Source: Halorientalis persicus
GTDB lineage: Archaea; Halobacteriota; Halobacteria; Halobacteriales; Haloarculaceae
Length of the DNA stretch: 64,000 nt
Direction of reading: 5' to 3'
Assembly: GCF_900110215.1 (NCBI RefSeq)
Contig: NZ_FOCX01000006.1
Location: forward strand, 124,001-188,000
The notes below the pieces were generated by a model. It did not search any database. It saw nothing but the letters and a program-made list of their open reading frames with translations, and was not told where the DNA came from. Below are positions 1 through 64,000 of this stretch, piece after piece. Each line of letters opens with the position of its first letter. Within the stretch, counting starts at the first letter, position 1. A program made the position numbers and the translations under genes.

Positions 1-453
1 CACCCCCGATTCGATCGTGATGCAGTCCTCGCCCGAATCGTACTTGACGCTCGTCGGGCCGCCCGAGAGTGCCCGCTCACAGACCGCCGTCTCGTTGCTG
101 ATCTTGACCGGAACGGTGTACGTCGTCGTGTTCGTCCAGAGGACGACGTCGTTCTTGCCGTTGACGGCCAACTCGATGTTGTACCCACCGCCGCCGACCC
201 GGGACGGGAGCGAGACGCTCGATCGGACATTGTACGGGTCCCCGGTGGTCGCGAGGTGGTCGACTTGGTGGATCTCGCTGATCAGTACCTCGTTCACGTC
301 GGTGAGGCCCCGCTCGCTGACGCGTTCTTCCTGCCGGGTCACGAGCTGGCCGGCTCCGATGATCAGCCCCGAGATCAAGATCGCCGTGATCCCCAGCGTG
401 AGTGCGTGGTTGAGGGCGATCGAGGCCGCGCGGGTGTCGCCCCGGAAGCTCAT
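1..453 (-). CDS. Pilin-like exported membrane protein (partial, C-terminus outside window)
   Basis: This gene begins at 453 and runs off the left edge, so 151 N-terminal residues are visible. A short basic N-terminus (MSFRGDTRAAS) leads into one hydrophobic segment at about residues 12-38, followed by a beta-rich, Gly/Thr/Val-rich extracellular part. That is the layout of archaeal type IV pilins and pseudopilins. Two cysteines lie near the visible end (about residues 126 and 144). The start codon overlaps the stop of the upstream gene as ATGA, so the two are translationally coupled. It is the fourth small exported protein after the secretion ATPase and platform genes. I infer a minor pilin or pilus-tip subunit; no exact family was recognised. 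Confidence 0.7.
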   Translation of the reverse strand, partial: MSFRGDTRAASIALNHALTLGITAILISGLIIGAGQLVTRQEERVSERGLTDVNEVLISEIHQVDHLATTGDPYNVRSSVSLPSRVGGGGYNIELAVNGKNDVVLWTNTTTYTVPVKISNETAVCERALSGGPTSVKYDSGEDCITIESGV

Positions 454-1421
454 GCGCCTCCCTCCTCGATCAGCGTCGTGTTGTACGTGATCCCCGGTCG
501 CTCGTAGACGAAGGTGAACGCTGGGCGGTACACCGAAATCCGCTCCTTATCTGGGTTGTTCACCGCCGAGTATTCGCTGTCACTCCCGAACATATACGAT
601 CCCTCCAGTGCCTGTCCGCGTGGGCCGTCGTATTTTGCGGAAATGTCGTAGGGACCGTCGACAGCCGACTCGAATTTCAGCTCATCCCACTGATTCCCGT
701 TGACCGTTCCACTCCGGATGTCGATATCGACATTGTTCGTCGTGGTGAAGTCACTTCCCCCCTCCAGTCGAAGTATCGGTGGACCGGACGGGCTTTCCCT
801 TACCTGAATCAGTTCGGTGTCGGAAGTCGTCTGACACGTAATCTGCATCGACCAGTAATCTGTCCCCGTCTTGTGATCCACCACGGTTACTCGGACGCCG
901 GCACTGGTCCCACTACAGGAAAAGTCCTTGATCGTCAGATTAGCCGGACTGACCACGGACGCGTTCTCCGCAACGGGGTATGGGTCGTTGAAATCCGACG
1001 CTCCGAACGGGTGAGTAAAGCGGGTCGCAGGATTGGTTTCTTTGACAAGAACTCCCGATCCATCCATCTCAGACCTCTTTTTGTTCAAACTGACGTTCAC
1101 GTACGTCGCACTGTCGGCGAACGTCATGTTCGACAATCGGTTGCTGTAGATCGAGATGTTTTGCCGGATGGCCGTCTCGAAATTGACCAGCCCGGTGTCA
1201 TTGCGTACACGGTCGGCCATCTTCGACAGATCGCCCCGGACCATCTCCGCGGTGCGCTGGGCCTCGTCCGTGGCGTCGAAGTTCCCTTCGGTCCCGACCG
1301 TATCGGTGAACTTCAGTCCGTTGAGCAGGATGACGGAGCCGACGATGACCAGGGCGATTGTTGCCGCGCCGACGAGCAACAACTGCCCGCGTTCGTCGTC
1401 GGGGAGGCTCAAACTCACCAT
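450..1421 (-). CDS. Exported single-anchor protein of pilus-like operon
   Basis: A protein of 323 residues. After an acidic N-terminus (MVSLSLPDDERGQ) comes one membrane segment at about residues 14-34, then a 290-residue extracytoplasmic domain rich in Asn/Ser/Thr with several N-glycosylation sequons. It has exactly two cysteines (FSCSG and ITCQT), which could form a disulfide outside the cell. An in-frame GTG or ATG further upstream would add an unlikely Arg-rich extension overlapping the previous gene. The ATG at 1421 overlaps that gene by only 7 bases and places the DERGQ-plus-hydrophobic motif at the N-terminus, as in other haloarchaeal pseudopilin-like proteins. A structural subunit or assembly factor is inferred. 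Confidence 0.75.
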   Translation of the reverse strand: MVSLSLPDDERGQLLLVGAATIALVIVGSVILLNGLKFTDTVGTEGNFDATDEAQRTAEMVRGDLSKMADRVRNDTGLVNFETAIRQNISIYSNRLSNMTFADSATYVNVSLNKKRSEMDGSGVLVKETNPATRFTHPFGASDFNDPYPVAENASVVSPANLTIKDFSCSGTSAGVRVTVVDHKTGTDYWSMQITCQTTSDTELIQVRESPSGPPILRLEGGSDFTTTNNVDIDIRSGTVNGNQWDELKFESAVDGPYDISAKYDGPRGQALEGSYMFGSDSEYSAVNNPDKERISVYRPAFTFVYERPGITYNTTLIEEGGA

Positions 1422-2047
1422 GCGACGATTCGCACCTCCACGATGTTGTACAGGTCGGAGTTCGGCGCCACGTCGGGCATGAAGTACGGTCGCTGCTCCG
1501 ACCACTGCTCGACGGTTCTGGGCGCGTTACTGAACGTGTCACCGCAGGCCGTCCCGCTCGCGCCACTGATCCTGACCGGTTCGTCGTCGTAGATCGCCAC
1601 CGTCCGACTCGCGACGACGGCCGTGTCGGAGGGTGCGATGAGGCTCTGTGGATCGCCCGTCTCCTGTGACACTGCTTCGGACTCGATCTCGCCGTCTTCG
1701 GTCTGGTATCGGAAGTACACGTTGAAGCTGACGCTCTGATTGCTCAGCGACTGGTTTAACAGTCGCTCGAACTGGGTCGCGTCGTCGTCGAGTGTCGCGC
1801 CCTGGAAGCTCTGGGCACCGACCTGATAGCAGCGGACGATCTTGCTCAGGTTCCCGTCGTTGGCCGTCAGGGCCAGCACGTCCTCGGCTCTGGTCTCCAG
1901 GGCGCTGGTCTGCTCGCTCGTGTCGCTGGCCCACGGCCCGATATCGACGATCTGGAGGCCAAATACCAGCGACGTGAGGACGATGATCGCGGCGAAGACA
2001 CCCTCCAGGGTGTACGCCTGTGCTCTGTGTGAGGTATCCTTCGACAT
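1415..2047 (-). CDS. Exported single-anchor protein of pilus-like operon
   Basis: A protein of 210 residues. The N-terminus (MSKDTSHRAQAYTLEG) is followed by a hydrophobic helix at about residues 17-36, then a soluble domain with a Gln/Asn/Ser-rich middle and two cysteines (VRCYQ and TACGD). The AQAYTLEG-hydrophobic junction resembles a type IV pilin N-terminus, but no convincing prepilin peptidase site is visible. It lies between two similarly built genes, with 4 bases to the gene before and a 7-base overlap with the gene after. Function is inferred from context: an accessory pilin or secreted component of the neighbouring ATPase/TadC machine. Confidence 0.75.
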   Translation of the reverse strand: MSKDTSHRAQAYTLEGVFAAIIVLTSLVFGLQIVDIGPWASDTSEQTSALETRAEDVLALTANDGNLSKIVRCYQVGAQSFQGATLDDDATQFERLLNQSLSNQSVSFNVYFRYQTEDGEIESEAVSQETGDPQSLIAPSDTAVVASRTVAIYDDEPVRISGASGTACGDTFSNAPRTVEQWSEQRPYFMPDVAPNSDLYNIVEVRIVAW

Positions 2048-2051
2048 TGTG

Positions 2052-2669
2052 TCACCAGATCCGTACGATCAGCCAGCACGACGGCGTGCAGTATTTGTCG
2101 GTGCCGTTGATTTCGCCCCTCGCCTCGGCCGCTTTGTCCGTCCTGTTGAGATCGACGACTCGCCTGCTGGTCGCGGCCGACTGGTTTGCGTAGTCGTCAC
2201 CGAACTCCAGCGGATCGCCATTGGCGTTTAATATCGGCTCCGACAACTGTTGGGCGTTGAGTTGACTGCTGTTGACGATCATGACGTTGACGTTGGGCTT
2301 GGCTCGTCTGTTCGTCGTGGTGTTGATACTCGACTCATTGCGGAACGTCTCGAACTCCGACCCCGGGGGATCTTTGAGTTCCATGATTCCGACCGAGGGA
2401 TCGGTCGCGTCGTACTCTAGCACGTTCTCTTTTCCGTCGACGCTGTAGTTTTCGACGAGCCACTCGGCGGCCCGATCTGCCTGTGTGAACTCGGTTCCGT
2501 CCACCGGGTCGGCGTACGACGCGTAGAGTCCGGGGACGTATCCAAAGACGAACAGCACCGAGACCAGCAGGAACGTGATCCCGATGATGTAGTCCTGATT
2601 CGTCTGTCCACGCCCGTCTCCGAGCAATCGCCTGTCGTCCGACGACTCCCGTTTTGTCTCGATATCCAT
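2052..2669 (-). CDS. Exported single-anchor protein of pilus-like operon
   Basis: A protein of 205 residues with a charged cytoplasmic N-terminus, one membrane helix at about residues 28-48 (ITFLLVSVLFVFGYVPG) and an extracytoplasmic domain with several NxS/T sites. Two cysteines lie close together at the extreme C-terminus (YCTPSCW). The ATG at 2669 is preferred because a GGGGGAG purine tract sits 8 nt upstream. A GTG at 2696 would add nine residues and is the alternative. It directly follows the TadC gene and heads the set of four exported proteins. It is probably a pseudopilin or an anchor that links the extracellular parts to the platform. Confidence 0.72.
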   Translation of the reverse strand: MDIETKRESSDDRRLLGDGRGQTNQDYIIGITFLLVSVLFVFGYVPGLYASYADPVDGTEFTQADRAAEWLVENYSVDGKENVLEYDATDPSVGIMELKDPPGSEFETFRNESSINTTTNRRAKPNVNVMIVNSSQLNAQQLSEPILNANGDPLEFGDDYANQSAATSRRVVDLNRTDKAAEARGEINGTDKYCTPSCWLIVRIW

Positions 2670-2700
2670 GACTTCTGTCTCCCCCACTGTCGACACTCCG

Positions 2701-4737
2701 TTACCCCACCGCCATCCAGGTGATCAGCGCGATCGTCGGCAGGATCACGGCGAACTTGACGCCCGAGATCAGATCGACCTCGCGGATGTACCCCGCGATG
2801 AACGACGACAGGACCGCCTGTAGCGTCACCGCGTGGAAGAACAACACCGACAGCAGGCCGGTGTCGACGTTCGAGCCGAACTGGCCGCCGCCGGCCGCCG
2901 CGGAACTGGTCCCGCCGCCACCGCCGACCTGATTGGCCAGGCCGGACATGACGTCGAGGAACTGCGTCTTCAGCAGTGCCATCACGCCGAGCAACGTCAG
3001 GTAAGTCATGATGATGATGACCACCTGCATCCGCGTCCGGGACTTCCGGTCGCGGTCGATGTCGTCCTGGTTCTCCGAGGCCTGTGCCGCCGTCGTCAAC
3101 ACGTCCTCGATCTGACTCGACGCTTCTTGTGCTTTGCTGATGAGTTTGACGGTCCGGGCGAGTCGCGGGATGTGATACTTGTTGTTGAACTCCCGCAGGG
3201 CGTCTTTCAGGTTCGTCCCGTAGTTGACCTTCGCGTACATCGTCTCGAACTCGTCGGACAGTTTCCCCGAGGAGGTCTCGGAGACGACGTTCAACGACTC
3301 CAGTAGCGTCATCCCGGTGTCGTTCGCACTGGAGAGTTTCCGGAGGTTCTCGGAAAGCTGGCTCACGACACCCCGCCGCGAGCGGACGTTCCACTCGTAG
3401 AAGATCATCAGCGGGACGAAGTTGACGTACAGCGGGACGTAGAACCAGAAGAACGTCGAGCCGACCGGGTTCTCGACGAACCCTTCGGGGGACAGCGGCG
3501 CGAAGCCGTACAGCACGCTCAGCACGACCGCGACGATGGAGAGGGGCACCGTCACCCCCAGCACGACCGTCGGGTTGTCCCGGAAGAAGATGTGTGGCTT
3601 CCCGAGGATCTCGCCGAGTTCGTAGGAGCGCTCACGGCCCTTGATCTTCTCGAAGACCCCGTAGTCTCCGGTGTACTTCTCGACCAGACCGAGGTTCAGC
3701 ACGTCAAGCCCCTCGCGGACGACCACGTCGTCGCGCCCGCCCTCCGGCCGGAGGTAGCCGTCGCCGATCTCGTCCTGTGTGACCGTCGAGACGAGTACCA
3801 GAAAGCCGACCCCAGTGAGCGGGATCAGGCCGTACACGGTACCGAGAAGCAGGAACTGCTGTGAGTTGCCCATCATCGACATGATGACGAGGATGATGAT
3901 GAGAAGCAGGGGGAAGAGTGAAAGGGTCATGTACATCTCCCCGAACAGTTCCATGGTCTCGAGCACCTGTTCCTGTTCCTGCTTTGCCGTCCGCATATGT
4001 TTCTCCTTCTGGTCCTCGAGGAAGCCTGTCATGTCACCTCCCGAGTCGACGATGGAGAGCATATCCGTCAGGAACTGCGCCAGTTCGTCGCTGGGCGTCT
4101 GCAACGCCTGGTTCCGGATGGCGGTCCGGTAGTCCGTGTCGAAATACTCCGTCTCCAGCACGATCGACTGGAACTCCTTGGAGACCTCGCCGTACGTGTC
4201 GTCGGCGCGGGCCATCGCCTGCAGGATCTCCAGCTGATTGAGCCCCCCGACCGATAGCGCGTACATAAAGGAGATCGAATCCGACAGGAGGACGTTGACC
4301 TCGCGTTTGCGTGCGCCAGCACGGAAGTAGGGAATCGAGACCATCGAGCCGAACCCGATGCCGAAGCCGATCAGTCCGAAGACGATGCCGGTGACGAACA
4401 CCAGGAACGGGATCTTCAGTTGCAACAGGACTGGCGGGATCTGACTCTCGGCGAGACCGAGCAACACCGGCGCGTCGGGCAGGAACAGCGCGAAGATGAG
4501 ATAGCCCAAAAGCGAGCCGACGATCCACAGCGTCAGGCCGGCCAGCGCGCCGACGCCGAGCGCTCGCGAGAGGAACATCTCGACGTTCTGTGGCATCCGG
4601 GCCTGGGCCAGTTTGTTCTCGACGCTACTGACGAAGTCGCCCTCGCTGTCGAACAGCGACTCGTAGAGGGGATAGAACGTATCCCCGAGGGTACTCGTGC
4701 TGCCGACCGTCTGCCCGCTTCGCGTGTCGAGGCTCAT
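2701..4737 (-). CDS. TadC/ArlJ-type type II secretion system F family membrane platform
   Basis: A protein of 678 residues with two T2SSF modules, each a cytoplasmic helical bundle followed by membrane helices (roughly 130-330 and 440-670). The long multi-helix form is normal for archaeal pilus platforms. Signature-like pieces include SDSISFMYALSVGG in module 1 and LSENLRKLSSANDTG in module 2. A glycine-rich run (GGGGGTSSAAAGGGQ) sits in a late loop. It starts 1 base after the stop of the ATPase gene, so the two are a co-translated pair, as in archaeal PilB/PilC operons. It should form the inner-membrane base on which the ATPase drives assembly or export. Haloarchaea usually carry several such pairs; which paralogue this is cannot be told here. 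Confidence 0.9.
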   Translation of the reverse strand: MSLDTRSGQTVGSTSTLGDTFYPLYESLFDSEGDFVSSVENKLAQARMPQNVEMFLSRALGVGALAGLTLWIVGSLLGYLIFALFLPDAPVLLGLAESQIPPVLLQLKIPFLVFVTGIVFGLIGFGIGFGSMVSIPYFRAGARKREVNVLLSDSISFMYALSVGGLNQLEILQAMARADDTYGEVSKEFQSIVLETEYFDTDYRTAIRNQALQTPSDELAQFLTDMLSIVDSGGDMTGFLEDQKEKHMRTAKQEQEQVLETMELFGEMYMTLSLFPLLLIIILVIMSMMGNSQQFLLLGTVYGLIPLTGVGFLVLVSTVTQDEIGDGYLRPEGGRDDVVVREGLDVLNLGLVEKYTGDYGVFEKIKGRERSYELGEILGKPHIFFRDNPTVVLGVTVPLSIVAVVLSVLYGFAPLSPEGFVENPVGSTFFWFYVPLYVNFVPLMIFYEWNVRSRRGVVSQLSENLRKLSSANDTGMTLLESLNVVSETSSGKLSDEFETMYAKVNYGTNLKDALREFNNKYHIPRLARTVKLISKAQEASSQIEDVLTTAAQASENQDDIDRDRKSRTRMQVVIIIMTYLTLLGVMALLKTQFLDVMSGLANQVGGGGGTSSAAAGGGQFGSNVDTGLLSVLFFHAVTLQAVLSSFIAGYIREVDLISGVKFAVILPTIALITWMAVG

Positions 4738-4738
4738 G

Positions 4739-7282
4739 TTAGTCCCCTTCCTCTGCTTCCGCGCCGGCCTTGGTCACGAACTGCCCAAAGTCGATCTCGG
4801 CGTCGTCGTCTTCCTCCTCGTCGGGAACCACGTCCTCCTCGGTTTCGATGCCCGATAGCGCCTTCACGATCTCGGGCGTCTCCATGCTCTTGTACCGGTC
4901 GAACAGCGGCGTGGCGTTGTCGAGGATGTCGCTGGTCTCCTCGCTGATCTCCTCGCCGGCGTCCGGCCGCGGGACCATCTCCTCTTTCTTGGGATCGATG
5001 TTGATCTTGACCGACTCCATCTCCCGGAGGTCTTCGAGGCTCTGTTCGAGCTGATCGTGAGCGATCAGCGTCAGGATCGTGTCGGGGTCGTTGATGAACG
5101 CCTGGATCGTCGCGGCCACCTGCTGATAGGTGTTGATCCCGTTGTTGATGAGGTAGGCCAGGACGACCTTTCGTTTGAACAGTTCCTCGTCGAGTTTCTC
5201 CTGGTCCCACCCGCGGTCGAACTTGATCTCTTCGAGCGTGTTGGACTGGCCCATCTGGATGAACGTGTCCGTCTCGGCCTGCCACTGATACACGTCCCTG
5301 ACGTTGATCTCGTCGTTCTCCGCGGAGTATTCGTTGATCTCGGTCAGTGTCTTGCTCCGGCGGACCTTGCGGCCGGCGGTCCGGGTCTGGGTCTGGATCG
5401 AGACCAGATCGAGCGCGGTAAACAGCGTCTTCGAGACGTTGATCGGTTCCGTCGTGAACCGCTTGATGACCTCGCCCACCGAGTCGGCGTGGAACGTAGT
5501 GTAGGTGGTGTGACCGGTCGACATGACCTGGAACAGCGTCCGACCCTCCTCACCACGGATCTCACCCATGACGATGTAGTCGGGACGCTGACGGAGTGCG
5601 GCTTCCAGCAGGTCGAACTCGTCCACGTCGCCCGTGTCGTCCTCGCCGAACGAGGGCCGGGTGACGCTCGCGACCCAGTTCCGCTGGGGCAGTTCGACCT
5701 CCCGGGTGTCCTCGATCGAGACGATCTTGGCGCTGGAGGGGATAAAGAGCGAGACCGCGTTCAGGCTGGTCGTCTTCCCCGACGCCGTACCGCCGGCGAA
5801 GATGAGGCTCTTGTTGTTCTCGATGCAGAGCCAGAGAAACGCCATCTGGTCGAGGCTGAAGGTGTTCCAGTTGATGAGGTCGATCGGCGTGAAGGGGACG
5901 TCCTTGAACTGGCGGATGGTGTAGTTGGTCCCGTGATCGGACACCTCCCGGCCCAGCGTGAGCTGGGACCGCGAGCCGTCCGGGAGCGTCGCGTCGACCT
6001 GTGGCTGGCGTTTGGAGATGCCTTTCCCCGACCGCTGGGCGAGCTTGACGACGAAGTCGTCCAGTTCCTCCTCGCCGTGTTCGACGTTCGAGATGATCTG
6101 CTCGTAGTCGGTGTGGTAGACGAACACCCGGGAATTGTACCCGTTACACGAGATGTCCTCGACGTTGATGTCGTGTTTGATGGGGTCGATGCGCGCGTAG
6201 CCGATGAAGTTGCGCTTGAGGAAGTACAGCAACTTCTCGACCTGGTACTCGCTGATGGTGTCGGGATCCTCCTCGAGGATGGCCGGCTCCGGTCGGGCCG
6301 CGATCCCGGAGAGGTCACCCGACGCCGTGGTGGGCAACTCGACGTCCATCCCCATCATCTGCTTGAACTTGTCCATCGTGCCCAGATCCGGATCGACTGC
6401 GCCGTCGTCACGCAACAGGTCGTACCGGTCGAGCAACCGCTGTGCCTCGCGCTGGATGACCTCCGCGCGGTCCTCCTCGCTGCCCTCGACGACCACGTCG
6501 TCCTCGGAGTATTTGATCGCCGTCCGGAGCTTGCCCGCCAGGAACTCCCGGAGTTCTACCTCGATCGGATTGAGGTGTGGCTCGATGACGTAGTATTTCT
6601 TCTCGTTTTCCTTCTTGGAGTGAAAGAGGATCACGTAGGCGTAGGGCTTGTTCACCCAGTACCGTTCGATCTCCTCGAAGTGGGACTTCTTGGCCTGCGG
6701 GACGGACTTCTCCAGATCGTATCGGTTGACGACCGTCGTCTTGCCGTCGACGGTCGAAAAGAACATATCCTCGTCGAGTTCCTCGTTGACGTCGACGGTC
6801 CGTTCTTCGACCATCTCGTCGAGTTCCGAGGCCAGTCCCTCACCGAAACTCAGAACGCCCTCGATCTCGTCCGGATCGAATCCGAGCGCGCCGGCCGGAT
6901 CGAACTCTTTGGTCTCCCCCTCGGCGTTCGTCGGCGGTTGCCCGTCGGTGTAGTAGTATTCCTGCTTGTAATGTTCCCACTTGTAGGTATCCTTGACGAC
7001 GGGTGCCTTGGTCGGATCGAGAAACCGCTCGAAGGGCGTGCTCAGCCCCTTGGCGGCGCTCGCTCCCTGGATCAACTTGTCCTCCGTCTTCCGGGGATCG
7101 AACCCGAGAAACTCCGTCCGGTCGAACGGACCACCGGTATGAAACTCGCGTCGGAAGTCCTCCCACGTGTACTCTCCGACTGTGGCACGTTCGACCCGAG
7201 CGAGTACCTCCTCCGCGTCGGCGCTCGTCTCCTCGGCGTCGACGGGATCGGCATCGCCCCCCTCTTTGTCATCGGTTGCCAT
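4739..7282 (-). CDS. Type II/IV secretion ATPase (PilB/ArlI/TadA superfamily)
   Basis: A protein of 847 residues. A long acidic N-terminal region (about 1-330) is followed by the secretion ATPase core: Walker A GGTASGKTT near residue 495, an Asp-box region, Walker B-type VMGEIRGEE near 567 and the His box STGHTTYTTFHAD near 580. An acidic tail follows. The ATP-driven motor would be cytoplasmic, hexameric and docked to the TadC protein encoded 1 base downstream. The start at 7282 follows an AT-rich leader (7283-7320). No archaellum genes are visible, so a pilus or a dedicated secretion role is more likely than motility. Confidence 0.92.
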   Translation of the reverse strand: MATDDKEGGDADPVDAEETSADAEEVLARVERATVGEYTWEDFRREFHTGGPFDRTEFLGFDPRKTEDKLIQGASAAKGLSTPFERFLDPTKAPVVKDTYKWEHYKQEYYYTDGQPPTNAEGETKEFDPAGALGFDPDEIEGVLSFGEGLASELDEMVEERTVDVNEELDEDMFFSTVDGKTTVVNRYDLEKSVPQAKKSHFEEIERYWVNKPYAYVILFHSKKENEKKYYVIEPHLNPIEVELREFLAGKLRTAIKYSEDDVVVEGSEEDRAEVIQREAQRLLDRYDLLRDDGAVDPDLGTMDKFKQMMGMDVELPTTASGDLSGIAARPEPAILEEDPDTISEYQVEKLLYFLKRNFIGYARIDPIKHDINVEDISCNGYNSRVFVYHTDYEQIISNVEHGEEELDDFVVKLAQRSGKGISKRQPQVDATLPDGSRSQLTLGREVSDHGTNYTIRQFKDVPFTPIDLINWNTFSLDQMAFLWLCIENNKSLIFAGGTASGKTTSLNAVSLFIPSSAKIVSIEDTREVELPQRNWVASVTRPSFGEDDTGDVDEFDLLEAALRQRPDYIVMGEIRGEEGRTLFQVMSTGHTTYTTFHADSVGEVIKRFTTEPINVSKTLFTALDLVSIQTQTRTAGRKVRRSKTLTEINEYSAENDEINVRDVYQWQAETDTFIQMGQSNTLEEIKFDRGWDQEKLDEELFKRKVVLAYLINNGINTYQQVAATIQAFINDPDTILTLIAHDQLEQSLEDLREMESVKINIDPKKEEMVPRPDAGEEISEETSDILDNATPLFDRYKSMETPEIVKALSGIETEEDVVPDEEEDDDAEIDFGQFVTKAGAEAEEGD

Positions 7283-7464
7283 TGAACATCACTCTGCTGT
7301 TACGAGGGAAAAAAGTTTATGTCCACATTACCAGCCGTAAGCCGACGTTACGACCGGCGGAGATGCCAACTAACCGGTCGCTCGGCCGATCTGTGGCTTT
7401 ATTCCGATTTTCTAACAGGGGATTCCTCATTCCCCAGGGAACGGTGTAATGTGCCCAATACGTG

Positions 7465-8604
7465 TCAGCTGATATACTCTTCGATGCGGTTCAGTGCCGT
7501 TTTGAGGTCGTCCAGCCCCGTCGCGTACGAGACGCGGAGGTGGCCTGACCCGCCCGCGCCGAATACGTCGCCGGGGACGACGGCGACTTTCTTCTCCTGG
7601 ATCAACTCCTCTGCGAAGGCCTGACTGTCGTCGGCGGGACACTCGGGGAACGCGTAGAAGGCCCCGGATGCCTCGAAACACTCGATGCCCATCTCGGCAA
7701 AGCGCGAGAGGACGAAGTTCCGGCGGCGGTCATACTGGTCGCGCATATCGGCGACGTCGTCGTCGCAGTTCTCCAGCGCGTCCAGCGCCGCGTGCTGGGC
7801 GGTCGTCGGGGCCGACAGCATCGTGTACTGGTGGACGCGGTTCATCGCCCCGATGGCTTCGGCCGGGCCCATCGCGTACCCCAGTCGCAGCCCCGTCATG
7901 GCGTAAGCTTTCGAGAACCCGTTGAACACGACGGTCCGCTCGCGCATCCCCGGGAGCGTCGCGATGGACGTGTGGTCGTGTTCGTACGTCAGCGCCGCGT
8001 AGATCTCGTCGGCCAGCACGATCAGGTCGTGCTCGCGACAGAAGGCGGCGACTTCCCGGAGTTCCTCGCCGGTCATCGTCGCGCCGGTCGGGTTGTTCGG
8101 GTAACAGTAGACCAGCGCGTCGGCCTCCTGCGCGCCCGCGTCTTCCAACACCGCACGGGTCAGCTTGAACTCGTCTTCGGCCCGAGTCGGGACCGGGAGT
8201 GGCTCGCCACCCGCGAACTTGACACCGGGCACGTAAGAGACGTAACTCGGCTGGGCCACTGCCACGGTGTCGCCGGGGTCGACGAGCGCACGCATGGCCA
8301 GATCGAGCCCCTCGCTGGCCCCGGTCGTGACGATGATCTCGTCGTCCGGGTCGTACTCCAGCCCGTACTTCCGGGACTGATGGGCCGCGATGGCCTCGCG
8401 GAGTTCCCGCTTCCCGCGGTTGGCGGTGTAGGACGTTTCGCCCCGTTCCAGCGAGGCGATCGCGGCGTCGCGGGCGCTCCAGGGGGCCGAAAAGTCCGGT
8501 TCGCCCACGCCCAGCGAGATGAGGTCGTCCATCTCCTCGGCGAGCTCGAAAAAACGCCGGATACCCGACGGCGGGACGCTCTCGACGCGGTCTGACACCT
8601 GCAT
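7465..8604 (-). CDS. PLP-dependent aminotransferase, class I/II
   Basis: A protein of 379 residues, the usual length for fold-type I aminotransferases of the aspartate/aromatic group. The PLP lysine is K232 in FNGFSKAYAMTG. NNPTG (about 170-174) and ADEIY (about 198-202) are the conserved cofactor-binding motifs, and SEGLDLA lies in the phosphate-binding region. It transfers amino groups between an amino acid and a 2-oxoacid in the cytoplasm; the substrate cannot be fixed from sequence. It lies 2 bases downstream of an Lrp/AsnC-type regulator on the same strand, which suggests an autoregulated amino-acid-responsive operon. Confidence 0.9.
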   Translation of the reverse strand: MQVSDRVESVPPSGIRRFFELAEEMDDLISLGVGEPDFSAPWSARDAAIASLERGETSYTANRGKRELREAIAAHQSRKYGLEYDPDDEIIVTTGASEGLDLAMRALVDPGDTVAVAQPSYVSYVPGVKFAGGEPLPVPTRAEDEFKLTRAVLEDAGAQEADALVYCYPNNPTGATMTGEELREVAAFCREHDLIVLADEIYAALTYEHDHTSIATLPGMRERTVVFNGFSKAYAMTGLRLGYAMGPAEAIGAMNRVHQYTMLSAPTTAQHAALDALENCDDDVADMRDQYDRRRNFVLSRFAEMGIECFEASGAFYAFPECPADDSQAFAEELIQEKKVAVVPGDVFGAGGSGHLRVSYATGLDDLKTALNRIEEYIS

Positions 8605-8606
8605 GG

Positions 8607-9095
8607 TTACGGAGACACCGAGAGGCGGTCGTCGTCGTCGCCGTCACCGAATTCGATACCTCGTTCCTTGTAGGACTCCATGACGTAGTGGGTCACCGTC
8701 TGGGTGATCTCGGGGACGGGCGCGACCTTCTCGCTGATGAACCGCGAGACCTCGCTCATGGAGTCGCCCTCGACCTCCATGTCGAAGTCGTAGTCCCCGC
8801 TCACCAGCCGCAGCCCCTCGACTTCGGGGAACTTCGCCAGTCGCTCGGCGATGTCGGCGTAACTGGTCTCCCGGTCCAGCGTGACGTTGAGTTCCACAAG
8901 CGCGCGCACGCGTTCGTCGTCGAGTTTGCTGTAGTTCAGCACCGCCTGATAACCTGCGATGACGCCGTCGGCCTCTAACTCTGCGATCACGTCCTCGACG
9001 TCGGCTGGGTCGAGGTCGGTCTGGCGCGCCATGTCCTCGGCGGAGTAGCGCGCGTTCTCCCGGAGCAAGGCCAGTATCTCGGCGCGACTGCTCAT
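8607..9095 (-). CDS. Lrp/AsnC family transcriptional regulator
   Basis: A protein of 162 residues: an N-terminal winged HTH (about 5-60) and a C-terminal RAM/AsnC ligand-binding domain (about 65-145, with LRLVSGDYDFDMEVEG). The ATG at 9095 is chosen over upstream in-frame starts because it begins directly with the HTH and a TATA-like element sits about 25 nt upstream. It is the first gene of an operon with the aminotransferase. An acidic tail (GDGDDDD) is typical of halophile proteins. It probably controls its own operon in response to an amino acid. Confidence 0.88.
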   Translation of the reverse strand: MSSRAEILALLRENARYSAEDMARQTDLDPADVEDVIAELEADGVIAGYQAVLNYSKLDDERVRALVELNVTLDRETSYADIAERLAKFPEVEGLRLVSGDYDFDMEVEGDSMSEVSRFISEKVAPVPEITQTVTHYVMESYKERGIEFGDGDDDDRLSVSP

Positions 9096-9115
9096 ACCTA
9101 ACCCCACCAGAGCGC

Positions 9116-9124
9116 GGACTAAAG
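9116..9124 (-). promoter_or_regulatory. TATA-like box of the Lrp/aminotransferase operon
   Basis: On the minus strand the sequence reads CTTTAGTCC, centred about 25 nt before the ATG at 9095. That fits a leaderless haloarchaeal promoter and supports the chosen start. Confidence 0.5.
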
Positions 9125-9238
9125 ACTTGCTATCCCGCCGGTCGAACCCGGCCGCTGTCTCCCCTTCCGTCGGGAACTCGACAGCGAACACCGTTCCTAG
9201 CTTTAAGCCGGCGTCGTCCCTACCGATGTCCCAGCTAT

Positions 9239-9547
9239 ATGCAGCGTGATACACGGGCCGACAGCGGCTGGGGATTCGTCGCCGACCACGACTCCATGGC
9301 GACGATCATCGACACGCTCCTCGACCTCGATCCCGAGGAGACCTACACCCGCTCGGAACTGGCCGACGAGACCGGGATCGCCCTGAAGACACTCCACCTG
9401 ATGGACGACGTGGACGGCGTCGTCGACCTCGGGCTGCTGGACAGGCACCATCCCGAGGACCAAGAAGTCTACTACACGGTCAACGCCGACAGTCCGGTCC
9501 TCGAAGCCGCCCGCGAATTCGAGCAAGCGGTCGAGGCGAACCGCTAG
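9239..9547 (+). CDS. Small winged-helix DNA-binding protein
   Basis: A protein of 102 residues. The central part (TRSELADETGIALKTLHL) looks like the recognition helix region of a winged HTH, followed by a beta wing (DQEVYYTVNADSP) and a short C-terminal helix. It is transcribed divergently from the Lrp operon; a TTTAAG element lies about 35 nt upstream. Its last 4 bases overlap the 3' end of the convergent acyl-CoA synthetase gene. It is likely a transcriptional regulator, with no visible effector domain. The target is unknown; the divergent aminotransferase operon is the obvious candidate. Confidence 0.75.
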   Translation: MQRDTRADSGWGFVADHDSMATIIDTLLDLDPEETYTRSELADETGIALKTLHLMDDVDGVVDLGLLDRHHPEDQEVYYTVNADSPVLEAAREFEQAVEANR

Positions 9548-11196
9548 TCCTGCTCGCGCAGTTCCGTCCGCCGAATCTTCCCGGTCGTCGTCTGCGGGAG
9601 CTCGTCGACGAACTCGATCTCGCGGGGGTACTCGTACTCGGCCAGTCGATCCCTGACCAGTTCGCGAATCTCGTCACGGAGCGTGTCCGAGCCCTCGACG
9701 CCGGCCGCCGGTTCGACGTAGGCCTTGATGATCTCCCCGCGGGTCTCGTCGGGGACGCCGACGACGCCGGCCTGTGCCACGTCGTCGTGTTCGAGGATCG
9801 CCTCCTCGACCTCCATCGGCCCCACCCGATAGCCCGCGGTGATGATCACGTCGTCCTTGCGCGATTTGAACCAGATGTACCCCTCCTCGTCCCGTTCGGC
9901 CAGATCGCCGGTCAGGAACCACTCGCCGACCTGTTTCTTCGCCGTCTTCTCGGGGAGTCCGAGATACTCGTCGAAGAAGACCGACCGGTCGTGGGGGCGG
10001 ACGGCGATCTCGCCGGGCTCGCCCCGCGGCAGGCGCTCGACCTCGCCCGCGTCGGCGGCCTCGGGATCGAGGATCGCCACGTCGTAGCCCGGCAGCGGTT
10101 TGCCCATGCTCCCCGGTCTGGTCTCGAACCAGCCCGAGGAGTTGGCGACCACGAGGTTGAGTTCGGTCTGGCCGTAGTACTCGTTGACCGCCACGCCGTC
10201 GAGTTCCTCCGCGGCCCAGTCGAGGATCTCGGGCGTCAGCGGCTCCCCGGCGGCGGCGACCGTCTCCAGCGAGAGGTCGTACTGCTCGGTCGGATTCTGC
10301 ACGTCCATCAGCAACCGGAGTGCAGTCGGCGGCATGAACGACTGGGTCACGTCGAACCGCTCCAGCAACTCGAAGGCGGCCGCGGGGTCGAACTTCTCGC
10401 TCGGGTAGGCCACCATCGTCCCGCCGTGGTGCCAGGTGGCAAAGAGCGTGCCGCCCAGCGCCGACCCCCACGCCCAGTCCGAGGGGGTCCAGACCGTCGC
10501 GTCCGGCCCCAGCCCGCGATCCATGTAGTTGTAGGAGGCCGCGGCCCGACCCAGCCAGAGGGCGTGGGAGTGGAGGACGCCCTTCGGCGGGCCCGTCGAT
10601 CCGCTCGTGTAGAGGATGGCGCTCTCGGTGTCCGGTGTCGCGTCGTAGGGCTCGACCGACGCACCGTGATCGGCCAGTACGTCCGCGAAGGCCACGGCGT
10701 CGCCCGCCGCCGTATCGGTCTCGATCTCGATCACGTGGTCCAGCGCCGGACAGCCCGCGCGGGCCTCGTCGATCTCCGCCCGTACTGTCGGATCGACGAC
10801 GACGGCTTTCGCCTCCGCGTCGGCCAGTCGGTACTGGAGCGCGTCGGGGCCGTAGAGAACCGAGAGGGGCACCGACAGCGCGCCGAGTTTCCAGTTGGCG
10901 AGGTGGGTGATCGGGTTCTGTGGCTTCTGCGGGACGACGACGCCGACCCGATCACCGGGGCCGACGCCCAGTTCCCGGAGCCCGGCCGCGAGCCGGTCCG
11001 ATCGCTCGTCCAGGTCCTGGAAGGAGGACGATGCCCGCTCGCCGCCGGGTGTCAGATACTCCAGGGCCGTGCTGTCGGGGTCGTCGTGTTTCCGCAGGAA
11101 GTCCACCGCTGGGTTGAACTCGTCGGGCAGGTCCCACTCGAACGTTTCACGCGCGGTCGAGTGCGACTCGAAGTCCGGCATCACGGTCCAGGGCAT
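9544..11196 (-). CDS. Acyl-CoA synthetase (AMP-forming), acetyl/medium-chain type
   Basis: A protein of 550 residues in the ANL superfamily. AMP-binding motif LYTSGSTGPPKGVLHS is near residue 195, the adenylate motif YYGQTE near 335, and the C-terminal hinge and lysine motif ends in TTGKIRRTELR. It activates a carboxylic acid to an acyl-CoA with ATP. Similarity in layout to the ACSM and acetyl-CoA synthetase branch (WxWGS, GEFWTGD-like WFLTGDLAERDEEGY) suggests a short- or medium-chain substrate, but specificity cannot be read from sequence. It is monocistronic, convergent with the small HTH gene and separated by 52 bp from the next gene upstream. Confidence 0.88.
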   Translation of the reverse strand: MPWTVMPDFESHSTARETFEWDLPDEFNPAVDFLRKHDDPDSTALEYLTPGGERASSSFQDLDERSDRLAAGLRELGVGPGDRVGVVVPQKPQNPITHLANWKLGALSVPLSVLYGPDALQYRLADAEAKAVVVDPTVRAEIDEARAGCPALDHVIEIETDTAAGDAVAFADVLADHGASVEPYDATPDTESAILYTSGSTGPPKGVLHSHALWLGRAAASYNYMDRGLGPDATVWTPSDWAWGSALGGTLFATWHHGGTMVAYPSEKFDPAAAFELLERFDVTQSFMPPTALRLLMDVQNPTEQYDLSLETVAAAGEPLTPEILDWAAEELDGVAVNEYYGQTELNLVVANSSGWFETRPGSMGKPLPGYDVAILDPEAADAGEVERLPRGEPGEIAVRPHDRSVFFDEYLGLPEKTAKKQVGEWFLTGDLAERDEEGYIWFKSRKDDVIITAGYRVGPMEVEEAILEHDDVAQAGVVGVPDETRGEIIKAYVEPAAGVEGSDTLRDEIRELVRDRLAEYEYPREIEFVDELPQTTTGKIRRTELREQD

Positions 11197-11248
11197 ACCT
11201 GATGGGTCACCGTCCTCCCCGTTTCACCTTTCGGTTGGCGCAAACCGA

Positions 11249-11962
11249 TTACAGCGGGAGCAGGCTCGACCCGTCGACGGGGCGGAGCGCGCTCGCTTCC
11301 ACGTCGACGCCGGGGCTGTAGTGGACCAGCGGCGTTCCTGCCGGTTTCTCGAAGCCGTTGGCGGCGAACAGGTCGTTCTCCCGGATCTCCAGGTCCGCAC
11401 CCTGCAACGGCCACGGCGGGTGGGCGACCGGGCCGACGTACACACGGCCACCGTCGTCGGCCACGTAGAAGCGGTAGCGTTCGGTGAGGAAGTGTTCCAG
11501 CGTGCCGGGTTCGGGTTCGGTGGGGTCGCCCGTCGGCCGGTAGGTAGCGTCGAAGCCCGCAAGCGGCGCGCCGGCGTGGGTGCGCCCGCTCCGGAACTGG
11601 AATCCGTCGTCGGTCTCGGTGACCTGCATCTCGGCCCGGTAGTACGGCAGGCGAAAGAGTCGGCGGGCGACGGTCACGCCCAGCCAGTCGTCGGCGTCGA
11701 GGTTGAAGAAGTAGATCCCCGGCCCGTCCGGACCGTCGACGTAGGTTCGGAGGTTCAACTCGGGGAAGGAGAGCCCGACGGGCGCACCCCGCGGCCTGAT
11801 CGACTCCATCCGGAAGCCGACCACGCCGAGGTACGCCGCGCCGTCGAACGTGTCTGCCGAGAGGCCGTCGGGGAGCTTCGCGTCGACGACCGTCGGTTCG
11901 ACGCTCCAGTGTGCGAACAGCACGTCGGCCCAGCGCATCTCCAGTAGCGACGGTGCGTTCAT
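11249..11962 (-). CDS. DUF2071 (YqjF-like) family protein
   Basis: A protein of 237 residues starting MNAPSLLEMRWADVLFAHW, the typical opening of the DUF2071/YqjF family, with the family pattern GVVGFRM...ELNLRTYV...GIYFFNLDADD in the middle. Members are cytoplasmic and their biochemical role is not established. An upstream in-frame start exists, but it would add 39 Arg/Ser-rich residues overlapping the divergent promoter region, so the ATG at 11962 is used. The gene is divergent from the EamA-like gene at 12022. Confidence 0.85.
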   Translation of the reverse strand: MNAPSLLEMRWADVLFAHWSVEPTVVDAKLPDGLSADTFDGAAYLGVVGFRMESIRPRGAPVGLSFPELNLRTYVDGPDGPGIYFFNLDADDWLGVTVARRLFRLPYYRAEMQVTETDDGFQFRSGRTHAGAPLAGFDATYRPTGDPTEPEPGTLEHFLTERYRFYVADDGGRVYVGPVAHPPWPLQGADLEIRENDLFAANGFEKPAGTPLVHYSPGVDVEASALRPVDGSSLLPL

Positions 11963-12021
11963 GGTCGAAGGTAGGTGCGCTACGCGTTTCGACCTGTCGC
12001 CTCGGAGGGATCGAAGGCGAT

Positions 12022-12465
12022 ATGTCGCTCTGTCCGCGCTCTCGGAACGTGAGCTATCTCCTCTGGGCACTGCTGGCACTTTTGGCGTACAGTCTGGTCG
12101 CGCCGCTGGCCAAGATCGCGACGGCGGAGATTCCGAGTACCGTGGTGCTTTTGATCTCGAACGGGATGCTCGTGCTCGTCGCGACGGGTGTCGTCGTGGC
12201 CACCGACACCCCCGTCGTCCAGTACCTCTCCTACGACCGGGCCGTCTATGCGTACGGCGCGGGGCTCGCGCTCGCGGTCGGCATCCTCGCGTACTACCGG
12301 GCGCTGGCGGCCGGCCCGGTCAGCGTCGTCGTCCCGATCTTCGGGCTGTTCATCGTCACGAGTTCCGTCCTCGGGATCGCGATCCTCGACGAATCCCTGA
12401 CCGCCCGGAAGGTCCTCGGGATCGCGCTGGCGGTCGCGGCGGTGTACCTGACCGCCGTCGAGTGA
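12022..12465 (+). CDS. EamA/DMT-type small membrane transporter (single-module)
   Basis: A protein of 147 residues, with a GTG at 12049 as alternative start. It shows five hydrophobic helices and ends in VLGIALAVAAVYLTAVE, a typical EamA module end; the motif PVSVVVPIFGLFIV matches the conserved helix 4 region. Full EamA transporters have two such modules, so this half-size form probably dimerises, like EmrE-like SMR proteins and single-EamA proteins. The substrate is unknown. It is divergent from the DUF2071 gene and 45 bp upstream of a thioredoxin-like gene on the same strand. Confidence 0.8.
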   Translation: MSLCPRSRNVSYLLWALLALLAYSLVAPLAKIATAEIPSTVVLLISNGMLVLVATGVVVATDTPVVQYLSYDRAVYAYGAGLALAVGILAYYRALAAGPVSVVVPIFGLFIVTSSVLGIAILDESLTARKVLGIALAVAAVYLTAVE

Positions 12466-12510
12466 CTGACTCGACCCTTTTTGTCGGCCACACGCGTATA
12501 TTCGTCCGTC

Positions 12511-13077
12511 ATGGTCGCACTCGACTCCGAAGACGACGCCATCCAGCGCGGCGAACCGGCCCCCGACTTCGAGTTGCCCGGCGCTGACGGCGAGACCTAC
12601 TCGCTGTCGGACTTCACCGATCGCGAGGCCCTGCTGGTCGTGTTCACCTGCAACCACTGCCCGTACGCACAGGCCAAGGTCGACGAGCTGAACCACCTCG
12701 CCGACGCGTACGACGACCTCGCCGTCGTCGGGATCAATCCCAACGACGCCGACGAGTACCCCGACGACTCCTTCGAGAAGATGCAGGACCTCGTTGCCGA
12801 CGGGACGATCCAGTACGACGCCTACCTCCGTGACGAGAAACAGGATACGGCCCGCGAGTACGGCGCGGTCTGTACGCCCGATCCGTTCCTCTTCGAGAAT
12901 CGTGGGGACGACTTCGAGTTAGTCTACCACGGCCGCATCGACGACGCACTGAACCCCGACGACGAGCCGACAGAACTGGAGATGCGCGACATCGTGGAGC
13001 GCCTGCTGGCCGGCGAGACGATCGACGACGAGTTCAGGCCGTCCCGGGGCTGTTCGATCAAGTGGAACGACGACTGA
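12511..13077 (+). CDS. Thioredoxin-like (AhpC/TSA-type) redox protein
   Basis: A protein of 188 residues with a peroxiredoxin/TlpA-like thioredoxin fold. The active-site motif is FTCNHCPYAQ (CxxC, about residues 46-49), preceded by GEPAPDFELPGADG, a classic AhpC-family N-terminus. Two more cysteines occur (AVCTPDP and RGCSIKW). No signal peptide is visible, so it acts in the cytoplasm. The FxCNHCPYxxA pattern marks a widespread thioredoxin-family subgroup without a firm physiological role. The ATG at 12511 is preferred because AhpC-type sequence starts shortly after and upstream codons overlap the promoter region. Confidence 0.88.
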   Translation: MVALDSEDDAIQRGEPAPDFELPGADGETYSLSDFTDREALLVVFTCNHCPYAQAKVDELNHLADAYDDLAVVGINPNDADEYPDDSFEKMQDLVADGTIQYDAYLRDEKQDTAREYGAVCTPDPFLFENRGDDFELVYHGRIDDALNPDDEPTELEMRDIVERLLAGETIDDEFRPSRGCSIKWNDD

Positions 13078-13144
13078 GCGACCCGGTGCTGCGGCTACGC
13101 GGTCGAGTCTGGCGCGAGCGGGGACGAACTAGTTTTTGTTCGCG

Positions 13145-13166
13145 GGTGTGACGCCGATGTCACACC
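13145..13166. terminator. Inverted repeat between convergent genes
   Basis: A perfect 8-bp inverted repeat (GGTGTGAC, 6-nt spacer, GTCACACC), preceded on the plus strand by a short T run at 13133-13139. It lies between the 3' ends of the thioredoxin-like gene and the convergent small membrane-protein gene, so a bidirectional terminator is the simplest reading. Confidence 0.45.
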
Positions 13167-13181
13167 GGAGCGGTGCGCCGA

Positions 13182-13481
13182 TCATTTCGTCGCCGTGGTC
13201 GTCCCGGCGGTCGTGGTCTCGCCGCCCATCGGGGTGGCGAGCCTGTAGAAGCCGTAGAGCCCCCAGATCAGGAGGCCGAGGCCGATCAGCCCCGCCCGAA
13301 CGTTCGGCGGGACGGTCGGTGCGGCGATCACCTCGCCGGCTTCGGTGGTCACGGCAACCGGACTCGGGTTGCCGACGAACGTCTCGATGAGGCCGAGGAC
13401 GACGGTGCCGAGGCCGATCAGCGCACCGCCGACGAGCATCGCCGCTCTGTCGATTGCGGACATCGTGGGTGTGTCTGTCAT
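13182..13481 (-). CDS. Small two-helix membrane protein in DoxX operon
   Basis: A protein of 99 residues with two hydrophobic segments (about 12-34 and 63-80) and a Thr-rich tail. No family recognised. It starts 14 bp after the stop of the DoxX gene. A GAGGTGA Shine-Dalgarno sequence lies about 6 nt before the ATG, so it is translated as a second cistron. Function would be tied to the DoxX-type protein: possibly a partner subunit of a quinone-linked membrane complex, which is inference. Confidence 0.75.
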   Translation of the reverse strand: MTDTPTMSAIDRAAMLVGGALIGLGTVVLGLIETFVGNPSPVAVTTEAGEVIAAPTVPPNVRAGLIGLGLLIWGLYGFYRLATPMGGETTTAGTTTATK

Positions 13482-13495
13482 ATTCTGTCACCTCG

Positions 13496-14035
13496 TTAGC
13501 CGAGCAGGTACTTCAGGCGCGGGTGGTTCTGGACCAGCTCCCAGTTCTCGATGTACCGGTCGAGGCCCATGATCCGGCCAGCGCCGAGGACGATCACCGT
13601 CACGAACAGCAGCAGGCCCATCAGGTCGCCGTTGACGAACCCGTGGGCGAACTCGGCGTTCCCGAGGTAGAAAAATCCCATCAGGAACGCGCCCCAGAAG
13701 GCCGCGAACCTGACGAGAACCCCGAGGAGCAGGGCCAGCCCGATCAGCGTCTCGCCGAGCGGGATCATGAAGTTCACGAACCACGCGGCGTTGTTGCCGA
13801 ACCAGACGGTGATCGGTGCCACGACGGTGCCCTGTGTCGCGCCGGTCAGCCAGCCCGTCGCCGTGAACGGGTCCGCGCTCGTCCACAGGTTGGCGTACTT
13901 GGTGATCCCTGCGTGGAAGAACCACCAGCCGGTCAGGAATCGCAACATGGCGACCCAGTAGCCGGCCCACGTGCCCGACAGCTCCAGCGAGACGCCCTCG
14001 CCGAGGACGTTCCGTGTGTCGACGTTTGTTGCCAT
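13496..14035 (-). CDS. DoxX/DoxD-family membrane protein
   Basis: A protein of 179 residues with four to five membrane helices, the usual size for DoxX proteins. Motifs include WWFFHAGITKYAN, PLGETLIGLALLLG and a C-terminal VIVLGAGRIMGLDRY, typical of the DoxX/TQO small-subunit group. Family members are linked to quinone or thiosulfate metabolism, but most are uncharacterised. The start is supported by a purine-rich GAGGTG about 10 nt upstream and a strong TATA box at 14071-14080. It heads an operon with the 99-residue membrane protein. Confidence 0.85.
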   Translation of the reverse strand: MATNVDTRNVLGEGVSLELSGTWAGYWVAMLRFLTGWWFFHAGITKYANLWTSADPFTATGWLTGATQGTVVAPITVWFGNNAAWFVNFMIPLGETLIGLALLLGVLVRFAAFWGAFLMGFFYLGNAEFAHGFVNGDLMGLLLFVTVIVLGAGRIMGLDRYIENWELVQNHPRLKYLLG

Positions 14036-14070
14036 TGGTATCGCACCTCTACACGTAGACCTATTCGACT

Positions 14071-14080
14071 GGTATATAAC
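14071..14080 (-). promoter_or_regulatory. TATA box of the DoxX operon
   Basis: The minus strand reads GTTATATACC, a near-ideal haloarchaeal box A. Its distance to the ATG at 14035 implies a short 5' leader of about 12-15 nt, in keeping with the Shine-Dalgarno sequence present there. Confidence 0.65.
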
Positions 14081-14235
14081 AAACGATCATGCTGTTTTCA
14101 CCTCGTAAGAATACTCCGTTCGACGGTGCAAATCGGGCGAATTCCCTAAATTCCGTTCCGAATACCTTCGGATATCCCCTCGCCGCCCACCGAACCGGCG
14201 GAGCCACTATGGGGGTCGTCACTGAACGGTGACAT

Positions 14236-15057
14236 ATGGTGCTCGATCTCGCCGCGACGTTCGGGACGGCCAGTCCGGTCGTCGGCATGGTCCACCTCCC
14301 GCCCCTGCCCGGGTCGCCCAGGTACGATCCGAACGACGGCCGCGAAGCCGTGCTGGACCGCGCCCGGGCGGACGCCCAAACACTCGCCGACGGCGGCGTC
14401 GACGGCCTCGTCGTCGAGAACTACGGGGACGCGCCGTTCTACGCCGAGGACGTGCCCAAACACGTCGTCGCAGAGATGACGCGGGTGGCCACCGCAGTCG
14501 CCGAGACCGTCGACTGTCCCGTCGGGATCAACGTCCTCCGAAACGACGCGGCCGCGGCGCTGTCGGTCGCGGCGGCCGTCGGCGCAGCGTTCGTCCGCGT
14601 GAACGTCCACACCGGCGCACGCGTGACGGATCAGGGTGTCATCGAGGGGCGGGCGGCGGAGACGCTCCGCTTGCGCGAGCGACTCGACGCCGACGTGACC
14701 GTGCTGGCCGACGTGGCGGTCAAACACTCCGCACCGCTGGGCGAACAGGACCTCGGGACGGCGGTCGCAGATGCGATCGACCGCGGCCGCGCGGACGGCC
14801 TCGTCGTCTCCGGCCCGGCGACGGGTGAAGTGACCGACGCCGACGACCTCCGGACCGTGGTGGCCGCCCGCGACGACACCGATCCGGACGTGCCGGTGTT
14901 CGTCGGGAGCGGCGTCACGGCCGATTCGGTGGCGGACCTGCTGTCGGTGGCCGACGGTGCCATCGTCGGGACGGCGCTCAAAGCGAACGGCGTGACGACG
15001 AATCCCGTCGACGGGGATCGGGTCCGGGCGCTAGTCGCGGCCGCGCCGGATGAGTGA
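14236..15057 (+). CDS. BtpA/SgcQ family TIM-barrel protein
   Basis: A protein of 273 residues. The N-terminal VVGMVHLPPLPGSPRY and the later LADVAVKHSAPLG and GSGVTADSVADLL segments match the BtpA family (TIM barrel). BtpA was linked to photosystem I stability in cyanobacteria, and SgcQ is a sugar-metabolism relative; the archaeal role is not established. A 5-bp inverted repeat (GTCAC, 6 nt, GTGAC, at 14218-14233) ends 2 nt before the ATG and might act as an operator. The gene stands between the divergent DoxX operon and a short membrane-peptide gene. Confidence 0.85.
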   Translation: MVLDLAATFGTASPVVGMVHLPPLPGSPRYDPNDGREAVLDRARADAQTLADGGVDGLVVENYGDAPFYAEDVPKHVVAEMTRVATAVAETVDCPVGINVLRNDAAAALSVAAAVGAAFVRVNVHTGARVTDQGVIEGRAAETLRLRERLDADVTVLADVAVKHSAPLGEQDLGTAVADAIDRGRADGLVVSGPATGEVTDADDLRTVVAARDDTDPDVPVFVGSGVTADSVADLLSVADGAIVGTALKANGVTTNPVDGDRVRALVAAAPDE

Positions 15058-15129
15058 GCGACGGAGGGCCGATCCCGATGTCCGAGAATCGCCGGTACGC
15101 TTACTGTCGGGACGGATTCAGCTCTCGAT

Positions 15130-15261
15130 ATGGACGCGAGCTATCCCTACCTCGCCGCGCTCGGGTACCCCGCGATCATCCTCGGCGTCCTCTATCTGGT
15201 CGCCCGGGCCCGCGGCGGCCGCGAGCGCCAGGCGACGGACGACGACGCCGAGGGGGAATAG
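15130..15261 (+). CDS. 43-residue membrane peptide
   Basis: A short reading frame, MDASYPYLAALGYP followed by a hydrophobic stretch (AIILGVLYLVARA) and a basic-then-acidic tail ending DDDAEGE. The single helix with Arg after it and the acidic halophilic tail make it look like a real small membrane protein. It lies in the 240-bp gap between the BtpA and O-methyltransferase genes, 37 bp before the latter, and may be co-transcribed with it. No function can be assigned. Confidence 0.6.
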   Translation: MDASYPYLAALGYPAIILGVLYLVARARGGRERQATDDDAEGE

Positions 15262-15298
15262 GGGCAGGGTTTTCCTCGCGAGGGTCCAACGCGGGCAC

Positions 15299-15967
15299 AT
15301 GGCCGAGAGTCTCCCCGACGCCACTGCCGAGTTCGCTCGCGCCGTCGGACCCGAACCGGACGACGTGATTCGAGAGATGGACGCACAGGCCGATACTGAC
15401 GGGTTCCCGACGGTCGGCCCCGAAGTCGGCGGGTGGCTCCAGATGCTCGCGCGCATGGTCTCGGCCCGCCGGGTCTTCGAGTTCGGCTCCGGGTTCGGCT
15501 ACTCGGCGTACTGGTTCGCCCGGGCGCTCCCCGAGGACGGCGAGATCGTCCTCACGGAGGTCGACGAGGACGAACTCGACCAGGCCCGCGAGTACATGGC
15601 CCGGGGCGGGTTCGACGACCTCGCCAGCTACGAACTCGGCGACGCTATCGAGACGGTCGACGCGTACGACGGCCCCTTCGACGCCGTGCTGATCGACAAC
15701 GAGAAACACCGTTACCGCGAGGCCTTCGAGGCCGTCCGCCCGAAGATCGCCGAGGGCGGTGTCGTCATCGCGGACAACGCCGTGACGGCCGGCCCCATCG
15801 ACTTCGAGGCGCTCTCGGCGCTGGTCCGGGGCGAAGACCCCGACGAGGTGAACGATCACACTGCCGGCGTGGCCGAGTACCTCGACCGGGTCGGCGCGGA
15901 CCCGGCCTTCGAGACGGCGCTGATTCCCCTCGGCGAGGGAATCGCGGTCAGCCACCGCGTGGACTGA
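15299..15967 (+). CDS. SAM-dependent O-methyltransferase
   Basis: A protein of 222 residues with a class I Rossmann methyltransferase fold. The SAM motif I is VFEFGSGFGYSAYW (near residue 57), the acidic loop is LTEVDEDEL, and DAVLIDNEKHRY marks the catechol O-methyltransferase-like metal site. The length fits the COMT/CCoAOMT family. It is cytoplasmic and the substrate is unknown. The ATG at 15299 is preferred; an upstream in-frame start would overlap the small peptide gene and add Arg/Ser-rich sequence. Confidence 0.85.
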   Translation: MAESLPDATAEFARAVGPEPDDVIREMDAQADTDGFPTVGPEVGGWLQMLARMVSARRVFEFGSGFGYSAYWFARALPEDGEIVLTEVDEDELDQAREYMARGGFDDLASYELGDAIETVDAYDGPFDAVLIDNEKHRYREAFEAVRPKIAEGGVVIADNAVTAGPIDFEALSALVRGEDPDEVNDHTAGVAEYLDRVGADPAFETALIPLGEGIAVSHRVD

Positions 15968-16023
15968 CCGGACCCGCGGTTCGGCCGTGTGAATTACAGC
16001 ATTTGATACTCGCTGGGCATCAG

Positions 16024-16030
16024 TTATATA
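16024..16030 (+). promoter_or_regulatory. TATA box of the CheC gene
   Basis: TTATATA at this site would place transcription start near 16053, giving a leader of about 14 nt before the ATG at 16067. Confidence 0.55.
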
Positions 16031-16066
16031 CGGCGGCCCGGAAGGTCCGGCAACCCCGAGTCTCAC

Positions 16067-16672
16067 ATGAGCGAGTTGATGATCGATATACGGAAGTTGA
16101 GTATTTTCAACAAGATGGCCAAGGAGGGTGGGAACACGGTCGCCAACCACATGAGCCAGATGACCGGGATGAACACGGAGATGGAGATCACGAAGATCAA
16201 CTTCATCGACATCCCGGACATCAAGACACACGTCGGCGACGACGAGCAGATCGGGATCTACATCGAGATGCAGGAGCCACCGCACGGCCACGTCCTCTTT
16301 CTGTTCAACGCCGACAGCGCCAAGCGCCTGGCCGCCGGGATGCTCGGTGACATGGGCGGCACCGACCCCGACGCCGAGGGGTTCACCGAGATGGAGAAGA
16401 GCGCGATCCAGGAGATCGGCAACATCATGACCAGCGGGTTCATCGACGGCTGGGCCAACGTGCTGGAGACGACCATCGATATGTCGACGCCGAACTTCAC
16501 GTTCGGGCCCGGGAGCGGCACCGTCGACGAGATCATCGGCGACCGCGACAGCGACATGGCGCTCATGTTCGACTCTCGCGTCCACGCTCAGGACGAGGAC
16601 ATCAACGTCAAGGTCTACACGTTTCCCCAGCTCGAAGAACTCGTCGGCCTGATGCAACGGCTGGAAGTCTGA
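16067..16672 (+). CDS. CheC-type CheY-P phosphatase (chemotaxis)
   Basis: A protein of 201 residues, the normal CheC length. It has the two helical phosphatase motifs: a first E20-x2-N23 (KEGGNTVAN) and a second E116-x2-N119 (QEIGNIM) followed 22 residues later by P142, which fits the E-x2-N-x22-P pattern. Both sites look intact. CheC dephosphorylates CheY or binds CheD. No che, arl or transducer genes are nearby, so this is an orphan copy acting in trans. The downstream gap (16673-16695) is T-rich and may end the transcript. Confidence 0.85.
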   Translation: MSELMIDIRKLSIFNKMAKEGGNTVANHMSQMTGMNTEMEITKINFIDIPDIKTHVGDDEQIGIYIEMQEPPHGHVLFLFNADSAKRLAAGMLGDMGGTDPDAEGFTEMEKSAIQEIGNIMTSGFIDGWANVLETTIDMSTPNFTFGPGSGTVDEIIGDRDSDMALMFDSRVHAQDEDINVKVYTFPQLEELVGLMQRLEV

Positions 16673-16740
16673 GCCGTTTTGCCGTTTTCCCGTCACATAC
16701 GAGGGGAACTATGATATGATATGCGCCGCTTGAATAGCCC

Positions 16741-18399
16741 ATGCCAGGAGGCACTGACCAGACACTGCGGCCGTTCCTGTGGCGTGCGGAGAACCTCTAC
16801 CCCGACACGGAGATCGTCTCCCGGACACACGAGGGCATCGAGCGCTACACCTACGAGGAGTACAGCGACCGCACGGCCCAGCTGGCCCACGCCCTGACCG
16901 ACGCGGGCATGGGCGAGGGCGACCGTATCGCGACCTTCTGCTGGAACCACCACCGCCACTTCGAGACCTACTTCGGCATCCCGACGCTGGGCGCGCAGCT
17001 GCACACGATCAATCCCCTGCTCCCCGACGAACACATCCAGTTCATCGTCGAGAACGCCGCCGACAAGGCGATCTTCGTCGACCCCTCGCTGGCCGAGAAA
17101 CTGGCCGGCGCGTACGACGCCGACTCCTTCGACAGCGTCGAGCAGTTCGTGATCATGGGCGACTCGGTCCCCGACCTGCCCTTCGACGCCGTCGCCTACG
17201 AGTCCTTCATCGAGGGCCACGACACCGAGTACGACTGGCCGGTCGTCGACGAGGATCAGCCCGCCGGGATGTGTTACACCTCCGGTACCACGGGCAAACC
17301 CAAGGGTGTCGAGTACACCCAGCAGATGCTCTGGGGGCACACGATGGCGACCATGACGCCGATGGGGCTTGGCATCGAGGACGACGACGTGGTGATGCCT
17401 GTCGTCCCGATGTTCCACGTCAACGCCTGGGGGATGCCGTTCTCGACCACCGCTGCCGGCGCGAAACACGTCTACCCCGGTCCGTCGCCCGAGCCCGAAG
17501 ATCTCGCCCAGTTGATCGAAGAGGAGGGCGTCACCATCACCGCCGGCGTCCCGACCGTCTGGCTGGGCCTGCAGGAGTATATGCAGGCCGGGAACGACGT
17601 GGACCTCTCCGAACTCGAAACCGTCATCATCGGTGGTTCGGCGGCACCGAAGGCCATGATCGAGTGGTTCGACGGACACGGCGTCTCGGTCACGCACGCC
17701 TGGGGGATGACCGAGATGGCACCCATCGGCTCGGTCGCCCACCTCAAGTCCGGGTTGGCAGAAGAACTCACGTACGAGGAACAGATCGACCGCCGGGCCA
17801 AGCAGGGGCTGATCGTCCCCGGTCTGGAGTTCAAGGTCATCGACGACGACGGGAACGAGGTCCCCTGGAACGGCGAGGACTTCGGCGAACTGTACGTCCG
17901 TGGCCCGTGGGTCACCCAGGAGTACTTCGAGCGACCCGAGGCCAACGAGAACGACTTCGAGGGCAACTGGCTCAAGACCGGCGACGTGGTGACCGTCGAC
18001 GAGGACGGCTACATCAAGATCGTCGACCGGGCCAAAGACGTGATCAAGTCCGGCGGGGAGTGGATCTCCTCGCTCGAACTGGAAAACGCCATCATGGCCA
18101 ACGACCACGTGGCCGAGGCCGCCGTCGTCGGCGTCCCCCACGAGCGCTGGCAGGAGCGACCCGTCGCCTTCATCGTCCCCACCGAGGGCGCGGACCCCGA
18201 CGCACTGGCCGAGGAACTCCGCGAGCAGATTTCCGAGGACTACCCCAAGTGGTGGCTCCCCGACGACTTCATCCAGATCGACGAGGTGCCAAAGACCGCG
18301 ACGGGCAAGTTCTCGAAGAAGGACCTCCGCGAGGAGTACGCCGACGAGGACCTCGTCGAAGGGCAGGTCCCCGAAGAGGCTGCCCCCGACGAAGAGTAA
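16741..18399 (+). CDS. Long-chain/medium-chain acyl-CoA synthetase (AMP-forming)
   Basis: A protein of 552 residues in the ANL superfamily: CYTSGTTGKPKGVEYT near residue 178, AWGMTEMAP near 320, WLKTGDVVTVDEDGYIKIVDRAKDVIKSGGEW (hinge region) near 410, and the catalytic Lys in KTATGKFSKKDL near 520. It forms acyl-CoA from a fatty acid, ATP and CoA. The layout is that of the FadD-like/alkK group common in haloarchaea. It is probably monocistronic: upstream is the convergent-ending CheC transcript, and downstream is a regulator with its own TATA box. A GATATGATATG stretch at 16709-16719 is a possible promoter. Confidence 0.9.
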   Translation: MPGGTDQTLRPFLWRAENLYPDTEIVSRTHEGIERYTYEEYSDRTAQLAHALTDAGMGEGDRIATFCWNHHRHFETYFGIPTLGAQLHTINPLLPDEHIQFIVENAADKAIFVDPSLAEKLAGAYDADSFDSVEQFVIMGDSVPDLPFDAVAYESFIEGHDTEYDWPVVDEDQPAGMCYTSGTTGKPKGVEYTQQMLWGHTMATMTPMGLGIEDDDVVMPVVPMFHVNAWGMPFSTTAAGAKHVYPGPSPEPEDLAQLIEEEGVTITAGVPTVWLGLQEYMQAGNDVDLSELETVIIGGSAAPKAMIEWFDGHGVSVTHAWGMTEMAPIGSVAHLKSGLAEELTYEEQIDRRAKQGLIVPGLEFKVIDDDGNEVPWNGEDFGELYVRGPWVTQEYFERPEANENDFEGNWLKTGDVVTVDEDGYIKIVDRAKDVIKSGGEWISSLELENAIMANDHVAEAAVVGVPHERWQERPVAFIVPTEGADPDALAEELREQISEDYPKWWLPDDFIQIDEVPKTATGKFSKKDLREEYADEDLVEGQVPEEAAPDEE

Positions 18400-18573
18400 C
18401 GAGACTGTCGCTCCCGGACAGCCCGCTCGTGTGAAGACGACCGCCGAACGGTCGGGATCCATTCCGGACGACCCGTCGGTTCGCCTCTCCCGTTGGCCGT
18501 CGCGTCTCCGGGCGGCGTCGACGACCTGTGCTTTGCCCGCTCGGTTCCCGTCTCCGGGAGAAACGTCACCACA

Positions 18574-18582
18574 TTTCTATAT
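18574..18582 (+). promoter_or_regulatory. TATA box of the 18604 regulator
   Basis: TTCTATATC is centred about 26 nt before the ATG at 18604. That is the leaderless geometry and supports 18604 over the later ATG at 18643. Confidence 0.6.
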
Positions 18583-18603
18583 CAAATCGTGGCATGATAG
18601 GCC

Positions 18604-18987
18604 ATGCCATCCAGTCTTGACTCCAGGACTTGTATGGGCTCTATGAGAGAAGACGCGTCCCGGATGGCGGAGGACACGTGGGAGAGCCTGCTCACCGCGA
18701 TCTCGGACCCGTACCGGCGACAGCTCCTCGTCGCGCTTCTGGATCACAACCCGCAGGACGACGCGGATCTGGACCCGCTGGACGTGGTCGCCGAGACCGA
18801 GCGGGAGAGCACGGTGCTGGAGTCGGAACTGGTCCACAACCACCTGCCGAAACTCGACGCCATGGAGATCATCCGGTGGGATCGGGACAGCGGCGAGATC
18901 AGCACCGGCCCGGAGTGGGACGAGGTCGCACCGATCCTCGAGTTGATCCACGACCACCGGGAAGATCTGCCCGACGGCTGGCTATAG
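18604..18987 (+). CDS. ArsR-like winged-helix regulator (haloarchaeal DUF7344-like)
   Basis: A protein of 127 residues. After a short N-terminal tail the core (LLTAISDPYRRQLLVALLDH through HNHLPKLDAMEIIRWDRDSGEI) has the winged-helix pattern seen in the many small haloarchaeal ArsR-like proteins. There are no metal-binding cysteines, so it is probably not a metal sensor. It lies between the acyl-CoA synthetase gene and a convergent SDR gene, with a 6-base 3' overlap with the latter. It may control the surrounding fatty-acid genes; this is inferred from position only. Confidence 0.78.
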   Translation: MPSSLDSRTCMGSMREDASRMAEDTWESLLTAISDPYRRQLLVALLDHNPQDDADLDPLDVVAETERESTVLESELVHNHLPKLDAMEIIRWDRDSGEISTGPEWDEVAPILELIHDHREDLPDGWL

Positions 18988-19842
18988 GAGTTCGTCGAAC
19001 CGCTCTTCGAGTTTCTCGACCGTCCAGCCCTCGGAATCGACCATCGAGTTCTCGTCTGTCGGATCGGCGACGAGCGACACCATGTCGCCCTGTGCGCGGA
19101 CCGTCTTGCCGTTGACGCCCTCGGCGGCCTCGCTGACGAGGTAGCCGACGACGGGCGCGACCTTCTCGGGAGGCATATCGTCCTCGCCGAACGGGCGTTT
19201 CTCCTCGGGGATGTCTTCGATCATGCGGGTGTAGGCCACGGGCATGAGCGCGTTGGCCCGGGCGTCGTAACGGGGCAGTTCGGCGGAGGCGGTGCGGATC
19301 AGCCCCAGCACGCCGGCCTTGGCGGCCGAGTAGTTGGCCTGGCCGGCGTTCCCCAGCGCGGAGGGACTGGTGACGCCGACGAAGGCCCGCTCGCGGTCGG
19401 CCTCGTCGGCCGTCTCGTCCCAGTGGCGCGCGAGGTTCCGGAGCAGGGCGAAGTGCCCCCGCAGGTGCACGTCGATCACGGTGTCCCAGTCGTCGCCGGT
19501 CATCTCCGTGAGATAGGCATCCCGCAGGACGCCCGCGAAGTTGACGGCGGCGTCGACGCGACCGTACTCGGCGACCGTGTCGTCGATCAGTTCCTCGGTG
19601 TACTCCAGGTCGGTCACGTCCCCGAAGTGGGCCATCGCAGTGCCACCCGCGTCGCGGATGGCCGCGACGGTCTCGGCCGCCGGCTCCTCGCTCGCGCCCT
19701 CGCCCTGCAACGAGGTTCCGAGGTCGTTCACGACGACCGTCGCGCCCTCGCTGGCCAGATGCTCGGCCGTCGCCTCGCCGAGGCCGCGGCCGCCACCAGT
19801 TACGATACAGACCGTCCCGTCGAGCGGACCTGTGTCCGTCAT
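18982..19842 (-). CDS. Short-chain dehydrogenase/reductase (3-hydroxyacyl-CoA type)
   Basis: A protein of 286 residues with a classical SDR core: cofactor motif TGGGRGLG near residue 15, NFAG near 104, catalytic Ser (VTSPSALGNAG) and YSAAK near 172. The C-terminal extension (EGVNGKTVRAQGDMVSL...) resembles the SDR domain of MFE-2/HSD17B4-type (R)-3-hydroxyacyl-CoA dehydrogenases, which suggests beta-oxidation or PHA metabolism; this is inference. It is transcribed away from the acyl-CoA dehydrogenase gene at 20002, with about 160 bp of shared upstream region. Confidence 0.82.
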   Translation of the reverse strand: MTDTGPLDGTVCIVTGGGRGLGEATAEHLASEGATVVVNDLGTSLQGEGASEEPAAETVAAIRDAGGTAMAHFGDVTDLEYTEELIDDTVAEYGRVDAAVNFAGVLRDAYLTEMTGDDWDTVIDVHLRGHFALLRNLARHWDETADEADRERAFVGVTSPSALGNAGQANYSAAKAGVLGLIRTASAELPRYDARANALMPVAYTRMIEDIPEEKRPFGEDDMPPEKVAPVVGYLVSEAAEGVNGKTVRAQGDMVSLVADPTDENSMVDSEGWTVEKLEERFDELL

Positions 19843-20001
19843 TACCCGAGTCGGTGTTCGGCTCCGTGATATGAATACCGACAGCGACGCGTCTCGTGCA
19901 CTCCGATCTCCAGCCAGACGCCGAAAGAAACTCGAACTCCGTTCACAATTTACAATGTTCCAATCCGTTTTTGTTTGTGCAGGCCTTGTTAACTCTCGGT
20001 C

Positions 20002-21150
20002 ATGGAACTGCTAACGGAAGACGTGGTGCCGGAGCGTGCCCGCGACGTGAAACAGGAGGCCCGGGAGTTCGCGGCGGAGCACATCGAGCCGGTGGCGGCG
20101 GACTACTACGAATCCGGTGAGTACCCCTGGGAGGTGCTTGAGGCCGGGATGGACGCCGGACTGGTCGCCCAGGACATCGGCGAGGAGTACGGTGGCCGCG
20201 GACTCGACCTGGAGGAGATCCTCGCGATGGCCGAGGAGTTCTACCGGGCCGACGCCGGGATCGCACTGACCCTCCAGCTCGCGAGTTTCGGCGCGGAGAT
20301 GCTCGAAGAGTACGGCGCGGACTGGCAGAAAGAGGAGTATCTGCGCCCCGTCGCCGAGAACGAGCAGTTGACTGGGCTGGCGGTGTCCGAACCCGAGACG
20401 GGGAGCGACCTCGCGGGCATGGAGACCACCGCGGAAAAAGACGGCGACGAGTGGGTCATCAACGGCGAAAAGTACTGGATCGGTAACGGCGTCGAGGCCG
20501 ACTGGGTGACGCTGTACGCCCGGACGGACGACGACGAAAACGACCGTTACGGCAACTTCTCGCTCTTTATCGTCCCCACCGACACCGACGGCTACGACGC
20601 CGAACACATCCCCGAGAAGATGGGATTTCGCGCCTCCAAGCAGGCTCACATCCACCTGAACGACGTTCGGATCCCCGAGGACCACGTCATCGGAACCGAG
20701 GGGACGGGCTTCTATATGCTCGCGGACTTCTTCAACCACGGGCGCGTGGTGGTCGGCGGCCACGGTCTCGGCCTCGCCGCCGCGGCCATCGAGGAAGCCT
20801 ACGACTTCACGCACGGGCGACAGGCGTTCGGCCGCGACGTGAGCGAGTTCCAGAAGGTCCAGCACATCCTCGCGGATATGCGCACGGAGTTCGAGGCCGC
20901 CCGCTCGCTCAACTGGCGGGCCGCCGAGAAGGTCGCCAACAACGACAACTCCGGATTCTGGGCGGCACAGGCGAAGGTGAAATCGACCGAGACGGCGACG
21001 ATGTGTGCCGAACGCGGGATGCAACTCCACGGCGGCCGCTCGGTGCTGACCGAGAATCGCATCTCCCGGGTCTATCGGGACGTGCGTATCCCCGTCATCT
21101 ACGAAGGGGCCAACGAGATTCAGCGCAACCTGATCTACGGCCAGTGGTGA
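20002..21150 (+). CDS. Acyl-CoA dehydrogenase (FAD-dependent)
   Basis: A protein of 382 residues, the standard length. It has the ACAD N-terminal helical domain, the middle beta domain (LTGLAVSEPETGSDLAGM and YWIGNG) and the C-terminal domain with catalytic Glu in IYEGANEIQRNLI near residue 369. It catalyses alpha,beta-dehydrogenation of acyl-CoA with electrons passed to ETF. Next to it are SDR and acyl-CoA synthetase genes, so a fatty-acid oxidation role is likely. The substrate chain length cannot be set. Confidence 0.92.
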   Translation: MELLTEDVVPERARDVKQEAREFAAEHIEPVAADYYESGEYPWEVLEAGMDAGLVAQDIGEEYGGRGLDLEEILAMAEEFYRADAGIALTLQLASFGAEMLEEYGADWQKEEYLRPVAENEQLTGLAVSEPETGSDLAGMETTAEKDGDEWVINGEKYWIGNGVEADWVTLYARTDDDENDRYGNFSLFIVPTDTDGYDAEHIPEKMGFRASKQAHIHLNDVRIPEDHVIGTEGTGFYMLADFFNHGRVVVGGHGLGLAAAAIEEAYDFTHGRQAFGRDVSEFQKVQHILADMRTEFEAARSLNWRAAEKVANNDNSGFWAAQAKVKSTETATMCAERGMQLHGGRSVLTENRISRVYRDVRIPVIYEGANEIQRNLIYGQW

Positions 21151-21180
21151 CTGCCCGCGACAGGTAGTCGAGGGGCGGCG

Positions 21181-21798
21181 CTACGGTTTCGACCGGAGAT
21201 ACCCGCCGCTTCCCAGCATGACGACGCCCGCGAGGACCGAGACGAACCGGAGCAGGTTCCCGGAGTCCGTCAACGGCGGCTGAGTGAGTCTGGGCTGGAC
21301 GATGTTGTACCGCTCGCGCTCCTGTTCCCGTTGTGCCGACTGCTCGCTCGACCCGGCGCTGTCGCCCGTCGCGCCGGTCTCGCGCTGTGCGCCCTCGGGC
21401 GGACGGCGTTGAGGTCTCCGGTCGTCGACAGCCGGGAAGTCCGGGTCGTCTGGCCGCTCGATAGCGACGGTTCGCGGGCCGTACGGGCGTGTGGAGTCGT
21501 CGTCGCGCTGGGCATCGGGTTCCAGACGGTACTGGAAGTCCGACGCGCCCTCGCCGACCGGGACCCGATAGCTCCCGCCGTTCCGGAGCGCCTGTTCGTA
21601 CAGTTCCTTCCCGCGATCCGAGAGGTTCTCGTAGGTGATTACGTCGATGTCTTCCTCTCGGAGGTCGCTCCGCTCGGCCGTGATCGTGCCGCCCACCTCG
21701 TGGGAGAGGACGGGCTGGACCGGGGCGAGGGCCGGGGCGATCAGCAGGACGGCTCCGACGACCAGCAACGCCGCCGAGATCCGCGAGCGGGCGATCAC
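21181..21798 (-). CDS. Membrane-anchored accessory protein of ABC exporter operon
   Basis: A protein of 205 residues with an N-terminal helix (about 8-28), a hydrophilic outside region rich in Gln/Arg/Glu/Pro (about 110-165) and a C-terminal helix (about 182-200) ending in RSKP. No family recognised. Its start overlaps the permease stop by 4 bases (ATGA). The large low-complexity loop could be a surface domain. It is probably a dedicated third component of the transporter or an immunity-type partner; neither can be shown here. Confidence 0.75.
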   Translation of the reverse strand: MIARSRISAALLVVGAVLLIAPALAPVQPVLSHEVGGTITAERSDLREEDIDVITYENLSDRGKELYEQALRNGGSYRVPVGEGASDFQYRLEPDAQRDDDSTRPYGPRTVAIERPDDPDFPAVDDRRPQRRPPEGAQRETGATGDSAGSSEQSAQREQERERYNIVQPRLTQPPLTDSGNLLRFVSVLAGVVMLGSGGYLRSKP

Positions 21799-22643
21799 TG
21801 CAGATCACTCCGTTGGAACAGCAGGTAGCCGAGCGCGAGCGGGATCACCAGCCACGCCGCGAACACGACGAGCGAGACTTCGTCGGAGAGATACGCCGGC
21901 ATCGACTCCCGGGCCTCCTCGCGGAACCGGAAGACGTTCCGTTCCATCGCCGTCGGGTAGACGAGGTTGGCCGCCTTCTGGTAGGCGATGTACGGGCTGG
22001 CGTAGTCGAAGGCGGCGTAGAGGTGCGGGTCCGGCTCGAGTCCGAGGATCACGTCGTGGACCAGCTGTACGACCTGCGAGAACCGGAAGGTCAGGTTGAG
22101 GATCACCAGCACGAAGTACGACCCGACGGTCGCGGCGATAGCCTGGCTGCGGGTCGCGGCTGCCGAGGAGCAAGCGACCGAGAGCGCGACGAACGTCCAG
22201 GCGTACAACAGCGTAACGGCCAGCACACCGACGGCGACGCCGGCGGGGAAGACCCCGTATCTCGCGACCGTCATGGCCGTTGCCGCGACGAACATGAACA
22301 GGACGATGGCGCTGACCACGCCCAGCCGGCTGAGGAGTTTCCCGACGAACACGTCCCGTCGCGTGTTCGGGAACGCGAGCAGGAACTTGATGCCGCCGCT
22401 GGCGCGTTCCCCGGTGATCGACATATAGCTGGCGATGATGGCGACGATTGGCACCAGCACGCCGATCAGGCCGACGAGCAGTCCGTACGCGTTCTGAGCT
22501 TCCCTGAGCGGTGGGGCCGCGCGGCCGACGTTCACGTACGCCATCATCGCCGCGACGAGCGCGAGACAGACCGTGACTCCCCACAGCGCCCCGGACCGGC
22601 GGACGCTCGTGAGATCCTTCGAGAAGATGCTCTCGACGCTCAC
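21795..22643 (-). CDS. ABC transporter permease (ABC-2 type)
   Basis: A protein of 282 residues with six predicted helices. Features typical of ABC-2/NosY-like permeases are the N-terminal MSVESIFSKDLTSVRRSGALWG, the ERASGGIKFLLAFPNTRRDVFVGKLL coupling segment, and a large outside loop between helices 5 and 6. It overlaps the ATPase gene by 4 bases upstream and the accessory gene by 4 bases downstream. With the ATPase it should export a substrate or integrate a lipid/peptide signal; the substrate is unknown. Confidence 0.88.
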   Translation of the reverse strand: MSVESIFSKDLTSVRRSGALWGVTVCLALVAAMMAYVNVGRAAPPLREAQNAYGLLVGLIGVLVPIVAIIASYMSITGERASGGIKFLLAFPNTRRDVFVGKLLSRLGVVSAIVLFMFVAATAMTVARYGVFPAGVAVGVLAVTLLYAWTFVALSVACSSAAATRSQAIAATVGSYFVLVILNLTFRFSQVVQLVHDVILGLEPDPHLYAAFDYASPYIAYQKAANLVYPTAMERNVFRFREEARESMPAYLSDEVSLVVFAAWLVIPLALGYLLFQRSDLQ

Positions 22644-23572
22644 TGTACCACCTCCTGAGTCGCCTCGCCCTCACGGCCGCCCTCGGTCAACTCGTTGAAC
22701 AGCGTCTCCAGCGACACCGTCGTCGAGAGCACGTCGACCACGTCGGTACGCTCGGCGACGTAGGTGATCGCGTCGACCTTCACCGTCGGATCTGCACACG
22801 TGATCGACAGGGTGTGCCCGTCGACAGTCGCCTCCACGACGCCCTCGACCGATCCGACGCCGAGGTCGGTCGGCCGTGTCGCACACTCCAGTTCGAGGGT
22901 CGCGTGCCCGCCGACGCTGTCGCGCAGGCCGTCGATGCTGTCGACCGCGACCAGTTCGCCCTCGTTCATCACGCCGACCCGGTCGCTGACCGCTTCGACT
23001 TCGTTGAGGTGGTGGCTCGAGAAGAACACCGTCGTTCCCTCGGCGGCCACGTCGGCGACGGTTTCCCGCATCGTCCGGATACCGTTGGGGTCCAGTCCGG
23101 TCGAGGGCTCGTCGAGGATCAACAGGTCCGGGTCGTCGATCAGCGACATCGCGAACGCGAGTCGCTGTTGCATCCCCTTCGAGTAGTCGGCGGCCATCCG
23201 CTCGGCGTCGTCGGTCAGGCTCACCAGATCGAGCAGTGTCTCGGGATCGTCGTCGGCGTCTTTCGTCCGGATCGCCCACTCCAGATACTCGCGGCCGGTG
23301 AGCGGGTCGTCGAACCCGTAGCCTTCCGGGAGGACGCCGACGCGCTCGCGGATCTTCGCCGGGTGTTTCTGGGCGTCCATCCCGAACACCTCGACGCTCC
23401 CGCTGGTGGGCCGGATGTAATCGAGCAGGAGGTTGATCGTCGTCGATTTGCCCGCGCCGTTGGGGCCGAGAAAGCCGAACACTTCGCCCTCGTTCACCGT
23501 GAGATCGAGGTCGCGGACGGCGTCCACGTCCCCGAAGGATTTCGTCAACCCGTGTGTCTCGATGGTGGCCAC
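22640..23572 (-). CDS. ABC transporter ATP-binding protein
   Basis: A protein of 310 residues. It has Walker A FLGPNGAGKSTT, signature YSKGMQQRLA, Walker B LLILDEPSTGLDP and an H-loop SSHH. A C-terminal domain of about 80 residues (DLGVGSVEG...) is typical of CcmA/NatA-like exporters. The GTG at 23572 (MATIETHGLTKSFG) is chosen because the ABC fold begins there; the upstream extension is Arg/Pro-rich and unlike the family. It is first of three overlapping genes with the permease and an accessory protein. Confidence 0.9.
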   Translation of the reverse strand: MATIETHGLTKSFGDVDAVRDLDLTVNEGEVFGFLGPNGAGKSTTINLLLDYIRPTSGSVEVFGMDAQKHPAKIRERVGVLPEGYGFDDPLTGREYLEWAIRTKDADDDPETLLDLVSLTDDAERMAADYSKGMQQRLAFAMSLIDDPDLLILDEPSTGLDPNGIRTMRETVADVAAEGTTVFFSSHHLNEVEAVSDRVGVMNEGELVAVDSIDGLRDSVGGHATLELECATRPTDLGVGSVEGVVEATVDGHTLSITCADPTVKVDAITYVAERTDVVDVLSTTVSLETLFNELTEGGREGEATQEVVQ

Positions 23573-23855
23573 GGTCAGGGCACCCCCGGTCGCGGCCGGT
23601 CGGGATCGTTCACCGTCGCTGTGCGTGGAGGGGCAGCACTGGACAGGGGACCGTCCATACCGGGCGTCGTGCACCCGAATTGATGGGTTTTCCGGTCGAC
23701 ACTCAGGCCGCCCGGCGGCGGGCGAGCAGTGGGGCTGGGTCTGCGCGTGTACGGTCTCGTGGCAGCAAACGGGTGAAAACGGACCCGCTATGCGTGGCTC
23801 GGGCTGACGGTCGAACTCCCAGACGGATTCCGCTCGACACAGCGGCCGAAACCGA
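23573..23855. other. Intergenic region, no gene seen
   Basis: The 283 bp lie between the start of the ABC operon and the end of the DICT gene on the same strand. I see no reading frame with haloarchaeal protein character, no RNA gene and no clear repeat. The ABC promoter should lie in its left part. Confidence 0.6.
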
Positions 23856-24575
23856 TCACTGTTCGAGGACGCCGTAGGTGGATTCGAGGTGGTCGATTAT
23901 CCAGTCGACGGTGTCGGGGTCGTAGGTCCAGAAGCCGTAGAACTTCCGAGGTTCGCGCTCTTCGGCGAGCAGGGCGCACTTGTTCTCGTCGACGCCGTCG
24001 CCGTCGAACACCACGAACCACGACTTCTCGATCTCTTCGGCCCGCTCGATGTGGAGGGTGAACCCCTCGTGTTCGGGCGGGTCCTCGTCGGGGGCGGCGT
24101 AGGCGTGGACGTCCAGATTCTTCGAGCCGAGTCGTTCGTAGACGGGGAGTTCGCCGCGCAGTGTCGAGAGGTACTGGAAGCCGGCGTGGAGCGATCCCTC
24201 GCCGACGCGCCAGGCCCGGTCCTCGATCTCCCGGGAGGCCGCGACCATCTGGTCGATGCTCCACGAGGTGAACATGGTCTCGTCCATGTAATCGAGGATC
24301 GGCTGGTACGGACTCTCCCCCAGGCCCAGCGCTACGTCTGCGTCCTCGATCATCCGCTGGAGATCCGTGATACTCGTGGCCGTCAACACCTCACCGTCCT
24401 CGCTGAGGGTGACGAACTCGCCCGGCCTCCCGCTCGGCGTCGACTCCGGTCTGACCGTCACGTTTCGGTCCGCGAACCGCTCGCGAAACGCCGTGACAAC
24501 GTCCTCGTCCGCGTTGAAAACCGTCAGCGTCTTCTCGTGTTCCTCGACACCCGCGATCAGTTCCGAAAGGGACAT
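23856..24575 (-). CDS. DICT-domain sensory protein without DNA-binding domain
   Basis: A protein of 239 residues. The DICT domain pattern is visible: an N-terminal helix (LSELIAGVEEHEKTLTVFN), ITDLQRMIEDAD near residue 85 and the C-terminal part DPDTVDWIIDHLEST. DICT domains occur in sensor kinases, diguanylate cyclases and haloarchaeal regulators and are thought to sense signals, perhaps light. Here the domain makes up most of the protein and no HTH, kinase or membrane segment follows. The ATG at 24575 starts right at the fold; an upstream in-frame start would add 44 residues into the promoter region. It is divergent from korA, so it may act on that operon. Confidence 0.75.
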   Translation of the reverse strand: MSLSELIAGVEEHEKTLTVFNADEDVVTAFRERFADRNVTVRPESTPSGRPGEFVTLSEDGEVLTATSITDLQRMIEDADVALGLGESPYQPILDYMDETMFTSWSIDQMVAASREIEDRAWRVGEGSLHAGFQYLSTLRGELPVYERLGSKNLDVHAYAAPDEDPPEHEGFTLHIERAEEIEKSWFVVFDGDGVDENKCALLAEEREPRKFYGFWTYDPDTVDWIIDHLESTYGVLEQ

Positions 24576-24814
24576 TCGCTTCGTCCGACCCACGTCCTCG
24601 GCGCGTAAATCGTTTGCGAGACACTGACGCACCACCGGACGGCTCGGAACTCGAACCAGTGGGCCGATCTCCGGATCGATCCCCTCCGGACTGTCGTTCG
24701 ACCGCACGAGCCCAGTGCAACTGTCATGATTAATGTGTGGTAACGCGTCGCAAACCCTTTTGTCCCGGCGCGCCGTTTCCCCGCTATGGCGGCCGATTCG
24801 GCCACTGATTTATC

Positions 24815-26719
24815 ATGACAGACCTAATGTGGCGCATCGCTGGTGGCTCCGGCGACGGGATCGATTCCACGAGCCAGAACTTCGCCAAGGCCCTGATGCG
24901 CGCGGGACTCGACGTATTCACGCACCGACACTACCCCTCACGGATCCGGGGCGGCCACACCTACGTGGAGGTACGGGCCGACGAAGACCCCGTCCGGTCC
25001 CGGGGCAACGGCTTCAACTTCCTGCTGGCGCTGGGCGACAGCTTCGCCCGCAACCCACAGGAAGGGACCGACACCGTCTACGGGAACGAGCAGATCAAGC
25101 CCCTCGCGGAGAACTTAGACGACCTCAACGAGGGCGGCGTGATCGTCTACGACGAGGGGTTACTCGACGAGGAGACCTTAGAACGTGCCGACCTCGACCT
25201 CGAAGCGAGGGCCGAGGAGAACGACTGGCACGTCTACCCCCTCGACCTGCGCGGCCTAGCCCGCGAACACGGGCGCGAGGTGATGCGAAACACCGCCGGC
25301 GTGGGCGCGACCGCCGCCTTGCTCGACATGGACCTCGACCACATCGAGGACCTGATGGAAGACGCCATGACCGGCGACGTGCTGGAGGCGAACCTCGACA
25401 TCCTCGAACGCGCCTACGACTCGGTACGCGAGGAGTACGAGATCTCCCACGACCTCCGGGTCCCCACCGGCGACCACGACGAGCAGCAGGTGCTCATGTC
25501 CGGGAGCAACGCCGTCGCCTACGGCGCGATCGACGAGGGCTGCCGGTTCATCTCGGGCTACCCGATGACTCCCTGGACCGACGTGTTCACGATTCTCTCC
25601 CAGCATCTCCCCAAGTTCGGCGGCATCGCCGAACAGGTCGAAGACGAGATCGCCGCGGCGTCGCTGGCCGTGGGAGCCTCCCACGCCGGCGTCAAGGCCA
25701 TGTCCGGGTCCTCCGGTGGCGGGTTCGCGCTGATGTCCGAACCGCTCGGGCTGGCGGAGATGACCGAGACGCCCATCGTGTTGATCGAGGCGATGCGGGC
25801 CGGCCCCTCGACGGGGATGCCGACCAAACCCGAACAGGCCGACCTCGAACACATCCTCTACACGAGTCAGGGCGACTCCTGTCGAGTCGTGTTCGCGCCC
25901 GCCAACGTCCGGGAGTGTTACGAGCAGACCCGCGCGGCCTTCCGGCTGGCCTACGAGTATCAGCTTCCGGCCATCGTGATCATCGATCAGAAACTCTCCG
26001 GGGAGATGCGCAACGTCGACGAGTCCTTCTTCGACCGGGAGCCAAACGCCGACCCGGGGAGCGTCCTCACCGAGGACGAGATCCGCGAGGCGGCCCACCA
26101 CGAGTCGGGGAAGTTCAAACGCTACCAGCACGACGCCGAGAACGGGGCCAGTCCGCGCTCGATCCCCGGACAGAAGGACGGCCGCTTCCTCGCGTCGGGC
26201 AACGAGCACACGCCGGAGGGCCACATCAGCGAGAGTCCGACCAACCGGGTCGCCCAGATGGACCGCCGGATGTCGAAACTCGACTCCATCCGCGAGGAAC
26301 TCGACGGCGGCGACGAGTCCCACCAGACCCACTACGGCCCTGACGACGCCGACTACGGCCTGCTGGTGTGGGGCAGTCAGCAGGACACCGTCTTCGAGGC
26401 CGTCGACCAGCTCAACGAGGCCGGCGGGTCCGTGAAGGCACTCGGCGTCAGCGACCTCATGCCCTACCCCGAAGACGAGGTCTCGGCCTTCCTCGAATCG
26501 GTCGAGTCCTGTCTCGTCGTCGAGATGAACGCCTCGGCGCAGTTCCGGGGGCTGACCCAGAAGGAACTCGGTCGGTTCGGACCGAAACTCAACAGCCTCC
26601 TGAAGTACAACGGCGAGCCCTTCGAGCCCTACGAGGTCGTCGAGGGGTTCGAGCGCATCGTCTCCCGGGACGCCGCGATCCCGGAGGGAACGAAGTTCGT
26701 CCCCGCGGCAGGTGACTAA
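24815..26719 (+). CDS. korA: 2-oxoacid:ferredoxin oxidoreductase, alpha (gamma-alpha fused) subunit
   Basis: A protein of 634 residues. The N-terminal gamma-type domain (about 1-190) carries the GGSGDGIDSTSQNFAKAL motif. It is fused to the pyrimidine-binding alpha domain (from about 220) with YPMTPWTD and SHAGVKAMSGSSGGGF, and a C-terminal domain (about 505-634). With the beta subunit it performs CoA-dependent oxidative decarboxylation of a 2-oxoacid and reduces ferredoxin. Haloarchaea have pyruvate and 2-oxoglutarate versions; the two-subunit form with this alpha fusion is the 2-oxoglutarate-like type, but substrate is inferred. It is followed 2 bases later by korB. Confidence 0.87.
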   Translation: MTDLMWRIAGGSGDGIDSTSQNFAKALMRAGLDVFTHRHYPSRIRGGHTYVEVRADEDPVRSRGNGFNFLLALGDSFARNPQEGTDTVYGNEQIKPLAENLDDLNEGGVIVYDEGLLDEETLERADLDLEARAEENDWHVYPLDLRGLAREHGREVMRNTAGVGATAALLDMDLDHIEDLMEDAMTGDVLEANLDILERAYDSVREEYEISHDLRVPTGDHDEQQVLMSGSNAVAYGAIDEGCRFISGYPMTPWTDVFTILSQHLPKFGGIAEQVEDEIAAASLAVGASHAGVKAMSGSSGGGFALMSEPLGLAEMTETPIVLIEAMRAGPSTGMPTKPEQADLEHILYTSQGDSCRVVFAPANVRECYEQTRAAFRLAYEYQLPAIVIIDQKLSGEMRNVDESFFDREPNADPGSVLTEDEIREAAHHESGKFKRYQHDAENGASPRSIPGQKDGRFLASGNEHTPEGHISESPTNRVAQMDRRMSKLDSIREELDGGDESHQTHYGPDDADYGLLVWGSQQDTVFEAVDQLNEAGGSVKALGVSDLMPYPEDEVSAFLESVESCLVVEMNASAQFRGLTQKELGRFGPKLNSLLKYNGEPFEPYEVVEGFERIVSRDAAIPEGTKFVPAAGD

Positions 26720-26721
26720 TC

Positions 26722-27657
26722 ATGAGTGTATTCAGTGCGATCGGCGAGGAACGGGAGATCGACCGCGACGAGTTCACACCCGGCATCGAACCGCAGGCCA
26801 CGTGGTGTCCGGGCTGTGGCGACTTCGGCGTCCTGAAGGCGCTGAAACAGGCCATGCCCGAGGTGGGCCGGACGCCCGACGAGACCCTTCTCGTGACGGG
26901 CATCGGCTGTTCGGGCAAGCTCTCCTCCTATTTCGAGAGCTACGGCTTCCACAGCATCCACGGGCGCTCCCTGCCGGTGGCCCGGGCCGCCAAGCTGGCC
27001 AACCCCGGTCTCGAAGTCATCGCGGCCGGTGGCGACGGCGACGGCTACGGCATCGGCGGCAACCACTTCATGCACACTGCCCGGGAGAACCACGACATCA
27101 CCTACATCGTGTTCAACAACGAGATCTTCGGGCTGACGAAGGGCCAGACTTCCCCGACCAGTCCGAAAGGGCACAAGTCAAAGACCCAGCCACACGGCAG
27201 CGCCAAGGACCCCGTGCGACCCATGTCGCTGTCGCTGGCGTCGGGGTCGTCCTACATCGCCCGCACGGCGGCGGTCAACCCGAACCAGGCAAAGGAGATC
27301 CTGATCGAGGCCATCGAACACGACGGGTTCGCCCACGTCGACTTCCTCACGCAGTGTCCCACCTGGAACAAGGACGCAAAGCAGTACGTCCCCTACACCG
27401 ACGTGCAGGACTCCGATGAGTTCGACTTCGACGTGACCGACCGGCGCGAGGCCGCCGACGCGATGTACGACGCCGAGTCCCGCCTCTACGAGGGTGAGGT
27501 CCTCACTGGCCGGTTCTACGTCGACGAGGAACGGCCGTCCTACACCGAGGAGAAACAGGCCACCGACGAGATGCCTGAAGCCCCCCTCGCGGAGCGGTAT
27601 CTCGACGAGGACAGCGAGTGGGAGCGCTCGGCCGACCTGCTCCACCACCACCGCTGA
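26722..27657 (+). CDS. korB: 2-oxoacid:ferredoxin oxidoreductase, beta subunit
   Basis: A protein of 311 residues with the thiamine-diphosphate fold: WCPGCGDFGVLKAL near residue 31, GDGDGYGIGGNH near 103 and the cofactor/magnesium region NNEIFGLTKGQ. The CxxC and other cysteines (GIGCSGK, TQCPTWN) fit 4Fe-4S ligands of the family. It forms the catalytic complex with KorA. A GGTGA motif 5 nt before the ATG supports the start. A hairpin with a T run follows at 27705-27734. Confidence 0.88.
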   Translation: MSVFSAIGEEREIDRDEFTPGIEPQATWCPGCGDFGVLKALKQAMPEVGRTPDETLLVTGIGCSGKLSSYFESYGFHSIHGRSLPVARAAKLANPGLEVIAAGGDGDGYGIGGNHFMHTARENHDITYIVFNNEIFGLTKGQTSPTSPKGHKSKTQPHGSAKDPVRPMSLSLASGSSYIARTAAVNPNQAKEILIEAIEHDGFAHVDFLTQCPTWNKDAKQYVPYTDVQDSDEFDFDVTDRREAADAMYDAESRLYEGEVLTGRFYVDEERPSYTEEKQATDEMPEAPLAERYLDEDSEWERSADLLHHHR

Positions 27658-27704
27658 AATTCCGACGGCTTTCGGTTCGTGAGGCGAAATTTTCGGCCCC
27701 TTCG

Positions 27705-27734
27705 ACCCGTTTTCGGGTTCGGAAGATATTTTTT
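27705..27734 (+). terminator. Possible terminator of korAB (hairpin plus T run)
   Basis: ACCCG and CGGGT form a 5-bp stem around a TTTT loop (27705-27718). A T run lies at 27729-27734. The same T-rich stretch doubles as the promoter region of the next gene, so terminator function is only likely. Confidence 0.45.
27724..27734 (+). promoter_or_regulatory. TATA-like box of the Lrp regulator
   Basis: AGATATTTTTT lies about 25-30 nt before the ATG at 27757, fitting a leaderless transcript. Confidence 0.5.
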
Positions 27735-27756
27735 CTCGGACGCAAAACCTACCAGT

Positions 27757-28185
27757 ATGGCTGCCGAGTCCACGGAGGAGCGCATCCTGTCCGTCCTCGA
27801 AGAGGACGCACAGGCCTCCTACGCAGAGATTGCCGAGCGGGCCGACGTGTCCAAGCCTACGGTGCGCAAATACATCCAGCAACTCGAAGACGAGGGTGTG
27901 ATCGTGGGCTATTCAGCGGACGTGGACCCGAAGAAACTCGCCTCCAAGTCCATCGCCCTGGTGGGGATCGACGTGGAGAGCGAACGCTACGTCGAGGTGA
28001 CCCGGGAACTCAAAGAGATCGACGCCATCGACTCCCTCTACACGTCCAGTGGCGACCACACGCTGATGGCGGAGGTCCACGCTCCAGACGGTGACGCGCT
28101 GGGGGACGTGATCAACGAGGAAATCGTCGCCCGCGACGGCGTCGCCGCCGCTCACCCCTCCTTCCTCCAGGAACGGCTGAAGTAA
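27757..28185 (+). CDS. Lrp/AsnC family transcriptional regulator
   Basis: A protein of 142 residues: winged HTH (ERILSVLEEDAQASYAEIAERA, recognition segment KPTVRKYIQQL) and a C-terminal RAM domain (ALVGIDVESERYVEVTRELKEI...SGDHTLMAEVHA). It looks like the LrpA1/TrmB-independent haloarchaeal Lrp group. It stands between korAB and the DHH gene on the same strand. Two conserved RAM-domain glycines suggest amino-acid or small-molecule binding. It may regulate korAB. Confidence 0.87.
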   Translation: MAAESTEERILSVLEEDAQASYAEIAERADVSKPTVRKYIQQLEDEGVIVGYSADVDPKKLASKSIALVGIDVESERYVEVTRELKEIDAIDSLYTSSGDHTLMAEVHAPDGDALGDVINEEIVARDGVAAAHPSFLQERLK

Positions 28186-28213
28186 CCCGGCTCCGTGGAC
28201 GCGGTGCGTACTG

Positions 28214-28219
28214 TTTATA
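28214..28219 (+). promoter_or_regulatory. TATA box of the TrkA-N/DHH gene
   Basis: TTTATA begins 30 nt and ends 25 nt before the ATG at 28244. This is the clearest leaderless-promoter geometry in the window and fixes the start. Confidence 0.7.
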
Positions 28220-28243
28220 CCCGCTCGCCCGCCATTGCGAGAC

Positions 28244-29836
28244 ATGGATACCCGGCTGGTCGTGGGGTGTGGATCGGTCGGTTACGACCTCGTCTCGGCG
28301 CTCGCAGACAGGCCGGGCGAGGTGTCGGTTCTCGAAGCGAGCGAGCGGCGCGTCGAGCGCCTGCGCGAGGACGGCGTCGCCGCGACCCACGTGGAGTCCC
28401 TCGACGCCGCGACGCTTGCCGAACACGCCGACGGCGTCGACACGGTCGTCGTCGCGGGTGACGATCCCCGGGAGAACTACCGTCGGGCGACTGTCGCCAG
28501 CGAGGCCGTCCCCGACGCGATGCTCTTTGCCTTCGCGGGCCTCGAACCCGACGAAGCGATCCTCTCGGAGTTGCGCTCGCTGACGGACACGCTAGTCGAA
28601 CCGGGAGCTGTGACTGCCGACTTCCTGAGTCGCCGGATCGGTGACGAGGGGCTCCAGACCCGGAAGCTCCGCCAGGCGTTCTGGGAGGTCGAGGAACCGC
28701 TGGCCATCGTCGCTCACGACAATCCCGACCCGGACGCCATCGCGAGCGCGGTTGCACTCCAGCGGCTGGCAGCGGTGCTGGGCGTCGAGGCCGAAGTGTG
28801 TTACTACGGGCAGATCTCCCATCAGGAAAACCGTGCCTTCGTCAACCTCCTCGAGTTCGACCTCACCCGACTGGAGGACGACGCTGATCTCTCGCAATTC
28901 GGCGGGTTCGCGCTGGTCGATCACTCTCGCCCGGGTGTCAACGACCAGTTGCCCGAGGACACACCCGTCGACATCGTCATCGACCACCACCCGCCCCGGG
29001 CTCCGGTGGACGCCCGCTTCGTCGACCTCCGGAGCAACGTCGGCGCGACCAGCACCCTGCTGGTGCAGTACCTCGACCAGTTCGGTATCACCCTCGAGGA
29101 GGACGTGGCGACCGGCCTCCTGTTCGGTATCCGGATCGACACGAACGACTTCACGCGCGAGGTCTCGACGGCGGATTTCGAGGCGGCCGCGACGGTCGTC
29201 CGGACCGCGGACATGGGCGCGCTCGACCGGATCGAATCACCGTCGATCAGCGGCGGCACCTTCGAGACCATCGCGCGAGCCATCGGCAACCGCGACCGCC
29301 GCGGGCCGGTCCTGACCAGTTGCGTCGGCGAGTTGAACGACCGGGACGCGCTGGCCCAGGCCGCCGACCGCCTGCTGAATCTCGAGGGCGTGCAGGCGAC
29401 CGTCGTCTACGGCATCATCGACGGCGTGATCTACGTCTCCGGCCGCGCCCGCGGGACCGATCTCGACCTGGGCGAGACGTTACGCTCTGCGTTCGACCAG
29501 ATCGGGAGCGCCGGGGGCCACGCCGACATGGCCGGCGCACAGATCCCCGTCACCGACACCGCGCTGGACCCGGCCAGCGACGGCGACGCGCTCGATCGAA
29601 ACGACGACGGCGAGGACGCCGCGGCGGCAGTCGAGACCACAGACGCCGACGGGAGCCCTGACGAGACCGCTGTCGCGAACGGGGAAGACGAGAGCGTCGA
29701 CGGAGCCGAACTCGTCGATGATCTGGAGAAGTTCGTGGCCGAGCGGTTCTTCGAGGCGCTCCGGGAGCGGCCGCCGGGCGAGCGGACGGGGCTGATGCTC
29801 GGGGAGCCGTTCGCCGACGAGGGCTCGCACTGGTGA
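28244..29836 (+). CDS. TrkA-N/DHH/DHHA1 phosphoesterase
   Basis: A protein of 530 residues. Residues 1-125 are a Rossmann TrkA-N (RCK_N) domain with GCGSVGYDL at 9-17. The DHH domain follows: motif I NPDPDA (160-165), D226-H227, D247-H248-H249 and D299. Then comes the DHHA1 domain with GGHADMAGA (424-432). An acidic stretch (440-490) separates the last part. All metal-binding residues are present, so it is likely an active Mn-dependent phosphodiesterase. Such TrkA-N/DHH/DHHA1 proteins have been proposed as c-di-AMP or short-oligonucleotide phosphodiesterases. It is followed 42 bp later by a CBS/ParB-like gene. Confidence 0.87.
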   Translation: MDTRLVVGCGSVGYDLVSALADRPGEVSVLEASERRVERLREDGVAATHVESLDAATLAEHADGVDTVVVAGDDPRENYRRATVASEAVPDAMLFAFAGLEPDEAILSELRSLTDTLVEPGAVTADFLSRRIGDEGLQTRKLRQAFWEVEEPLAIVAHDNPDPDAIASAVALQRLAAVLGVEAEVCYYGQISHQENRAFVNLLEFDLTRLEDDADLSQFGGFALVDHSRPGVNDQLPEDTPVDIVIDHHPPRAPVDARFVDLRSNVGATSTLLVQYLDQFGITLEEDVATGLLFGIRIDTNDFTREVSTADFEAAATVVRTADMGALDRIESPSISGGTFETIARAIGNRDRRGPVLTSCVGELNDRDALAQAADRLLNLEGVQATVVYGIIDGVIYVSGRARGTDLDLGETLRSAFDQIGSAGGHADMAGAQIPVTDTALDPASDGDALDRNDDGEDAAAAVETTDADGSPDETAVANGEDESVDGAELVDDLEKFVAERFFEALRERPPGERTGLMLGEPFADEGSHW

Positions 29837-29878
29837 TCGTGGGGCCACACGCCGAAGGGGTTTTCCCGGCGCGGGGAG

Positions 29879-30697
29879 ATGTCACGGACGATGGATTCCG
29901 AGGACGAGAAGCCACGCGTCAAAGATTACATGACCCGAGACGTGGCGACCGTCTCGCCGGACGACACGGTCGAGACCGTCGCCCGTCGGATCGCCGACAG
30001 CGACGACACCCACAGCGGGTTCCCGGTCTGTGACGGCCGTCACGTCGAGGGGTTCGTCAGCGCCCGCGACCTCCTGCTCGCCGAGGACCACGAACCCATC
30101 TTCAAGGTCATGACACAGGATCTGCTGGTCGCGCATCCGGACATGAAGCTCAACGACGCCGGCCGCGTCATCCTCCGGTCGGGCATCCAGCGGCTCCCCG
30201 TCGTCGACGACGCCGGCAACCTCGTCGGGATCATCTCCAACGCCGACGTGATCCGCAGTCAGATCGAACGCGCCACGCCCGGCAAGGTGGACAAACTCCA
30301 GCGCACCCTCGAAACCATCCACGGCATCGAGGCCCGCGAGGACCGCCGCGAGGTCTCCCTGGAGAAACTCACGCCCACCCAGAGCCGGGTCTACGCCGAC
30401 GAACTGGAGGGCCGGCGCTACGAACTGGAGCGGGGGCTGGCCGAGCCTCTCGTCGTCATCGACAACGACGGGGAGTTCCTGCTGGCCGACGGTCACCACC
30501 GCGTCAAGGCCGCCGATAGCCTCGGAATCGACGAGATGGATGCCTACGTCATCGTCATCGACCAGCGGGTCGAACTCGGGATGGCCGAGACTGCACGGAA
30601 GGAGAATCTCGACTCCATCGACGACATCGAGGAAGTCGAGTACGCCCACCATCCGCTCGTGGAGACGACCAAGCGCCTGCAAGAAGACGAGGCCTGA
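29879..30697 (+). CDS. CBS-pair protein with ParB/Srx-like C-terminal domain
   Basis: A protein of 272 residues; ATG 29891 is an alternative start. Two CBS motifs occupy about 15-130 (VKDYMTRDVATVSPDDTV and AHPDMKLNDAGRVILRSG). A ParB/Srx-fold region follows at about 155-250: LEKLTPTQSRVY, PLVVID, DGHHRVKAADSL at 204-215. The nucleotide pocket motif is DGHHR rather than the GERR of partition proteins, so chromosome partition is unlikely. ParB-like serine kinases (archaeal SerK) share this fold. CBS pairs bind adenine nucleotides, so a nucleotide-controlled enzyme is possible. It follows the DHH gene by 42 bp. Confidence 0.8.
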   Translation: MSRTMDSEDEKPRVKDYMTRDVATVSPDDTVETVARRIADSDDTHSGFPVCDGRHVEGFVSARDLLLAEDHEPIFKVMTQDLLVAHPDMKLNDAGRVILRSGIQRLPVVDDAGNLVGIISNADVIRSQIERATPGKVDKLQRTLETIHGIEAREDRREVSLEKLTPTQSRVYADELEGRRYELERGLAEPLVVIDNDGEFLLADGHHRVKAADSLGIDEMDAYVIVIDQRVELGMAETARKENLDSIDDIEEVEYAHHPLVETTKRLQEDEA

Positions 30698-30753
30698 CGG
30701 GGCGTGTCGCCCCGTGGTTCTTTCATCGTTCGCCCGCTCTGTGGGCGCGTACC

Positions 30754-31521
30754 ATGGTAACCTACGAGCGTGACGGCCCGGTCGCGGTCGTCTCCATCGA
30801 CCGCCCGGACGCGAAACACGCCATCGACGGCGAGACGGCGCGGGAACTCCGGGCCGCCTGGGAACGGTTCGACGACGACGAGGACGCCGCCGTCGGCGTC
30901 CTGACCGGCGACGAGGAGACCTTCTCGGCCGGTGCGGATCTGGAGCAGATGGACCTCGAAGACGGCCCCGAGGGATGGCTCGGCTTCACCCGGACCACGG
31001 TCGACAAGCCGACCATCGCGGCCGTCGAGGGCCACTGTGTCGCTGGCGGGCTGGAGATGGCGCTGTGGTGCGACCTGCGCGTCGCGGGCGAGGGCGCGAC
31101 CTTCGGCTGTTTCGAGCGTCGGTTCGGCGTGCCGCTGGTCGACGGCGGCACCCAGCGGCTCCCCCGGGTCGTCGGACAGGGCCGAGCGCTGGAGATGATC
31201 CTCACGGGACGGCCGGTCGACGCCCCGGAGGCCCGCGAGTGGGGGCTGGTCAACCGCGTCGTCGAGGACGGGACGGCGCTGGACGCGGCCCGAGAGATGG
31301 CCGAGACGATCGCCGAGTTCCCCCAGCAGACCGTCCGGACGGATCGAGCAGCGGTGTACGACGGCGCGGGTCTCCCGCTGGAGGAGGGCCTGAAAGTCGA
31401 GGCCTGGCACGGGAGTCGATCGCTGTCGACAGCCCACGAGGGCGCGGAGCGCTTCGCCAGCGGCGAAGGCCGACACGGCGAGGGGATCGACGAGTCGGAC
31501 GACGGCGCTGGCGGGACCTGA
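30754..31521 (+). CDS. Enoyl-CoA hydratase/isomerase family protein
   Basis: A protein of 255 residues with the crotonase fold: oxyanion-hole segments ETFSAGADL near residue 50 and VEGHCVAGGLEMAL near 93, and the trimer-forming C-terminal helices. The second catalytic Glu region reads VPLVDGGTQRLPRVVG, where typical hydratases have a Glu. The missing acid suggests another activity (isomerase, hydrolase or a diverged hydratase). It is cytoplasmic and contributes to acyl-CoA metabolism. It is probably monocistronic. Confidence 0.85.
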   Translation: MVTYERDGPVAVVSIDRPDAKHAIDGETARELRAAWERFDDDEDAAVGVLTGDEETFSAGADLEQMDLEDGPEGWLGFTRTTVDKPTIAAVEGHCVAGGLEMALWCDLRVAGEGATFGCFERRFGVPLVDGGTQRLPRVVGQGRALEMILTGRPVDAPEAREWGLVNRVVEDGTALDAAREMAETIAEFPQQTVRTDRAAVYDGAGLPLEEGLKVEAWHGSRSLSTAHEGAERFASGEGRHGEGIDESDDGAGGT

Positions 31522-31560
31522 GACGGGAGCTGCCGTCCCGTCGACATCTCCGTTTGCGAA

Positions 31561-31568
31561 CTATTATG
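31561..31568 (+). promoter_or_regulatory. TATA-like box of the secreted beta-propeller gene
   Basis: CTATTATG lies 26-33 nt before the GTG at 31594 and supports that start as leaderless. The ATG inside it is in another frame. Confidence 0.5.
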
Positions 31569-31593
31569 CGTCGGCCGGAACTACACGCCGGGC

Positions 31594-33987
31594 GTGTTCA
31601 GCCCTCCATCCACACGCACAGCGGTCGGATCGACAGTCGTATTGCTCGCGCTCTGTCTCGTCGCCGTCGGCCCGGCGGCAGGCACAGCGTCGGCGGACGC
31701 ACAGACGGCGACGCCCGAGATCAATCGCACGCTGGACGGGACGGCGGTCTTCAGTGCGGCGCGGACGGCCGACGGCGGGCTCGTCCTGGGCGGCACGACT
31801 GACTACCGTCACGGGAACGCGACCCTGACGAAACTCGCGGCGGACGGGTCGACCGCGTGGACGCGCCGGTACGAGACGGACAACCGGAGCAGCGTCGTCG
31901 CGGTCGAGCCGGGGCCGGACGGCTCGCTCTACCTGTTGCAGCTCTCGGTCGGCGACTCGGCGACGCCGACGCCTGGAAGTTACGCGCTCTCGCTGATCCG
32001 GGCGTCGCCCGACGGGAACCTGTCCTGGCGGCAGTCCCTCGACGGAGCGCGGACCGTCGGCGCGACCAGTGGGCTGGCGGTGACCGAGACCGGCCCCGCA
32101 CTCGTCGGGGCGGCACCCGACGAGGACGGACTGGAACTGACACAGTACGGGACCGACGGGAGCCTGGTCTGGAACCGGACCTACGACGTGCGGGCCGCGC
32201 CGCGGACCCTGACTGCCACCGACGACGGGTTCCTGATGGCCGGAACGGTCGGTTTCTCGGATCCCTGGGTCATGCGGACCGACGCGTCCGGGGCGGTCAC
32301 GACGAACCGGACCTTCGAGGGCCTCGATCCCGAGACCGTCGCCGGCGTGGTGCCGACCGACGACGGATTCGTCGTGGCCGGGACCTACCGCGCGGACTTC
32401 GGCGAGGCGAACCCGTGGGCGGCGTCGGTCGGTGCGGACGGCGTGCCGCGCTGGAGTCGCGTCTACGCGACGAGCGAGTCGGACTCGGTACAGGACGTGT
32501 TTCCGACCGAGGACGGGGTCGCGCTCGTCGCCAGTGACGCCTTCGACGAGTCGTCGGCGACCACGTTCGTCGGCGTCGGTGCCGACGGGAGCCAGCAGTT
32601 CACCGAGACGGTCCGGGGCGTCGAGCGGCCCACCGTCGTCCCCGGTGACGACCGGCGCGTCACCCTCGTCGGCTGGAACGGCTCCCCCGTGCCCGACGGG
32701 ACGGTCGCCAGCGTCGTCCGCGACGTGACGTGGCCGGCCGCGACCGACGGGACCGGTCTCGACCCCGACGCGCAGGCCGCCTCCGATGAATCGTACTACC
32801 GCGGGCAGGACCTCCGCTTCGCGGTGCCACAGCGTCTCGGTGACAGCTTCGAACTCGTCGCGGTCCCCGGCGAGTACGACGAGTTCGAGCCCCACGTCGT
32901 CCGACGCGTCGAGCGCCGTCCGAACCAGCCCATGGCCGTCGAGTCGGCGACGCTCGACGCCGGCCGGTACTACCTGCGGACGGCCGACGGCGACCCGGTC
33001 GCCCTCTACGACGACGCGGCCTACCGGACCGACGACCCAACGGACGCGACCTTCGAGGTCGAGGAACAGTCCCTCGACGTTCGGGCGTGGTCGCCGCCGT
33101 GGGACGTGCGGGAGACACGGGACGGCGAACCCGGCCCGTATCCCGTGGCCCGGGGCAGCGACGAGGCGACCTACGTCGACCGGGCGGCGGGTGAGTCAGA
33201 CATCACGTTCGTCGTCGACTCGGATCGCTCCGACTACGGACTGTCGGTGAGCGCCGATCGGTTCCGGGGCGAGCAGGCCGACGCCGCGACGCTCCGCGCG
33301 ATGTTCGCGGACAACGACGCGTTCCAGGGGATCGAGACGGTCCACGGAACGCCCACCGCCCGGTTCTCGGTCGACGCCGAGGCGAACGTCACCGTCGCGG
33401 TCGACGGCGTCGACGCCGGGCTGTACGACCTCCGGTTCCGGGCCACCGACACGGCCGATGGTGGTGCCACGGCGGAGACGCGAATCGTGGTCGGAAACGC
33501 GTCACCGCGGCCGATCACCGTGTCGCTGAACCGGAGTTCGCTCGAACTGCCCGTCGACGGTCGCGCGGCCGCGAACGTTACGGTCGACGGGCTCTCGGCA
33601 GGCGTTGGTGCGATGTCGATGAGCGCGTACCGGACGGACCAGCCGGCGGTCACCCTCTCGATGGAGACGATGGTCAACGCCACGTCCGCCAGCGCGGGCG
33701 CGGGTCGCTCGACGGACCACGCCGACGCGTCCGCCCAGGCGTTCGACGCGAACACGTCGACCGGCACCGTCACCGTCGGGACGCTCGGCGTCACCGCCGA
33801 CGCGCGCACCGTCGACCCCGAGGGCCCCTCGACGAACACCGTCCGGTACCGGATCGACTGGATCGTCGACGAGAACGGTCGGCCCTACACCGTCCCGGGT
33901 GGACGGAACGTGACGGTCGCGATCACGAACGTGTCCGCGGCGACCGACGAGGACCGGGACGTGGATGCACCGCGGCGGCACCCGTAG
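31594..33987 (+). CDS. Large secreted beta-rich (propeller-like) protein
   Basis: A protein of 797 residues. The GTG start is followed by a Sec-type signal peptide (TAVGSTVVLLALCLVAVGPAAGTASA) with likely cleavage near residue 35. Residues about 40-390 contain repeats of the type TxDGGxxxxG, with W/Y spaced about 45-50 residues apart (RTADGGLVLGGT, TATDDGFLMAGT, PTDDGFVVAGTY), consistent with a beta-propeller of WD40/PQQ-like kind. The rest is beta-rich, Ig-like in look. No lipobox, LPxTG-like or PGF-CTERM anchor is visible at the end. Function unknown; an extracellular binding protein is plausible. Confidence 0.8.
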   Translation: MFSPPSTRTAVGSTVVLLALCLVAVGPAAGTASADAQTATPEINRTLDGTAVFSAARTADGGLVLGGTTDYRHGNATLTKLAADGSTAWTRRYETDNRSSVVAVEPGPDGSLYLLQLSVGDSATPTPGSYALSLIRASPDGNLSWRQSLDGARTVGATSGLAVTETGPALVGAAPDEDGLELTQYGTDGSLVWNRTYDVRAAPRTLTATDDGFLMAGTVGFSDPWVMRTDASGAVTTNRTFEGLDPETVAGVVPTDDGFVVAGTYRADFGEANPWAASVGADGVPRWSRVYATSESDSVQDVFPTEDGVALVASDAFDESSATTFVGVGADGSQQFTETVRGVERPTVVPGDDRRVTLVGWNGSPVPDGTVASVVRDVTWPAATDGTGLDPDAQAASDESYYRGQDLRFAVPQRLGDSFELVAVPGEYDEFEPHVVRRVERRPNQPMAVESATLDAGRYYLRTADGDPVALYDDAAYRTDDPTDATFEVEEQSLDVRAWSPPWDVRETRDGEPGPYPVARGSDEATYVDRAAGESDITFVVDSDRSDYGLSVSADRFRGEQADAATLRAMFADNDAFQGIETVHGTPTARFSVDAEANVTVAVDGVDAGLYDLRFRATDTADGGATAETRIVVGNASPRPITVSLNRSSLELPVDGRAAANVTVDGLSAGVGAMSMSAYRTDQPAVTLSMETMVNATSASAGAGRSTDHADASAQAFDANTSTGTVTVGTLGVTADARTVDPEGPSTNTVRYRIDWIVDENGRPYTVPGGRNVTVAITNVSAATDEDRDVDAPRRHP

Positions 33988-34050
33988 GGCCAGTCCGACC
34001 CCGCCACTCCGACAGAACCGTTAAGCGCGCCCCGTGTGTAATTGACTGCC

Positions 34051-35751
<1,701 letters not shown>

Positions 35752-35810
35752 GTGTGTCTCGGGCCGAACTGTCCCGTACTTTGATGCTGGTTCCGTTCCT
35801 CGGGGAGAGC

Positions 35811-35891
35811 ATGACTGACCGAACGACGCGCTCTATCCTGTCTGCAGGTGGCCCTCGTCACGCCAGCACTCGGGTTGCAGCCCAGGGATGA
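35811..35891 (+). CDS. 26-residue leader reading frame coupled to the histidine kinase
   Basis: ATG at 35811 opens a 26-codon frame (MTDRTTRSILSAGG...) whose TGA overlaps the kinase ATG as ATGA. A GGGAG motif precedes it and a TACTTTGATG element lies 25-34 nt upstream. It could be a leader peptide providing translational coupling, or chance. Confidence 0.3.
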   Translation: MTDRTTRSILSAGGPRHASTRVAAQG

Positions 35892-38233
35892 CGGCGCGAC
35901 TCACGACGCGGATCGTCGCCGACGCCGATCCCGTCCGCAGTGACGTTCTTCGGGTCCTCGAAACCGTCTACGACCATGTGGCTGTCCCCGACGACGGGAC
36001 GACGCCGGACTGTGTGGTCGCCGTCGCGCCGCTCCCGGACTCCGAGTGGGACGCGCTCGGTGACAGGGATGGCGTGCCGCTCGTCGTGCTCACGACGCCG
36101 TCCGACGCGCCGAGCGTTCGCCCTCGGGCGTCCGAAGTCGACGCCACCGACCTGGTGGTCGCCGACGAAGACCGCTACACGGCGCTGGCCAATCGTGTGC
36201 GTGGCGTCGTTCAGGGACGGCGAACCTGCGACGACTCGCCGGCTCCCGACGTGCCCGCCGACGGTCGGTACCTCCGTGACCTCTACGACGTGGCGACCGA
36301 CGAGACGCTCCCCTTCGAGGAGAAGGCCGACCGCATCCTCGGCATCGGCCTCGACAGGCTGGGCGTCGAGAACGCGCACCTCTCGACCATCGACCGCGAC
36401 CCGGAACGGTACGAGGTGGTCGCGAGCGTCGGCCAGTTACCGATCGAACCCAGCGAATTGATGGACCTCCCGACGACGTTCTGCCGGCGAACCATCGAGT
36501 CCGAGGACGTGCTGGCGTTCAACCACGCCGCCGAGCAGGGCTGGGCTGACGACCCGGCCTACGAGGAACACGACATCGAGTGTTATCTCGGGGCCCGCAT
36601 CACGGTCGGCGGATCGCTGTACGGCACGGTCTGTTTCATGGATCGGTCGCCACACGGCCCCTTCAGCGAGGCCGAGCAGGCGTTCGTCAGCCTCGTCGCC
36701 CGCTGGCTCAGCCACGAACTCGAACGGACGCGCCGGGGGGCGGCCCTGGACGCGCTCCACGACGGCACCGCCGATCTGATGCGGGCGACGACGGTCGAGT
36801 CGGTCTGTGACACGGCCGCCGGGGTCGCCGTGGCCACCCTCGACGCGCCACGGACGCGTGTCTGGCTCGTGGACGACGGTCCCGGGACGACACTCCGGGC
36901 GGCCGCGAGCCACGGCTGTCCGACCGACCCCGACCCGCTCGACCGGGCCGACGGCGAGGGGGAGCGCCTCTGGGAAGCCCTGGACGGCGGCGAACTGTGC
37001 CAGTACCACGACGCCGACGGGCTGGACGGGACCGGATTCACCGGAACCTCCCGGAGCCTGCTGGTCGTACCGCTCGGTACCGAGGGCGTGCTGGTCGCCG
37101 GGTCGGGGACGACCGCGGCCTTCGACGAGATCCACCGGTCGATGGCCGGGATGCTCGGATCCAACGTCGTGGCTGCCCTCGAACGGACCGAGTGGATCGA
37201 CCGGCTCCGGACCGCGCGCGAGCGGTTCAGGCGGATGTTCGAGTCGGCCAGCGACGGCCTGCTCCTGGTCGAGCCCGACGCCGACGCCATCGTCGACTGC
37301 AACGACCGAGTGTGTGAACTGCTGGGCTACGACCGGTCGAACCTGCGGACGATCGCGCTCTCGACGATCTGTCGGGACGACCTCGAGGAGTTCCGGCGAC
37401 TCGTGGCGACCGCACTCGACGCCGGCCGTGCGCGAGCCGACGACCTCCTCCTCCGGCACCGCGACGGCGGCCGCATCCCGGTCGAGGTGTCGGCCGCCCA
37501 ACTCGAACTCGACGGGCAAGATCACGTCCTCGCGAGCATCCGCGACGTGCGCGACCGGAACCACCGCGAACAGGCCCTGAGCGTCTTCAACCGCGTCCTC
37601 CGGCACAACATCCGCAACGACATGAACGTCATCATCGGCCGGGCCTCCATGCTCGAAGACGCGCTGGCGTCGGGCGACCAGCAGGCCCACCTCGCGCGCA
37701 TCCTCGAGACGGCCCGGAACCTGACCGAACTGGGTGAGAAAGCCCGGACGTTCGGGCAACTCGACGACCGCGACCCCGACGCCGACAGCGTCGAGATCGG
37801 CCCGCTGATCGACCGGGTCCGCGACTCGTTGACCACCGAGTACCCCGACGCGAGGCTCGTCGTGCGGGGTGACGCCGACGCCGTAGCCGCCGTCGAACCG
37901 ACGCTCGACGTGGCCGTCCGGGAGTTGCTGGAGAACGCGATCAAGCACGCGACCACCGACGCGCCGACCGTCGAGGTCGACATCGACAGCGACGGGGACG
38001 CGGTGACGATCCGGATCGCCGACGAAGGGCCCGGCCTCCCCGAACAGGACCGAGCCGTGCTGGCGGGCGGCTCCGAGACGCCGCTGGATCACGGCAGCGG
38101 GCTCGGGCTGTGGCTGGCCAACTGGGTCGTCACCGCCGCCGGGGGCTCGATCTCGGTCCCCGAGGCCGGCCCGGACGGGTCGGTCGTGGTGATGTCGCTC
38201 CCCGTCGGTCCAGGCGCGACTGCCGACCGCTGA
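35888..38233 (+). CDS. Multi-sensor histidine kinase (receiver-like, GAF, GAF, PAS, HATPase)
   Basis: A protein of 781 residues without membrane segments. Residues 1-115 look like a degenerate receiver domain (PDCVVAVAPL, GVPLVVLTTPSDA) that lacks clear acidic phosphorylation residues. GAF domains follow at about 130-280 and 285-430, then PAS at about 445-555. The H-box LRHNIRNDMNVIIG (His near 573) is of the haloarchaeal type. The ATPase has ELLENAIKHA, ADEGPGLP and GSGLGLWLAN. It should autophosphorylate in response to cytoplasmic signals. No response regulator is adjacent, which is usual in haloarchaea. Confidence 0.9.
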   Translation: MTARLTTRIVADADPVRSDVLRVLETVYDHVAVPDDGTTPDCVVAVAPLPDSEWDALGDRDGVPLVVLTTPSDAPSVRPRASEVDATDLVVADEDRYTALANRVRGVVQGRRTCDDSPAPDVPADGRYLRDLYDVATDETLPFEEKADRILGIGLDRLGVENAHLSTIDRDPERYEVVASVGQLPIEPSELMDLPTTFCRRTIESEDVLAFNHAAEQGWADDPAYEEHDIECYLGARITVGGSLYGTVCFMDRSPHGPFSEAEQAFVSLVARWLSHELERTRRGAALDALHDGTADLMRATTVESVCDTAAGVAVATLDAPRTRVWLVDDGPGTTLRAAASHGCPTDPDPLDRADGEGERLWEALDGGELCQYHDADGLDGTGFTGTSRSLLVVPLGTEGVLVAGSGTTAAFDEIHRSMAGMLGSNVVAALERTEWIDRLRTARERFRRMFESASDGLLLVEPDADAIVDCNDRVCELLGYDRSNLRTIALSTICRDDLEEFRRLVATALDAGRARADDLLLRHRDGGRIPVEVSAAQLELDGQDHVLASIRDVRDRNHREQALSVFNRVLRHNIRNDMNVIIGRASMLEDALASGDQQAHLARILETARNLTELGEKARTFGQLDDRDPDADSVEIGPLIDRVRDSLTTEYPDARLVVRGDADAVAAVEPTLDVAVRELLENAIKHATTDAPTVEVDIDSDGDAVTIRIADEGPGLPEQDRAVLAGGSETPLDHGSGLGLWLANWVVTAAGGSISVPEAGPDGSVVVMSLPVGPGATADR

Positions 38234-38274
38234 GAGTCGAACGGTCGTTCCCAGGAGGCGGGACCGTCGAAAAC

Positions 38275-38282
38275 TACTATTA
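38275..38282 (+). promoter_or_regulatory. TATA-like box of the 38309 acyl-CoA synthetase
   Basis: TACTATTA lies 27-34 nt before the ATG at 38309, in leaderless geometry, and supports that start. Confidence 0.5.
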
Positions 38283-38308
38283 GGTTTTCCCCCGTTTTGC
38301 GAGCCGCG

Positions 38309-39925
38309 ATGGAAAAACCACTGCTGGTCACGGACTTTCTGGACCGGGCACGACGCCACTACGGTGACGAGGAAGCCGTCGTCGCGACGACCGGGGAGCG
38401 GTACAGTTACGACGAACTGGGCGCACGCGCCGACGGGTTCTCGGCGTTTCTGCAGGATCGCGGTATCGAGAAGGGCGACCGCGTGGCGGTACTGGACCCG
38501 AACACTCACTACCACCTCGAAGCCGCCTACGGGAGTATGCAGGTGGGTGCGGTCCACACCCCGCTGAACTACCGGCTGGTTCCCGAGGACTTCGAGTACA
38601 TCCTGCGCGACGCGGAGGTCGACGTGATCTACGCCGACCACGAGTACGCCGACCGGATCGAGGCCGTCCGGGACGACGTGCCGACCGAGACGTTCGTCAC
38701 GAACGACCCCGAGGCCGTCGACGGCGACTGGGAGTCGTTCGACGACGTGATCGACGCCGCCGGCACCGACTACGACCGGCCCGAGATGGACGAGGACGAC
38801 GACATCACGATCAACTACACGTCGGGGACGACCGGCGACCCCAAGGGCGTCGTCCGGACCCACCGGACCGAGACGCTCCACGCCTACCTCATCTCGGTCC
38901 ATCAGGAGATCCGGGACGACGACGTGTACCTCTGGACGCTGCCGATGTTCCACGTCAACGGCTGGGGCCACATCTACGCCGTCACCGGCATGGGTGCGAC
39001 CCACGTCTGTACCCGCGGGGTCGACGCCGGGTGGATCTTCGAGACCGTCGCCGAGGAAGACGTGTCCTACCTCTGTGGTGCGCCGACGGTGCTGAATATG
39101 CTCTCCGATCACTACGAGAGCGAGGACGGCGACGTGGCCACTACGGGCGCGAACGACGTGCGAATCGCCACCGCCGGGAGCGCGCCGCCGGAGGCGACCA
39201 TCCGCACAGTGGAAGACGAGTTCGGCTGGCACCTGAAACACGTCTACGGCGCGACCGAGACCGGCCCGCTCATCACCACGTCCGACGCTCGTCGGCTGTA
39301 CGACGACAGCGACGCCCGCTTCAAGGTCAAGAAGCGACAGGGTCTTGGCTATCTCGGGACCGACGTGCGCGTCGTCGACGAGAACGGCGAGGAAGTCGCC
39401 TGGGACGACGAGACAATCGGCGAGGTGGTCGTCCGGGGCAACCAGGTGATGGATCGGTACTGGAACAAGCCCGACGCCACCGAGGAGGCCTTCACCGACC
39501 GCATCGAGGGCTACTATCACACCGGCGACCTCGGCGTGGTCGACGACAACGGGATGATCTCGATCCAGGACCGCAAGAAAGACATCATCATCTCGGGCGG
39601 GGAGAACATCTCCAGCATCGAACTCGAGGACACGCTCTACGAACACGACGCGGTGAGTCAGGTCGCGGTCATCCCCGCGCCCAGCGAGGAGTGGGGCGAG
39701 ACGCCCAAGGCCTTCGTCGTCCCGGCCAACGACGACCCCGAGAACCCGCCGGTCTCGACGGACGAACTCAAGGAGTTCTGTGAGTCACGGCTGGCCGGCT
39801 ACAAGGTCGTCCGCCGGTTCGAGTTCGTCGAGGAACTCCCGACGACGGCGACGGGGAAGATACAGAAATACGAGTTGCGCGAGCAGGAGTGGGACGACGA
39901 GGACAGCATGGTCGGGCAGGGCTAG
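38309..39925 (+). CDS. Acyl-CoA synthetase (AMP-forming), FadD-like
   Basis: A protein of 538 residues in the ANL superfamily: NYTSGTTGDPKGVVRTH near residue 170, YGATETGP near 314, YYHTGDLGVVDDNGMISIQDRKKDIIISGGENIS near 405-435, and catalytic Lys in TATGKIQKYELRE near 515. It activates a fatty or related acid to the CoA ester. It differs from the other two synthetases in the window mainly in the hinge region, so it is not a recent duplicate. It is convergent with the small membrane-protein gene, with 4 bp between the stops. Confidence 0.9.
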   Translation: MEKPLLVTDFLDRARRHYGDEEAVVATTGERYSYDELGARADGFSAFLQDRGIEKGDRVAVLDPNTHYHLEAAYGSMQVGAVHTPLNYRLVPEDFEYILRDAEVDVIYADHEYADRIEAVRDDVPTETFVTNDPEAVDGDWESFDDVIDAAGTDYDRPEMDEDDDITINYTSGTTGDPKGVVRTHRTETLHAYLISVHQEIRDDDVYLWTLPMFHVNGWGHIYAVTGMGATHVCTRGVDAGWIFETVAEEDVSYLCGAPTVLNMLSDHYESEDGDVATTGANDVRIATAGSAPPEATIRTVEDEFGWHLKHVYGATETGPLITTSDARRLYDDSDARFKVKKRQGLGYLGTDVRVVDENGEEVAWDDETIGEVVVRGNQVMDRYWNKPDATEEAFTDRIEGYYHTGDLGVVDDNGMISIQDRKKDIIISGGENISSIELEDTLYEHDAVSQVAVIPAPSEEWGETPKAFVVPANDDPENPPVSTDELKEFCESRLAGYKVVRRFEFVEELPTTATGKIQKYELREQEWDDEDSMVGQG

Positions 39926-39929
39926 AGCG

Positions 39930-40205
39930 TCAGTCGCTGCTCGCGTACCGATCCGAGACGTAGATCACCAGCCCGAGCATGATGCCCAGGCCGATAGCGA
40001 CCGTCAGCATCCCGTACAGGGCGGTTCCAAACGCGTTCGGTGGCAACTGGATGAACCCGAGCAGTTCCGGATCCAGGTCCTCGGGCCGGGCGTTCCCGAG
40101 TATGAATCCCATCACGCCGGCGATGGCGACGATGACGACGTAGATGAACAGCACGACGCGATTGCCCGGACGATCGGTCGGGGAACGGGTAACCGTGTCT
40201 GTCAT
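39930..40205 (-). CDS. Small two-helix membrane protein
   Basis: A protein of 91 residues with two membrane helices (about 17-37 and 63-83) joined by a Pro/Glu loop (NARPEDLDPELLGFIQLPPN). It resembles small haloarchaeal proteins found near haem-copper oxidase genes, which I recall only loosely. It is divergent from the 28-residue peptide gene at 40260. Function unknown. Confidence 0.75.
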   Translation of the reverse strand: MTDTVTRSPTDRPGNRVVLFIYVVIVAIAGVMGFILGNARPEDLDPELLGFIQLPPNAFGTALYGMLTVAIGLGIMLGLVIYVSDRYASSD

Positions 40206-40259
40206 TGACCGAACTTGGAGACGAAGGTAATTAGCCGTTTCACTTCCTACGTAGTAGTA

Positions 40260-40346
40260 ATGTCCGAAAAAGACCTGCTCTTTCTCGTCCTGGCCGGGAT
40301 CGCGCTGCTGATGTTCGTGACGGGGTTCGTGCTGGTCGTCAGCTGA
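40260..40346 (+). CDS. 28-residue single-helix membrane peptide
   Basis: MSEKDLLFLVLAGIALLMF followed by VTGFVLVVS: a short acidic/basic start, then one membrane helix to the end. It lies alone between two genes in a 190-bp gap. Such short helices accompany haem-copper oxidases and other respiratory complexes. A TAATTAG-type AT-rich stretch at 40231-40237 may be the promoter. The start is the only ATG possible. Confidence 0.5.
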   Translation: MSEKDLLFLVLAGIALLMFVTGFVLVVS

Positions 40347-40394
40347 GCCGGTGGGTCGCTGCGAGCAACCCGAAAATGTAGAAGATCGACGCTG

Positions 40395-40895
40395 TTACTC
40401 GACGACGACAGCGCCGTGCATACCGTTCGCGCTGTGGGGGTTACAGTAGTAAGTGTAGTTCCCCGTCTCCTCGAAGGTGTGTGAGAAGGTCGAACCGGCG
40501 CTGGACTGGAGTTCGCTCTCGAAGGCGTCGTCGTTCGAGATGACGTTGTGTGAACCGCCGTTGCCCGTCCAGACCCAGACCACTTCGGTTCCGGGGGAGA
40601 CGACGACTGCGGCGGGATCGAATCCGTAGCCGAGGTCGCCGACACCGACGCTGACCTCGATGGAATCCTGGCCGGTCATGTCGACTGCACTGCCATCGTA
40701 GCCGTTCGCATCGTTCTCGTTCAGGTAGGTGTCGACCTCGCTGGGGGCGCTGACGGTCTCGTCACCGCCGCCACTGCCGGTCGGGGTGTCGTCCCCGCCA
40801 CCGTCACCGTTGTTCCCACCGCCGCCGCTACAGCCCGCGAGCGCGCCTGCCACTGTCATCGCTCCGATACCACGCACGAACGTACGTCTCTCCAT
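40395..40895 (-). CDS. Halocyanin-type blue copper lipoprotein
   Basis: A protein of 166 residues. A Tat-type N-terminus (MERRTFVRG) leads to a lipobox (ALAGC, Cys22), so it is an exported lipoprotein. A Gly/Asp-rich linker (25-50) follows, then a plastocyanin fold. Copper ligands are visible as H116 (GSHNV), C151, H154 and M159 in YYCNPHSANGM. It carries electrons at the outer face of the membrane. The ATG at 40895 is chosen because the RR motif follows directly. It lies next to the SAM gene but on the opposite strand. Confidence 0.92.
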   Translation of the reverse strand: MERRTFVRGIGAMTVAGALAGCSGGGGNNGDGGGDDTPTGSGGGDETVSAPSEVDTYLNENDANGYDGSAVDMTGQDSIEVSVGVGDLGYGFDPAAVVVSPGTEVVWVWTGNGGSHNVISNDDAFESELQSSAGSTFSHTFEETGNYTYYCNPHSANGMHGAVVVE

Positions 40896-41072
40896 GTCTC
40901 TGGTCACCTCGGTAGAGACTCAGGGATGAACACGGGTAAAGAGAAGGATCCGTTCCCAGGGTGTGAAAACGTACAGTGGCTGTTTGTGAACGTGTTCCCT
41001 TCGATCACGTATGTCGCCGAGACTGCAGACAGACGCCCGCAGTATCGTGGGTCGTGACCGGTCGCCGACGGC

Positions 41073-41080
41073 GGAGGTGA
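41073..41080 (+). promoter_or_regulatory. Ribosome binding site of the radical SAM gene
   Basis: GGAGGTGA is a perfect anti-16S match, 4 nt before the ATG at 41085. Since most transcripts here look leaderless, this fixes the start and shows a leader of at least 12 nt. Confidence 0.75.
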
Positions 41081-41084
41081 CCCG

Positions 41085-42305
41085 ATGATCTCGGTCAGCA
41101 AACTCCTCTGTGATCTGGACGCGGAGGGGGACGGCCTGCGCTACGACGCCGCCGACGAGTCCGACCGCGAGCAGATCCGCGAGGAGAAACAGCGCCGCCC
41201 GGTCGTCGTCTGGAACACCACGAAACAGTGCAACCTCTACTGTGACCACTGCTACGCCGCCGCCGACACCGAGTGTGCCCCTGGCGAACTCTCGACGGCC
41301 GAGGGGAAACGCCTGCTCGACGACCTGGCCGACTACGGCGTGCCCGTCGTGCTCTTCTCGGGCGGCGAACCGCTCGTCCGCGAGGACCTCGAAGAACTCG
41401 TCGCCTACGCCGCCGACAACGGCATCCGTCCGGTCCTCTCGACCAACGGGACGCTCATCACCGAGGAGCGTGCCCGCGATCTGAAGGCGGCCGGTCTCAA
41501 GTACGCCGGCGTCTCCGTCGACGGGCTCCCCGAGCGAAACGACGCGTTCCGCGGGCAGGACGGGGCCTTCGACGCCGCGCTCCGGGGCATCGAGGCCTGC
41601 CAGTCGGCCGGCCTCAAGACCGGCCTCCGGTACACCATCACGAAACACAACGCCGACGACCTCGAAGACGTGGTCGAGTTGCTCCACGACGCCGGCCTCG
41701 ACCGGTTCTGTTTCTACCATCTGGACTACGGGGGCCGCGGCGACGAGATTCAGGACGTGGACCTCACGCCCGCCGAGCGGCGCGAGGCCGTCCGGACCGT
41801 CTGTGACATGACCCGCGAGTACCACGCCCGCGGCGAGGAGATCGAGACGCTGCTCGTGGGCAACTACGCCGACGCCGGCTACCTCGTCGAGTACGCCCGC
41901 GAGCACCTGAGCGAGGCCGCGGCCGAGCGGATCTACCGGTACCTGCAGGTCAACGGCGGCGACCCGACCGGCGAGCGCGTCGCCGACGTGGACTACCAGG
42001 GCAACGTCCACCTCACCCAGTTCTGGCAGAACTACTCGCTGGGCAACGTCCGCGATCGGCCGTTCGGCGCGATCTGGGACGACGAGTCGAACCAGTTCCT
42101 GCAGAAACTGCGCAACCGCGAGGACCACCTCAAGGGCAAGTGTGCCGACTGTGCCTACCAGTCGGTCTGTCGGGGCGGCTCCCGCCTACGCGCGCTGTCG
42201 GTCCACGACGACCCCTTCGCCCCCGACCCGCAGTGTTACCTCCACGACGACGAGATCGAGGGGCAGAATCCGGTCTTCGACACTGGCCCCGAACCGGCGG
42301 ACTGA
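41085..42305 (+). CDS. Radical SAM/SPASM protein (AhbD/NirJ-like)
   Basis: A protein of 406 residues. The radical SAM cluster motif C49xxxC53xxC56 is in KQCNLYCDHCYA, GGEP near 94, and the barrel continues to about 280. A C-terminal SPASM domain has CADCAYQSVCRGG and a late Cys (PQCY), enough to bind a further 4Fe-4S cluster. The overall plan fits the AhbD/NirJ-type haem-pathway enzymes found in archaea that make haem from sirohaem; peptide-modifying enzymes share it too. No precursor peptide gene is seen. It is convergent with the helicase gene. Confidence 0.85.
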   Translation: MISVSKLLCDLDAEGDGLRYDAADESDREQIREEKQRRPVVVWNTTKQCNLYCDHCYAAADTECAPGELSTAEGKRLLDDLADYGVPVVLFSGGEPLVREDLEELVAYAADNGIRPVLSTNGTLITEERARDLKAAGLKYAGVSVDGLPERNDAFRGQDGAFDAALRGIEACQSAGLKTGLRYTITKHNADDLEDVVELLHDAGLDRFCFYHLDYGGRGDEIQDVDLTPAERREAVRTVCDMTREYHARGEEIETLLVGNYADAGYLVEYAREHLSEAAAERIYRYLQVNGGDPTGERVADVDYQGNVHLTQFWQNYSLGNVRDRPFGAIWDDESNQFLQKLRNREDHLKGKCADCAYQSVCRGGSRLRALSVHDDPFAPDPQCYLHDDEIEGQNPVFDTGPEPAD

Positions 42306-42308
42306 GTC

Positions 42309-44675
42309 TCAGTCGACGTTGCTGTCTCGGTTCCCGTCCAGTTCCCGGAGGAGGTGCAGTGCCAGTTCCTTGTCCAGCGGGTCGTTGGCGTTCCCGCAGT
42401 GGGGTGACTGGACGCAGGCCGGACAGCCCGCGGTGCAGTCACACGAGGCGACCATCCGTCGGGTCGTCGTCACCAGCGACCCGATGTCGGCGTAGGCGCG
42501 TTCGGTCAGACCCACGCCGCCGGGATAGCCGTCGTAGACGAAAATCGTCGACTGGTCGGTGTGGGGGTGCAGGGGCGTGGACAGGCCGCCCACGTCCCGA
42601 CGGTCACAGAGCAACTCCGCGGGCATCATCGCGATCGTGGCGTGTTCGGCGGCGTGGATGCCGCCGCCGAACGCCTCGTCGGTGTCTGCGGTCTCGCTCC
42701 GTTCGTCCGCCCGCTCGCGCATCGCCCGCTCGACCGGGGCGGGGACGGTGAAATAGAAGGCTCGCGTCTCCAGGGTCGTCTCCGGCAGGTCGAGCCCGAA
42801 CCGCCCGAGCGGTTCGCCGCTGGAGCCGTCCCGACGTTCGTAGCCCGTGATCTGTTTGCGCATCGTCACGTCGGCCAGCCGCAGGGTGCTGTCGGACCGC
42901 CCCGGCATCGTCGTCTCCGCGTGGTCTTCCTCGACGGTGATCGTCTTGTCGTGGAGCACCTGCGTGTAGTAGTCGGCGTGGGTCTGGGAGAGGTTCGCGA
43001 CGCCCAGATCGAGGTCGAGATCGACCACCTCGTAGGTCCGGCCCTGGTGGTGGTAGATCGCGCCGGGGTGGGCGTCCCGCAGGGCGTCGCCGAAGGGGAG
43101 TTCCGCGATCGTGTCGCCGCTGGCGCGGTCCCGGAGCTGGACCTGCCGGTCGTCGACGGTTCGGAGGTTCATCTCGTGCTGGGGGCTCCCCTCGCCGTCG
43201 TAGAGCCATCGGATGCCGGCGTCGGTCTCCCGCCGGTCGAGGTCGCCCGCCTCGGTCAACTCGGCCACCACGTCCGGGAAGCCCTCGCCGAAGTGGCGGT
43301 CGTCGGTCGGCGTCAGCCACGTCTCTCGGGCGGCCGAGCAGACGTGTCCGGGCATGAGCTTGCGGTTCCCGGGGTTCGAGATGGCTCGCTCCGGATCAGC
43401 ATCGAAGAACTCGGTCGGATTCCGCATGAAGTACTGGTCCAGCTGGTCCTCGCCGCCGACCAGCACCACGAGGCTCGGATCGGTCCCGCGGCCGGCCCGG
43501 CCGGCCTGCTGGAAGGCCTGCATCCGGGTGCCGGGGTAGCCGTCGAGCACGACGGCGTCCAGCCCGCCGATGTCCACCCCGAGCTCCAGCGCGTTCGTAC
43601 TCCAGACGCCACGGATCTCGCCGGACTGGAGTCCGTCCTCGACCGACCGGCGGCGCTCGCCCGTCAGCGCCGCCTGATACGCCGTCACGCTCTCGGCGGC
43701 GTCGCGGTCGCCCCGCCGGCGCAACTCGTCGGCGCTCTCGGTCGCGTAGCGCTCGGCGGTCTGCCGGGAGCGGGTGAAGACGACGGTCTGAAACCCGCGG
43801 CTCACGAGGTCGACGAACAGCCGCTTGGCCTCGGTGTGACTCGACTTCCGGCGGCCGCTCCCCCAGCCGCTCTCCTCGTACTCCGGCGGGTTCCAGAACA
43901 GCCAGTGGGTCGGTCCCGTCGCGCTCTCGTCGTCGGTGAGTGCGGAAAAGGAGGACTCGGGTCGGCCCGTCACGGTCGCGGCGTGTTCGATCGGGTTGCC
44001 GATGGTCGCCGAACAGCAGACGTACTGTGGATCGGCGTCGAACCGCTCGCAAACCCGATTGAGGCGACGCATGACGAGCCCGACCTGACTGCCGAACACG
44101 CCGCGGTACTCGTGGACCTCGTCGATCACGACGGTCTCCAGCCGCCGGAAGAACCACTCCCAGAGCCGGTGGCTGTGGGGCAGGATACCGTAGTGAAGCA
44201 TATCCGGCGTCGTCAGCAAGACGGTGGGCTGGCGGTCTCTGATGGCCTCTTTCTCGGATCTGGACTGGCGGCCGGTGTACTGGGCGACGGTGACGCGACT
44301 GCCGAAGCCGAGGCCGTGCGCGAGGTCCTGGAGGGCGTCGGTCTGGTCCTCGATGAGCGCGACCTGTGGGGCGATATAGAGGGTACAGCCGGTGTGATCG
44401 AGCGCGCGCTCGAAGGCAGGGACGGTGTAGGCCAGACTCTTGCCGCTGGCGGTGTCGGTCGCCAGCACTACGTCGTCGCCGGTACGGACGCGCTCGACGG
44501 CGGTGGCCTGGTGACCGTACAGCCGCTCGATTCCCTGTTTGTCCAGGGCAGTGGCCAGCCGATCCGGGAGGTCGAGCTCCGCGAAGGTGGCCTCGTGGCC
44601 GGAGACCGTCTCCTGGTGGGTGATCTGCCCGTCGTAGTATGGGCGGTCGCGGAGCCACCTGATCGTCTCGTCCAC
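42309..44675 (-). CDS. DEAD/DEAH helicase with DUF1998 (MrfA/Hrq1-like)
   Basis: A protein of 788 residues. RecA domain 1: Walker A ATDTASGKSL near residue 76, DEVH near 195. RecA domain 2: TNALELGVDIGGLDAV near 360, QQAGRAGRG near 385. The C-terminal DUF1998-type zinc region has CDCTAGCPACVQSPHC near 755, the cysteine pattern of MrfA (YprA). Bacillus MrfA acts in mitomycin-damage excision repair. It is 3'-to-5' helicase-type and cytoplasmic. It is convergent with the radical SAM gene, with 3 bp between the stops. Confidence 0.9.
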   Translation of the reverse strand: MDETIRWLRDRPYYDGQITHQETVSGHEATFAELDLPDRLATALDKQGIERLYGHQATAVERVRTGDDVVLATDTASGKSLAYTVPAFERALDHTGCTLYIAPQVALIEDQTDALQDLAHGLGFGSRVTVAQYTGRQSRSEKEAIRDRQPTVLLTTPDMLHYGILPHSHRLWEWFFRRLETVVIDEVHEYRGVFGSQVGLVMRRLNRVCERFDADPQYVCCSATIGNPIEHAATVTGRPESSFSALTDDESATGPTHWLFWNPPEYEESGWGSGRRKSSHTEAKRLFVDLVSRGFQTVVFTRSRQTAERYATESADELRRRGDRDAAESVTAYQAALTGERRRSVEDGLQSGEIRGVWSTNALELGVDIGGLDAVVLDGYPGTRMQAFQQAGRAGRGTDPSLVVLVGGEDQLDQYFMRNPTEFFDADPERAISNPGNRKLMPGHVCSAARETWLTPTDDRHFGEGFPDVVAELTEAGDLDRRETDAGIRWLYDGEGSPQHEMNLRTVDDRQVQLRDRASGDTIAELPFGDALRDAHPGAIYHHQGRTYEVVDLDLDLGVANLSQTHADYYTQVLHDKTITVEEDHAETTMPGRSDSTLRLADVTMRKQITGYERRDGSSGEPLGRFGLDLPETTLETRAFYFTVPAPVERAMRERADERSETADTDEAFGGGIHAAEHATIAMMPAELLCDRRDVGGLSTPLHPHTDQSTIFVYDGYPGGVGLTERAYADIGSLVTTTRRMVASCDCTAGCPACVQSPHCGNANDPLDKELALHLLRELDGNRDSNVD

Positions 44676-44748
44676 GCCCCGGGTTACGGGGCGACGGTGC
44701 TAACCCTTTCGTCGCCGGCGAGACCCGTCCGGGACCGCGGGTCGGCCC

Positions 44749-45441
44749 TCAGGAGTCGATCCGCTTGAGCTCGCCGTCGCCGGAGTTACCGCCGCCGCCG
44801 AGTTTGTCGCTGTTCCTCGAGAGGTGGAGCGCGAACAGGATCGGCGAGATGACACCCAGCACGAGGGCGACGCCCATCGCCAGCAGGCCGTCGGTCAAGA
44901 CGAGTTTGCCCCCTCCGTGGTCGCCGCCCTCACCGCCCGCGCCGCCAGCGCCGAGCTCCACGTCGCCGACGACCACGACGCCCTGCATGACGCCGACGTG
45001 GGGCTCACAGAGGTACTTGACGACGCCTTCCTCCTCGAAGGTCTGCTCGTAGGTCGCTCCCATCTCGTCGGTCGGGTCGCCACTACTGAATTCGCGATTC
45101 TCGCCGACGACGTTGTGTCGGCCGCCCTGCCACTCCCAGGTGATCGTCGTCCCGGGGTCGACCCGGACCGCCGGCGGATCGAACACGAGTTCGTTGTCAC
45201 CGCCGACCCCGATGGTGATCGAGTCTTGACCGGTCTCGTCGACGACTTCGCCGTCGTAGTTGGACGTGTCCGACAGCCAGCCGTCGAACGTCGGTCCGCC
45301 GGACTCCGTCCCTTCCTGTGCCGTCGCCGTCCCGGCCGCACCGGCCGCGACGCCTGCGGTCGCCGCGCCCGCCGCCGTCCGGAGAAAGCCGCGACGACTG
45401 GCCGTCGACCCGTCGGATTCGCTCGAACGTTCGGTATGCAT
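44749..45441 (-). CDS. Halocyanin-type copper protein with C-terminal membrane anchor
   Basis: A protein of 230 residues. A Tat signal (ASRRGFLRTAAG) is followed by cleavage near residue 42 (TATAQE). The plastocyanin domain (55-162) has ligands H109, C145, H148 and M152 (CEPHVGVM). A Gly-rich linker and a C-terminal membrane helix (about 184-207) anchor it, with the tail in the cytoplasm. Unlike the lipoprotein form, it is fixed by a C-terminal helix. It may pass electrons from a quinol oxidoreductase to a terminal oxidase. Confidence 0.9.
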   Translation of the reverse strand: MHTERSSESDGSTASRRGFLRTAAGAATAGVAAGAAGTATAQEGTESGGPTFDGWLSDTSNYDGEVVDETGQDSITIGVGGDNELVFDPPAVRVDPGTTITWEWQGGRHNVVGENREFSSGDPTDEMGATYEQTFEEEGVVKYLCEPHVGVMQGVVVVGDVELGAGGAGGEGGDHGGGKLVLTDGLLAMGVALVLGVISPILFALHLSRNSDKLGGGGNSGDGELKRIDS

Positions 45442-45462
45442 ACCCGTCGGTTTTTCACCATC

Positions 45463-45472
45463 CTGTATAAGC
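45463..45472 (-). promoter_or_regulatory. TATA box of the anchored halocyanin gene
   Basis: The minus strand reads CTTATACAGG, 22-31 nt before the ATG at 45441. Leaderless geometry. Confidence 0.6.
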
Positions 45473-45537
45473 CCGACTAAACGTGACAGGGGTTGGGAAC
45501 TCGTTTCATACTCCGTCGCCGGACGGTCCGGGCGGTG

Positions 45538-45975
45538 TCAGCGGACGATCGTGACGGGGCAGTGCGCCCGTCTGAGGACCGTCTCGGCGACGCTGCCCAG
45601 CAATATCCGGGACACGCCCGAGCGGCCGTGGCTCCCCATCACGATGTGATCGACCGGTTCGGTGTCGGCGAACTCGACGATGCTGCGGGCCGGTTGCCCC
45701 ATCGTCGTCTCCGTCTCCAGGGTGACGCCGTACTCGTCGGCGGTCGCCTGGGCGTCCTCGAACAGTTGTTCGGCGTTTTCCTCCTCGCTCTCGTACCAGT
45801 CCTCCCAGTAGCCCGGGAGCGACGCCTCCATCGGCGCGCCGTAGCCGGCTTCGACGAAATCGAGAACGTGCAAGACGGTGATCGTCGCCTCGTCGGCGTA
45901 CTCTTCGAGGGCGAACTCCACGGCCCGCTCGGACAGCGGCGACGCATCGAGCGGGACCAACACATGATCGGTCAT
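45538..45975 (-). CDS. UspA family universal stress protein
   Basis: A protein of 145 residues. Conserved ends are HVLVPLDASPLSERAVEFAL and the ATP-binding type GSHGRSGVSRILLGSVAE near 118. The length is standard for a single-domain Usp. The ATG at 45975 is used because the fold starts there; upstream residues are Ser/Arg-rich and unrelated. An ACTAATCC-type element lies 28 nt upstream. It is divergent from the SCO1-type gene. Confidence 0.9.
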   Translation of the reverse strand: MTDHVLVPLDASPLSERAVEFALEEYADEATITVLHVLDFVEAGYGAPMEASLPGYWEDWYESEEENAEQLFEDAQATADEYGVTLETETTMGQPARSIVEFADTEPVDHIVMGSHGRSGVSRILLGSVAETVLRRAHCPVTIVR

Positions 45976-46110
45976 ACCCCACTCTTGGTACTCGCCCGGA
46001 TTAGTATCCGTCGAGATTCCAGCACTCCGAGAATCGCCGCCTGTGCTCTCGGCCCGCACGATCGCAGGAGAACGCGACCCTTTACTCCGTTCAGTCACAA
46101 CGTCTTCCTA

Positions 46111-46905
46111 ATGGACAGACGCCAGTACCTTCAGACCGCGCTCGGGGCGACCGCCGGAACAGCGGCTTTCGCAGGCTGTCTCGGTGGCGGCGGGGACGGC
46201 TCGGCCGACCAGTACCCCAACACGAAACTGCCCAAACAGGAGATGGCGTTCGACGCCGAAGACGTCCGGTTCCCGGCGTGGGGCCAGCGGATCCCGTCGG
46301 CGACGCTCCCGAGGGCGCTGGGTGACGGTGAGCTGTCGACGCGGGGGTTCGACAAACCGCTCGCGCTGACGTTCATCTTCAGCAACTGCATGACGGCCTG
46401 TCCGCTGTTGACGCAGGCGCTCGTCTCGGCCCAGGGCAAGGCCCTCGACGAGGGGTGGGGCGACGCCGTCGCGTTCGCCGAGATCACGTTCGATCCGGCG
46501 CGGGACACGGCCGACAGGCTCCGGACCTACGCTGAGGAACGAAACATCGCGCTCGACGCCGGCAACTGGACGTTCCTCCGTCCCGAGACGGAAGCCCGGG
46601 CGAAGGAAGTCGTTCAGGAGGGGTTCGGCGTCTACTTCGAGAAGACCGACCCCGGATCGTCCGGGACGGCAACCGGATCGACGGCGACCGACACGGCTAC
46701 CGGTGGGTCGACGCCGTCGACGGCGACTGAAACCGCGACGGGAACGCCGGCCGCCGAGGGTGACGGGTATATGTTCACCCACCGGTCGCTGATCCTGCTG
46801 GTCAACGCCGACGGCTACGTCGAACGGTTCTGGCGGGGCGACGAGGCGACCTCGACGGCGGCCTCGGAGCTCCCGGACGCGATGAACCGCCTCAGAAAGG
46901 CCTGA
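46111..46905 (+). CDS. SCO1/SenC-type copper chaperone lipoprotein
   Basis: A protein of 264 residues. A lipobox (AFAGC, Cys23) after MDRRQYLQTALG gives a membrane-anchored lipoprotein. The thioredoxin fold has C93xxxC97 (NCMTAC) and H224 (MFTHRS), the three copper ligands of SCO proteins. An unusual Thr/Ser/Gly-rich insert (about 182-216) precedes the His strand. SCO proteins load copper into the CuA site of oxidases. No oxidase genes are adjacent. An ACCCTTTAC element lies about 30 nt upstream of the ATG. Confidence 0.88.
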   Translation: MDRRQYLQTALGATAGTAAFAGCLGGGGDGSADQYPNTKLPKQEMAFDAEDVRFPAWGQRIPSATLPRALGDGELSTRGFDKPLALTFIFSNCMTACPLLTQALVSAQGKALDEGWGDAVAFAEITFDPARDTADRLRTYAEERNIALDAGNWTFLRPETEARAKEVVQEGFGVYFEKTDPGSSGTATGSTATDTATGGSTPSTATETATGTPAAEGDGYMFTHRSLILLVNADGYVERFWRGDEATSTAASELPDAMNRLRKA

Positions 46906-46933
46906 GATCCGTCTTTGTCGCCGACGGCCGAAA

Positions 46934-47227
46934 CTACCGGGCGTACAGCGAGTAGACGATGACGCCGAAGCCAAGTGCCGTGAGGCCACTCTCGGCGATG
47001 ATGGCGTACTCCCGGGGGAGCGACAGGCCGAGGTCGAACACGCCGGCCAGGATGCTCCCGAGGGTCACGACCGCGAATCCGAACGCGAGCAACCCGAGTG
47101 GTTTCGCGCCGGTCCGCCGGAAGGCCTTGTACGAGAAGAACGTGATCATCGCACCCAGCACGAGCGTGACTGTCTTGAGCGCGGTGATGACCGTCGGCAG
47201 GTGGACGAGGGGATGGAGTTCGATCAC
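46934..47227 (-). CDS. Three-helix membrane protein coupled to HTH regulator
   Basis: A protein of 97 residues with three hydrophobic helices (about 12-32, 44-65, 73-94). The GTG start overlaps the stop of the upstream regulator as GTGA, so translation is coupled. This arrangement of small HTH gene and small membrane-protein gene is common in haloarchaea. Function unknown; it may be a membrane sensor or effector working with the regulator. Confidence 0.75.
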   Translation of the reverse strand: MIELHPLVHLPTVITALKTVTLVLGAMITFFSYKAFRRTGAKPLGLLAFGFAVVTLGSILAGVFDLGLSLPREYAIIAESGLTALGFGVIVYSLYAR

Positions 47228-47604
47228 GTTTCTTTACGCACCTCCGACCAGAGATCCCGCAGTCGTTCGTCCGCGGTCCGTGGGACCCGGCTGATTCCGA
47301 CCTCGAACGTCCGGTCGCCGTCGTCGAGGCCCACGACGACCTCTTCGAAGTCCACCTCGTACTTGCTGGCGTGTTGTCCGTCGGGGCGAATCTCCATGCT
47401 CTCCCGGAGCAGGGACGCCTCGGTCAGCAGATCGAGCTTTCGGTAGGTGGTCGAGAGGGGGACATCACAGACCTCCGAGATCTCTTCAGCTGTCATGGGT
47501 TCGTCGAGGTTCCGGACGATGGCTCGACACTTCGGGTCGTCCAGCGCGTCGAGCACGTCCTGTAGATCCGGTTGGTCCTCGTCCGCGAACGGGTCTCGGA
47601 CCAT
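47224..47604 (-). CDS. ArsR-type winged-helix regulator
   Basis: A protein of 126 residues. Winged HTH: LDDPKCRAIVRNLDEPMTAEEISEVCDVPLSTTYRKLDLL, then a wing and a beta strand (KYEVDFEEVVV). Two cysteines lie in the HTH (DPKCRA and EVCDVP). A TATA box at 47629-47637 and the start at 47604 form a leaderless pair. It precedes the membrane-protein gene with a 4-base overlap and probably regulates that operon. Confidence 0.85.
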   Translation of the reverse strand: MVRDPFADEDQPDLQDVLDALDDPKCRAIVRNLDEPMTAEEISEVCDVPLSTTYRKLDLLTEASLLRESMEIRPDGQHASKYEVDFEEVVVGLDDGDRTFEVGISRVPRTADERLRDLWSEVRKET

Positions 47605-47628
47605 GTGTCCACAACTGGCGGGCCGACG

Positions 47629-47637
47629 CTTATAATC
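47629..47637 (-). promoter_or_regulatory. TATA box of the HTH/membrane-protein operon
   Basis: The minus strand reads GATTATAAG, 25-33 nt before the ATG at 47604. Confidence 0.65.
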
Positions 47638-47831
47638 GCTCCGACACACGACCGCCGATAGCGGCCGTGCCTCCGGGTTTGGTCCTCGTTTCAGTGAATA
47701 TGTTCGACCCAGTTATAGTTCTCCCCGTCGTGTCAATGGTCGATGCTGCTCGTCGTCCGTTCCGGGAGTGATGACGGACGCGTGACTGACGGACCGGTTC
47801 GCTTTTGACAGGCCCGGGTCAATGATGGGAC

Positions 47832-48515
47832 GTGCTCGCCGCCGAGTTGCACTCTCACTCGTCGCTGTCTCACGACGGCCGTGATCCGGTCGATCTGCTT
47901 CTGGGGCAGGCCCAGGCCGTCGGACTGGACGCGCTGGCCGTCACCGATCACGACGAGATCAAGGCCAGTCTGGCGGCCGTCGAGAAAGCCGAGGAGTACG
48001 GGCTCGTCGGCATCCCCGGGATGGAAGTCTCGACGGCCGCTGGCCACGTCCTCGCGCTGGGAGTGCGCGAGGCGGTCCCGCCCGGACTCTCCTTCGGCGA
48101 GACGCTGGACCGCATCCGCAGGCTCGGCGGCATCGCCGTCGTTCCACACCCGTTTCAGGAGTCCCGCAGCGGCGTCCTCGCGAACATTTCTCGGGAGACG
48201 CTGACGGCCGCCGACGCCATCGAGGTGTACAACTCCCGCCTGCTGACGGGGCGGTCGAACCGCCAGGCCGAACGGTTCGCCCGTCGCAACGGGATGCCGA
48301 TGACCGCCGGGAGCGACGCCCACATCAGCGAGATGGTCGGTCAGGCCGTCACCCGCATCGACGCGGCCGAACGCTCCGTCGACGCGATTCTGGAGGCCAT
48401 CCGCGAAGGTCACACCACCGTCGAGGGCAAGCGCACGCCCTGGCGGATCAGCTTCCGGCAGGCCGCCGGGGGCGTCAAGCGCCGCGTCGCGCGCCGACTC
48501 TCCGACCTGCGATGA
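47832..48515 (+). CDS. PHP-domain metal-dependent phosphoesterase
   Basis: A protein of 227 residues from a GTG start. PHP motifs: ELHSHSSLSHDG (residues 5-16), TDHDEI near 39, GMEVST near 63, PHPF near 103 and GSDAH near 163. That is a full trinuclear metal site as in TrpH/RNase AM-type and histidinol phosphatase-like enzymes. It hydrolyses phosphate esters, probably of nucleotides. It overlaps the next gene by 4 bases (ATGA). Confidence 0.88.
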   Translation: MLAAELHSHSSLSHDGRDPVDLLLGQAQAVGLDALAVTDHDEIKASLAAVEKAEEYGLVGIPGMEVSTAAGHVLALGVREAVPPGLSFGETLDRIRRLGGIAVVPHPFQESRSGVLANISRETLTAADAIEVYNSRLLTGRSNRQAERFARRNGMPMTAGSDAHISEMVGQAVTRIDAAERSVDAILEAIREGHTTVEGKRTPWRISFRQAAGGVKRRVARRLSDLR

Positions 48516-49630
48516 TCGACGGTGCCGACCCGGCGACCGTTCGCGCCGCGCTCGACTCCGGTGACCCCCTCCCCGGGACTCGGGGGTTCGCCGGGCGACT
48601 CGACACCGAAGACGGATCGGCCCTGCTGGTTCGGGACGTTCTCGGCCGGTATCCCTGCTTTTCCGAGGCCGACGATCCGACGGCGTGGAGCGTCGACCCG
48701 ACCGACCTCTCCGATCCCGACCCCGTTCCGGCGGGCCACGTCCGAACCCCCGACGGCGACGAGCAGGTCTGGCCGCTCCCGGACCCGCCCGCGACCGACG
48801 ACGACGCGGTGGCGATCACGGCAGTGCGGGCGGCGGTCGAGGCGAGTACCGCCGCCGTCGAAACCGACGGTCTCGCGGTCGCGTTCTCCGGGGGCGTCGA
48901 CTCGGCGGTCCTGGCCGCGAGACTCGACGCGCCGCTGTACGTCGCGGGCTTTCCCGACAGCCACGACGTGGAAGCCGCCCGCTCGGCCGCCGCGGCGATG
49001 GATCGGGATTGCACCGTAGTCGAACTCACCCACGACGACCTCGAACGCGCGGTGCCGGAACTGGCTCACGCCATCGGTCGGACCAACGCGATGGACGTAC
49101 AGATCGCGCTCCCCCTCTATCTCGTGGCCGAACGGGTCGCCGCCGACGGCTTCGACCGGCTCGCGGTCGGACAGGGAGCCGACGAACTGTTCGGCGGCTA
49201 CGCCAAGGTTGCGAAAGCCCCCGACGACCCGCGCGTCGACGCCGACACGGTCCGGGGGGCGCGCCGCGAGGTCGTGACCACCCTGCCCGACCAGCTAGAG
49301 CGGGACGTGCTCGCACTGCGGGCCGCGGGGGTCGAACCCGTCGCGCCACTCCTCTCCGACCGGGTGATCGAAGCGGCGCTCCCGCTTCCCGGGCACTTGT
49401 TAGTGGCCGACCCCGCCCCGGGCGAGGACCGTGGTGACGCCGAGCGGAAGGTCGCGCTCCGCCGGGCGGCCGCGTCGTGGCTCCCCGACGAGGTTTCCGC
49501 GCGGGACAAGAAGGCCGTCCAGTACGGCAGTCTGGTCGCCAGAGAACTCGATCGGCTGGCCCGGCAGGCCGGCTTCAAGCGCCGGATGGACGATCACGTC
49601 ACGAAGTACGTCCGGTCGCTGGTGGACTAG
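48512..49630 (+). CDS. Asparagine synthetase-like protein lacking glutaminase domain
   Basis: A protein of 372 residues. The PP-loop ATP pyrophosphatase core has AFSGGVDSAVLA near residue 125 and GQGADELFGGYAK near 219, as in AsnB. The N-terminal Ntn glutaminase is reduced to about 90 residues (GFAGRLDTEDGSALLVRDVLG) and lacks the catalytic Cys2, so glutamine cannot be the nitrogen donor. It is probably ammonia-dependent or acts on another acid, like beta-lactam synthetase relatives. It overlaps the PHP gene by 4 bases and the next convergent gene by 4 bases. Confidence 0.85.
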   Translation: MIDGADPATVRAALDSGDPLPGTRGFAGRLDTEDGSALLVRDVLGRYPCFSEADDPTAWSVDPTDLSDPDPVPAGHVRTPDGDEQVWPLPDPPATDDDAVAITAVRAAVEASTAAVETDGLAVAFSGGVDSAVLAARLDAPLYVAGFPDSHDVEAARSAAAAMDRDCTVVELTHDDLERAVPELAHAIGRTNAMDVQIALPLYLVAERVAADGFDRLAVGQGADELFGGYAKVAKAPDDPRVDADTVRGARREVVTTLPDQLERDVLALRAAGVEPVAPLLSDRVIEAALPLPGHLLVADPAPGEDRGDAERKVALRRAAASWLPDEVSARDKKAVQYGSLVARELDRLARQAGFKRRMDDHVTKYVRSLVD

Positions 49631-51498
49631 TCGCCGCCGCGCCACTGCCGGAGGCCAGCCACGCCGAGCATCGCCAGCGCGGTCCCGACGGCGGTAAAGC
49701 CCGCGCCGGTGCCGGTGCTGGTGGCGGCGTCAGCCGGTGTCGCCGTTCGTTCCTCGTCCCCTCGGGCGCTCGCGCCGGTGACGACCTGCAGCCGGTGGGG
49801 ATCCCGCGTCCGGTTTTCCGGGACGTACAGCGTCCCGTCCGTGAGCAACGGAGCGATGTGCACGTCGGCGGGGGTCTGTCCGGTATCCTGCCAGCGGCCG
49901 AGTTCGGTCGTCCAGCGGGGTTCCCCGGTGGCTGGATCGAAGCCGTGGACAGCTCTGGTCCGCTCGGGGTCGCCGTCCTCGTCGAATCCGCCGACGGCAC
50001 CCAGGTTGGCGGCGTAGACGAGGCCGGCCGCCGAGGAGCCGTCGTCGCCACTCCCGACCGTCGGTGGGCCCACGGTCCCCCGGGTCCGGGTCCGCCACTG
50101 CCGGTCACCGGACTCCGCCGCGAACGCGTAGAGGTGGTAGTCGTGACAGCCGGCGTAGACACGTCCGTTCGCGACGGCGAGCCCCGTCACCGCACTCCCG
50201 AGGCGGGCGGTCCACACGGCGTCGCCACTCGCCGCGTCGCGGGCGTGGACGGCGTGGGACTCACTGCCGACGAAGACCCGGCCGTCCGCGACGACCGGTG
50301 CAGTCGGCGGGTACGACGCCCGCTCGAACCGCCACTGACGCGCACCGCTCTCGATGTCGTAGGCCCGCAGACGCAATCGTGGGTCCCGGCCGTTCGTCCC
50401 GAAGTTCGCGCTGGCGCTGACGTAGAGCCGGCCGTCGCGGACGGCGACGCCCGACACAGTGTCTTCGGTCCGTTTCCACCACCGCTGGTCGCCGGTCGCC
50501 GGGTCGAGGACGCCGTTGCCGCCGGTCGCACCGACCACCAGTCGGCCGTCGGCCAGCGAGAGGGCGCTGATCGGCCCGTTAGGTATCTGTCGCTGCCATC
50601 GCAGACCACCCCTCTCCGCGTCGAAACACACGACCTGCGCCCGGAGCGTGTTCGTCTCGCTGCGCTCGCGGGTCCAGCGGGGATTCCGTGCAGCATAGAG
50701 CCGGCCGTCCCTGTACGCCAGGGGCCACTCGGCCGTGTGCTCCCACCGGCGTTGCCCCGTCGTCGCATCGACGGCCATCACCTTCTCGGGGCGGCTGACG
50801 AACAGCATCCCGTCGCCAGACACTATCCCCAGGATCGGCTCGGTGACTTCGAGCCGTCCGCTCGCCTGAACGCTCTCGCTCGGGCCGCCGGCGGGGAGGT
50901 AACGGGTGTTCGCCGCGTCGAAGCCCGCTTCCGGCCAGGCGATTCCTGACGCGGCCGGCCACTCGCCCTCAGCCGTCGGGCGGGGTGTCGGCGTTGGCGT
51001 CGCCGTGACCGCTCGCCGCGGATAGTCGGTACCGACCACGATTGCCCCTTTCATTCCCAGTCCCTTGTGTGGCAGACACTGGTACGGGTAGATGCCGTCC
51101 TCTTCGAAGGTGTGTTCGTAGTGGACGCCCGGTTCCTGGAACGGTTCCGAGTTGAGCGGCCGTCTGTTCGTCGAGGTGACCGTGTGCGAGCCGTGGTCGC
51201 CGGTCCACTCCCAGCGGACGGTCGCGCCGGTGTCGACGTGGACCGCGGCGGGATCGAACCCGAAGTCGTCCTCGCCGGCGGCGACCCGGACCGTCACGTC
51301 CGCCTGCCCGCGGCGGTCGACGACTGTCCCGTCGTAGTTGTTCGCGCCGTCGAGCCAGCCGCCGAAATCGGGCGGCGCGCCCTGTCCGCCGCCGCCCCCG
51401 CCGCCTTCCTGTCCGCTACTACCGACCGACAGCGCCGTCCACCCGAGGACGGACGCCGCGGCCCCGAGTGTGGCACGTCTGGTGAACGAGTCCGACAC
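49627..51498 (-). CDS. Halocyanin/PQQ-type beta-propeller fusion, Tat-exported
   Basis: A protein of 623 residues. Tat motif TRRATLG at 6-12. Plastocyanin domain about 45-155 with ligands H105, C141, H144 and M149 (CLPHKGLGM). A Pro/Thr linker follows, then a PQQ/pyrrolo-quinoline-type propeller (about 190-590) with repeats of the form DATTGQRRWEH, DPATGDQRWW, DIESGARQWRF, DAASGDAVWTA and DPATGEPRWTT. The end has a Gly/Ala/Leu membrane helix followed by RQWRGGD. It is an extracellular-facing, membrane-anchored protein joining an electron carrier to a dehydrogenase-like propeller. Substrate and PQQ binding are not shown by sequence. Confidence 0.85.
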   Translation of the reverse strand: MSDSFTRRATLGAAASVLGWTALSVGSSGQEGGGGGGGQGAPPDFGGWLDGANNYDGTVVDRRGQADVTVRVAAGEDDFGFDPAAVHVDTGATVRWEWTGDHGSHTVTSTNRRPLNSEPFQEPGVHYEHTFEEDGIYPYQCLPHKGLGMKGAIVVGTDYPRRAVTATPTPTPRPTAEGEWPAASGIAWPEAGFDAANTRYLPAGGPSESVQASGRLEVTEPILGIVSGDGMLFVSRPEKVMAVDATTGQRRWEHTAEWPLAYRDGRLYAARNPRWTRERSETNTLRAQVVCFDAERGGLRWQRQIPNGPISALSLADGRLVVGATGGNGVLDPATGDQRWWKRTEDTVSGVAVRDGRLYVSASANFGTNGRDPRLRLRAYDIESGARQWRFERASYPPTAPVVADGRVFVGSESHAVHARDAASGDAVWTARLGSAVTGLAVANGRVYAGCHDYHLYAFAAESGDRQWRTRTRGTVGPPTVGSGDDGSSAAGLVYAANLGAVGGFDEDGDPERTRAVHGFDPATGEPRWTTELGRWQDTGQTPADVHIAPLLTDGTLYVPENRTRDPHRLQVVTGASARGDEERTATPADAATSTGTGAGFTAVGTALAMLGVAGLRQWRGGD

Positions 51499-51560
51499 GG
51501 CCGACTCCTGCTAGCGATAGAACAAAAGAATCCGGGTTCTGTCCGGCGGTGAGGTGCCGG

Positions 51561-52547
51561 TTACTGCGAGACCGTATCTTCGGCTTCCAGCAGTTCGTGG
51601 TAGCGGTTACGGATGGTGACCTCGGAGATGGATGCGACTTCGGAGACTTCCGACTGGGTGACCTTCTCGTTGGCCAGCAGCGAGGCGGCGTAGACGGCGG
51701 CCGCGGCGAGGCCGACCGGAGACTTCCCGGAGTGGACGCCTTTCTCCTTGGCGGAACTCAACAGCTCCCGCGCCCGGCGCTCGACCTCCTCCGAGAGGTC
51801 CAGATCGGAGGCAAAGCGGGGGACGTAGCTCTCGGGGTCTGCGGGCTGGATTTCGAGACTCAGCTCCCGGACGACGTAGCGATAGGTCCGGGCGATCTCG
51901 TCCTTGTCGACTCGCGAGACCGAGTCGATCTCGTCGAGACTGCGCGGCGTGCCGGCCTGGCGGGCGGCAGCGTACAGCGAGGCCGTTGCGACGCCTTCGA
52001 TGGAGCGTCCCGGCAGGAGGTCCTCATCGAGCGCGCGGCGGTAGATGACGCTGGCGGTCTCCCGGACGTTCTCGGGGAGACCCAGTGCCGAAGCCATGCG
52101 GTCGATCTCGCCCAGCGCCTGCTTGAGGTTGCGCTCCTTGGAGTCCCGTGTCCGGAATCGCTCGTTCCAGGTGCGCAGTCGCTGCATCTTCTCGCGCTGG
52201 CGCGAGGATAGGGAGTTGCCGTAGGCGTCCTTGTCCTGCCAGCCGATGTTGGTCGAGAGCCCCTTGTCGTGCATCATGTTCGTGGTCGGGGCACCGACCC
52301 TGCTCTTCTCGTCTTTCTCCTTGGCGTCGAAGGCGCGCCACTCCGGTCCGGGGTCGACTTCGTCTTCGGAGACGACCAGTCCGCAGTCCTCACAGACCGT
52401 CTCGCCGCGCTCGGAGTCGGTCGCCAGCGAGCCGCCACACTCCGGACAGGCGACCTGCTCTTCGTTCTCCCGTTCGTCCGATTCCGTCGTCTCTTCGCGC
52501 GTGCGCTCGCGCTCGCCCGTATACTCTCTGATGGTGGTGTCGGTCAT
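51561..52547 (-). CDS. tfb: Transcription initiation factor TFB
   Basis: A protein of 328 residues. The zinc ribbon has C34xxC37 and C52xxC55 (CPECGGS and CEDCGLV). It is followed by the B-finger/linker (GPEWRAFDAKEKDEKSRVG) and two cyclin repeats (about 120-320) ending in the HTH SEVASISEVTIRNRYHELL. TFB binds TBP and BRE DNA and recruits RNA polymerase. Haloarchaea have several TFB paralogues, so the number cannot be assigned. It is divergent from gatC, with 218 bp in between. Confidence 0.93.
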   Translation of the reverse strand: MTDTTIREYTGERERTREETTESDERENEEQVACPECGGSLATDSERGETVCEDCGLVVSEDEVDPGPEWRAFDAKEKDEKSRVGAPTTNMMHDKGLSTNIGWQDKDAYGNSLSSRQREKMQRLRTWNERFRTRDSKERNLKQALGEIDRMASALGLPENVRETASVIYRRALDEDLLPGRSIEGVATASLYAAARQAGTPRSLDEIDSVSRVDKDEIARTYRYVVRELSLEIQPADPESYVPRFASDLDLSEEVERRARELLSSAKEKGVHSGKSPVGLAAAAVYAASLLANEKVTQSEVSEVASISEVTIRNRYHELLEAEDTVSQ

Positions 52548-52730
52548 TGGTTGAATCGGCGGGCGCTGGTGCCCGGAAAACTCTCTGATGCGTTATTATG
52601 TTGTGGGTCCGGCGACTTAAAACTTCCGGCATTTTGAGCGGTCGTGCGTGCCGATTTCGGCCGTTGAACGGCCGGTTCGCGCGAGCGCGCCCGCGAAGGC
52701 CGGGAACATGGCGCGAAAGCCCGAGTATCG

Positions 52731-52739
52731 AAACCCTTA
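52731..52739 (+). promoter_or_regulatory. AT-rich promoter element of gatCA
   Basis: AAACCCTTA lies 27-35 nt before the gatC ATG at 52766, the usual spacing for a leaderless start. Confidence 0.5.
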
Positions 52740-52765
52740 CCGCCGGTCCGGGCCTCGCCGCGAAC

Positions 52766-53044
52766 ATGAGCGATTCGGCCGTCGAACCCGAGGACGTGCG
52801 CCACGTCGCCTCGCTGGCCCGCGTCGACCTCGACGACGAGGAGGTCGACCGGTTCGTCGAGCAGTTCGCGGACATCCTCGACTACTTCGAGACGCTGGAC
52901 GAGGTCCCGGCAGTCGACTCCGAGACGGACCTCGCGAACGTGATGCGGGCCGACGAGGTCCGTGACTCCCTCGATCAGGACGAGGCGCTGGGCAACGCAC
53001 CCGAGAGTGAAGCGGGCTTTTTCAAGGGGCCGAAGGTCTCGTAA
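52766..53044 (+). CDS. gatC: Glutamyl-tRNA(Gln)/Asp-tRNA(Asn) amidotransferase subunit C
   Basis: A protein of 92 residues with the GatC belt: EDVRHVASLARVDLDDEEVDRF, QFADILDYFETLDEVP and ADEVRDSL. It is the linker subunit that wraps GatA and GatB. It overlaps gatA by one base (TAATG). The ATG at 52766 is the only start that gives a normal-size GatC. Haloarchaea keep gatB elsewhere, as here. Confidence 0.92.
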   Translation: MSDSAVEPEDVRHVASLARVDLDDEEVDRFVEQFADILDYFETLDEVPAVDSETDLANVMRADEVRDSLDQDEALGNAPESEAGFFKGPKVS

Positions 53045-54324
53045 TGTCGCACAACGCCTACATCACCGACGAACGGATCGAGGGCGACGATGAGGGCCCG
53101 CTGGCCGGACGGACCGTCGCCGTCAAGGACAACATCTCCACGGACGGGGTTCGCACCACCTGCGGGTCGGCGATGCTCGACGACTACGTCCCGCCCTACG
53201 ACGCGACGGTCGTCCAGCGCCTCAAATCGGCTGGCGCGACGATTACCGGCAAGACCAACATGGACGAGTTCGGGATGGGGACGACGACCGAAACCTCCGC
53301 GTTCGGCCCGACCGAGAACCCAGCCGCCCCGGGTCACGTTCCCGGCGGCTCCTCCGGTGGCTCCGCGGCGGCCGTCGCAGCGGGTGAGGCCGACTTCGCG
53401 CTCGGCACCGACACCGGCGGCTCCGTGCGCTGTCCCGCCGCGTTCTGTGGCGTCGTCGGTATCAAGCCCACGTACGGCCTGGTCTCCCGGTACGGCCTGA
53501 TCGCCTACGCCAACTCGCTGGAACAGATCGGCCCTATCGCACCGAGCGTCGAAGAGGCCGCCGAACTGCTGGAAGTCATCGCCGGGCCCGACGAGCACGA
53601 CGCGACGACCCGAGATCCCGCGGCAGAGGGTGCGGACACCGACTACGCCGCCGCCGCGGACGGCGACGTGGCGGGGATGGAGATCGGGATTCCGACGGAA
53701 CTGGTCGAGGGTGCCGACGAGCAGGTCGTCGAGACCTTCTGGGACGCCATCGACGACCTCGAAGCCCAGGGGGCCAGCTACCACGAGGTCGACCTCCCGT
53801 CGGTCGAACACGCCGTCGAGGCCTACTACGTCATCGCCATGTCGGAAGCGTCCTCGAACCTCGCGCGGTTCGACGGCGTCCGGTACGGGCCGAGTCCGGA
53901 CTACGAGGGCAACTGGAACGAGGAGTTCGCAGGGGTTCGCGAGGAGGGATTCGGCGAGGAGGTCAAGCGCCGCATTCTGCTGGGTACCTACGCCCTCTCG
54001 GCGGGCTACCACGACAAGTACTACAAGAAGGCCCAGGACGCTCGCGCCTGGGTGAAACAGGACTTCGACGAGGCCCTCTCGGAGGCGGACGTGCTGGCCT
54101 CGCCGACGATGCCCGTCCCGCCCATGGAGATGGGTGAGAGTCTCGACGATCCGCTCACGATGTACCTCGCCGACGCGAACACGACGCCGGTCAACCTGGC
54201 GAACCTGCCCGCTATCTCGGTCCCGGCGGGCGAGACCGACGACGGGCTCCCCGTCGGAATGCAACTGGTTGGACCGGCCTTCGGCGAGACCGAGATGATT
54301 CGGGCTGGGAGCGCACTGGCGTAG
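53044..54324 (+). CDS. gatA: Aspartyl/glutamyl-tRNA amidotransferase subunit A
   Basis: A protein of 426 residues, amidase-signature family. The Ser-cisSer-Lys triad is visible: Lys28 (AVKDN), the GGSSGGSAAAV loop near 102-110 and TDTGGSVRCPA near 122-132. The glutaminase releases ammonia from Gln for GatB. Length is slightly short of the bacterial norm (about 480) but usual for haloarchaea. It shares the start of the operon with gatC. Confidence 0.93.
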   Translation: MSHNAYITDERIEGDDEGPLAGRTVAVKDNISTDGVRTTCGSAMLDDYVPPYDATVVQRLKSAGATITGKTNMDEFGMGTTTETSAFGPTENPAAPGHVPGGSSGGSAAAVAAGEADFALGTDTGGSVRCPAAFCGVVGIKPTYGLVSRYGLIAYANSLEQIGPIAPSVEEAAELLEVIAGPDEHDATTRDPAAEGADTDYAAAADGDVAGMEIGIPTELVEGADEQVVETFWDAIDDLEAQGASYHEVDLPSVEHAVEAYYVIAMSEASSNLARFDGVRYGPSPDYEGNWNEEFAGVREEGFGEEVKRRILLGTYALSAGYHDKYYKKAQDARAWVKQDFDEALSEADVLASPTMPVPPMEMGESLDDPLTMYLADANTTPVNLANLPAISVPAGETDDGLPVGMQLVGPAFGETEMIRAGSALA

Positions 54325-54366
54325 GCGACACTCCGACAGATCGTTTTCGCGTGGTTCGGGGCCCGA

Positions 54367-55182
54367 TCAGACGATCAATTCGGCGTCGTCGAGGTGTTCC
54401 GAACGGATACGTTCGACTTCCGGGCCTTCCGGGACCAACCCGGGGGTCGTCGCGGGCTCTTCGAAGCGGTCCGGATTCGGCGTGACGGAGTCGAGGACCT
54501 CCGAGAACACGGGGCCGTCCCGGCCGGTGATGTGAACGAAGCCACCGGACCGTCGGTCTCGGGGCCGCGACGCCGCCGGGTCAGGGAACGCCGCCCGGAT
54601 CAGGTTCGTCCGTTCGTGGATGTACTCCGCCGCCTTTCGCTGTGAGTACTGGCACTCCGCGTGGTAGCGGTCGCGGTATCGGGAATCGAGATCCGTGTCG
54701 TCGTGTTTCGGTGACTCGTAGCGGATCGCGTCGTCGGCCACGTCGCCGTCGAAGAAACTGAAGTTCACCGTGAAGCTGTCGGGGTAGCGGAGGACGGTCA
54801 GCACGCAGATGTCGTCGTCGACGGTGAATCGTTCCTGCAATCGACAGTAACACTCCTGGTAGTAGACGGCGAGTGCGCCGACCCAGTCGTCACGCTCCCC
54901 GCGAAGATACTCGTCCGCGACGGCGTGGTACTCCTCGCCCGCGATCTGCTGGAGTCGGTGCTTGAATCCCTGACTCATCTCGTCGAGTTCGTACTCGTAG
55001 GCGTCGGTGAGCGGCACGTCCGGGTCGGCGAGTAACTCGGCTTTCCGGTCACCCGCATCCGCGATGCGGTGCATATTCTCGTGGAGTGTTCGCTCGGCGG
55101 CTTCGTCGGGCAACGGCACCCGAACGGCTTGCCGTGTGAGAATGTCTGTCCCGCGCCCCAGCCGCTGTCGCCAGTCGTCCAT
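54367..55182 (-). CDS. Conserved-looking hypothetical protein
   Basis: A protein of 271 residues, no family recognised. Charged, helical N-terminal half (DEAAERTLHENMHRIADAGDRKAELL and YHAVADEYLRGERDDWVGAL), then a beta stretch (ICVLTVLRYPDSFTVNFSFFDG), then a loop rich in Arg/Asp. Two cysteines sit close at about residues 113-115 (ECYCR). No signal or membrane segment, so it is cytoplasmic. It is convergent with gatA and has its own upstream gap of 92 bp to the MBL-fold gene. Confidence 0.6.
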   Translation of the reverse strand: MDDWRQRLGRGTDILTRQAVRVPLPDEAAERTLHENMHRIADAGDRKAELLADPDVPLTDAYEYELDEMSQGFKHRLQQIAGEEYHAVADEYLRGERDDWVGALAVYYQECYCRLQERFTVDDDICVLTVLRYPDSFTVNFSFFDGDVADDAIRYESPKHDDTDLDSRYRDRYHAECQYSQRKAAEYIHERTNLIRAAFPDPAASRPRDRRSGGFVHITGRDGPVFSEVLDSVTPNPDRFEEPATTPGLVPEGPEVERIRSEHLDDAELIV

Positions 55183-55274
55183 GTCCTGTCCCGCACTTTC
55201 GCGGTCTGGCTCAAAACTGTCGCGACTGACTCACGGTTCGAGCCGAACGGGACGCCAGATCCTGTCCCGACCGG

Positions 55275-56222
55275 TCACTCCGCTGCCGGCCGCTCCTGCT
55301 CGTCCGTCGTCGTCGCTTGCTGGTCGAGGTAGGTCACTACACCGGAGAAGTTCATCCGGAGTTCGCCGTACTCCAGGTCGTCGCTCCAGCTCTCGGGCAC
55401 GCCGTTCGCGTCGAGCAGGTCTTTGAACGCCGCGCGGTCGTCGTCCTGCTGGCGACGAGTCTGTGCGACGCGGGCGACCCAGGCCTTCAGCACGTCGGCG
55501 TAGGTGTCGAGCGCGCCGTCGGCCGGCCGCGGGCCGAAGTGGCTGTACAGGAGCGTCTCGGCGTCGATGTCGCGGAGCAGTTCGATGTCGTCGAGACACT
55601 GGTCCAGATCGAACGTCGGCGGCGGCGTCGCGACCCGGGCGGTGTCGAACTGCTCGTAGAAACAGCCCAGCACGTCGGCGGTGAACACCGCGTCGTCGGC
55701 CGGATCGTGGTAGACCACCTGGTGGGTCGCGTGGCCCGGCGCGTGATGCACGACGAGTTCGTGGTCGCCCAGATCGACCACGTCGCCGTCGGTCACCTCG
55801 CGAATCCGACCCTCGGGCACGGGCTCCGGTTCCGCGTAGAACTGCCAGCCCGACTCCCCGACGACCTGTTTCGTCCCCGCCACGAGTGTCGAGGGATCGA
55901 CGAGGTGGGGCGCGCCCCGTTCGTGGACGATCAGGTCGGCGTTCGGGCACGCCGCGACGAGTTCCCCCGCCCCACCCGCGTGATCGAGGTGGACGTGTGT
56001 GAGCGCGAGGACTTCGATCTCCTCGCGCCCGATGCCCAGTTCGTCCAGCGCGGCCAACACGCGGTCGGTGTGTTTGCCGATCCCCGACTCGACGATCGTC
56101 GGCACCTCGCCGTCCAGCAGATACACCGAGGTGTGCCCCGGCACTTCGTACACGCCAGGGTCGACGTAGTATAGATCGGCGCAACTCTCCGTCTCGACAC
56201 GACGCACGTCACCGATTCCCAT
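55275..56222 (-). CDS. MBL-fold metallo-hydrolase
   Basis: A protein of 315 residues. Metal motif HVHLDHAGG near residue 73-81 (HxHxDH), further His in HHAPGHATHQ and FTADVLG with the bridging Asp. It matches the glyoxalase II/beta-lactamase-like family. A C-terminal extension of about 100 residues is helical. The substrate is unknown. The ATG at 56222 is chosen because the fold starts soon after; an upstream start would add 16 residues overlapping the promoter. Confidence 0.87.
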   Translation of the reverse strand: MGIGDVRRVETESCADLYYVDPGVYEVPGHTSVYLLDGEVPTIVESGIGKHTDRVLAALDELGIGREEIEVLALTHVHLDHAGGAGELVAACPNADLIVHERGAPHLVDPSTLVAGTKQVVGESGWQFYAEPEPVPEGRIREVTDGDVVDLGDHELVVHHAPGHATHQVVYHDPADDAVFTADVLGCFYEQFDTARVATPPPTFDLDQCLDDIELLRDIDAETLLYSHFGPRPADGALDTYADVLKAWVARVAQTRRQQDDDRAAFKDLLDANGVPESWSDDLEYGELRMNFSGVVTYLDQQATTTDEQERPAAE

Positions 56223-56325
56223 GGCGTATGGTAATTTCACCCACTGTATTGAATGTAATGAAGCAAGCAATCCACAGGGCGTCGCTGCCCGGCGGTTTCG
56301 ATCATCTCAGTGTCACGAATGTGTG

Positions 56326-57021
56326 TCAGTTACTGGTCCCGCCTTCGATGCGAAGCCGGTGGCCGCGGGCCAGTAGCACGAGTCCCACGAGCGCGCCGAG
56401 CGTCGACAGGCCCCAGCCGCCGGGGACGCCGTCGGTTTGTCCGACCCGGGTGACGTAGTAGTAGCGGTCGCCGTCCCCGACGAGTCGGCCGGTTTCGAGT
56501 TCGACGGTCGAACGTGCCGTTCCCGACCGGACGGCTCGGGCAACCGGGTCGCGTGTCGACCCGACATCCTCACTGACGCTTTCCAGGACCGTCTCGGCGG
56601 TGACGGGTTCGTACGCCAGCGTCGTCGTGTCGTTTCCCTGCTCGACGACGCGTCGATAGTAGCCGCCATCGAGTCGGACGAACGGGTCTCCCGGCCTCGA
56701 ATCGTACCGGGTGGTGTCGACGCTGACGTTCCCGGTCCGGACGACGTGCTCTTCGAGGGTGCACCGCCAGTCGGGCGAGACCGTGAAAAGGGAACAGTCG
56801 ATGCCCTCGACGCCGCCGACCAGCAGGAAGATGGTCCGGTCGGTGTCCGCGAACTCGATCCTGTCGGACTCGACGGTGACCTCGTAGGCACGATACTGGT
56901 GTCGCGGACCGCCGAGGTCGAGCGCCCCGACGGCGATGGGGTTCAACACCAGCAACAGGCCGACGACGAGATAGAACCCGATTCGCGTTCGTTCGCCGGG
57001 GGACCAGCCGCGGGCGACCAT
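56326..57021 (-). CDS. Two-anchor membrane protein of unknown function
   Basis: A protein of 231 residues with an N-terminal helix (about 14-34), a beta-rich outside domain with NxS/T sites and two cysteines about 10 residues apart (GIDCSLF and DWRCTLE), and a C-terminal helix (about 203-220). The topology resembles the accessory protein of the ABC operon at 21181. It lies downstream of the regulator remnant at 57054-57116. Function unknown. Confidence 0.65.
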   Translation of the reverse strand: MVARGWSPGERTRIGFYLVVGLLLVLNPIAVGALDLGGPRHQYRAYEVTVESDRIEFADTDRTIFLLVGGVEGIDCSLFTVSPDWRCTLEEHVVRTGNVSVDTTRYDSRPGDPFVRLDGGYYRRVVEQGNDTTTLAYEPVTAETVLESVSEDVGSTRDPVARAVRSGTARSTVELETGRLVGDGDRYYYVTRVGQTDGVPGGWGLSTLGALVGLVLLARGHRLRIEGGTSN

Positions 57022-57053
57022 ACTCGGCCGTGCTCACACCAGGTTGATGACAG

Positions 57054-57116
57054 TTACTCTTCGTAGCCGAGGTTCATGACCTACTGGGAGAAGGGATCCG
57101 GGTGGGGGACACCTCG
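57054..57116 (-). pseudogene. Remnant of the 3' end of the 57934 regulator gene
   Basis: The minus strand reads as the last 20 or so codons of the regulator at 57934-58278. In frame it gives GVPHPDPFSQ, a stop, then VMNLGYEE, against EVDPHSDAFSQWVMNLAYEE in the intact gene. The Trp codon has become TAG, and no longer homologous frame exists upstream. It is a degraded duplicate of the gene end, next to the lipoprotein gene. Confidence 0.75.
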
Positions 57117-57136
57117 TAGTCAGCGGGTGCACCGCG

Positions 57137-57862
57137 TCAGCGACTCGGCATACTCCGACAGTTCATGTCGGGTTCGGAGACGGGGTCTCCCTCGCCCCAG
57201 GAGTGTATGTCCCACGTCGTCGGCCCAGTCTCCATACGGCGCAGGTAGCCGGAATCAGCCAGGACGTAGTAGGTGACGGTGTCGGCGTTGGATCCGCCCG
57301 TCTGGGAAACCTCGTACACCAGTACCTCCTGGCCGTCGATGGTCTCGGTACCGGTGGGTGTGAGGTCCGGGTTGTTCGTCGCGGTGCGCTCGTGGGTGCC
57401 CGGGTTCACCTGTTCTTCGTTCACGCCCTCGCCCTCGCTCATCCCGGTGAAACAATTCCCATCAGAGACCATGTACGTCTGTCCCCCCACGAGGTACCAG
57501 TCCATCGTCCGGCCCTGCTGCTGGAATTCCAGATACATATCCCCTTCGTGGAAGCGACCGCTCATCTCCATCGTCTGGCCGTTCGACCTCGTCGTAATGT
57601 CCAGCGCATACGACGACGGAAAGGTGATCGTCTCCCCGAGTGCTCGGCTGTCACCGCCGCCGACATTCGAATCGGACTCCGCTGTCTCGGTCCCGTCGGC
57701 GTCGTCGTTGTCCGCCGTCTCCGTGCCGCCGTTGTCGCCGTCGTCCTCGTCCGTCGGCGTCCCGTCTGACCCGTCCTCGTCACCGCCGATACATCCCGCG
57801 AGTAGTGCGATCGCTCCGCTCGACCCGGTGAGCAGGAACTGCCGACGGCCCATTGTGTTCAT
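57137..57862 (-). CDS. Exported lipoprotein with acidic linker
   Basis: A protein of 241 residues. The N-terminus MGRRQFLLTG (Tat-like RR) leads to the lipobox LLAGC (Cys25). A long Asp/Glu/Thr/Gly linker (28-75) follows, then a globular domain with two cysteines (DGNCFTG and DMNCRS). No family recognised. Its ATG lies 27 nt downstream of a TATTAATAT box, so it is leaderless. The regulator gene precedes it and a copy of the regulator's 3' end follows it. Confidence 0.75.
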   Translation of the reverse strand: MNTMGRRQFLLTGSSGAIALLAGCIGGDEDGSDGTPTDEDDGDNGGTETADNDDADGTETAESDSNVGGGDSRALGETITFPSSYALDITTRSNGQTMEMSGRFHEGDMYLEFQQQGRTMDWYLVGGQTYMVSDGNCFTGMSEGEGVNEEQVNPGTHERTATNNPDLTPTGTETIDGQEVLVYEVSQTGGSNADTVTYYVLADSGYLRRMETGPTTWDIHSWGEGDPVSEPDMNCRSMPSR

Positions 57863-57884
57863 ATTACTAACAACTGCGCCGTCG

Positions 57885-57893
57885 TATTAATAT
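57885..57893 (-). promoter_or_regulatory. TATA box of the lipoprotein gene
   Basis: The minus strand reads ATATTAATA, 23-31 nt before the ATG at 57862; leaderless geometry supports this start rather than the ATG at 57853. Confidence 0.65.
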
Positions 57894-57933
57894 GTAGCGC
57901 CGCGAACTAATCTACCGCGGGCGCGTCGCTCAG

Positions 57934-58278
57934 CTACTCCTCGTAGGCGAGGTTCATGACCCACTGGGAGAAGGCGTCGGAGTGGGGATCGACCTCCTCG
58001 TCACCGATAAACGGCGAGAGCATATCGCCGGCCATCAACAGGGAAAAGTCCAGGTCGCGGGGCGCGGGGGTGAGATGGTAGGTGTTGTGGCCCTCGTAGA
58101 TGGTCTCCTCGCGCTGGATGAGACCCTTGTCGGCCAGTGACTCGACGATGCGGCTCCCCTTGCGGGAGGAGACGTCGAGTTCCTTCCAGAATTCGCTCTG
58201 GTGGATGCCACCGGTCTCCCGGACGAGTTCGAGGCCGCCGCGCTCGTCCTCGGTGAGTTCGGATTCGGGCGTAACCAT
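57934..58278 (-). CDS. Helix-turn-helix regulator (MarR-like)
   Basis: A protein of 114 residues. HTH: LVRETGGIHQSEFWKELDVSSRKGSRIVESL, then a wing (IQREETIYEGHNTYHLTP) and a C-terminal tail ending AYEE. The recognition helix has a Ser/Arg-rich face. The ATG at 58278 is chosen because a TTTAAATT box lies 25-32 nt upstream; an upstream in-frame start would overlap the neighbouring gene. Its 3' end is duplicated at 57054-57116. Confidence 0.8.
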   Translation of the reverse strand: MVTPESELTEDERGGLELVRETGGIHQSEFWKELDVSSRKGSRIVESLADKGLIQREETIYEGHNTYHLTPAPRDLDFSLLMAGDMLSPFIGDEEVDPHSDAFSQWVMNLAYEE

Positions 58279-58302
58279 ATCCCTCTCTGGGACCGTCTGT
58301 GG

Positions 58303-58310
58303 TTTAAATT
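58303..58310 (-). promoter_or_regulatory. TATA box of the HTH regulator
   Basis: The minus strand reads AATTTAAA. It starts 25 nt upstream of the ATG at 58278 and overlaps the stop of the NRDE gene. Confidence 0.65.
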
Positions 58311-59044
58311 TGGCTTTCGACCGGCCGGTACTCGGTTTCACAGGGTGGGCCGTCGGCGAATCGATAGCGGCTCCCCTCGGGACCGATGGTCAAAAGCGAC
58401 GAGGAGCGCGTCCCGAACCGATCACGGTGGATACAGACGCCGTACTCGTGGTCGCTGATCACGTCGGCCGCGCGCTCGATCCACGCGCCGGCCTGCTCGC
58501 CGGGTTCGGGCTGGAGTTCGGTCCGGACTGCCGCGGCGTTCTCGCCCTGCTTTCGGCCGTCCTCGGGTCGCTCCTCGGGGATGTGCCAGTCGCCGTCCGC
58601 GCCGACGTTGACGACGACGTGGACGCCGGGCTGGAAGTTTCGAACGGCGAGCTGGCCGTCCCACTCCAGCAGGAGGGCGGCGTTCTCGTCGGCGACGACG
58701 AGGTTGAAGCCGTCGAACTCGTGGTCGCGGACCGCACTCTCGACGAAGCGGGCGGCGTCCTCCGCGCTCTCTTTCCGCAGGGCGTCCCGCGTGAGCAGAC
58801 CGCGGGAGCGGTCGCCCGCGAGCTCGGCGTCAGTCCAGCGGTTCGTGATGCCGACGAACAGGCCGTGTTCGTTGTGCCCGATCCAGGTGCCACCGGCCTC
58901 ACTGTCACGCGGCGCGATCACCGCGGGCTCGTCGTCGATCCGCTGTGGTGGCTCCGAGGGGCGGTCGACCATCTCGTCACGATTCGCCGCGACGGCGACG
59001 GGCGTGTCGGCGAACACCTGCCAGGCGAGAGCGAGTGTACACAC
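58304..59044 (-). CDS. NRDE (TANGO2-type) family protein
   Basis: A protein of 246 residues. The GTG start gives MCTLALAW, so Cys2 can be the N-terminal nucleophile of an Ntn-type hydrolase, and AANRDEMVDRP is the family motif. Further on, GGTWIGHNEHGLFVGITNR matches the family. TANGO2 members are linked to haem and acyl-CoA metabolism, but the activity is unclear. An upstream in-frame ATG would bury Cys2, so GTG at 59044 is preferred. Confidence 0.85.
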   Translation of the reverse strand: MCTLALAWQVFADTPVAVAANRDEMVDRPSEPPQRIDDEPAVIAPRDSEAGGTWIGHNEHGLFVGITNRWTDAELAGDRSRGLLTRDALRKESAEDAARFVESAVRDHEFDGFNLVVADENAALLLEWDGQLAVRNFQPGVHVVVNVGADGDWHIPEERPEDGRKQGENAAAVRTELQPEPGEQAGAWIERAADVISDHEYGVCIHRDRFGTRSSSLLTIGPEGSRYRFADGPPCETEYRPVESQI

Positions 59045-59100
59045 GGCCTCGGGTAGTGGCTCCGGCCGCTTAAGCAGTCGGTGAGCGGGCGCTACCCCTC

Positions 59101-60597
59101 TCACACCTGCCGGTCGCGCAGGCGCTTCCGCACGGCTCCGCGGTCGACCGTTCCCGACGCCGTCCGCGGGAGTTCGTCGGCGAACGCGACCGTCCGGGGG
59201 AGTTTGAACCCAGCAAGTCGCCCCCGGCAGTGGCCCTCGATCTCCTCGGCGGTGGGATCTCCGCCATCTGCCGGGACCACGAGCGCCGCGACCCGTTCAC
59301 CCCACTCCGGGTCGTCCAGTCCCACGACTGCGGCCTCGTGGACCGCCGGATGCTCGCGCAGGACTGCCACGACCTCGCCGGGGTCGACGTTCTCCCCGCC
59401 GGTGACGATCCGGTCGTCCACGCGGTTGTGGACCCACAACCGCCCGTCCTCGTCCCGGGACCCGATGTCGCCGGTGTGCAGGCCCTCCGGGCCGAACGCG
59501 TCCTCGGTGACCGCGGGATCGAGATAGCCCGGCGTCACGGTCGGGCCAGAGACGACGATCTCGCCCGTCTCGCCCGTCCCGACGGGATCGCCGTCCTCGT
59601 CGACGACCGTGACGGTCGTATTGACGAGCGGTTGCCCGACCGTTCCCTCGTGTCCGGCCGCCTGCTCGGGCGTTGCCGTAGCGATCTGTGACGCCGTCTC
59701 GGTCATGCCGTAGGTCGGACAGGCCGGCACGTCCCGCTCGCGCGCCCGAGCGAGCAAGTCGTCGCTGGCGGGCGCACCGCCGAGCAGGACGAACCGCAAC
59801 TGCTCGGACGGTTCCCAGCCCACATCCAGCAGGCGGGCGAGCATGGTCGGGACGAGCGAGACTCCGGTGATTCCGGACTCGTCGAGGATCCGTGCCGTCT
59901 CCGCGGCGTCGAACTCGCGCTGGATCACGACCGTCGCGCCGTACAGCGCCGACCGGACGACCGGCGCGAGCCCGCCCATGTGGTAGGTCGGGAGGCAACA
60001 GAGCCACCGATCCGACCGAGTGACACCCAGCCGGAAGGCCGAGGCCGTCGCGCTCGCCACCAGGTTCCCGACGGTCAGCCGGACGCCCTTTGGCTGGCCC
60101 GTGGTTCCGGAAGTGAACAGCACCAGCTGTTCGGTCTCGGGGGTCAGCGTCGCCGGTTCGAACGGGGCACCGTCGATATCGTCGAGCGTCTGGACACCGG
60201 CCGCCGCCGCGTCGTCGACGGATGCAATCGGGCCGTCGAACACCTCGGTGGCCGTCGCTTCCGTCTCGCGCTCACAGAGCAGTGCGTCCGGTTCGGTCCG
60301 CTCGACCTGCTCGCGCACCTCGGCGGGCGTCAGTCGGACGTTCAGCGGGACGACCGAGACACCCAGTCGCATGGCCGCGAAGAACAGCTCGGCGAACGCT
60401 GGCCGGGTGTCGAGCAGGACGGCGATCCGGTCGGGGTCGTCGTCGGTCAGCTGGTTCAGCGCCGCCGCCCGCCGCCCGACCGCCGCGTCGTACTCCCGAT
60501 AGGTGATCGACTCGTCGCGGTCGGCGTCGATCAGGGCAGTGCGGTCGGGCGTCGCGGCGGCGCGGGCGGCGACGAGGTCCTGGGTCGGCCAGTCCAT
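59101..60597 (-). CDS. menE: o-Succinylbenzoate-CoA ligase
   Basis: A protein of 498 residues, ANL family. TSGTTGQPKGVRLT near 175, YGMTETAS near 300, TGDIGSRDEDGRLWV near 375 and the Lys near the end (LPRTASGTVDRGAVRK) has Thr in place of the usual Lys after ASG. Whether the ligase is still fully active needs testing. It activates o-succinylbenzoate with CoA for MenB. It overlaps menC by 3 bases (ATGA). Context in the men operon gives the name. Confidence 0.82.
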   Translation of the reverse strand: MDWPTQDLVAARAAATPDRTALIDADRDESITYREYDAAVGRRAAALNQLTDDDPDRIAVLLDTRPAFAELFFAAMRLGVSVVPLNVRLTPAEVREQVERTEPDALLCERETEATATEVFDGPIASVDDAAAAGVQTLDDIDGAPFEPATLTPETEQLVLFTSGTTGQPKGVRLTVGNLVASATASAFRLGVTRSDRWLCCLPTYHMGGLAPVVRSALYGATVVIQREFDAAETARILDESGITGVSLVPTMLARLLDVGWEPSEQLRFVLLGGAPASDDLLARARERDVPACPTYGMTETASQIATATPEQAAGHEGTVGQPLVNTTVTVVDEDGDPVGTGETGEIVVSGPTVTPGYLDPAVTEDAFGPEGLHTGDIGSRDEDGRLWVHNRVDDRIVTGGENVDPGEVVAVLREHPAVHEAAVVGLDDPEWGERVAALVVPADGGDPTAEEIEGHCRGRLAGFKLPRTVAFADELPRTASGTVDRGAVRKRLRDRQV

Positions 60598-61631
60598 CAC
60601 TCGTCACCGAGGTCGACGCCCAGGCCCTTGTCCTGTGGGACTTCGATCCGGCCGTCGGCGACCGGCGCGGGGTCGGGGCCGAGGTCGTCGGCCAGCCAGT
60701 CTGCCGTCGCCAGGCCACAGGCCGGAATCTCCGGGATCGCCGCGGCGACGTGGACGGCCGCGGTCCGCGCGACGACGCCGTCGACCGTCGTGGAGAGGAC
60801 TGGCGTCACGCCGGCCTGTCTGGCCTGTCGCGCGACGTTTCTGGCCCTGTCGGGGCCGCCAAGGGCCATCGGCTTGAGGACGAGGTAGTCCGCGGCCTCG
60901 GCGGCCAGCAGATCGGTGACGGGGCGCTCGGCCAGCGACTCGTCGAGGGCGATAGGGACCTCGTTGCCGCCGTTCCGGAGGCCGGCGTGGGCCGCCACCT
61001 CCTCGGCGGGCATGGGTTGCTCGACGTACTCCAGATCCAGTGGTTCGACCGCTTCCAGGGCCTGCTCGGCCTGCTCGCGGTCCCACGCGCCGTTGGCGTC
61101 GGCCCGGAGCGCCACCTCGTCGCCGACCACCTCCCTGACTCGCCGGAGGCGGTCGGTGTCTTCCGCGACGCTCCGTGCGCCGACCTTGATCTTTACGCAC
61201 TCGAAGCCGTTCTCGACGGCCTCGGTCACTCTTCGGGCGGTCGTTTCGGCGTCGGCATCGCCGACGGTCGCGTTCACCGGGACCCGGCGGACGAGTCGCT
61301 CGTTGCCGAGATAGCGATAGAGGGGCGTGTTGTTCAGCTTCGCCCGCGCGTCGGCCAGCGCCAGCGCGAGCGCGTGTCGGGCCGCCGGCGCGGAGGTCTC
61401 GCCGAGCGCGACCCCCCAGTCCTCGTCGCGAGCGAGTTCTGGCGCGTACTTCAGGGCCTCTCGGCAGGCGTCCAGGGATTCCGTCCAGCCCGGGAGCGGC
61501 GCGGCCTCACCCAGCCCAACCTGATCGGCGTACTCGATCCGTACGAGGAAGCCCTCGCGCTCCTCGATCTCGCCGCGGGCGGTCGAGAGCGGGCGTGCCA
61601 GGTCCAGGTGGTAGGGTTCGATGTCGATCAT
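60597..61631 (-). CDS. menC: o-Succinylbenzoate synthase
   Basis: A protein of 344 residues, enolase superfamily. K147/K149 (IKVG), D178 (RADANGAW), E204 (VEQPMP), D230 (ALDES) and K253 (LKPMALGG) form the metal and acid-base set of the MenC/muconate-lactonizing group. It dehydrates SHCHC to o-succinylbenzoate. The ATG at 61631 overlaps the menA stop by 4 bases. N-acylamino acid racemase activity is a common side reaction in this family. Confidence 0.88.
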   Translation of the reverse strand: MIDIEPYHLDLARPLSTARGEIEEREGFLVRIEYADQVGLGEAAPLPGWTESLDACREALKYAPELARDEDWGVALGETSAPAARHALALALADARAKLNNTPLYRYLGNERLVRRVPVNATVGDADAETTARRVTEAVENGFECVKIKVGARSVAEDTDRLRRVREVVGDEVALRADANGAWDREQAEQALEAVEPLDLEYVEQPMPAEEVAAHAGLRNGGNEVPIALDESLAERPVTDLLAAEAADYLVLKPMALGGPDRARNVARQARQAGVTPVLSTTVDGVVARTAAVHVAAAIPEIPACGLATADWLADDLGPDPAPVADGRIEVPQDKGLGVDLGDE

Positions 61632-62578
61632 GTGAGTGCCAGCCCGGCCGCGAACAGCGCCGAGTGGGCCGCCAGCAGTTTCCCGGTGCGTTCGAGCGCC
61701 GGGTTGAGTGCCGCGCCGTCGGTCCGGTCCATGACCGTCGCGCCGACCCTGGCGGCGAGTGGCAGCGTCACCAGCGGTGCGAGTGCAGGGAGGCCGAACG
61801 CCGGGTCCAGTGCGAACAGGACGGGAACCACGTAGGCCATGCCGACCATCGCCAGCCACTCGATCCGGCTGAAGGTGTAGCCGAACATCACCGCGAGCGT
61901 CCGCTTGCCCGCGTCGGCGTCTTCCTCCCTGTCGCGGACGTTGTTCGCGATGAGAATCGCGGTCGAGAGGCCGGCCACCGGGAGGCTGGCGGCCAGTGCG
62001 GCCGCGGTCACGGTCCCCTCGGGGATCCCCGTCGCGAGCGGCTGGACCGTCGGGAGCGAGACGGCCGCCTGCACGTAGTAGGTCCCGACCACGGCGATCA
62101 CGCCGAAATAGAGGAACACGAACAGGTCGCCCAGGCCCCGGTAGCCGTAGGGGTAGGGGCCGCCGGTGTAGGCGATCCCGGCGGCGATGCTGGAGAGCCC
62201 GACCACGAGGATCGGGAGGCCGCCGACGTAGACGAGATAGAGGCCGACGACGACCGCCAGCGCGTAGGTGGCGGCCATCGCCTGCTTGACGCGGGCGGGT
62301 TCGATCAACCCCCCAGCGGTCACGCGGGTGAACCCCTCGCGGTCGGCCGAGTCCGTCCCCTTGACGGCGTCGTAGTAGTCGTTGGCGAAGTTGGTCCCCA
62401 CCTGCAGGAGGAGCGCCCCAAGCAGTGCGGCTATCGCCGCGGCCGGCGCGAACACCCCGTCGTGGAGCGCCAGCCCCGTCCCGACGACGACAGGGGCGGC
62501 CCCCGCGGGCAGGGTCTGGGGCCGTGCAGCCATCAACCACGCCTTCGTGCGCGATACCTCCGCGTCTGCCGTTGCCAT
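61628..62578 (-). CDS. menA: 1,4-Dihydroxy-2-naphthoate polyprenyltransferase
   Basis: A protein of 316 residues with eight to nine membrane helices. UbiA-family aspartate motifs: NDYYD at 66-70 and NVRDREEDADAGKRT near 214-227. It attaches the prenyl tail to DHNA, giving demethylmenaquinone. It sits in the membrane between menB and menC genes, with overlaps downstream only. The 73-bp gap to menB may hold a weak promoter. Confidence 0.9.
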   Translation of the reverse strand: MATADAEVSRTKAWLMAARPQTLPAGAAPVVVGTGLALHDGVFAPAAAIAALLGALLLQVGTNFANDYYDAVKGTDSADREGFTRVTAGGLIEPARVKQAMAATYALAVVVGLYLVYVGGLPILVVGLSSIAAGIAYTGGPYPYGYRGLGDLFVFLYFGVIAVVGTYYVQAAVSLPTVQPLATGIPEGTVTAAALAASLPVAGLSTAILIANNVRDREEDADAGKRTLAVMFGYTFSRIEWLAMVGMAYVVPVLFALDPAFGLPALAPLVTLPLAARVGATVMDRTDGAALNPALERTGKLLAAHSALFAAGLALT

Positions 62579-62651
62579 TGCCGTACAGTTGGTGGTCCAG
62601 CCGTGTGAAGGTTGCCACTGCGGACGTGATCCGTGGCCCGGCGACGGATGG

Positions 62652-63527
62652 CTAGTAGTGCCAGGGGAAGTCCGAGAAGTCGGGGTCGCGACCCTCCACG
62701 AAGGCGTCCCGGCCCTCCTGGGCTTCCTCGGTCATGTAGCCCAGGCGGGTCGCTTCGCCGGCGAAGATCTGCTGGCCGACCAGTCCGTCGTCTGCGAGGT
62801 TGAAGGCGTACTTGAGCATCCGGATCGCGGTCGGCGATTTCGTGTTGATCGCCTCGGCCCAGGCCAGCGCGACCTCCTCCAGTTCCTCGTGGGGGACGAC
62901 CTCGTTGACCATGCCCATGTCTTCGGCCTCGTCGGCGTCGTAGGTCTTCCCGAGGAAAAAGACCTCGCGGGCCTTCTTCTGGCCGATCTGCTGGGCGAGC
63001 AGCGCCGACCCGAACCCGGCGTCGAAGGAGGCCACGTCCGGGTCGGTCTGGAGGAACTTCGCGTGTTCCTCACTGGCCAGGGTCATGTCACAGACGACGT
63101 GCAGGGAGTGGCCGCCACCGACGGCCCACCCCGGCACCACGCAGATGACTGGTTTGGGCATGAACCGGATCAGTCGCTGGACTTCGAGGATGTGGAGTCG
63201 GCCCGTTTTCCCCTCCTCGTCGTACTGGTATCCATCGGGCCCCCGGACGGTCTGGTCGCCGCCGGAGCAGAACGCCCAGCCGTCGTCTTTCGGGGATGGG
63301 CCGTTGCCGGTCAGCAGGACACACCCCACGTCGGTCTGGCGCTTGGCGTGGTCGAGCGCGACGTAGAGTTCGTCCACGGTCGGCGGGCGGAAGGCGTTGC
63401 GGACCGCGGGGCGGTCGAAGGCGATGCGGACCGCGCCGGTGTCCCGGGCGCGGTGGTACGTGATATCCTCGAAATCGAACTCGTCGACCGCCTCCCAGCG
63501 GTCGTCGTCGAAGAGTGCCGAGACCAT
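62652..63527 (-). CDS. menB: 1,4-Dihydroxy-2-naphthoyl-CoA synthase
   Basis: A protein of 291 residues, crotonase fold. FCSGGDQTVRGPDGYQ near 88 and PGWAVGGGHSLHVVCDM near 132 are MenB hallmarks. The late GQKKAREVFFLG and FDAGFGSALLAQQIG segments fit. It closes the second ring of the naphthoquinone. It is the first gene of the men run on this strand; menD and menF are not in the window. Confidence 0.92.
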   Translation of the reverse strand: MVSALFDDDRWEAVDEFDFEDITYHRARDTGAVRIAFDRPAVRNAFRPPTVDELYVALDHAKRQTDVGCVLLTGNGPSPKDDGWAFCSGGDQTVRGPDGYQYDEEGKTGRLHILEVQRLIRFMPKPVICVVPGWAVGGGHSLHVVCDMTLASEEHAKFLQTDPDVASFDAGFGSALLAQQIGQKKAREVFFLGKTYDADEAEDMGMVNEVVPHEELEEVALAWAEAINTKSPTAIRMLKYAFNLADDGLVGQQIFAGEATRLGYMTEEAQEGRDAFVEGRDPDFSDFPWHY

Positions 63528-63551
63528 ACGCGCACTCCGGTCGGTGCCGTC

Positions 63552-63558
63552 AAATAGC
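63552..63558 (-). promoter_or_regulatory. TATA-like box of the menB operon
   Basis: The minus strand reads GCTATTT, 25-31 nt before the ATG at 63527. Confidence 0.5.
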
Positions 63559-63674
63559 TTCCCGGTCGGTCGCTATCACCCGAGAGAACGTGGCCCGGGA
63601 TTTATCACTGCGCTCCCGTAACTCAATCTGAACGAACCTCACAGGCGCGTTCGCTCGGTGTCGCCCCGCAACTA

Positions 63675-63695
63675 CCCCACCCACCCACCCACCCC
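63675..63695. repeat. C-tract tandem repeat (G-quadruplex motif on minus strand)
   Basis: Five C runs of 4, 3, 3, 3 and 4 bases, each separated by one A. The minus strand therefore has a G3+N1 pattern, ideal for a parallel G-quadruplex. It lies 12-32 nt before the J-domain start codon. Confidence 0.8.
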
Positions 63696-63706
63696 GAACA
63701 TCCCCG

Positions 63707-64000
63707 ATGCACGCCCAGCCCACGTTCTACGACGTGCTCGACGTGTCCCCCGACGCGTCTCGCGAGGAGATCCAGGCGGCCTACCGCGAGAAGGCCAAGG
63801 AGACCCATCCAGACGTGAGCGACCACCCCGATGCGGAGACACAGTTCAAACGCGTCACGCGGGCCAAAGAGGTCCTGACGGACCCGGACGAACGGGCGCG
63901 CTACGACCGACTGGGGCACCGACAGTACGTCCGCGGCGCTGGCTGGGCCGCCGACGACGGCGGCGCGACCCGAACCCGCGACGGGACCACCTCCGACGGG
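63707..64000 (+). CDS. DnaJ/J-domain protein (partial, C-terminus outside window)
   Basis: 98 residues are visible. The J domain (TFYDVLDVSPDASREEIQ, HPD motif at about 34-36 in KETHPDVSDHPDAE, and RAKEVLTDPDERARYDRLGH) is complete, and a Gly/Asp-rich linker begins after it (from about residue 76). No G/F or zinc region is seen before the edge, so it may be a membrane- or linker-type J protein rather than full DnaJ. It stimulates an Hsp70 ATPase. It is divergent from menB. Confidence 0.85.
   Translation, partial: MHAQPTFYDVLDVSPDASREEIQAAYREKAKETHPDVSDHPDAETQFKRVTRAKEVLTDPDERARYDRLGHRQYVRGAGWAADDGGATRTRDGTTSDG

Follow-up and report, generated by a model that had tools for sequence, protein, structure and literature searches.

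The gene at 49627-51498 on the minus strand of the window (the whole 64,000-nucleotide stretch of Halorientalis persicus DNA analyzed here) encodes a rare and new pairing of two common haloarchaeal domains, a halocyanin and a PQQ_2-type β-propeller, and its product is probably a surface-anchored halocyanin in which the propeller positions the copper domain or docks a redox partner. The gene starts with GTG, and its 623-aa product consists, from the N- to the C-terminus, of a Tat signal, a Gly-rich stretch, the halocyanin domain, a Pro/Thr linker, the propeller, a linker of low conservation, and a hydrophobic tail. The coordinates given by a sequence-only reading of this DNA were correct; the strand, which it had left unstated, is minus, and read on the plus strand this interval contains an internal stop and encodes no such protein. 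The features of the gene are as follows.

49627..51498, minus strand: whole fusion gene, 623 aa, with orthologues in two genomes at 65% and about 50-51% identity
51400..51498, minus strand: Tat signal region, residues 1-33 (TRRATLG...), without a lipobox cysteine, from sequence; R7, R8, L11, and G12 invariant in three orthologues
51028..51372, minus strand: halocyanin (type-1 blue copper) domain, residues 43-157, from TIGR03102 and PF00127; ligands H105, C141, H144, and M149
50938..51027, minus strand: Pro/Thr-rich linker, residues 158-187, from sequence; pLDDT <50
49768..50937, minus strand: eight-bladed PQQ_2/BamB-like β-propeller, residues 188-577, from PF13360, the AF2 model, and Foldseek
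49630..49707, minus strand: PGF-CTERM-like C-terminal anchor, residues 598-623 (GAGFTAVGTALAMLGVAGLRQWRGGD), 65-69% identity across orthologues

Copper domain, export and anchoring

The domain search suggested by the sequence-only reading returned both Copper-bind and PQQ_2 above their Pfam cut-offs, and the Pfam and NCBIfam domain matches, together with the two orthologues, bear out its claim that a blue-copper domain and a propeller lie on a single polypeptide. Copper-bind (PF00127) matches residues 69-155 (E 4.9e-11), and the fusion protein scores 136.4 bits on the NCBIfam halocyanin model TIGR03102 (cut-off 93.8), with 138 bits for the orthologues. The complete Cu site is found exactly where it had been placed, at H105, C141, H144, and M149; its C-x2-H-x4-M spacing with an upstream histidine corresponds to that of plastocyanin, and an alignment of the three orthologues shows no variation at the four ligands. 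The halocyanin domain would be expected to bind copper. Halocyanins of Natronomonas pharaonis and other haloarchaea (TIGR03102) have the same domain, ligands, and spacing, and the stand-alone members closest to the copper domain of the fusion reach up to about 62% identity. Unlike the fusion, most of the stand-alone halocyanins compared are about 220-250 aa long, and they have a different C-terminal helix and no propeller.

Two stand-alone halocyanin genes (40395-40907 and 44749-45441, both minus strand), both over the TIGR03102 cut-off, are located within 11 kb of the fusion. The latter adjoins a universal-stress-protein gene (45538-46098, minus strand), a pairing that seems to recur in a same-genus relative (L015). 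The window also encodes a TIGR04347 'pseudo-SAM/SPASM' protein (41085-42305, plus strand; 731 bits, cut-off 525), which is related to haem d1/AhbC-type radical SAM enzymes and whose gene is divergent from a halocyanin gene.

The N-terminal TRRATLG motif, with its twin arginines invariant in the three orthologues, agrees with the Tat export predicted earlier. The C-terminal membrane helix of the sequence-only reading stands as a hydrophobic segment, within which residues 602-617 are a predicted helix, but this segment looks less like a permanent transmembrane domain than like a PGF-CTERM sorting tail. Identity across the orthologues is 65-69% for the tail, compared with only 15-30% for the linker that precedes it. 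The tail reads AGF, not PGF, in the window copy, while that of the orthologue from another genus (G144) reads PGF and scores 17.4 bits on TIGR04126, under the cut-off of 24.5. Since this PGF-reading tail gives a sub-threshold match and an archaeosortase A gene is present in the genome (306 bits), anchoring of the fusion protein by archaeosortase is likely, as judged from sequence. In its GF, hydrophobic run, and basic end, the tail is also similar to the tails found on some of the genome's stand-alone PQQ_2 propellers, so that the protein looks like a self-anchored propeller with a halocyanin placed behind the signal peptide. We infer that the fusion arose in this manner, the halocyanin having been inserted behind the signal peptide of a propeller that had its own anchor.

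Distribution, conservation and gene context

The distribution of the fusion was analyzed in 146 genomes covering the family and in two overlapping draws of 392 and 391 haloarchaeal genomes, which represent part of the class. Two other species have the full-length architecture, one from the same genus (65% identity, E 1e-255) and one from a different genus of the family (about 50-51% identity, E 4e-145), and it is absent from all other genomes of these three sets. Its presence in two other genomes, with the copper ligands retained in every copy, excludes an assembly artefact and also places it far from chance. Long open frames at G016 and G010 were considered as halocyanin fusions and rejected, since both appear to be plain halocyanins extended upstream by spurious frames. 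No fused relative was found in the plasmid records searched, none of which covers 80% of the query, and no description of a halocyanin-propeller fusion was found in the open-access literature searched, of which coverage was partial.

Between the two closest copies, the codon-position difference is 0.20 at second and 0.46 at third positions in the propeller, and 0.24 and 0.51, respectively, in the halocyanin domain. Second positions thus differ far less than third positions, which matches the expectation for a protein kept by selection. The common architecture, the propeller subfamily, and the tail argue for a single origin of the fusion; the tree of the halocyanin domain is too weakly resolved to bear on a shared origin of the three fused domains.

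The neighbours of the fusion gene in the window encode a TFB, an Asparagine-synthase-like protein, and a PHP protein. In the same-genus relative the fusion gene is flanked by the same TFB and Asn-synthase-like genes, apart from an inserted PAS/MCP chemotaxis-type signalling gene (L015 8601-10337, minus strand), which lies there between the TFB gene and the fusion and is absent from this place in the window. The Asparagine-synthase-like gene (48512-49630, plus strand; 372 aa), which matches mainly the synthetase part of the asn_synth models, is convergent with the fusion gene and overlaps its stop codon by 4 bases, as it also does in the same-genus relative. The gene context differs in the genome of the other genus, where it includes a radical SAM/TRAM protein. 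None of the neighbours tested was identified as a dehydrogenase, an oxidase, or another known respiratory enzyme, and the third genome does not share them; the gene context points to no redox partner.

Propeller fold and alternative readings

PQQ_2 (PF13360) matches the propeller with 123.6 bits (cut-off 27.6, E 1.3e-35), and Pfam PQQ also matches beyond the copper domain (E 1e-12). An AF2 model based on the three orthologues together with six paralogues (pLDDT 82.5, pTM 0.86) has a strand order consistent with eight blades, the last of which is completed by the N-terminal strand; seven docking motifs of the form D/A-x-x-T/S/R-G-x-x-x-W were counted, in line with the repeated DxxTGxxxW-type blades described earlier. 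In a Foldseek comparison of the propeller model with solved structures, tetrathionate hydrolase, a PQQ-free enzyme, and BamB rank first, and the first quinoprotein enzyme, L-sorbose dehydrogenase, appears at rank 48. With the full-length model, BamB is first and tetrathionate hydrolase next, and no quinoprotein dehydrogenase is among the best 50 matches. In a sequence-profile comparison, scores are >100 bits (up to 380) for most of the designed and BamB-type propellers and 60-87 bits for quinoprotein dehydrogenases; this profile is dominated by paralogues and therefore mostly describes the wider haloarchaeal group. BamB (YfgL) shares the eight-bladed fold and is among the top structural matches, but the fusion protein is not a member-level match to it (78.6 bits on TIGR03300, cut-off 285.2).

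At least 10 further exported PQQ_2-type propellers are encoded in the same genome, several of which begin likewise with a W-P-x-x-x-x-D-A-A-N-T type motif. Haloarchaeal exported PQQ_2/BamB-like propellers share the fold, the start motif, and the docking motifs with the fusion, and some have a GF-type tail, but they lack the copper domain. The propeller of the fusion is 23-28% identical to those of its paralogues in the genome, and no other haloarchaeal propeller reached E 1e-25 with the fusion as query within the genome draw searched; by sequence comparison, the propellers of the three fusion orthologues form a subfamily of their own. A further odd pairing in the same genome (contig C51, L031 257-3073) joins a PQQ_2 propeller, normally an exported domain, to an Mrr-type restriction endonuclease domain in a protein of 938 aa.

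The sequence-only reading had proposed that the propeller is a dehydrogenase passing electrons directly to the copper site. That a quinoprotein propeller oxidizes a substrate and delivers the electrons to the blue copper of the same chain draws on the match to PF01011, the propeller of glucose/ethanol/alcohol dehydrogenases (48 bits, cut-off 26.7), on the eight blades of the model, which quinoprotein alcohol dehydrogenases also have, and on the existence of PQQ propellers fused to electron-transfer haem domains in quinohaemoprotein alcohol dehydrogenases. PQQ alcohol dehydrogenases (TIGR03075) indeed share the eight-bladed superfamily and the W-docking motifs with the fusion, and the cytochrome c fusion of their quinohaemoprotein forms is an analogous idea. 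However, the vicinal Cys-Cys, Glu, Asn, and catalytic Asp motifs, which we take to be signatures of the alcohol-dehydrogenase type, are all missing (none of the four in the window protein, in either orthologue, or in the ten paralogues scanned), whereas the same script detected the vicinal Cys-Cys, GGEFGVRG, GTGNP, and RPGDN in the XoxF methanol dehydrogenase of Sinorhizobium meliloti, the control for both the motif and the profile tests. The fusion protein has three cysteines, none adjacent. It scores 50.8 bits on TIGR03075, about a tenth of the cut-off of 480.05 (XoxF, 787.5), and 27.6 bits on the model of the membrane glucose dehydrogenase type (cut-off 832.65), and it is far below the cut-off for every PQQ enzyme family among the NCBI models. 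In the genome, no protein exceeds the TIGR03075 cut-off, the best being a paralogue at 51 bits, and no PqqE over cut-off was found. With BamB also ranking above the quinoproteins by fold, a BamB-like propeller without conserved cofactor residues, which the sequence-only reading had named as evidence against its proposal, is largely what sequence and fold present. The dehydrogenase reading of the propeller and the proposed electron transfer are not supported, and we give the quinoprotein route hardly any probability. Uptake of PQQ from the medium or an unusual cofactor site is possible.

It is unlikely that the propeller is an enzyme of a non-PQQ type whose own catalytic site exchanges electrons with the copper domain. 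Tetrathionate hydrolase and, by analogy, nitrous oxide reductase, which combines a propeller with a cupredoxin, could serve as models for such an enzyme. Tetrathionate hydrolase is the top match by fold (TM 0.63-0.73 on the query), yet at only 16-18% sequence identity, and tetrathionate hydrolysis needs no electron carrier. Polar residues in blades 5-7 (H415, H418, C451, D453, Y454, R466, R469, R471, and R473) are invariant, but invariance of single residues says little with only three orthologues, and H415 occupies an apparently ordinary B-C turn position of the repeat. We regard as quite unlikely a self-contained extracellular oxidoreductase, in which a propeller site of a new kind, with a non-PQQ or unusual cofactor, would feed the blue copper of the same chain. 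Highly unlikely, in our view, is a role in surface copper capture or sensing, with the head storing or delivering copper and the propeller docking to a copper-handling protein: type-1 sites bind copper tightly and are suited to electron transfer, and none of the neighbours tested was identified as a copper-handling gene. Such a role would be consistent with the surface anchoring, the complete Cu site, and the occurrence of halocyanin-type genes in operons with multicopper oxidases, linked to copper homeostasis (PMC11218638).

Proposed role and significance

In the preferred reading, that of an anchored halocyanin with a docking or positioning propeller, the Tat pathway would export the fusion protein and the tail would anchor it, probably by archaeosortase processing. 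The halocyanin head would carry a single electron on its type-1 copper, and the BamB-like eight-bladed propeller, in this reading no quinoprotein enzyme, would serve as a platform for protein binding or positioning and keep the copper domain, via the flexible Pro/Thr linker, near a redox partner. This partner, at the outer membrane face or the S-layer, might be a bc1-type complex, a terminal oxidase, or a copper oxidoreductase encoded elsewhere. We infer the anchoring chemistry, the role in docking, and which proteins could be the partner, and docking is suggested only by the homology of the fold. A study of propeller evolution (PMC9218822) assigns PQQ-type propellers a protein-binding role in several processes, and halocyanin is a haloarchaeal one-electron carrier (PMC8305020). 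A precedent for a halocyanin joined to a partner component is the halocyanin/CbaD fusion OE_4073R of Halobacterium, in which the halocyanin is likewise fused to another membrane-associated protein, there a subunit of a terminal oxidase instead of a propeller (PMC8305020).

The missing PQQ-dehydrogenase site is a warning that the common annotation 'PQQ-binding-like' of haloarchaeal propellers is not evidence for an enzyme. Haloarchaea use halocyanins in place of cytochrome c, and the electron flow has been left open for lineages without a bc1 complex (PMC8305020). With its halocyanin permanently linked to the propeller, the fusion is a natural bait, and the binding partner of the propeller would be a candidate for the redox partner.
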